Assembly (NCBI GenBank): GCA_002167945.1
Contig: NHDB01000022.1
Span: 8,868-30,367, forward strand
Direction: 5' to 3'
DNA: 21,500 nucleotides
From: Flavobacteriaceae bacterium TMED48
Lineage (GTDB): Bacteria; Bacteroidota; Bacteroidia; Flavobacteriales; Flavobacteriaceae
This document shows, one piece after another, positions 1-21,500 of this stretch. Position 1 is the stretch's first letter. Every line of letters starts with the position of its first letter. Below the pieces are notes generated by a model. It was given only the letters and a program-made list of their open reading frames with translations. It had not been told where the DNA came from and did not search any database. The translations under genes and the position numbers were made by a program.

Positions 1-131
1 AGACTCACAAGAATCCCAGAACATTCGTTTTTAGCTTCTCCAATCAAAAGCCCTACATTATCAAAATCTTCTGCATAGGCTGGTGGTGCCCACTGGTCAA
101 GTATATCGATGATGTTTTTAATCGTTGCCAT
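1..131 (-). CDS. Nif3-like (DUF34) dinuclear metal-centre protein, N-terminal fragment
   Basis: Reading the minus strand from the ATG at 131 gives an open frame to the window edge, about 43 residues. It begins MATIKNIIDILDQWAPP and continues with AEDFDNVGLLIG. The WAPP block followed by DNVGLLIG is the recognisable N-terminus of the Nif3/YbgI family, which binds a pair of metal ions in a toroidal hexamer. The cellular role is unsettled; some members are named GTP cyclohydrolase 1 type 2, on thin evidence. Only the start is visible, so the metal-binding histidines cannot be checked. The gene is divergent from lpxK, with about 40 bases between the starts if lpxK begins at 173. A -7 box lies just upstream at 147-154. 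Confidence 0.8.
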   Translation of the reverse strand, partial: MATIKNIIDILDQWAPPAYAEDFDNVGLLIGEAKNECSGILVS

Positions 132-146
132 AGAATGGATTGATGA

Positions 147-154
147 CAAATATA
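147..154 (-). promoter_or_regulatory. -7 promoter box for the Nif3-like gene
   Basis: On the minus strand the bases read TATATTTG, an exact match to the Bacteroidota housekeeping -7 consensus TAnnTTTG. The box is 15 bases upstream of the Nif3-like ATG. No TTG element is visible at the usual -33 distance. Its position between the two possible lpxK starts favours the downstream lpxK start. Confidence 0.4.
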
Positions 155-172
155 ATATTTATCTTCATGGGC

Positions 173-1195
173 ATGAATAAGCGGCGTGTTTTACTCTATC
201 CTTTTGCTTTAATTTATTGGGGAATTACTTCAATTCGGAATAAATTTTTTGACTGGGGAGTATTACCTACGTATAAAATTCAATTCCCCAGCGTAGGGGT
301 TGGAAATTTAACTACCGGAGGGACGGGGAAATCAGTTGTTGTAGACTATTTGATTTCCAACTTTAAAAAAGATTTCCGTATTGCAGTATTGAGTAGGGGG
401 TACGGTAGAATGCTGAAAGGAGTACAAATTGCAGATGAGAAAAGTACTGCGACTACTATTGGAGATGAACCGGTTCAATTTTATTCTAAACATCAAGATA
501 TTGAAGTTGTAGTTGCCGAGAAACGCATTTTAGGCTTAAAGAAAATTGAAAAATTACCCTCTAAAGTTAACTTACTCATTTTGGATGATATTTTACAACA
601 TCGCTATGTAAAACCAACTACACTTGTGCTGACCACTACCTATGATACACCTTACGTCTCAGATGCATTATTGCCAAGCGGTAATTTAAGAGAATCAAAA
701 TCTGGCGCGCAACGAGCAGATATAGTACTGGTTACGAAATGTCCCGAAAAGCTAACAGTACAGCAATTAAAATTTTTTGAAGAACGCTTGAATTTACTCC
801 CCCAGCAGAAAATATTTTTTACTAGGATAAAATACAGTTCAACTGTACAGAATGCGTTGACCAAAAAAAGTTTAACCAAACTTAAATCCCCTTTTTTACT
901 GGTCACTGGGATTGCAGATCCGACCCCATTGGAAGCCTATCTCAAATCTTTAGGGCTAGACTTCATTCATTTTTCTTTTCCTGATCATCACACATTTACT
1001 TTTCAGGATATAACAAAGTTGAAAAAAGCACAACGGGAAGGAGATATCTTAACTACTGAAAAAGATTATATGCGTTTGTATCCAGCTCTTCAATACGATA
1101 ATCTTTTTTACATTCCCATTGAAATGGCATTTTTAGACGCAGCTATGGAGCTAGAATTTAAAGATTTTATAAAGGGAAAAATTATTTCAAATTAA
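173..1195 (+). CDS. lpxK: Tetraacyldisaccharide 4'-kinase (LpxK)
   Basis: LpxK phosphorylates the 4' position of the tetraacyl-disaccharide precursor of lipid A at the inner membrane, using ATP. The N-terminus [18 protein letters not shown] is a hydrophobic anchor typical of the family. The P-loop follows as [14 protein letters not shown], and the conserved block appears as DDILQHR (family form usually DDAFQHR). The LLPSGNLRE block and the late FPDHHTF motif are also present, and 340 residues is a normal length. I chose the ATG at 173 because family members start close to the hydrophobic anchor; a TTG at 140 and an ATG at 143 are in-frame alternatives. It converges on lipA, and the two stop codons overlap by four bases with no terminator between them. 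Confidence 0.95.
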
Positions 1196-2064
1196 GCGAT
1201 ATGCTTGTGTGCTTTATAGGAAGAGCGAACAAGAGGACCACTTTCCACATGTCTAAAACCTAGATCAAGAGCAAAAACTTCCAGTTTTTTAAAAACATCG
1301 GGTGTAATAAACTGTTGAACAGGGAGATGCTTTTTACTGGGTTGTAAATACTGACCTAAAGTAACCACATCTACATTAACCTTTCTCAGGTCGTAGAGTG
1401 CTTCCATTACTTCTTCTTCTCGTTCTCCAAGGCCTAGCATGATTCCAGATTTTGTTCTTTGAATTCCTTCTTCTTTAAGATAGCGAAGTATTTCCAGACT
1501 AGTGTCGTATTTTGCTTGAACTCTAACTTTACGTGTCAAGCGTCTAACTGTTTCTATATTGTGGGAAACAACTTCTGGAGCAACTTGCACTATCCGATCA
1601 ATATTGCGTGTATTGCCTTGAAAATCAGGAATTAGTGTTTCCATAGTGGTTTGTGGGCTAATTCTTCTTACTGCATTTACGGTTTCAGCCCAGATGATGG
1701 AACCCATATCTTTAAGATCATCACGGTCCACAGAAGTAATTACTGCGTGTTTGATATTCATAATTTTAATAGAATTGGCAACCTTTTCAGGTTCGGCCCA
1801 ATCTACCGCACTAGGTCTTCCTGTCTGTACACCACAAAAACCGCAGGAGCGTGTGCAGATATTTCCTAAGATCATAAAAGTGGCTGTTCCTTCTGCCCAA
1901 CATTCTCCCATATTGGGACAACTTCCTGAGGTACAAATGGTATTGAGTTTGTATTTATCCACCAATCCTCTGAGCTCTGTGTATTTTTTCCCTGTAGGGA
2001 GTTTTACTCGAATCCAGTCTGGTTTTTTTTGGTGTTTGATTTCTTTTTCTTGTACCTCCATCAT
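1192..2064 (-). CDS. lipA: Lipoyl synthase (LipA)
   Basis: This radical-SAM enzyme inserts two sulfur atoms into octanoyl groups on the E2 and GcvH proteins to make lipoate. Both iron-sulfur cluster motifs are intact. The auxiliary cluster has C44, C49 and C55 in [12 protein letters not shown], and the SAM cluster has C70, C74 and C77 in CTRSCGFC. The C-terminal RSSY serine motif, which ligates the auxiliary cluster, is present in [11 protein letters not shown]. At 290 residues it is a usual length. It starts at the first of two adjacent ATG codons (2064 or 2061). It lies 31 bases downstream of the Nramp-type gene on the same strand and is probably the last gene of that unit. Its stop overlaps the convergent lpxK stop. 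Confidence 0.97.
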
Positions 2065-2095
2065 CCTGCTTTTGTGTAAAGATACAAACTCTTAT

Positions 2096-3307
2096 CTAGA
2101 GACTCAAAAGATAAAAGAGGGTAAAACCAGTTAAAAATAAAAGTCCGACTACACTTAAGATTCGTAAGCCTTGTTTTGGTTGGTATTTTTTTGGCATTGC
2201 TTTACTGATGACTAAGCGGTAGTTTAAAAAAGCGTATAAAGGAGCAGTAAGGAAGGAGAGTACAGTTGCGATTTGAACTAATTGTCCCATTTCAGAAAGA
2301 AGAAACACAAAAATACCTGCCGTACCTAGAGTTAGAATAAGCATCCATGGGAGGTAGTAATTTTTTTTCTTTTTAAACAGCAATTGAACAGTTTTTGACA
2401 TGGCTCTCGGTGAAGCATCTAAGGTGGTTAAAGTGGTGCTCAGCATGGTGGTAAAAGCTGCAATTCCAATGATTCCGTAGGCAGCCTGTCCAAGGTTAGT
2501 GGTGTAGAGTTTTATTAACTGTTGAGCAAAGGCGCCTCCCTGAGTTGAAAACTCAGCTCCTGATCCGAACATGACTAAGGCACCTAAGTCTAAAAAACAC
2601 AAAGCAAGAATAATAGTTGCGATATAGCCAACATTAAAATCAAACAGACTATCTTTTATGGAGCTGTTCTTTTGGGTTTTATTTTTTTCAATTGTCCAAA
2701 TGGAATGCCAAATTGAAATATCTAATGGAGCAGGCATCCAACCCAAGAATGCGATGAGGAATAACAGTCCTGACGACTCAGGGAATACCTGAGTAAATGT
2801 GAGAGGCGTTTGGTTTTTTACAAAAGCCACACTTACTGCCAATATACTACTGATTGCTAAAGTTATCATAATGACCTTGATTAATTTATCAAGCCATTGA
2901 TATTTACCTAGTACCAAAATAGTACTACAAGACAGCGTAATGACGATACCCCAAATTACTATATTTGATGTTAGACCAAACAAGGTAGAAGCAAGACCAG
3001 CGGTCACTATAGTTACAGCACTTTGAATGGTAAACATAGTTCCCATATTCAGTATAAAATAGGCCCATAAATACCCTTTTCCTAACTTGTGATACCCGTC
3101 TAAAAGGGTTTCTCCAGTGGCCTGAGCATAACGAGGACCATATTGAAAAAAAGGATATTTAAATAAGTTAATCAGCAAAAGAGCCCATACCAACCCCCAT
3201 CCGAAATCTGCACCAGCTCTAGTAGATTGGACGAGGTGAGAAACACCTATAGCTGCTCCGGCAAATAAAAGGCCAGGACCTAGTTTAGAAAGTTTAAACT
3301 TACTCAA
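2096..3307 (-). CDS. Nramp-family divalent metal transporter, divergent type
   Basis: This is a 403-residue polytopic membrane protein with about eleven hydrophobic segments. It opens with LGPGLLFAGAAIG, matching the start of Nramp (SLC11) helix 1. Canonical Nramp metal transporters carry DPGN there; by position this protein has GVSH (residues 21-24). In helix 6 the usual MPH is MPA (191-193), so the metal-binding methionine is kept but the histidine is not. It therefore belongs to an Nramp-like subgroup whose substrate I would not assume to be manganese or iron. The start is a TTG at 3307 inside the end of the sigma-factor gene, an eight-base overlap; no ATG lies early enough to include helix 1. 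The overlap implies translational coupling to the sigma factor. Confidence 0.85.
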   Translation of the reverse strand: MSKFKLSKLGPGLLFAGAAIGVSHLVQSTRAGADFGWGLVWALLLINLFKYPFFQYGPRYAQATGETLLDGYHKLGKGYLWAYFILNMGTMFTIQSAVTIVTAGLASTLFGLTSNIVIWGIVITLSCSTILVLGKYQWLDKLIKVIMITLAISSILAVSVAFVKNQTPLTFTQVFPESSGLLFLIAFLGWMPAPLDISIWHSIWTIEKNKTQKNSSIKDSLFDFNVGYIATIILALCFLDLGALVMFGSGAEFSTQGGAFAQQLIKLYTTNLGQAAYGIIGIAAFTTMLSTTLTTLDASPRAMSKTVQLLFKKKKNYYLPWMLILTLGTAGIFVFLLSEMGQLVQIATVLSFLTAPLYAFLNYRLVISKAMPKKYQPKQGLRILSVVGLLFLTGFTLFYLLSL

Positions 3308-3848
3308 GATCTAATTTATTTGCCAACATCTTTTTTGCTCTAAAAAGCTTTACCCTCACAGTTGAAGCAGGTTCGTTTAAGAATTCTTCAATTTGCTTTA
3401 AGGATAAATCGTCAAAGTAACGAAGTTTCAATATAGTGCGATAGTCTTCTTTCAATGACTTAATTTGTAACAACACAAAGTCAAGGTTTTGGTCAGAAAT
3501 CAAAAGTTCTTCAGGGGAAAGATCATGGCTTGAAAGTTCTTTTGACTCCAAGTCAAAAACTTGATCTGTATTTTCAGCTTGTTTTTTTGAGCTTCTAAAT
3601 TTATCGATATGATGATTTTTGGCAATAGTCATTATCCAAGAAACAAAGCTCAGTTTTTGATCGAAGCTGTCGATTCGATCAAAGGCTTTTGAAAAAGTTT
3701 CTAAAGCAAGCTCTTCTGCTTTTTTTGTATCGGCCGTTCTCGAAAGTAAGAAAGCGTATACAGAGTCCCAATATTTGTTAAATAGGGTATTAAAAGCAGG
3801 TTGGTCGTTTGCTTTTGCATTTTTAATTACTTCTTCTTCCCTATACAT
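3300..3848 (-). CDS. ECF-type RNA polymerase sigma-70 factor
   Basis: The 182-residue protein has the two-domain layout of an extracytoplasmic-function sigma factor. Region 2 spans about residues 20-85, with YWDSVYAFLLSR, the acidic AEELALETF helix and the WIMTIAKNHHIDKFR core/-10 recognition helix. A short acidic linker follows, then region 4 at about 128-180, with LKLRYFDDLSLKQIEEFL and the VRVKLFRAKK recognition helix. It should direct RNA polymerase to a small set of promoters. No anti-sigma factor (FecR, RskA or zinc type) lies beside it. Its neighbours are a four-cysteine membrane peptide upstream and the Nramp-like transporter downstream, so either could be involved in sensing; that is inference. 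Confidence 0.92.
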   Translation of the reverse strand: MYREEEVIKNAKANDQPAFNTLFNKYWDSVYAFLLSRTADTKKAEELALETFSKAFDRIDSFDQKLSFVSWIMTIAKNHHIDKFRSSKKQAENTDQVFDLESKELSSHDLSPEELLISDQNLDFVLLQIKSLKEDYRTILKLRYFDDLSLKQIEEFLNEPASTVRVKLFRAKKMLANKLDLE

Positions 3849-3864
3849 TCACTCGGCTAGGTTA

Positions 3865-4071
3865 TTAGTTGTTGAAAGAGGCGGTGCTCTTGCATTCAGT
3901 CTCTTCAGGCATTTTACCACAAAGCCCGCAAGGTTGGTTATCCTTATTCAAAAATGGGCTTTGACTTGCACAAGTACCTGCAAATTCACCTCCTTTTTTA
4001 CCCCATATTTTAATTGAAATTCCTGCAAAGGCTAAAAACAGCAGTCCGAATGTGATTAAAAATAATTCCAT
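3865..4071 (-). CDS. Small membrane-anchored four-cysteine protein
   Basis: A 68-residue protein with one N-terminal hydrophobic helix (about 2-20, LFLITFGLLFLAFAGISI), then a short basic stretch, then a hydrophilic tail with cysteines at 34, 48, 51 and 60. CGLC at 48-51 is a CxxC pair, so the tail could bind a metal ion or form disulfides. I recognise the FAGTCASQSPFLNK pattern from short flavobacterial proteins usually annotated only as membrane or secreted protein; no function is known to me. It is 16 bases upstream of the sigma-factor gene on the same strand and probably opens that unit. Co-transcription with an ECF sigma factor and a metal-transporter-type gene makes a redox- or metal-sensing role possible but unproven. 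Confidence 0.8.
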   Translation of the reverse strand: MELFLITFGLLFLAFAGISIKIWGKKGGEFAGTCASQSPFLNKDNQPCGLCGKMPEETECKSTASFNN

Positions 4072-4457
4072 AAACTTGATATCAACTGTAAAAATACTAA
4101 TCTTTATCCTATTTGTCTTCTAAATGTAAAACTTGTAAGAAATTACCTACAATCAAACACCTACCAAAAAATCCAGTAATTACAAGAATTGAACCGAAAA
4201 TATCATATTTCATACCCATGGTTAGCTGTGCTTAATTTTCAAAATAAATATTGACATATTTGACATCAGCAAATTGTTTTGCCCCAAAACTAAATTTCAG
4301 ATGACCATGCAAACAAGACCCCAAACCCGAGAATCGCCCTACAAAAAGTAGAAAAAGCATTAAATTATATGCTTATGGCATAACAACATTCATTATATAA
4401 ATATAGTGTTGTGGTTTGATTGAATTTTTGGTGAAAGGGGTTGCTTTGTGAGTATTA
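4072..4457. other. 386-base gene-free gap
   Basis: This AT-rich stretch separates two minus-strand genes, DUF456 above and the four-cysteine protein below. No open frame longer than about 16 codons with credible features is visible. It should hold the end of the DUF456 transcript and the promoter of the 4071-1192 unit. Two modest inverted repeats lie at 4355-4374 and 4383-4412. A one-mismatch -7 box (TACAGTTG on the minus strand, 4083-4090) sits just upstream of the four-cysteine gene. Confidence 0.5.
4355..4374 (-). terminator. Possible weak intrinsic terminator after the DUF456 gene
   Basis: On the minus strand AAGCAT and ATGCTT pair as a six-base stem with an eight-base loop, followed by a short run of T. 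A second imperfect inverted repeat (ACAACA with TGTTGT, 4383-4412) lies just before it in the transcript. The stems are short and AT-rich, so termination would be inefficient at best. Confidence 0.3.
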
Positions 4458-4955
4458 TTAAAATACTTCTCTAGCGTTCCAGATAAAACGGATAAAGTAA
4501 AATCCAAAGGCAAGGCTGACTATAAATTTTAGAAAAACACCTGAAAGAAAGCCGATAAGTGATCCAAAGGCAGCATTTAAAGCTCCTTTTTTATTGGTTT
4601 TGCTGACAACCAGTTCTCCGAAAAAAGCACCCAAGAAAGGCCCTATGAGTATGCCAAAAGGACCTAAAAATAGAATTCCGATTATAAGACCAATACTTGC
4701 TCCGTAAGTACTTCCTTTACCCCCACCAAATTTTTTAGCACCTACAATTGGTATGAAAATATCCAATAAAAAAATAAACAATGCTATAGAAAAACTGATG
4801 ATTAAAAAGTTAGTGGTGATAGCAACCGCTGAACTAAAGCTCAGTATTAACAATCCTATCCACGAGGTTAGTGGACCTGGAATTACAGGTAAAAAACTTC
4901 CCGCGATACCGAGTAAAATAAAGAAAGCCGCTGTACAAATTAAAAAAAGATCCAT
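4458..4955 (-). CDS. DUF456-family integral membrane protein
   Basis: This 165-residue protein is almost entirely hydrophobic, with about five membrane segments. The features of DUF456 are clear: an early GIAGSFLPVIPGPLTSW block, a central GAKKFGGGKGSTYGASIGL block, glycine-rich LGPFGILIGPFLGAFFGEL, and a final small-residue helix. The glycine repeats resemble the packing helices of other glycine-zipper membrane proteins. No biochemical function is established for the family. It stands alone on the minus strand, divergent from the lipoprotein-ruvC-hemW unit, with 82 bases between the starts. I see no catalytic or metal-binding residues. Confidence 0.85.
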   Translation of the reverse strand: MDLFLICTAAFFILLGIAGSFLPVIPGPLTSWIGLLILSFSSAVAITTNFLIISFSIALFIFLLDIFIPIVGAKKFGGGKGSTYGASIGLIIGILFLGPFGILIGPFLGAFFGELVVSKTNKKGALNAAFGSLIGFLSGVFLKFIVSLAFGFYFIRFIWNAREVF

Positions 4956-4988
4956 AAGTACCAGTATTGATTTGAATAAGGAGCATTG

Positions 4989-5021
4989 TTTGGTCCAAAA
5001 TAAATAAAAATTGTAACTTTA
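4989..5021 (+). promoter_or_regulatory. Candidate promoter for the lipoprotein-ruvC-hemW unit
   Basis: TTTG at 4989-4992 and TAACTTTA at 5014-5021 resemble the Bacteroidota -33 and -7 elements, separated by 21 bases. The -7 box differs from TAnnTTTG only at the last base. Transcription would start only about ten bases before the ATG at 5038. Confidence 0.35.
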
Positions 5022-5037
5022 TTTAATAATTTATCAC

Positions 5038-5535
5038 ATGATTCATTCTTCAAAATACCACCTGCGTTTTTTAATAGTTTTATTTTTATTCCAGTTGACA
5101 AGCTGCCATTTATTTGAATCAACAACTGTTACAACTAAAGAAATAAATGACGCATCCGCTTGGTCTTCTCAGGATATTGGTCCAAGTTTTGACTCTTGTG
5201 ACGAACTTGAGGCAGAGGAAATGATGAAATGCTTTCAGGCTGTGATCACTAATACTATAAGTGACTATCTTAATGAAAATCTACCGGAAGCTAACGAGCA
5301 AATTGATGAGGAATTTCTGGTATCCATCAAAGTAGATAAAGAAGGGTATATTTCCCTAGAGAATGCGGATTATTCAAATTTATTACGGAATGCCTTTCCT
5401 GAAATAGAAACGATTTTATTAGATGCTGTTTATCAACTCCCCCAAGGGAAGCCAGCTGTCAAGTCTAATGTTGGCACCTATGTAGCAACTGAATTTCAAT
5501 TGCCTATACGTATTTTAGCTCAGCAATCCAACTAA
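5038..5535 (+). CDS. Lipoprotein with a TonB C-terminal-like domain
   Basis: The 165-residue protein starts with a signal peptide ending in a lipobox, LTSC, so C23 should be lipidated. An acidic linker containing two further cysteines (in [16 protein letters not shown]) follows. The last 75 or so residues read like a TonB C-terminal domain: a strand with VDKEGYIS, a helix around [11 protein letters not shown], then [16 protein letters not shown] and a final strand ending FQLPIRI. That order (KEG, helix, PxGKPA, LPI) matches the domain of energy-transducer-like proteins in Bacteroidota. It lacks the transmembrane anchor and proline-rich linker of true TonB, so it is probably not an energy transducer. 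Its stop codon overlaps the ruvC start by one base (TAATG), so the two should be translationally coupled. Confidence 0.75.
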
Positions 5536-6089
5536 TGCAGGAAGAGCACATCATTTTAGGGGTAGACCCAGGAACCACAATCATGGGGTTTGGATTGATC
5601 GCCATTACTCAAAAATCCATGCGGTTGATTCAAATGCATGAGCTCCATCTCAAGAAATACGATAATCACTTTTTAAAATTACACCACATTTTTAAACGCA
5701 CTATTGAACTGATAGATGAATATCATCCAGATGAAATGGCACTGGAAGCTCCATTTTTTGGGAAAAACGTTCAATCCATGCTAAAATTGGGAAGGGCTCA
5801 AGGAGTTGCGATGGCAGCTGGTTTGTCCAGAGAAATTTCCATTACAGAATATTCTCCTAAAAAAATTAAAATGGCTATTACAGGTAATGGAAACGCATCT
5901 AAAGAACAGGTAGCTAAAATGCTTCAGCAGCTTTTAAAAATCAAATCACTACCCAAAAATTTAGATGCTACTGACGGACTTGCTGCAGCAGTCTGTCATT
6001 ATTACAATATGGGCAAAAAAACTAACGAAAAAAATTATTCAGGTTGGGGGGCTTATGTAAATCAAAATCCCAAAAAAGTAAAACCCTAA
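5535..6089 (+). CDS. ruvC: Crossover junction endodeoxyribonuclease RuvC
   Basis: RuvC is the dimeric nuclease that resolves Holliday junctions with RuvAB during recombination and repair. The acidic catalytic set is present: D11 in GVDPGTT, E71 in [10 protein letters not shown], and D144 and D147 in [13 protein letters not shown]. The family motif GRAQGV follows the second acidic residue. Its length of 184 residues is usual, with a short lysine-rich tail. It begins at the ATG overlapping the lipoprotein stop and is followed by hemW after 12 bases. In many flavobacteria ruvC also sits beside hemW. I see nothing abnormal in it. Confidence 0.97.
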
Positions 6090-6101
6090 AGAGGTTATTC
6101 G

Positions 6102-7226
6102 ATGTCTAATCTCTATTTTCATTACCCTTTTTGCAAGCAGGCTTGTCACTATTGCAACTTTCATTTTTCCACCTCTTTAAAAAATAAAGACAGCTTATGG
6201 GAGACCATGAAAAAAGAGTTAAAACAGAGATCCGATGAGCTAAATTCCCCTATTGAAAGTATCTATTTTGGTGGTGGTTCGCCATCGTTATTAAATTCAG
6301 GAGCAATAGAAAATACGATTGGTCTGATACATTCACTAGTTGAGGTAACTTCAAACGTGGAAGTAACCTTAGAAGTCAATCCAGACGATGTGAGTTCTAA
6401 ATATTTAAAAGCTTTAAAAGCAGCTGGAGTCAACCGACTCAGTCTGGGAGTTCAATCATTTTTAGATCGTGATTTAGTGCTGATGAACAGGGTACACAAC
6501 AGCAAAGACGCGCTAGAAGCTTTGGAATCAGTGTCCACTCATTTTAACAATTACTCCTTGGACCTTATATATGGGATGCCCTATTCTACATTGACTGAAT
6601 GGGAGCAAAACCTCAATACAGCGATGGCGTTTGACCCTCCTCATTTATCCTCTTATGCCCTAACTGTAGAACCCAAAACAGCATTGTACCACCAAGTTCA
6701 AAAGGGAGAGATCCTTCTGATCCCAGAAGAAGCAGTACAAGAACAATACCAGGTAATGATCCAAAAATTGGAGGATTTGGGCTATGTCAATTACGAGTTT
6801 TCAAATTTTGGAAAACCTTCCTTTTTTTCGGTCAACAATCAAAATTACTGGAAAGGCAAGCCCTACCTCGGTATAGGCCCGGCTGCACACAGTTATGACG
6901 GCAAGAGCATTCGAAAGTGGAATGTATCCAATAATCAATTGTATCTCAAAGCTATAGAAGAGGGTAAGCTTGCTTTGGAGCAGGAAGAACTTACTGTAAA
7001 AGACCAGTACAATGAGTATTTGATGACTGGCTTGAGAACTATCGAAGGAATCTCTCTTGAATTTGTCAAATCAAGATTTGGTTTGCGTTATGCGATGTAT
7101 CTCGAAGAACAAGCCGAAAGACATTTAGAAGAACAACATTTTTATTGGGATGGTGACCACTTAAAAATAGCTAAAAGCGCCAAATTTTTGACTGATGGAT
7201 TGGCAGCTGATCTCTTTATGGTTTAG
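6102..7226 (+). CDS. hemW: HemW-type radical-SAM heme chaperone
   Basis: The 374-residue protein carries the radical-SAM cluster motif as C11, C15 and C18 (CKQACHYC), followed by NF, and the SAM-binding GGGSPS motif. The overall layout, with LGVQSFLD, DLIYGMP and the C-terminal HemN-type wing, matches HemW, long misannotated as oxygen-independent coproporphyrinogen oxidase. HemW binds heme and is thought to deliver it to hemoproteins. The HNxxYW motif that distinguishes HemW reads NNQNYW here (245-250), so its histidine is replaced by asparagine. Heme delivery would fit a genome that makes several c-type cytochromes. It is the last gene of the lipoprotein-ruvC unit, and its stop overlaps that of the convergent dipeptidase by four bases. 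Confidence 0.92.
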   Translation: MSNLYFHYPFCKQACHYCNFHFSTSLKNKDSLWETMKKELKQRSDELNSPIESIYFGGGSPSLLNSGAIENTIGLIHSLVEVTSNVEVTLEVNPDDVSSKYLKALKAAGVNRLSLGVQSFLDRDLVLMNRVHNSKDALEALESVSTHFNNYSLDLIYGMPYSTLTEWEQNLNTAMAFDPPHLSSYALTVEPKTALYHQVQKGEILLIPEEAVQEQYQVMIQKLEDLGYVNYEFSNFGKPSFFSVNNQNYWKGKPYLGIGPAAHSYDGKSIRKWNVSNNQLYLKAIEEGKLALEQEELTVKDQYNEYLMTGLRTIEGISLEFVKSRFGLRYAMYLEEQAERHLEEQHFYWDGDHLKIAKSAKFLTDGLAADLFMV

Positions 7227-8608
7227 GCTGTTTCTTTTTGAAGTCTGATGTAGTGCTCGTAAAACTTCGGTATAGTTTCAATACCCTTAAAAAAGTTGTA
7301 GAGCCCGTAATGTTCGTTTGGAGAATGAATGGCATCAGAGTCTAAACCAAACCCCATCAAGATAGACTTTACACCTAATTCATTTTCAAACATGGGTACT
7401 ATAGGAATACTTCCCCCTCCACGACTTGGTATGGGTGCGATACCAAAAGTATCCAAATAAGCTTGGTGTGCCGCCTTATAAGCTAGGTTGTCAGTTGGAG
7501 TAACATAGGCATACCCTCCATGATGCGTTTCAATTTCGACTGTCACGCCTTCTGGCGCGAGTGATTGAAAATGCTTTGTGAACAATTCACTTATCTCATT
7601 CCAGTCTTGATCAGGCACCAAACGCATAGAAATTTTTGCATGTGCTTTACTCGGGATAACTGTTTTAGCCCCTTCACCAATATAGCCTCCCCAAATTCCA
7701 TTGACATCTAAAGTTGGTCGAATTGTTCTGCGTTCTTCATTGGAATAACCAGCTTCACCTGATACTTCGTTGATCCCTATAGATTCCTTAAATTCAGCTA
7801 AATCAAAAGGAGCTTTGGCCATTTCCTCTCTCTCGGTTTTTGAAAGCTCGTCAATCCTATCATAAAAGCCGGGGATGGTCACTCGTTTTTGATCATCACG
7901 AAGTTTAGTAATCATTTCACATAGCACATTGATTGGATTGGAAACAGCTCCTCCGTATAAACCGGAATGTAAGTCGCGATTGGGTCCAGTTACTGTAACT
8001 TCCATATAACTCAAACCTCTTAGACCTGTAGAGATGGAGGGTTGTTCTTTTGAAATCATTCCTGTATCAGAAATCAAAATCACATCGCATTCTAATTTTG
8101 TTTTATTGTTTTTAACAAACTCTTCTAGATGGTCGCTTCCGACTTCCTCTTCTCCTTCAATCATAAATTTGATATTACAGCCGAGTAAGCCTTCTTTTTT
8201 CATTATTTCAAAAGCCTTGATGTGCATAAATAGTTGTCCTTTATCATCACAGGCTCCTCTGGCAAAAACGGCACCATCAGGGTGTATAGAAGTGTTTTTA
8301 ATCACAGGCTCAAAAGGTGGGCTGTCCCATAATTCAAGCGGGTCTGGAGGCTGTACATCATAATGACCGTAAACCAATACTGTTGGGAGCTTAGGATCAA
8401 GATATTGTTCGCCATACACTATAGGATGTCCTTTGGTAGGAATAATTTCTGTATTTGCACAGCCCACTTTATAGAGTGCATTTTTTACCCATTCAGCGGC
8501 ATTAGCGACCTCTTGGTCAAATGCAGAATCTGCACTAACTGACGGTATTTTTAAAAAATCCATCCATTCCTCTAAGTAGCGTTTTTGGTCGTTTGAAAGT
8601 GACATCAT
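7223..8608 (-). CDS. M20-family dipeptidase (carnosinase-like)
   Basis: This is a zinc-type metallopeptidase of family M20, close to the cytosolic non-specific dipeptidase group. Metal ligands are visible as H82 and D84 in VYGHYDVQPPDP, the aspartate of ACDDKG, the general base and ligand E154/E155 in EGEEEVGS, and a late histidine in DSDAIHSPNEH. The lid-domain motif GLYGGAVSNP is also present. There is no signal peptide, so it acts in the cytoplasm on dipeptides. I start it at the ATG at 8608 (or 8605), giving about 461 residues. An in-frame GTG at 8629 lies inside a perfect -7 box, which argues against it. It is transcribed away from the tRNA gene and converges on hemW. Confidence 0.9.
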   Translation of the reverse strand: MMSLSNDQKRYLEEWMDFLKIPSVSADSAFDQEVANAAEWVKNALYKVGCANTEIIPTKGHPIVYGEQYLDPKLPTVLVYGHYDVQPPDPLELWDSPPFEPVIKNTSIHPDGAVFARGACDDKGQLFMHIKAFEIMKKEGLLGCNIKFMIEGEEEVGSDHLEEFVKNNKTKLECDVILISDTGMISKEQPSISTGLRGLSYMEVTVTGPNRDLHSGLYGGAVSNPINVLCEMITKLRDDQKRVTIPGFYDRIDELSKTEREEMAKAPFDLAEFKESIGINEVSGEAGYSNEERRTIRPTLDVNGIWGGYIGEGAKTVIPSKAHAKISMRLVPDQDWNEISELFTKHFQSLAPEGVTVEIETHHGGYAYVTPTDNLAYKAAHQAYLDTFGIAPIPSRGGGSIPIVPMFENELGVKSILMGFGLDSDAIHSPNEHYGLYNFFKGIETIPKFYEHYIRLQKETA

Positions 8609-8628
8609 AATGTTTCGTTGAATAGTCA

Positions 8629-8636
8629 CAAAGCTA
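8629..8636 (-). promoter_or_regulatory. -7 promoter box for the M20 dipeptidase
   Basis: The minus strand reads TAGCTTTG, an exact fit to TAnnTTTG, about 20 bases upstream of the ATG at 8608. A start site a few bases downstream would leave a leader of roughly 15 bases. No clear TTG element is seen at -33. Confidence 0.45.
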
Positions 8637-8683
8637 ACTAATGTATTTTTTTTAGAAGTAGAAAATTAATAGGAAAACTTAAT

Positions 8684-8691
8684 TATATTTG
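8684..8691 (+). promoter_or_regulatory. -7 promoter box for tRNA-Leu
   Basis: TATATTTG matches the Bacteroidota -7 consensus exactly and ends ten bases before the first base of the tRNA, a suitable distance for a start site just upstream of the mature 5' end. A -33 TTG is not evident. Confidence 0.5.
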
Positions 8692-8701
8692 TCCTCCCTA
8701 A

Positions 8702-8783
8702 GCGGGTGTGGTGAAATTGGTAGACACGCTAGATTTAGGATCTAGTGCTTCACGGCGTGGGGGTTCGAGTCCCTTCACCCGCA
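8702..8783 (+). tRNA. tRNA-Leu (anticodon UAG)
   Basis: The acceptor stem pairs GCGGGTG at the 5' end with CACCCGC at the 3' end, followed by A as discriminator. The anticodon stem CTAGA/TCTAG encloses the loop TTTAGGA, giving anticodon UAG at 8736-8738, which reads CUA and, by wobble, other CUN leucine codons. The long variable arm (about 8746-8760) marks it as a class II tRNA, and the T loop is GGTTCGAGTCC. The CCA end is not encoded. It stands alone, with its own promoter box and a downstream terminator. Confidence 0.97.
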
Positions 8784-8788
8784 CACTT

Positions 8789-8814
8789 TAAACCTCAACA
8801 ATTGTTGGGGTTTA
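8789..8814 (+). terminator. Intrinsic terminator after tRNA-Leu
   Basis: A near-perfect palindrome pairs 8789-8799 with 8804-8814 (11 pairs, one of them a G-T wobble) around the four-base loop AATT. It lies six bases after the tRNA, and T-rich sequence follows. It is symmetrical enough to work on either strand. It separates the tRNA from the accessory cluster downstream. Confidence 0.75.
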
Positions 8815-8895
8815 TAATTTCCTAGCTTATTTTTTTATAATAACACTATTTGCCAAGTCTTTAGTCATAGAATTCTAATTCATTCTAAATCGTTT

Positions 8896-8903
8896 TAAAT
8901 TTG
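8896..8903 (+). promoter_or_regulatory. Candidate -7 box for the cytochrome/DUF1501 cluster
   Basis: TAAATTTG matches TAnnTTTG and lies 52 bases upstream of the first gene of the cluster. No TTG is visible at the expected -33 spacing, so this could be a chance match in AT-rich sequence. Confidence 0.3.
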
Positions 8904-8955
8904 TATTTTAATAGACGAAAACGAAAAAATAAGAAATCAAAAAATAAGTTCCAAA

Positions 8956-11718
8956 ATGAATCGACTGGTCAATTTCGGTATTGTAGGAGTTTGTTTTATA
9001 AGTCTTCTGTTTTTTGGTTCTTGTCAACTTACCAACCAAATTGACTTTAATACTCAAATTAAACCTATAATTAACGAAAAGTGTATTAACTGTCACGGTG
9101 GTGTAAAAAAGAATGCAGGCTTTAGTTTTTTGTTTGAAAAAGATGCTTTAGGGAATACAAAGGAAGGAACACCTGCTATCATTCCTGGGAACTCTAAAAA
9201 AAGTAGGATGATTCAGCGCTTACATGAGACGGATTTGGAATTGCGTATGCCTTACGAAAAACCTCCCTTGAATAAGGAAGAAATAGCGCTTTTTACCAAA
9301 TGGATAGATCAGGGGGCAAAGTGGGGTACACACTGGGCCTATGTCCCTCCAAAAAAAGATAAACTTCCTGAGGTGGACTCCCGATTTAAAAAAGCCAATT
9401 TTCTACAAACACCTATAGATTTTTTTATCGCTGCCAGAATGGAAGATTTAAAGGTAGAGCCCAACGAGGAAGCAAAGACAGATGTGCTTGCTCGCAGACT
9501 GGCTTTTGATGTTACTGGACTTCCTCCCAGACAAGCTCTCTTTGATGCTTACATCCAAAAAGAAATTACTTATGAAAATTATTTAGACAGCCTACTGGCT
9601 CAGTTTAGTTTTGGAGAAAAGTGGGCAAGTTGGTGGTTAGATTTAGCTCGTTATTCAGACACCAAAGGATATGAAGCGGATCGCGGAAGAACCATTTGGC
9701 AATACCGTGATTGGGTGATTAAGGCTCTGAATAAAGATTTAAAGTTCGATGAATTCACCATTCAACAAATTGCAGGAGACCTGCTTGCTAATCCTAGCTA
9801 CGATCAGTTGTTAGCAACTGCATTCCATAGAAATACGATGAATAATGATGAGGGGGGAACCTCCGATGAAGAATACCGAACAGCTGCTGTAATTGATCGG
9901 GTTAATACCACTTTTGACGTGTTTCAAAGCACTACTATGAGTTGTGTTCAGTGTCACGACCACCCCTATGACCCTTTTGTCCAAAAGGAGTATTATCAGC
10001 TAATGTCATTTTTTAATAATACAAGAGATGAGGACCTGATGGATGAAGCCCCTAATCTAAGATCTTACAGCTATGAAAACAATGAGCGAATTGAAAACAT
10101 ATTGGCGTGGATTTTAAAATACGGAGATCAAAAAACACATGATTTTTACAACGATTTTTTCCAATTTTTGGAGCCAAAATATCAAGCGCATAATTCAGTG
10201 GTCTTGAACTCTGACAATGCTTATGTTTCAGGAGTAACCCTTTCTATGCGAAATAAAGGACAGGCTGTTTATAAAAAGGTCAGTACAGATGGTAATCAAA
10301 GCATGTATTTTAAATACAGCCCTACTAAGCATAAGACAATTTTAACTTTTCGTAAAAATAGCCCAAAAGGACCAGTGTTGGGGAGTATACAGTTGAATGA
10401 AGAGGGGAATCCTCAATTCCAAAATTCAAAAAATCAATATGCCAAACTTAAGATTAAAGATATCCAAGAACCTTTTGATTTGTATATAGAAGCTCGAAAC
10501 CCAAAACTGACAACAGACACAAAAAATGGGTACCGTTACAACGATATCGCTGTTTCTCTTCATTGGTTTTCTTTTACTCCTGAACTCCCAGGAAAAGCAA
10601 AGCAGGGTTTTTTCAGTATTGAAAGGGATATTCGCACTGTATTGAATAATCCAGAACACCTCACTCCTATCATGGTTGAAAGTAAAGACTTTATGAAAAG
10701 GAAAACACATTTATTTGACCGGGGGAGTTGGTTGAGTAAAAAGGAAGAGGTTTTTCCTGCTGTTCCCCAAACTTTGAATCCATGGGATAAAGAATTGGAA
10801 AACAATCGACTTGGGCTCGCCAAATGGTTGGTCAGTGAGGAAAACCCCTTAACTGCAAGAACATTGGTTAACAGAGTATGGTATCAGATTTTTGGGAAAG
10901 GATTGGTATTGACATTAGAGGATTTGGGTACTCAATCTGAACCACCCACTCATCCTGCACTTTTGGACTGGTTGGCAGCTGATTTTGTCAGCGGACAAGA
11001 TTGGAGTCTTAAAGGATTGATCAAAATGATTTTGATGTCTGCTACTTACAGACAAAGTTCGACCATAGAGGAAACAAAATACGCTTTAGACCCTGAAAAT
11101 TTATTTTATGCACGAGGACCTAAATTGCGTTTGAGTGCAGAAGAAATAAGAGATCAAGCACTATTTGTATCAAATTTATTAAGCGATAAAAAATACGGTC
11201 CTGGTGTCATGCCCCCGCAACCTGATGGAATTTGGGAGCATGCCTACCTCGGAAATTTATGGAAAGAAAGCAAGGGAGAAGACCGCTACCGCAGGGCGAT
11301 TTATACCTACCTCAAAAGAACCAGTCCCTATCCTTCTTTAATTTCTTTTGATGCAGGAAGCAGGGAAGTGTGCTTGGTTAGAAGATCGCCGAGTAATACT
11401 CCATTACAAGCATTAGTGACTTTAAACGACCCAGTATTTCTCGAAGCGGCGTTGAACCTCGCCAATTTAAACTCAGATTTCCCCAAACGTCAAGCCATAA
11501 AAAAAATGTACAAGACAGCAGTATATCAAGAAATTGATGATCAAATTCTAGACTTGCTGGAAAGACTTTTTGATGAAGCCTATGAGGATTTTGATCAGAC
11601 CCCAGAAAAATTGCAAGACTTCTTTAACCAAGAAAGTGAAGTCGATCAAAAATTAGCAGCTCTGGCTGTGGTAGGGAATGCGATTATGAACTTAGATGAA
11701 TTTTTGACCCATGGATAA
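8956..11718 (+). CDS. PSCyt1/DUF1549/DUF1553 cytochrome-type lipoprotein
   Basis: This 920-residue protein has the architecture abundant in Planctomycetes and Verrucomicrobia. A signal peptide ends in a lipobox (FGSC, C23). A PSCyt1 cytochrome domain follows with CINCH at 43-47 and a later RMPYEKPPL block that could supply the distal methionine. A DUF1549 (PSCyt2) domain spans about 150-350 and contains a second CxxCH motif, CVQCH at 330-334, followed by DHPYDPF. A central region of about 350-600 has no motif I recognise. The C-terminal DUF1553 domain (about 612-880) contains NRVWYQIFGKGLV and SATYRQSS. It should be an envelope lipoprotein with up to two hemes. No catalytic function is established for these domains. 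It overlaps the next gene by eight bases. Confidence 0.9.
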   Translation: MNRLVNFGIVGVCFISLLFFGSCQLTNQIDFNTQIKPIINEKCINCHGGVKKNAGFSFLFEKDALGNTKEGTPAIIPGNSKKSRMIQRLHETDLELRMPYEKPPLNKEEIALFTKWIDQGAKWGTHWAYVPPKKDKLPEVDSRFKKANFLQTPIDFFIAARMEDLKVEPNEEAKTDVLARRLAFDVTGLPPRQALFDAYIQKEITYENYLDSLLAQFSFGEKWASWWLDLARYSDTKGYEADRGRTIWQYRDWVIKALNKDLKFDEFTIQQIAGDLLANPSYDQLLATAFHRNTMNNDEGGTSDEEYRTAAVIDRVNTTFDVFQSTTMSCVQCHDHPYDPFVQKEYYQLMSFFNNTRDEDLMDEAPNLRSYSYENNERIENILAWILKYGDQKTHDFYNDFFQFLEPKYQAHNSVVLNSDNAYVSGVTLSMRNKGQAVYKKVSTDGNQSMYFKYSPTKHKTILTFRKNSPKGPVLGSIQLNEEGNPQFQNSKNQYAKLKIKDIQEPFDLYIEARNPKLTTDTKNGYRYNDIAVSLHWFSFTPELPGKAKQGFFSIERDIRTVLNNPEHLTPIMVESKDFMKRKTHLFDRGSWLSKKEEVFPAVPQTLNPWDKELENNRLGLAKWLVSEENPLTARTLVNRVWYQIFGKGLVLTLEDLGTQSEPPTHPALLDWLAADFVSGQDWSLKGLIKMILMSATYRQSSTIEETKYALDPENLFYARGPKLRLSAEEIRDQALFVSNLLSDKKYGPGVMPPQPDGIWEHAYLGNLWKESKGEDRYRRAIYTYLKRTSPYPSLISFDAGSREVCLVRRSPSNTPLQALVTLNDPVFLEAALNLANLNSDFPKRQAIKKMYKTAVYQEIDDQILDLLERLFDEAYEDFDQTPEKLQDFFNQESEVDQKLAALAVVGNAIMNLDEFLTHG

Positions 11719-13207
11719 TTTAAAGAGACTTTTAGCAGAGAATAAAGAGTTTGAAGCCAGATTGAATAGCAGGCGTCATTTTTTGAAAGATTGTACGCTT
11801 GGGCTTGGAGGAATAGCCCTTGGGAGTTTATTGAATTCTTGTTCTTTTGATCAAAAAAAAGCATACGACTATAGTGCAAGTAGGGCACTAAATCCGATGG
11901 CTCCACTCGCACCACCCTTATCTCCTAAAGTAAAGAGCGTGATTTATTTACACATGGTTGGTGCTCCCTCCCAGTTGGAACTGTTTGATTACAAACCCGA
12001 GTTGGCAAAATTGCACAACAAACCGTGCCCAGCTTCTTTAATAGAGGGGAAGGAGTTTGCTTTTATTGAAGGCGTTCCCAATATGCTAGGCCCCCAAGCT
12101 ACCTTTAAAAAAGCAGGTGATTCAGGAAATTGGGTGTCGAATCATTTGCCTCATTTTAAAAATGTAGTTGATGAAGTTTCCTTTTTAAAAGCAGTTCACA
12201 CAGATCAATTTAACCATGGACCAGCTCAGCTATTAATGTTTACTGGTAGTGCACGATTTGGGAGACCCTCCTTGGGCTCTTGGATAACCTATGGGTTGGG
12301 GTCAGAGAACAACAACCTTCCTGGTTTTGTAGTTTTAACTTCTGGAGGAACTCCCGATGCAGGAAAAAGCCTTTGGGGCAATGGATTTTTACCATCAATA
12401 TATCAAGGAGTTCACTGCAGGTCTAAAGGGGACCCAGTTCTTTATCTCAAAGATCCGAAAGGTATTTCCAGAGACCTGAAAAGGAAAGTAATTCAATCCA
12501 TCAATGAAATAAATTACAAAGAATTTCAAAAGTTTAAAGACCCTGAGGTATTGACTCGAATAAGTCAGTACGAAATGGCATACAGAATGCAAGTCTCCGT
12601 GCCAGAGGTTATGAATATTGACGACGAACCTGAATATATTAAAGAAATGTATGGGGTTAAACCGGGTAAAGAGTCTTTTGCAAATAACTGCCTCTTGGCT
12701 AGGAAAATGGTTGAAAAAGGAGTCCGATTTGTACAGCTATACGACTGGGGATGGGATTCGCATGGGGCAAGTGAATCTGAAGCACTGAGCAAAGGGTTTT
12801 TAAACAAATGCAGAGACATGGACAGACCTGTTGCTGCTTTATTACTCGATTTAAAACAAAGGGGATTATTGGAAGATACCCTAGTGGTATGGGGGGGAGA
12901 ATTTGGAAGAACTCCTATGTGGGAAAACCGTGCTGGAATCCAAAATTCACTAATTGGAAGAGATCACCAAGGAGAGGCATTTACCATGTGGATGGCCGGT
13001 GGTGGGGTTAAAAAAGGATATGTACATGGCGCAACAGATGAAATTGGTTTTAGAGGAGTGAGTGGAAGGGTTTCTGTTCACGATATTCAAGCGACTATAT
13101 TGCACTTACTTGGTTTTGACCATGAACAATTTACTTTTGACTTTCAGGGGCGTCCTTTCCGACTTACAGATGTAGAAGGTCGCGTAATCCATGAAATCCT
13201 ATCCTAA
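11711..13207 (+). CDS. DUF1501 protein with a Tat signal and lipobox
   Basis: DUF1501 proteins have a sulfatase/alkaline-phosphatase-like fold and usually follow a DUF1549/DUF1553 gene, as here. The N-terminus holds an ideal twin-arginine motif, SRRHFLK at 20-26, then a hydrophobic segment rich in glycine and a possible lipobox, LLNSC, with C44. That predicts export in folded form and perhaps lipid anchoring. Family blocks seen include YLHMVGAPSQLELFDYKP, the aspartate- and histidine-rich YDWGWDSHG, WGGEFGRTPM, GRDHQGEAFTMWMAGGGV and VHDIQATILHLLGFD, several of which look like metal-binding positions. The 498-residue length is typical. The substrate is unknown. The start codon lies within the end of the preceding gene, implying translational coupling and probably a functional partnership. 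Confidence 0.9.
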   Translation: MDNLKRLLAENKEFEARLNSRRHFLKDCTLGLGGIALGSLLNSCSFDQKKAYDYSASRALNPMAPLAPPLSPKVKSVIYLHMVGAPSQLELFDYKPELAKLHNKPCPASLIEGKEFAFIEGVPNMLGPQATFKKAGDSGNWVSNHLPHFKNVVDEVSFLKAVHTDQFNHGPAQLLMFTGSARFGRPSLGSWITYGLGSENNNLPGFVVLTSGGTPDAGKSLWGNGFLPSIYQGVHCRSKGDPVLYLKDPKGISRDLKRKVIQSINEINYKEFQKFKDPEVLTRISQYEMAYRMQVSVPEVMNIDDEPEYIKEMYGVKPGKESFANNCLLARKMVEKGVRFVQLYDWGWDSHGASESEALSKGFLNKCRDMDRPVAALLLDLKQRGLLEDTLVVWGGEFGRTPMWENRAGIQNSLIGRDHQGEAFTMWMAGGGVKKGYVHGATDEIGFRGVSGRVSVHDIQATILHLLGFDHEQFTFDFQGRPFRLTDVEGRVIHEILS

Positions 13208-13221
13208 ATCAAAAAGAAAAG

Positions 13222-14100
13222 ATGAAGTACTTTTTGAAGATGTTGATTTTGATGCTCTTGTTTACTCAGTCAGTATGGACACAAAATGAACTTTTATTTT
13301 TTCAAACCAATTGGGGTTTTGAAGGTTCTTGGGAAGCCTTTTTATTAAAAACGAAATCTTCAGGATATGATGGAGTTGAAGTCTGGCTTCCAAAAAATGC
13401 GAGGGTACAGCAAGAGGTTTTTAAGGAATTAAAAAAACATCAATTGAAAGTCATTTATTTATGTGGGACAAACAAAAGTCTTTCCTTTAAAGAGAGTTTG
13501 CTGGCTTACGAGAATGATTTAAAAAGAGCAATTGTACAAAAGCCATATGCGATTAATTCCCATACAGGAAGTGACTTTTTTTCATTTGAACAAAATATGA
13601 AATTTCTTAAGTTGGCGAATGACTTGAGTAATAAATACAATATTCCAATTCATCATGAGACTCATAGGGGGAGGTTTAGTTACGCTCTACCCGAAACAAA
13701 ACGTTATTTAAATTCGGATTCCGCTTTTCGGTTGACCTTAGATATTAGTCATTGGATGGTAGTCCATGAATCTTTGTTAGCAAAGCAACAACAACTTTTA
13801 GATGAGGTGATGGAACGGACTGATCATATTCACGCTCGTGTAGGTTTTGAAGAGGGTCCTCAAGTCAACAACCCTCAAGCTCCAGAGTGGGACAAAGCTT
13901 TAAATCGACATTTGTCAATTTGGGAATCTATCATATTGAGTCACTGGAAAACAGGAAAGCCTATGACCATTACAACTGAATTTGGCCCTCCCAACTATCT
14001 TCCTACAGCTCCTTTTACTCAAAAGCCTTTAAGCGACCAATGGGAGGCGAATGTCTTTATTATGAAAGCAATTAAAGAACAAATGAATATTAGCAATTAA
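13222..14100 (+). CDS. Exported sugar isomerase/epimerase-like TIM-barrel protein
   Basis: A 292-residue protein of the xylose-isomerase-like TIM-barrel superfamily. The metal-binding set expected of active members is visible: a glutamate in IHHETHRGR, the aspartate and histidine of LDISHW, the histidine of HIHARVGF and a final glutamate in TTEFGP. The N-terminus KYFLKMLILMLLFTQSVWTQ is a signal peptide, so it should act outside the cytoplasm, unlike most relatives. It starts 14 bases after the DUF1501 gene, with a purine-rich stretch (AAAAAGAAAAG) directly before the ATG. The setting suggests it works on the same substrate as the cytochrome and DUF1501 proteins, perhaps a sugar or sugar acid. 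The reaction cannot be named from sequence. Confidence 0.85.
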   Translation: MKYFLKMLILMLLFTQSVWTQNELLFFQTNWGFEGSWEAFLLKTKSSGYDGVEVWLPKNARVQQEVFKELKKHQLKVIYLCGTNKSLSFKESLLAYENDLKRAIVQKPYAINSHTGSDFFSFEQNMKFLKLANDLSNKYNIPIHHETHRGRFSYALPETKRYLNSDSAFRLTLDISHWMVVHESLLAKQQQLLDEVMERTDHIHARVGFEEGPQVNNPQAPEWDKALNRHLSIWESIILSHWKTGKPMTITTEFGPPNYLPTAPFTQKPLSDQWEANVFIMKAIKEQMNISN

Positions 14101-14104
14101 TTGT

Positions 14105-15490
14105 ATGGATAGCTTTTTAACATTTATCGGTCGGTTTCATCCTTTGATTGTTCACTTGCCTATAGGTTTTATATTGCTTGCCTTACTTTTAGAATTCAGC
14201 AGAAATAAATTTAAAGAAGCCGAAAAAGTCCTCATATTCATCATGCTATGGGTAATTATAAGCGGATTATTTTCCATTGCGACAGGCTATTTTCAGTACC
14301 TTCAAGAGGGCTATTTATGGGAAACGATTCAAGCTCATTTTTACCTAGGTTTGATAACACTACTGCTGTCGATTGGGTTTTATATTTTCCTAAAGGGGGG
14401 CACAATTTTAAATCAGCTTCCTCGGCTTTTCTTTTCACTTGGACTCTTGCTGAGTATCGTTATTACAGGTCATTTGGGAGGCAATATTACTCATGGGGAG
14501 GATCATTTAACAGAGCCTTTGAAAGAACTCTCATCAACTGTTTTAGGGATTGAAAAGGAGGAAAATGAATTTTCTTTAAATGAAAAAAACTATCGAGAAC
14601 AGCCCATTTACAGTGGAATAATAGCTCCAATACTTTCGAGAAAATGCGTGAGTTGTCACAATACAAAAAGAACCAAAGGAGGCTTGCAAATGCATAGCTA
14701 TGCGGCCTTTCAAAAAGGAGGGAAAAATGGACCCATTGTCAATTATGACAATCCAGAATTGAGTGAGCTATTTGTGAGGATACACCTTCCCCTTGAGCAA
14801 AAAAAACACATGCCCCCTAAGTCTAAAAAACAACTTACTAAAGCCGAGATTAAGCTCATGAGCTATTGGATAGAAGTTGGGGCTCCAGAGGAACAAACAC
14901 TTGGGCAAATTGGTATAGAACGCAACCTAATTGAGCCTTTTCTTTTTAAAGAAGAGGAGCGTTTTTACCCAGAGCTTGAACTTGATGCTCCAGACCCAGA
15001 GACAATCAAAATCTTAGAGTCAAAAGGCATTATTGTTTCCCCAGTAAAACGAGAATCAAATTTTTTAACACTAAGCTCACTCAATGCACCAAAATTCAGT
15101 GTTCAACAACTGCAAAATTTAGAGGGTATTAAGGAGCAATTGGTCAGTATTGACTTGAGTTATAGTTCTGTTAATGACTCTGTATTTATTGCACTAACAA
15201 AGTTTCCCAACTTGGTTCAGATCAAATTAAATCATACCGGGATAACAGGAGACGGGATTGGTTCATTGAGTAAATTAAAAAATTTAAAAAAGCTCTACAT
15301 GGTTGAAACTGCACTTAAAGGTTCTGAACTTTCATCCATTCAAAAATTTCCTTCAATAGAGCAGGTTTTTGTTTTTCAATCAAATAGAAATTTGATTGAA
15401 AAAGTAGAATTAACACCTAGACTTCAATCAATAATTGAATTTGGAGATTATCTGCTCCCCAAATTGCCAAATGAGGAAAACAACGATTAA
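14105..15490 (+). CDS. Membrane protein: DUF2231-like domain, c-type cytochrome, LRR-like tail
   Basis: This 461-residue protein joins three parts. Residues 1-130 hold four membrane helices with histidines at the helix ends (RFHPLIVHLPIGF, then GHLGGNITHGEDH), which resemble DUF2231 and could bind heme b. A soluble PSCyt1-type cytochrome domain follows, with CVSCH at 181-185 and a candidate axial methionine at 236 in HMPP. Residues from about 336 to 440 hold leucine-rich-repeat-like units such as LVSIDLSYSSVND, LVQIKLNHTGITG and LKKLYMVETALKG. Such cytochrome-LRR joins are common in Planctomycetes. It could pass electrons from the periplasmic hemes of this locus into the membrane, which is inference. 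It starts four bases after the isomerase-like gene. A long perfect hairpin lies near its 3' end. Confidence 0.85.
   Translation: MDSFLTFIGRFHPLIVHLPIGFILLALLLEFSRNKFKEAEKVLIFIMLWVIISGLFSIATGYFQYLQEGYLWETIQAHFYLGLITLLLSIGFYIFLKGGTILNQLPRLFFSLGLLLSIVITGHLGGNITHGEDHLTEPLKELSSTVLGIEKEENEFSLNEKNYREQPIYSGIIAPILSRKCVSCHNTKRTKGGLQMHSYAAFQKGGKNGPIVNYDNPELSELFVRIHLPLEQKKHMPPKSKKQLTKAEIKLMSYWIEVGAPEEQTLGQIGIERNLIEPFLFKEEERFYPELELDAPDPETIKILESKGIIVSPVKRESNFLTLSSLNAPKFSVQQLQNLEGIKEQLVSIDLSYSSVNDSVFIALTKFPNLVQIKLNHTGITGDGIGSLSKLKNLKKLYMVETALKGSELSSIQKFPSIEQVFVFQSNRNLIEKVELTPRLQSIIEFGDYLLPKLPNEENND
15372..15403. repeat. Perfect 14-bp inverted repeat inside the cytochrome-LRR gene
   Basis: Bases 15372-15385 are exactly complementary to 15390-15403 around the four-base loop AGAA. 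The hairpin lies wholly in coding sequence, about 90 bases before the stop codon, and ends in A-rich sequence rather than a T run, so it does not look like a forward-strand terminator. On the minus strand the right arm is preceded by CTTTTT and the left arm followed by CAAAAA. Confidence 0.8.
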
Positions 15491-15549
15491 ACGATTTTTA
15501 TGACGCTTGTAAAAATGACTCTAGTTCAAAAGCGTTAACTTTCACACTA

Positions 15550-17028
15550 ATGAAATTACAACCAAGATTAATTCGCCAAATGGGTTTAATGGCCGTTATT
15601 GCAACGGGAGTTTCTTCAATGGTAGGAGCATCTATTAATGTGGTACCTTTTATGATTCATAGAAGCGTACCTATGATTGGTCCTTATGTTATTTGGGCTT
15701 TTATTTTTGCTGCTGTACCAGCACTATTTGCAGGGCTTGCCTATGCTATTCTTGGCTCTGCCATGCCCAGAGCTGGTGGAAGTTATCTCTATGCGAGTAG
15801 AGGTTTAAATCCTTATCTCGGTTTTATAGCAAGTTTTTCGCAGTGGTTTGGTCTTTCTCTTGTTATTGGTGTTATCTCCTATATTTCAATTCCATTTTTA
15901 AGAGATATCGCCTTGAGTTATGATTTTCAAAAACTTGCCTTAGCCTTAGATTCTTCTTGGGTAAGAGTAAGCCTCTCATTAATTTTTATTTGGAGTTTTG
16001 TTTATGTTAATATCAGGGGCATAAAGTCTTATACCAATTTACTTATCCCAATGGTGATTATAATTTTTAGTTTGGGAGCCATAGTGATTCTCTCAGGATT
16101 GTTTTTAGACACGACTGATTTTTTAAACACTTTGGATCCCAGTAAAAGACCCTTGTATCAAAATGCTAATTCAGGGTCTGAATTGAATTGGTATGCCTTT
16201 TTTTCTGCTGCTGCAGTTTTATTTTCAAGCTTTATTGGCTTTGATGCTATTGCGCAAACCGGGAGTGAGGCCGTGAATCCAAAAAAGAATCTCCCTTTGG
16301 CTTTATTAATCGCAATTTTAGGTGTTGGACTTTTTTATTTTCTATTTACCACTTCAGTATATCATATTATCCCTTGGAATTATATAGCTGAACAAGCTCA
16401 AATAAGGGATATTTCAGCTCCAGGATTACTGAGCGCTGTTTTGCCTAAGGGGTTAGATACTTTGATAATTATAGGAGCTACTATTGCGCTTATCAATGAT
16501 CTTCCAGCGATGCTTTTGTCGGTTTCAAGGCTTATGTTCGCTTGGTCTAAAGATGGTATTATTTCTTCTAAAGTCACCACAATTCACCCCGTTTATAAAA
16601 CTCCTGTATATGCCTTAGTTTTAGCTGGCGTAATGGCAACAATTGGTGTTTTAGGATCAAATTTTGCAGGCGATTTTTTTCTTGGGATTGATATTATGGT
16701 CACTTCAATGCTTGTTAACTTTTTATTGATGTGTATTACAGTGTTAACCCTAAAAAAAAAAAATTTCAATTTATATCAAGAAATTAGTGTCTTCAAGAAG
16801 CGTATTTTTCAGCTCATTATCGGCTGGGTAGGTATTATTTTTTTAAGTGGTTTTTTATTGATACATACCTATAAAGATTTAAACAAAGAAGTTGAAGCAT
16901 GGTATTTTCATTCCACCTATATTTGGCTTCTCGTCATGTTACTTGCAAGTATTGTTTTCTTCTTTCGATGGAATCAGCTCAAAAAGTCCAAAGCATTAAC
17001 TCAGTTTAAGAACTTACCTTTAGAATAA
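15550..17028 (+). CDS. APC-superfamily amino acid/polyamine permease
   Basis: A 492-residue protein with about twelve membrane helices and the family signature in helix 1, where IATGVSSMVGASINVVPF stands for the usual GxGxGAGIF-type unwound segment. Further family blocks are SAMPRAGGSYLYASRGLNPYLGF, the helix-6 region FSSFIGFDAIAQTGSEAVNPKKNLP and helix 8 with PAMLLSVSRLMFAWSKDGI. It should take up an amino acid, amine or related compound across the inner membrane with a proton or by exchange. The substrate cannot be told. It lies 59 bases after the cytochrome-LRR gene and its stop codon directly abuts the next ATG. A run of twelve A residues occurs at codons 401-405, upstream of the last two or so helices. 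Confidence 0.9.
   Translation: MKLQPRLIRQMGLMAVIATGVSSMVGASINVVPFMIHRSVPMIGPYVIWAFIFAAVPALFAGLAYAILGSAMPRAGGSYLYASRGLNPYLGFIASFSQWFGLSLVIGVISYISIPFLRDIALSYDFQKLALALDSSWVRVSLSLIFIWSFVYVNIRGIKSYTNLLIPMVIIIFSLGAIVILSGLFLDTTDFLNTLDPSKRPLYQNANSGSELNWYAFFSAAAVLFSSFIGFDAIAQTGSEAVNPKKNLPLALLIAILGVGLFYFLFTTSVYHIIPWNYIAEQAQIRDISAPGLLSAVLPKGLDTLIIIGATIALINDLPAMLLSVSRLMFAWSKDGIISSKVTTIHPVYKTPVYALVLAGVMATIGVLGSNFAGDFFLGIDIMVTSMLVNFLLMCITVLTLKKKNFNLYQEISVFKKRIFQLIIGWVGIIFLSGFLLIHTYKDLNKEVEAWYFHSTYIWLLVMLLASIVFFFRWNQLKKSKALTQFKNLPLE
16752..16763 (+). repeat. A12 homopolymer in the permease gene
   Basis: Twelve consecutive A residues encode three lysines and part of an asparagine codon (LKKKN). It is the longest homopolymer I noticed in the window. 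Slippage by one base would shift the frame and remove the last membrane segments of the permease. Confidence 0.85.
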
Positions 17029-18480
17029 ATGAATAAAACGGCAAAAATTTCCTCAACACTAGAAGTTCCCCGGCTTATTATTGGCCTTTGGCAGATCGCT
17101 GATATGGAGCGTAAAAATCAATATCTCGATTTAAATAAGGCAGCCGATGCCATGATTCCTTACATCCAAGCTGGTTTTACAGCATTTGACATGGCAGATC
17201 ATTATGGCTCAAGTGAAATTATCGCAGGAATCTGTAAAAATAACTCCGATGAAAATGAGCGTATTAAGTTGTTTACAAAATGGGTACCAAAGCCTGGTGC
17301 AATTCAGAAAAAAGAGGTGTATGAGGCCATTTCAATGGCATTGGAAAGAATGCAGCAGAGCAGTATTGATTTATTACAATTTCACGCATGGCAATATTCA
17401 GACCCAAGCTGGCTCGATGCTTTATTTTATTTAAAGGAATTAAAAGAGGAAGGCTTGATTAAAAATATTGGAGTTACAAACTTTGATGCCTACCACTTAC
17501 GTGTTGCACTAAGCAGTGGGATTCCATTGGTGAGCAATCAGATTTCTCATTCAATTTTAGATCGTAGGGCCTTAGGTGAGATGAAAAAAATTTGTGCAGA
17601 TTTCAATATTCATCTTTTGGCCTATGGTACTTTGCTAGGGGGGTTTTTATCAGAAAAATGGCTAAATAAGAAGTTGCCTAAAAAGGTAGAATTATCTACT
17701 TGGTCTCAGATGAAATATATACGTTTTATTGAGCAATCAGGAGGCTGGACGGTTTTTCAAAGGCTTTTATCCTGCTTGGATCAAATCGCTCAAAAGCACC
17801 ATACAACCATACCCATTCTAGCCAGTAGGTTTGTTTTAGAAAACCAGAATGTAGCTGCAGTAATAATAGGTGCACGCCTTGGAGAAAGTGCTCATATTGA
17901 GGACCACAAGGCGCTCCTTGATTTCACTTTTGAGGATGATGACCTCGAAGAAATAGAAAAAGTACTGGCAGAATTAGATCCGGTACCTGGGCATTGTGGC
18001 GATGAATATCGTAAACCACCCTTTCTCACTGCCTCGGGTGATTTGAGTCACCATTTAGAAACTTTTCCTCCTGTTTTTGAAAAACAAATTAAATCTGAAA
18101 CCAGGACGCATGTATACAGCGGTACCGTCTGGGAATCATTTGCGGGCTACGCGAGAGCGGTAAGAAAAGGAAAGACGATCATGGTTTCTGGGACTACAGC
18201 TACCCATGGTAATAAATTAATAGGAGCAAATGATGCTGCTGCACAAACCCATTTTATTATTGATAAAATTGAAGCCGCTATTCAAGCCTTGGGAGGCAGT
18301 TTAGAAGATGTAATTAGAACACGAATTTTTGTTCACAGTTTAGATGATTGGGAAGTTGTTGCCCAAGCACATGGTGTTCGTTTTAAAAACATAGATCCTG
18401 CAAATACATTGGTGCAGGCTAAACTAGTAGGGGAGGGCTATAAAGTGGAAATTGAAGCTGAAGCGCATTTAAATGAATAG
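17029..18480 (+). CDS. Aldo/keto reductase fused to a RidA-like domain
   Basis: Residues 1-320 form an aldo/keto reductase barrel with the full catalytic tetrad: D54 and Y59 in FDMADHYG, K84 in FTKW and H119 in FHAW. A late VIIGARLGESAHIEDH block matches the NADP-binding region. After a linker (about 320-355), residues 358-480 form a YjgF/RidA-type domain, seen in RKGKTIMVSGTTATHG, LGGSLEDVIRTRIFV and a final VEIEAEAHL strand. Active RidA deaminases have arginine in PARS; here the aligned stretch is PANT, so deaminase activity on enamines or imines is not expected. The reductase should convert a carbonyl or lactol with NAD(P)H. With no signal peptide it is cytoplasmic. It starts one base after the permease stop, so the two probably act on one imported compound. 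Confidence 0.9.
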   Translation: MNKTAKISSTLEVPRLIIGLWQIADMERKNQYLDLNKAADAMIPYIQAGFTAFDMADHYGSSEIIAGICKNNSDENERIKLFTKWVPKPGAIQKKEVYEAISMALERMQQSSIDLLQFHAWQYSDPSWLDALFYLKELKEEGLIKNIGVTNFDAYHLRVALSSGIPLVSNQISHSILDRRALGEMKKICADFNIHLLAYGTLLGGFLSEKWLNKKLPKKVELSTWSQMKYIRFIEQSGGWTVFQRLLSCLDQIAQKHHTTIPILASRFVLENQNVAAVIIGARLGESAHIEDHKALLDFTFEDDDLEEIEKVLAELDPVPGHCGDEYRKPPFLTASGDLSHHLETFPPVFEKQIKSETRTHVYSGTVWESFAGYARAVRKGKTIMVSGTTATHGNKLIGANDAAAQTHFIIDKIEAAIQALGGSLEDVIRTRIFVHSLDDWEVVAQAHGVRFKNIDPANTLVQAKLVGEGYKVEIEAEAHLNE

Positions 18481-18481
18481 A

Positions 18482-21400
18482 TTAGTCTTCTAAAGCACTA
18501 ATTTCTTTAGCCCATTTACGTTTAAATTTTGCTACTTTTTCTTCAAATAAATCAATTTGTTTTTCCCCTGCTTCTAATAGTCTCCAATCATCTTCAAAAG
18601 GAATATTTAAGCGGGCTTTTGAAAATTTAAGTGTATTTTTTATCAAACTGTAGGGTGTTATTTTTGAACTTTGCCACGCGCCTACTTGTCTATCCTGGGG
18701 CTGGTCTCTACCCTCTAATTGAAGTTTTTTTAAAGCATTAAGTAACGCAGTATGAGATGTGCTGCCTTGATTTATTTTTTTTAACTTTTCTTCAATCCCA
18801 TGAAGGTAATTCAATATTTTTGCTAGCCGAGCCACTTGTTTATCAGTACTTTTTTGATAAGTATAGAGTGATTGGTCTATATTTTCATCCAAATCAAATC
18901 GAGGATCAGCAACTACCTCTATAGTGGTGCTTTTTGTTTCTCCTTTAAAAGTTAAGACTGCGGTATAATTTCCAGGTAAGACAGGAATACCCCGACTTTC
19001 CTCTGAAATCCAAGATCCTGGAAGCTGGGCACTTTTCTCATCTAATTTCCAGATAAAATAATTAAGTCCATGCTTTAACTCTGTTTGAATACCCGTATTG
19101 ATAACTTCATTTTTTTCATTTTTGATTTCAATACGAACAGTAGCTGACCTATGGGGTTGTTTATTGAGGAAAAAAGGTATTTTTACTTTTTGAAAAACAC
19201 GATTTTCCCCTTCAAATGTGGTATTAAATCCAGTCCATATATTTCCTGGTGGGGCAATAAAAAGTCCTTTTACCTGAACGACCTTATTTATTGTTGGTGC
19301 AATTAGTTCGTCTTTTTTATTTGCCGAAATAAGTGCACGCAGGCTTAATAAGTCATCTAGAATCCAAATGGCCCTCCCAAAAGTACCTACTACCAGTGCT
19401 GACTCTTTTTCTTGAATTGCCAAATCTCGTGTAGAAACAGAAGGGAGTCCATTTCTAAATTGCGTCCAATTTTGGCCTGTATCAATGCTAATCCATAATC
19501 CATTTTCAGTACCTAAAAAAAGCAGCTTTGGTTCTACAGGATCTTGAATAAAAGAAAGGGTATAGCCTTTTACCTGTGTTGAATCCACCATTGAGCTCCA
19601 AGTTTTCCCATAATCAGTCGTTCTAAATAAATAGGGTTTATAATCCCCTTTGCGGTAATTATTAGCAATCACCCATGCTGTTCCTTCCTGATAGCTAGAT
19701 GCTTTTATTCGAGCAATCCATGCTTCTTTTGGAAGTCCTTTAACCTGAGAAGTAAGATTGATCCAATTTGCTCCTCCATTTGTGGTCAATTGAATTTGTC
19801 CATCATCTGTACCTACCCAAAGGATCTTTTGATTCAATGGGCTTGGTGCAATTGAGAGAATACTGGTATAGTTTTCTGCACCAGAAATATCAAGTGTCAA
19901 GCCGCCATAGTCCCTTCTTTGATAGGTTGGATTATTTGTTGTTAAGTCAGGGGAAATGATTTCCCAATGCCTTCCTTTATCTTTAGATTTATGAACAAAT
20001 TGAGAGCCGTAATATACGCCATTATGGTAAAAAGGATCTTTAGCAAACCCAGCATTCCAATTAAATCGTAATGGGGTTTTTCCGTCAGGAGATTGTGGAG
20101 CAATACTCTGGTAATACCCACTTACTTTATCATAGCGGTATAAATCACCATTTTGAGAGGTACCATAGCCAAAACGAGAATTTTCTTTATCAGGCGCAAT
20201 ATAAAAGCCGTCCCCTCCAACGAGATATTGCCAGTATAGTGTTCTTATGCCGCCCCTTTTCCAGGTATAGGCAGGTCCTGACCAGTTACCATTATCTTGC
20301 ATACCACCATAGACATTAAATGGGGTATCCTCATCTGTATTAATTTGATAAAATTGAGCTAAGGGAAGAGTTTCAGGGAAATACCAACTTTTACCATGAT
20401 CTCTCGTAATACCAAGCCCCCCATCACCCCCGATTATAAAGTGCTCTGGGTCATTCGGGTTAATCCATATTGCATGAAAATCGGCATGAATTCCCTTTGT
20501 TTCATCTGCTGGAATCATGGGTTTAGAATCAAAAGTTTTCCCTCCGTCATAGCTAACAAAAAGTGGCTGATAAATATTGTATAATCGATCAGGATCTTTT
20601 GTATCTACAGCTAAATCTTGAAAATAAAAAGGACGATTATTTGTAAATTTTGGATTGTCATTGACTACATCCCAATTCTCCCCCCCATCATCACTGCGGT
20701 ATAGGAGATTTTTTTTCGCTTCAACTTTGGCATAAATTCTATTGGGATCACTAGGGGCGATGGCGATCCCAATTCTGCCAAGTGGATCTTTTGAAAAACC
20801 ATTTTCAGCTCCTATTTTCCTCCAGCTTTCACCTCCGTCCTCAGACATAAATAAGCCTGAGCCGCTTCCGCCAGAGACAAAAGAATAGGGTGTTCTTTTG
20901 TGATCGTAAAGCGCAGCAAATAATTTATTAGAGTCAGAAGGATCCATTACTAAATCTGCTACTCCTGATGTAGGAGTGGTAAATAAAATTTTTTTCCAAG
21001 TGAGGCCTCCATCTGTTGTTTTGTATAAGCCACGGTCTGGGCCAGCAGTAAAGGGGTCTCCCATAGCCCCAACATAAATTTTATTACCGTCTTTGGGATC
21101 GATAAGAATGCGGTGTATGGTCTTAGTTTTTTCAAGCCCCATAAATTCCCAGTTTTTACCCCCGTCTATTGATTTAAAGAGTCCCATACCCAAATTCATA
21201 GAGTTTCTTGGGTTGCCCTCACCTGTGCCAACCCAAATCACATTTTGATTGGTCTGTTGTATTGCTATTGCACCAATATTTTGGGTTGGTTGCTCATCAA
21301 AAACAGGAGACCAAGCACTCCCACCGTTTTCAGATTTCCAAACACCTCCTGAGGCGGCTCCTATAAAAATGATTTTTGGGTTAGTAACTAAGGCATCAAT

Positions 21401-21500
21401 AGCGGTAATACGACCACTCATATTCGCTGGTCCGATCGCTCTTATCTGTAAGTTTTCTAGCTTGCTAAAATCTAATTCTTGTGCTTGAGAAAATAGACCA
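18482..21500 (-). CDS. Secreted Asp-box/sortilin-type beta-propeller protein, 5' end outside the window
   Basis: The minus-strand frame stays open to the window edge, giving at least 1005 residues. Reading in from the edge, LFSQAQELDF looks like the end of a signal peptide, followed by IRAIGPANMSGRITAID, the usual first strand of this family. The internal ATG at 21421 is therefore not the start. About eleven Asp-box (BNR) motifs are spread over roughly the first 700 residues, among them SENGGSAW, SIDGGKNW, TTDGGLTW, SEDGGESW, SDDGGENW and TTDYGKTW. They imply two stacked propellers like the VPS10/sortilin fold or family GH74. After that come a beta-rich region and a helical, lysine-rich C-terminus (about 860-1005). 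No type IX secretion tail is obvious. It may bind or cut carbohydrate or peptide. It converges on the reductase-RidA gene with one base between. Confidence 0.85.
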   Translation of the reverse strand, partial: GLFSQAQELDFSKLENLQIRAIGPANMSGRITAIDALVTNPKIIFIGAASGGVWKSENGGSAWSPVFDEQPTQNIGAIAIQQTNQNVIWVGTGEGNPRNSMNLGMGLFKSIDGGKNWEFMGLEKTKTIHRILIDPKDGNKIYVGAMGDPFTAGPDRGLYKTTDGGLTWKKILFTTPTSGVADLVMDPSDSNKLFAALYDHKRTPYSFVSGGSGSGLFMSEDGGESWRKIGAENGFSKDPLGRIGIAIAPSDPNRIYAKVEAKKNLLYRSDDGGENWDVVNDNPKFTNNRPFYFQDLAVDTKDPDRLYNIYQPLFVSYDGGKTFDSKPMIPADETKGIHADFHAIWINPNDPEHFIIGGDGGLGITRDHGKSWYFPETLPLAQFYQINTDEDTPFNVYGGMQDNGNWSGPAYTWKRGGIRTLYWQYLVGGDGFYIAPDKENSRFGYGTSQNGDLYRYDKVSGYYQSIAPQSPDGKTPLRFNWNAGFAKDPFYHNGVYYGSQFVHKSKDKGRHWEIISPDLTTNNPTYQRRDYGGLTLDISGAENYTSILSIAPSPLNQKILWVGTDDGQIQLTTNGGANWINLTSQVKGLPKEAWIARIKASSYQEGTAWVIANNYRKGDYKPYLFRTTDYGKTWSSMVDSTQVKGYTLSFIQDPVEPKLLFLGTENGLWISIDTGQNWTQFRNGLPSVSTRDLAIQEKESALVVGTFGRAIWILDDLLSLRALISANKKDELIAPTINKVVQVKGLFIAPPGNIWTGFNTTFEGENRVFQKVKIPFFLNKQPHRSATVRIEIKNEKNEVINTGIQTELKHGLNYFIWKLDEKSAQLPGSWISEESRGIPVLPGNYTAVLTFKGETKSTTIEVVADPRFDLDENIDQSLYTYQKSTDKQVARLAKILNYLHGIEEKLKKINQGSTSHTALLNALKKLQLEGRDQPQDRQVGAWQSSKITPYSLIKNTLKFSKARLNIPFEDDWRLLEAGEKQIDLFEEKVAKFKRKWAKEISALED

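Follow-up and report, generated by a model that had tools for sequence, protein, structure and literature searches.

The closest described counterparts of the locus are the planctomycete PSCyt1/PSCyt2/PSD1 genes with DUF1501 neighbours. Passages of PMC5615132 describe PSCyt genes of Verrucomicrobia that occur with carbohydrate-binding modules (CBMs) and have sulfatases and an uncharacterised family as neighbours, and state that nothing is known on the function of PSCyt/PSD1-type domains. DUF1501 and DUF1553 were not found treated together in our literature search. The second counterpart is the LacABC and DUF1080 pathway, described in parts of PMC9007349, which shares with the present locus the idea of extracytoplasmic sugar oxidation by membrane-bound components. 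The third is the group of C-/O-glycoside beta-eliminases (PuCGE and AtOGE; sections of PMC10628242), to which AsbF is added by profile. Like the third gene here, they combine a TIM barrel, a metal set of the Glu/His-Asp-His-Glu type and a catalytic His close by.

The window analysed here, a stretch of 21,500 nucleotides, contains a fixed four-gene order (module A, g1-g4, 8956-15490) followed by two further genes (module B, g5-g6, 15550-18480). The first two genes resemble the planctomycete sets, with Pfam scores far above the cut-offs (PSCyt1, DUF1549 and DUF1553 in g1, DUF1501 in g2). Module A differs from those sets in its fixed order, its exported TIM barrel, its putative membrane b/c-type cytochrome and its occurrence in Bacteroidota. 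It differs from the LacABC pathway in having neither a GMC dehydrogenase nor DUF1080 inside, and g3 differs from the beta-eliminases and AsbF in being exported and tied to cytochromes.

Two separable gene sets at a tRNA-Leu site

The features of the locus are the following:

tRNA-Leu, 8702..8784, + strand: left edge, found with ARAGORN; marks the site holding module A, module B or both
g1, 8956..11718, + strand: exported PSCyt1-DUF1549-[CBM6-like]-DUF1553 protein with two CXXCH sites
g2, 11711..13207, + strand: DUF1501 protein with a Tat-type N terminus and a predicted alkaline phosphatase/sulfatase fold
g3, 13222..14100, + strand: exported xylose-isomerase-like TIM barrel
g4, 14105..15490, + strand: four-helix DUF2231-like membrane domain with a PSCyt1 c haem and LRR
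g5, 15550..17028, + strand: APC-family permease, module B
g6, 17029..18480, + strand: aldo-keto reductase (AKR) fused to a Rid domain, module B
g7, 18482..21421, - strand: exported sortilin/BNR-type beta-propeller protein (Pfam), convergent with g6

The six open reading frames from 8956 to 18480 lie on the + strand with gaps of -8, 14, 4, 59 and 0 bases. ORF coordinates and Pfam confirmed the genes, gaps and domains given by an earlier sequence-only reading, from which the CBM6-like module and the second CXXCH of g1 and an Asn in g6 at the position of RidA Arg105 were absent. In g4 PSCyt1 scored above the cut-off, DUF2231 just under it (25.6 against 26.4 bits) and LRR_4 below it. AA_permease_2 was found in g5, and Aldo_ket_red and Ribonuc_L-PSP in g6. 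The order is not random, as homologues of every gene were found elsewhere in the same arrangement.

These six neighbours fall into two independent, separable sets and do not form one pathway. In the close sister genome G021, the same tRNA-Leu site holds module A without B, with g1-g4 96-100% identical, and in G036 it holds B without A. ARAGORN found the same tRNA at the site in the loci L145, L146, L147, L148, L153 and L175. Among 37 genomes of the genus, A occurs in 23, B in 12 and both in 8, and they are adjacent in 3 (Fisher p = 1). All six genes form a block in 3 of 22 testable A loci of the genus (G032 is cut by a contig end) and in 0 of 7 outside it, where module B was not found beside any A locus. 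When AKR-Rid loci elsewhere with 3.1 kb of upstream sequence were inspected, A was present in 1 of 65, and this one was G022's own contig.

The sequence-only reading had joined all six genes into a single route and had named the unlinking of the last two genes from the first four in relatives as its refutation; this unlinking was observed within the genus and beyond. Collinearity of A and B in G000, G022 and G026, with g4-g5 gaps of 58-59 bases, speaks for the single route, as does genome-level co-occurrence in a phylum sample of 197 genomes. There g6 is present in 2 of 7 A genomes (p = 0.006) and DUF1501 co-occurs with g6 (p = 0.0045), in both cases on different contigs and with kinship ignored. 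Against it stand the linkage counts above and the spread of g6 without A from Bacteroidota to records labelled Gemmatimonadota, Acidobacteriota and Chloroflexi, so that the single route is very improbable. That A and B adjoin here is due to their shared tRNA-Leu-linked site. The short gaps bridge units of separate history, a caution against inferring pathways from a single window. That the two units are an envelope redox system acting on extracytoplasmic carbohydrate (A) and an importer with an AKR-Rid set (B) we regard as evenly balanced.

Within the genus, g1-g2 are collinear in 23/23 A genomes and accompanied by g3 in 20/23. In the 3 others g3 is missing, and a paralogous A2 locus carries an NHL-propeller protein instead, which argues that g3 is not essential to the A core. 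Outside the genus, the order g1-g2-g3-g4 was found in 7 of 16 g3-homologue loci, one of which (L200) has an extra ORF between g1 and g2. Carriers of A include G191 and G239, which represent two genera of the family.

A conserved element, AATTnGTA[AT][CT]TT, lies upstream of g1 (8898..8908, + strand) and is the sole match in the window. It is present in 9/10 of the closest A loci, 0/13 more distant A loci and 0/3 A2-type loci, the pattern having been picked after viewing those same loci, and may serve module A as a promoter or operator. Consensus scans of the window gave no excess of promoter-like sites (42 against 36.9 +/- 5.7) or terminator-like sites (10 against 12.3 +/- 3.7), and no terminator-like site in the 59-base g4-g5 gap. 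TTG-N16-24-TAnnTTTG was absent from the 260 bases upstream of g5 in 10/10 loci and also from upstream of g1 in 11 loci.

The proteins of module A

The sites within g1 and g4 are:

first haem site of g1, CINCH, aa 43-47, 9082..9096, + strand: accompanied by an invariant M98-P99
second haem site of g1, CVQCH, aa 330-334, 9943..9957, + strand: in DUF1549
CBM6-like beta-sandwich of g1, aa about 406-543, 10171..10584, + strand: predicted, not detected by Pfam
membrane domain of g4, aa 7-130, 14123..14494, + strand: H12, H17, H78, H123 and H130 invariant (29/29)
c haem site of g4, CVSCH, aa 181-185, 14645..14659, + strand: invariant with M236 (29/29)

Both CXXCH sites of g1 are invariant in 38/38 sequences, and M98-P99 is likely the distal ligand of the first haem. 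Fold comparison of the predicted model points to a CBM6-like beta-sandwich for the internal module. The PDB sequence search with g1 gave no match at E 1, and NCBIfam held no family for g1, g2 or g3 at E 0.001.

Electrons might also run in the reverse direction, from quinol over g4 to g1, where the two haems would activate O2 or H2O2 to attack a polysaccharide or surface molecule. Such a reductase-fed oxidase would be consistent with two haems, a CBM and a b/c cytochrome in the membrane, and the second g1 site has an invariant 'CQxCH-x-H', unlike the first. With the whole 920-aa predicted model as query, however, the g1 haem domains were left uncovered by the Foldseek/VIA matches listed, and neither sequence nor fold comparison matched them to a known two-haem oxidase. 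We consider the reverse flow quite unlikely.

The g4 alignment comprised 28 of 31 mapped g4 ORFs and the window sequence. The four-helix domain very likely binds a b haem via its invariant histidines, of which H130 lies just past TM4. With this b/c haem make-up, g4 would connect g1 to the quinone pool.

For g2, fold comparison of the predicted model (pLDDT 63.7, modest) suggests the alkaline phosphatase superfamily, to which sulfatases and NPP belong. The PDB sequence search returned only 3vxb at E 0.2. A formylglycine-type sulfatase was rejected since the nucleophile motif C/S-x-P/A-x-R was not found, with C-x-[PA]-x-R in 0 of 27 aligned rows of the g2 family. Where the sulfatases carry this Cys motif, g2 has an invariant His169, 9 residues from TG and thus at the same distance as the sulfatase Cys.

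In g3, H145, E146, H148, D174, H177, H204 and E253 are invariant and the metal-type residues are kept in 13/13 sequences. Assignment to AP_endonuc_2 was rejected, the score of 23.5 bits being below the gathering threshold of 31.1. The sequence alone found no PDB match at E 0.01. In the profile search AsbF (E 2.4e-4) was the only solved relative under E 0.01, and E-T-H is common to both.

Proposed carbohydrate chemistry outside the cytoplasm

The best reading of module A is quinone-linked redox chemistry on carbohydrate outside the cytoplasm. The sequence-only reading had also placed the chemistry outside with electrons passing via haem; this is fair for g1-g4, but the evidence does not carry it over to g5 and g6. 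A membrane-held g1 with its two c haems would bind sugar by the CBM6-like module, and g4 would join a His/Met-type c haem to the b-haem membrane domain. The likeliest direction of the electrons would be from sugar over the g1 haems and g4 to quinone. A metal-dependent, AsbF-like g3 would eliminate, hydrate or isomerise a keto-sugar, and g2 would be a sulfatase-fold partner lacking the usual nucleophile.

Module A could instead serve a 3-keto-glycoside route, in which C3 is oxidised outside by a separate LacABC-like dehydrogenase, electrons pass over g1 and g4, and the 3-keto-sugar is cleaved or rearranged by g3 in the manner of the Mn-dependent TIM-barrel beta-eliminases. Sections of PMC10628242 give H132/D163/H189/E233 as the AtOGE ligands and H134 as catalytic, and E146/D174/H204/E253 with H148 of g3 match this set in kind and rough spacing (13/13). 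LacABC and DUF1080 are paired in Bacteroidetes (parts of PMC9007349), genes for 3-keto-disaccharide hydrolase (DUF1080) were present in 25/25 genomes searched, and a GMC oxidoreductase, PfkB and KDPG aldolase adjoin A on the A contig of G034. On the other hand, DUF1080 occurs with or without A1 and is not restricted to A1 genomes, and A itself encodes no known sugar dehydrogenase, flavin-dependent or other. This metal-ligand set is shared widely across the TIM-barrel superfamily, and CGE/OGE gave no direct profile match to g3 in the PDB at E 1. This route is somewhat unlikely. That A is itself a LacABC glycoside 3-dehydrogenase was rejected, as Pfam found no GMC domain in g1-g6.

Sugar-type genes stand beside individual A loci: sulfatase, GH2, aldose epimerase, Gfo/Idh/MocA with GH109, galactokinase, PfkB with KDPG aldolase, and IlvD/Edd. 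The enrichment was weak, with Gfo/Idh/MocA at 6/135 near A and at most 1/128 in the control (p 0.03-0.12). These figures come from the 25 commonest families, and their rows are not independent, as the loci include three of the A2 type and some that are related. The neighbour set comprised 134 of 149 ORFs (15 long or end-cut ones left out) and the L200 ORF between g1 and g2, and the control set 128 of 188 ORFs (143 evenly picked, minus 15 end-cut).

Several A loci lie amid housekeeping genes (tRNA synthetases, Tol-Pal-like, UbiE/FAA hydrolase), and A might serve the upkeep of cell-envelope or surface polysaccharide instead of nutrition. These surroundings favour upkeep, and so do the pairing of DUF1501 with DUF1800 beside bacterial chitin synthases (passages of PMC5122149) and the stress response of PSCyt2/PSD1 genes in R. 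baltica (passages of PMC2754498). A dispensable trait is better matched by the CBM6-like module and by the patchy presence of A, in 23/37 genomes of the genus and 7/197 of the phylum sample; a role in upkeep is unlikely.

Returning to quinone-linked redox chemistry on carbohydrate, we propose only tentatively, and with more doubt than confidence, that A represents a new class of extracytoplasmic c-haem machine, linked to quinone, for carbohydrate oxidation or oxidative cleavage, with g1 as the haem enzyme with its own sugar module, g4 as the b/c link to quinone and g3 ending the keto-sugar chemistry. If true, the PSCyt/PSD1 and DUF1501 orphans, which number in the thousands, would gain a function; at least 7,979 g1-like and at least 8,000 g2-like proteins were found at E <= 1e-20. 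A compact, dispensable four-gene module in Bacteroidota, with its CBM and probable electron link to the membrane, opens the long-standing question of PSCyt/DUF1501 function to knock-out tests.

Module B and its neighbour g7

The g5 gene lies directly upstream of g6 in 56/79 loci. An aldo-keto reductase is recognised by an Asp/Tyr/Lys/His tetrad, and the AKR half of g6 aligns to solved AKRs and has D54 in 74/74 readable sequences and Y59, K84 and H119 in 75/75. The Rid half shares the Ribonuc_L-PSP domain with the Rid family (closest solved structure 3i7t) and differs in its fusion to the AKR and in an Asn at the Arg105 position in 72/72 readable sequences. Loss of this Arg in RidA almost abolishes imine hydrolysis (passages of PMC4433059). 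Lacking the needed Arg, the Rid half would be unlike a RidA-type deaminase, and this assignment was rejected. Among the literature matches listed, passages of the one paper with both AKR and RidA describe no fusion of the two. We suggest that g5 may import a small compound, either an amine or one resembling an amino acid, and that the AKR half would reduce a carbonyl. The beta-propeller gene g7 is convergent with g6 within 1.2 kb in 21/72 loci and travels with module B, not with A.

Occurrence of the two modules

Re-examination of the window confirmed the six open reading frames, their gaps and their domain assignments as described in the sequence-only reading. The features are:

8702-8784, tRNA-Leu, just upstream of g1-g6
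8956-15490, module A: g1 (PSCyt1-DUF1549-DUF1553), g2 (DUF1501), g3 (exported TIM barrel), g4 (DUF2231-like/PSCyt1/LRR membrane cytochrome)
15550-18480, module B, same strand as A: g5 (APC permease), g6 (AKR-Rid fusion)
18482-21421, g7, sortilin/BNR protein, convergent with g5-g6

The host genome G000 is a draft assembly of 1.77 Mb in 57 contigs (82.8% complete), and the window (C38:8868-30367) ends at the contig end. The proposal that the six genes form a single pathway was not supported, as A and B sit separately at one site (genomes G021, G036), in the genus and outside it. In G021, g1-g4 are 96-100% identical to those of the window and the order is ruvC, hemW, M20 peptidase, tRNA-Leu, g1-g4, then two proteins of 336 and 200 aa and one that is MoaA-like, without g5-g7. 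No g6 orthologue was found in this genome (75% complete). G036 shares this left flank and the tRNA-Leu, after which come g5-g6-g7, a 558-aa protein and right-flank genes of the G021 type; g1-g4 are absent there and lie on another contig. Each module is therefore present or absent independently at one place. The tRNA-Leu was found in 6/6 scanned related loci with the shared flank (L145, L146, L147, L148, L153, L175); there, as in the window, the site adjoins the M20 peptidase gene, and modules are gained or lost at it. Genome G012 has module A near a tRNA-Val.

The genus set comprised 37 genomes, many of them incomplete. Module A was scored by a full-length g4 of at least 37% identity (22 genomes) and was also counted in G032, whose g4 runs off its contig, giving 23; module B, scored by g6 at 67% identity or more (the G005 copy is cut by a contig end), was present in 12. 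Both were carried by eight, adjoining in three (G000, G022, G026; uninterrupted g1-g6 row, g4-g5 gap 58-59 bases) and apart in five (G005, G019, G025, G034, G036). Their co-presence gave p = 1 in a Fisher test over the 37 genomes.

Beyond the genus, 80 of 89 g6 loci were kept, 65 with at least 3.1 kb upstream. Any of g1, g2 and g4 was upstream of g6 in one of these 65, L077, which is the G022 contig itself. A g3 profile matched 15 of 198 genomes in the drawn phylum sample. Among 16 such loci other than the window, seven had g1-g2-g3-g4, among them L200, in which one more ORF follows g1; the other nine had none of g1, g2 and g4. Neither g5 nor g6 was found within 17 kb of the seven. What counts against separate modules is that A and g6 co-occurred in two phylum-sample genomes, G122 and G207, where well under one was expected (p = 0.006, kinship ignored), on different contigs in both. 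DUF1501 and g6 co-occurred in three (p = 0.0045, kinship ignored). A common lifestyle or ancestry could produce these co-occurrences, and functional interplay may do so. Taken together, A and B are almost certainly separable.

Composition of module A

Genes g1 and g2 were collinear in all 23 genus genomes with A, and g3 was present in 20 (absent from G023, G024 and G025). In G000 a paralogous locus, A2 (contig C4), has g1', g2' and g4' flanking a 351-aa Tat-type protein with NHL/propeller matches in the g3 slot; G003 and G007 share this layout. Since g3 is missing from some loci and replaced in A2, the core is g1, g2 and g4, with a variable third slot. A2 modules with an NHL/propeller protein for the TIM barrel are at L143:9278-16372 (the locus with the Pfam matches), L176:1733-8845 and L177:5571-12739, and an 833-aa ORF separates g1 and g2 at L200:4072-6573.

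The element AATTnGTA[AT][CT]TT was found upstream of g1 in 9/10 closest-group loci, whose upstream genes differ, and in 0/13 more distant A loci and 0/3 A2 loci. It was picked after the loci had been seen, against a background of 13 matches in 1.34 million strand-bases, these loci included.

Proposed chemistry of module A

Module A is of a known, functionally orphan kind, in a new version. A predicted CBM6-like module missed by Pfam lies between DUF1549 and DUF1553 of g1 (10171-10584). The DUF2231-like domain of g4 (14123-14494) has five invariant histidines (29/29 sequences) and, judged from sequence, is a candidate unrecognised b-type cytochrome. The DUF1501 protein g2 (11711-13207) has a predicted sulfatase-like fold, with an invariant His at the sulfatase Cys position, judged by spacing, and invariant E397, D418, H419, D349, H351 and D458 (27/27).

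In the likeliest mechanism, which we offer tentatively, g1 would bind and oxidise a sugar, electrons would pass from the g1 haems via the g4 haems to quinone, g3 would process the keto product, and g2 would be a hydrolase-like or binding accessory protein. We consider module separation combined with this mechanism an evenly balanced proposition. A 3-keto-glycoside version is attractive, because a residue set corresponding to that of g3 is used by Mn-dependent TIM-barrel eliminases (PMC10628242) and 3-keto chemistry outside the cytoplasm is known from Bacteroidetes (PMC9007349); however, DUF1080 genes were present in 25/25 searched genomes and therefore do not discriminate for it. Individual A loci adjoin genes for sulfatase, aldose epimerase, GH2, Gfo/Idh/MocA, GH109, galactokinase, PfkB, KDPG aldolase, IlvD/Edd and DHDPS-family proteins, others housekeeping genes. 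The neighbour tally, which included the L200 833-aa ORF, was weak against control regions mostly from the same genomes.

Module B

The g6 fusion was at full or near-full length in 74 of the examined loci; the labels on the g6 records include Bacteroidota, Gemmatimonadota, Acidobacteriota, Chloroflexi and Calditrichota. Its AKR tetrad (D54, Y59, K84, H119) was invariant. At the Rid Arg105 position Asn was found in 72/72 readable sequences, whereas 4/5 aligned solved Rid proteins have Arg; RidA activity requires Arg105 (PMC4433059). Immediately upstream of g6 was g5 in 56/79 loci, g7 was convergent with g5-g6 in 21/72, and a cluster of proteins of about 558 aa was near g6 in 19/80; the 558-aa protein adjoining B in G003 scores as DUF885. 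From the permease family, our guess is that the substrate is an amine or amino-acid-like compound.

Among the records with the AKR-Rid gene, L028 and L079 are titled Bifidobacterium breve MAG, taxon labels that look doubtful. At L148:4164-5039 a C-terminal Rid domain is preceded by about 175 residues that match no Pfam family, and this gene adjoins a creatininase-family gene and an SSF transporter gene.
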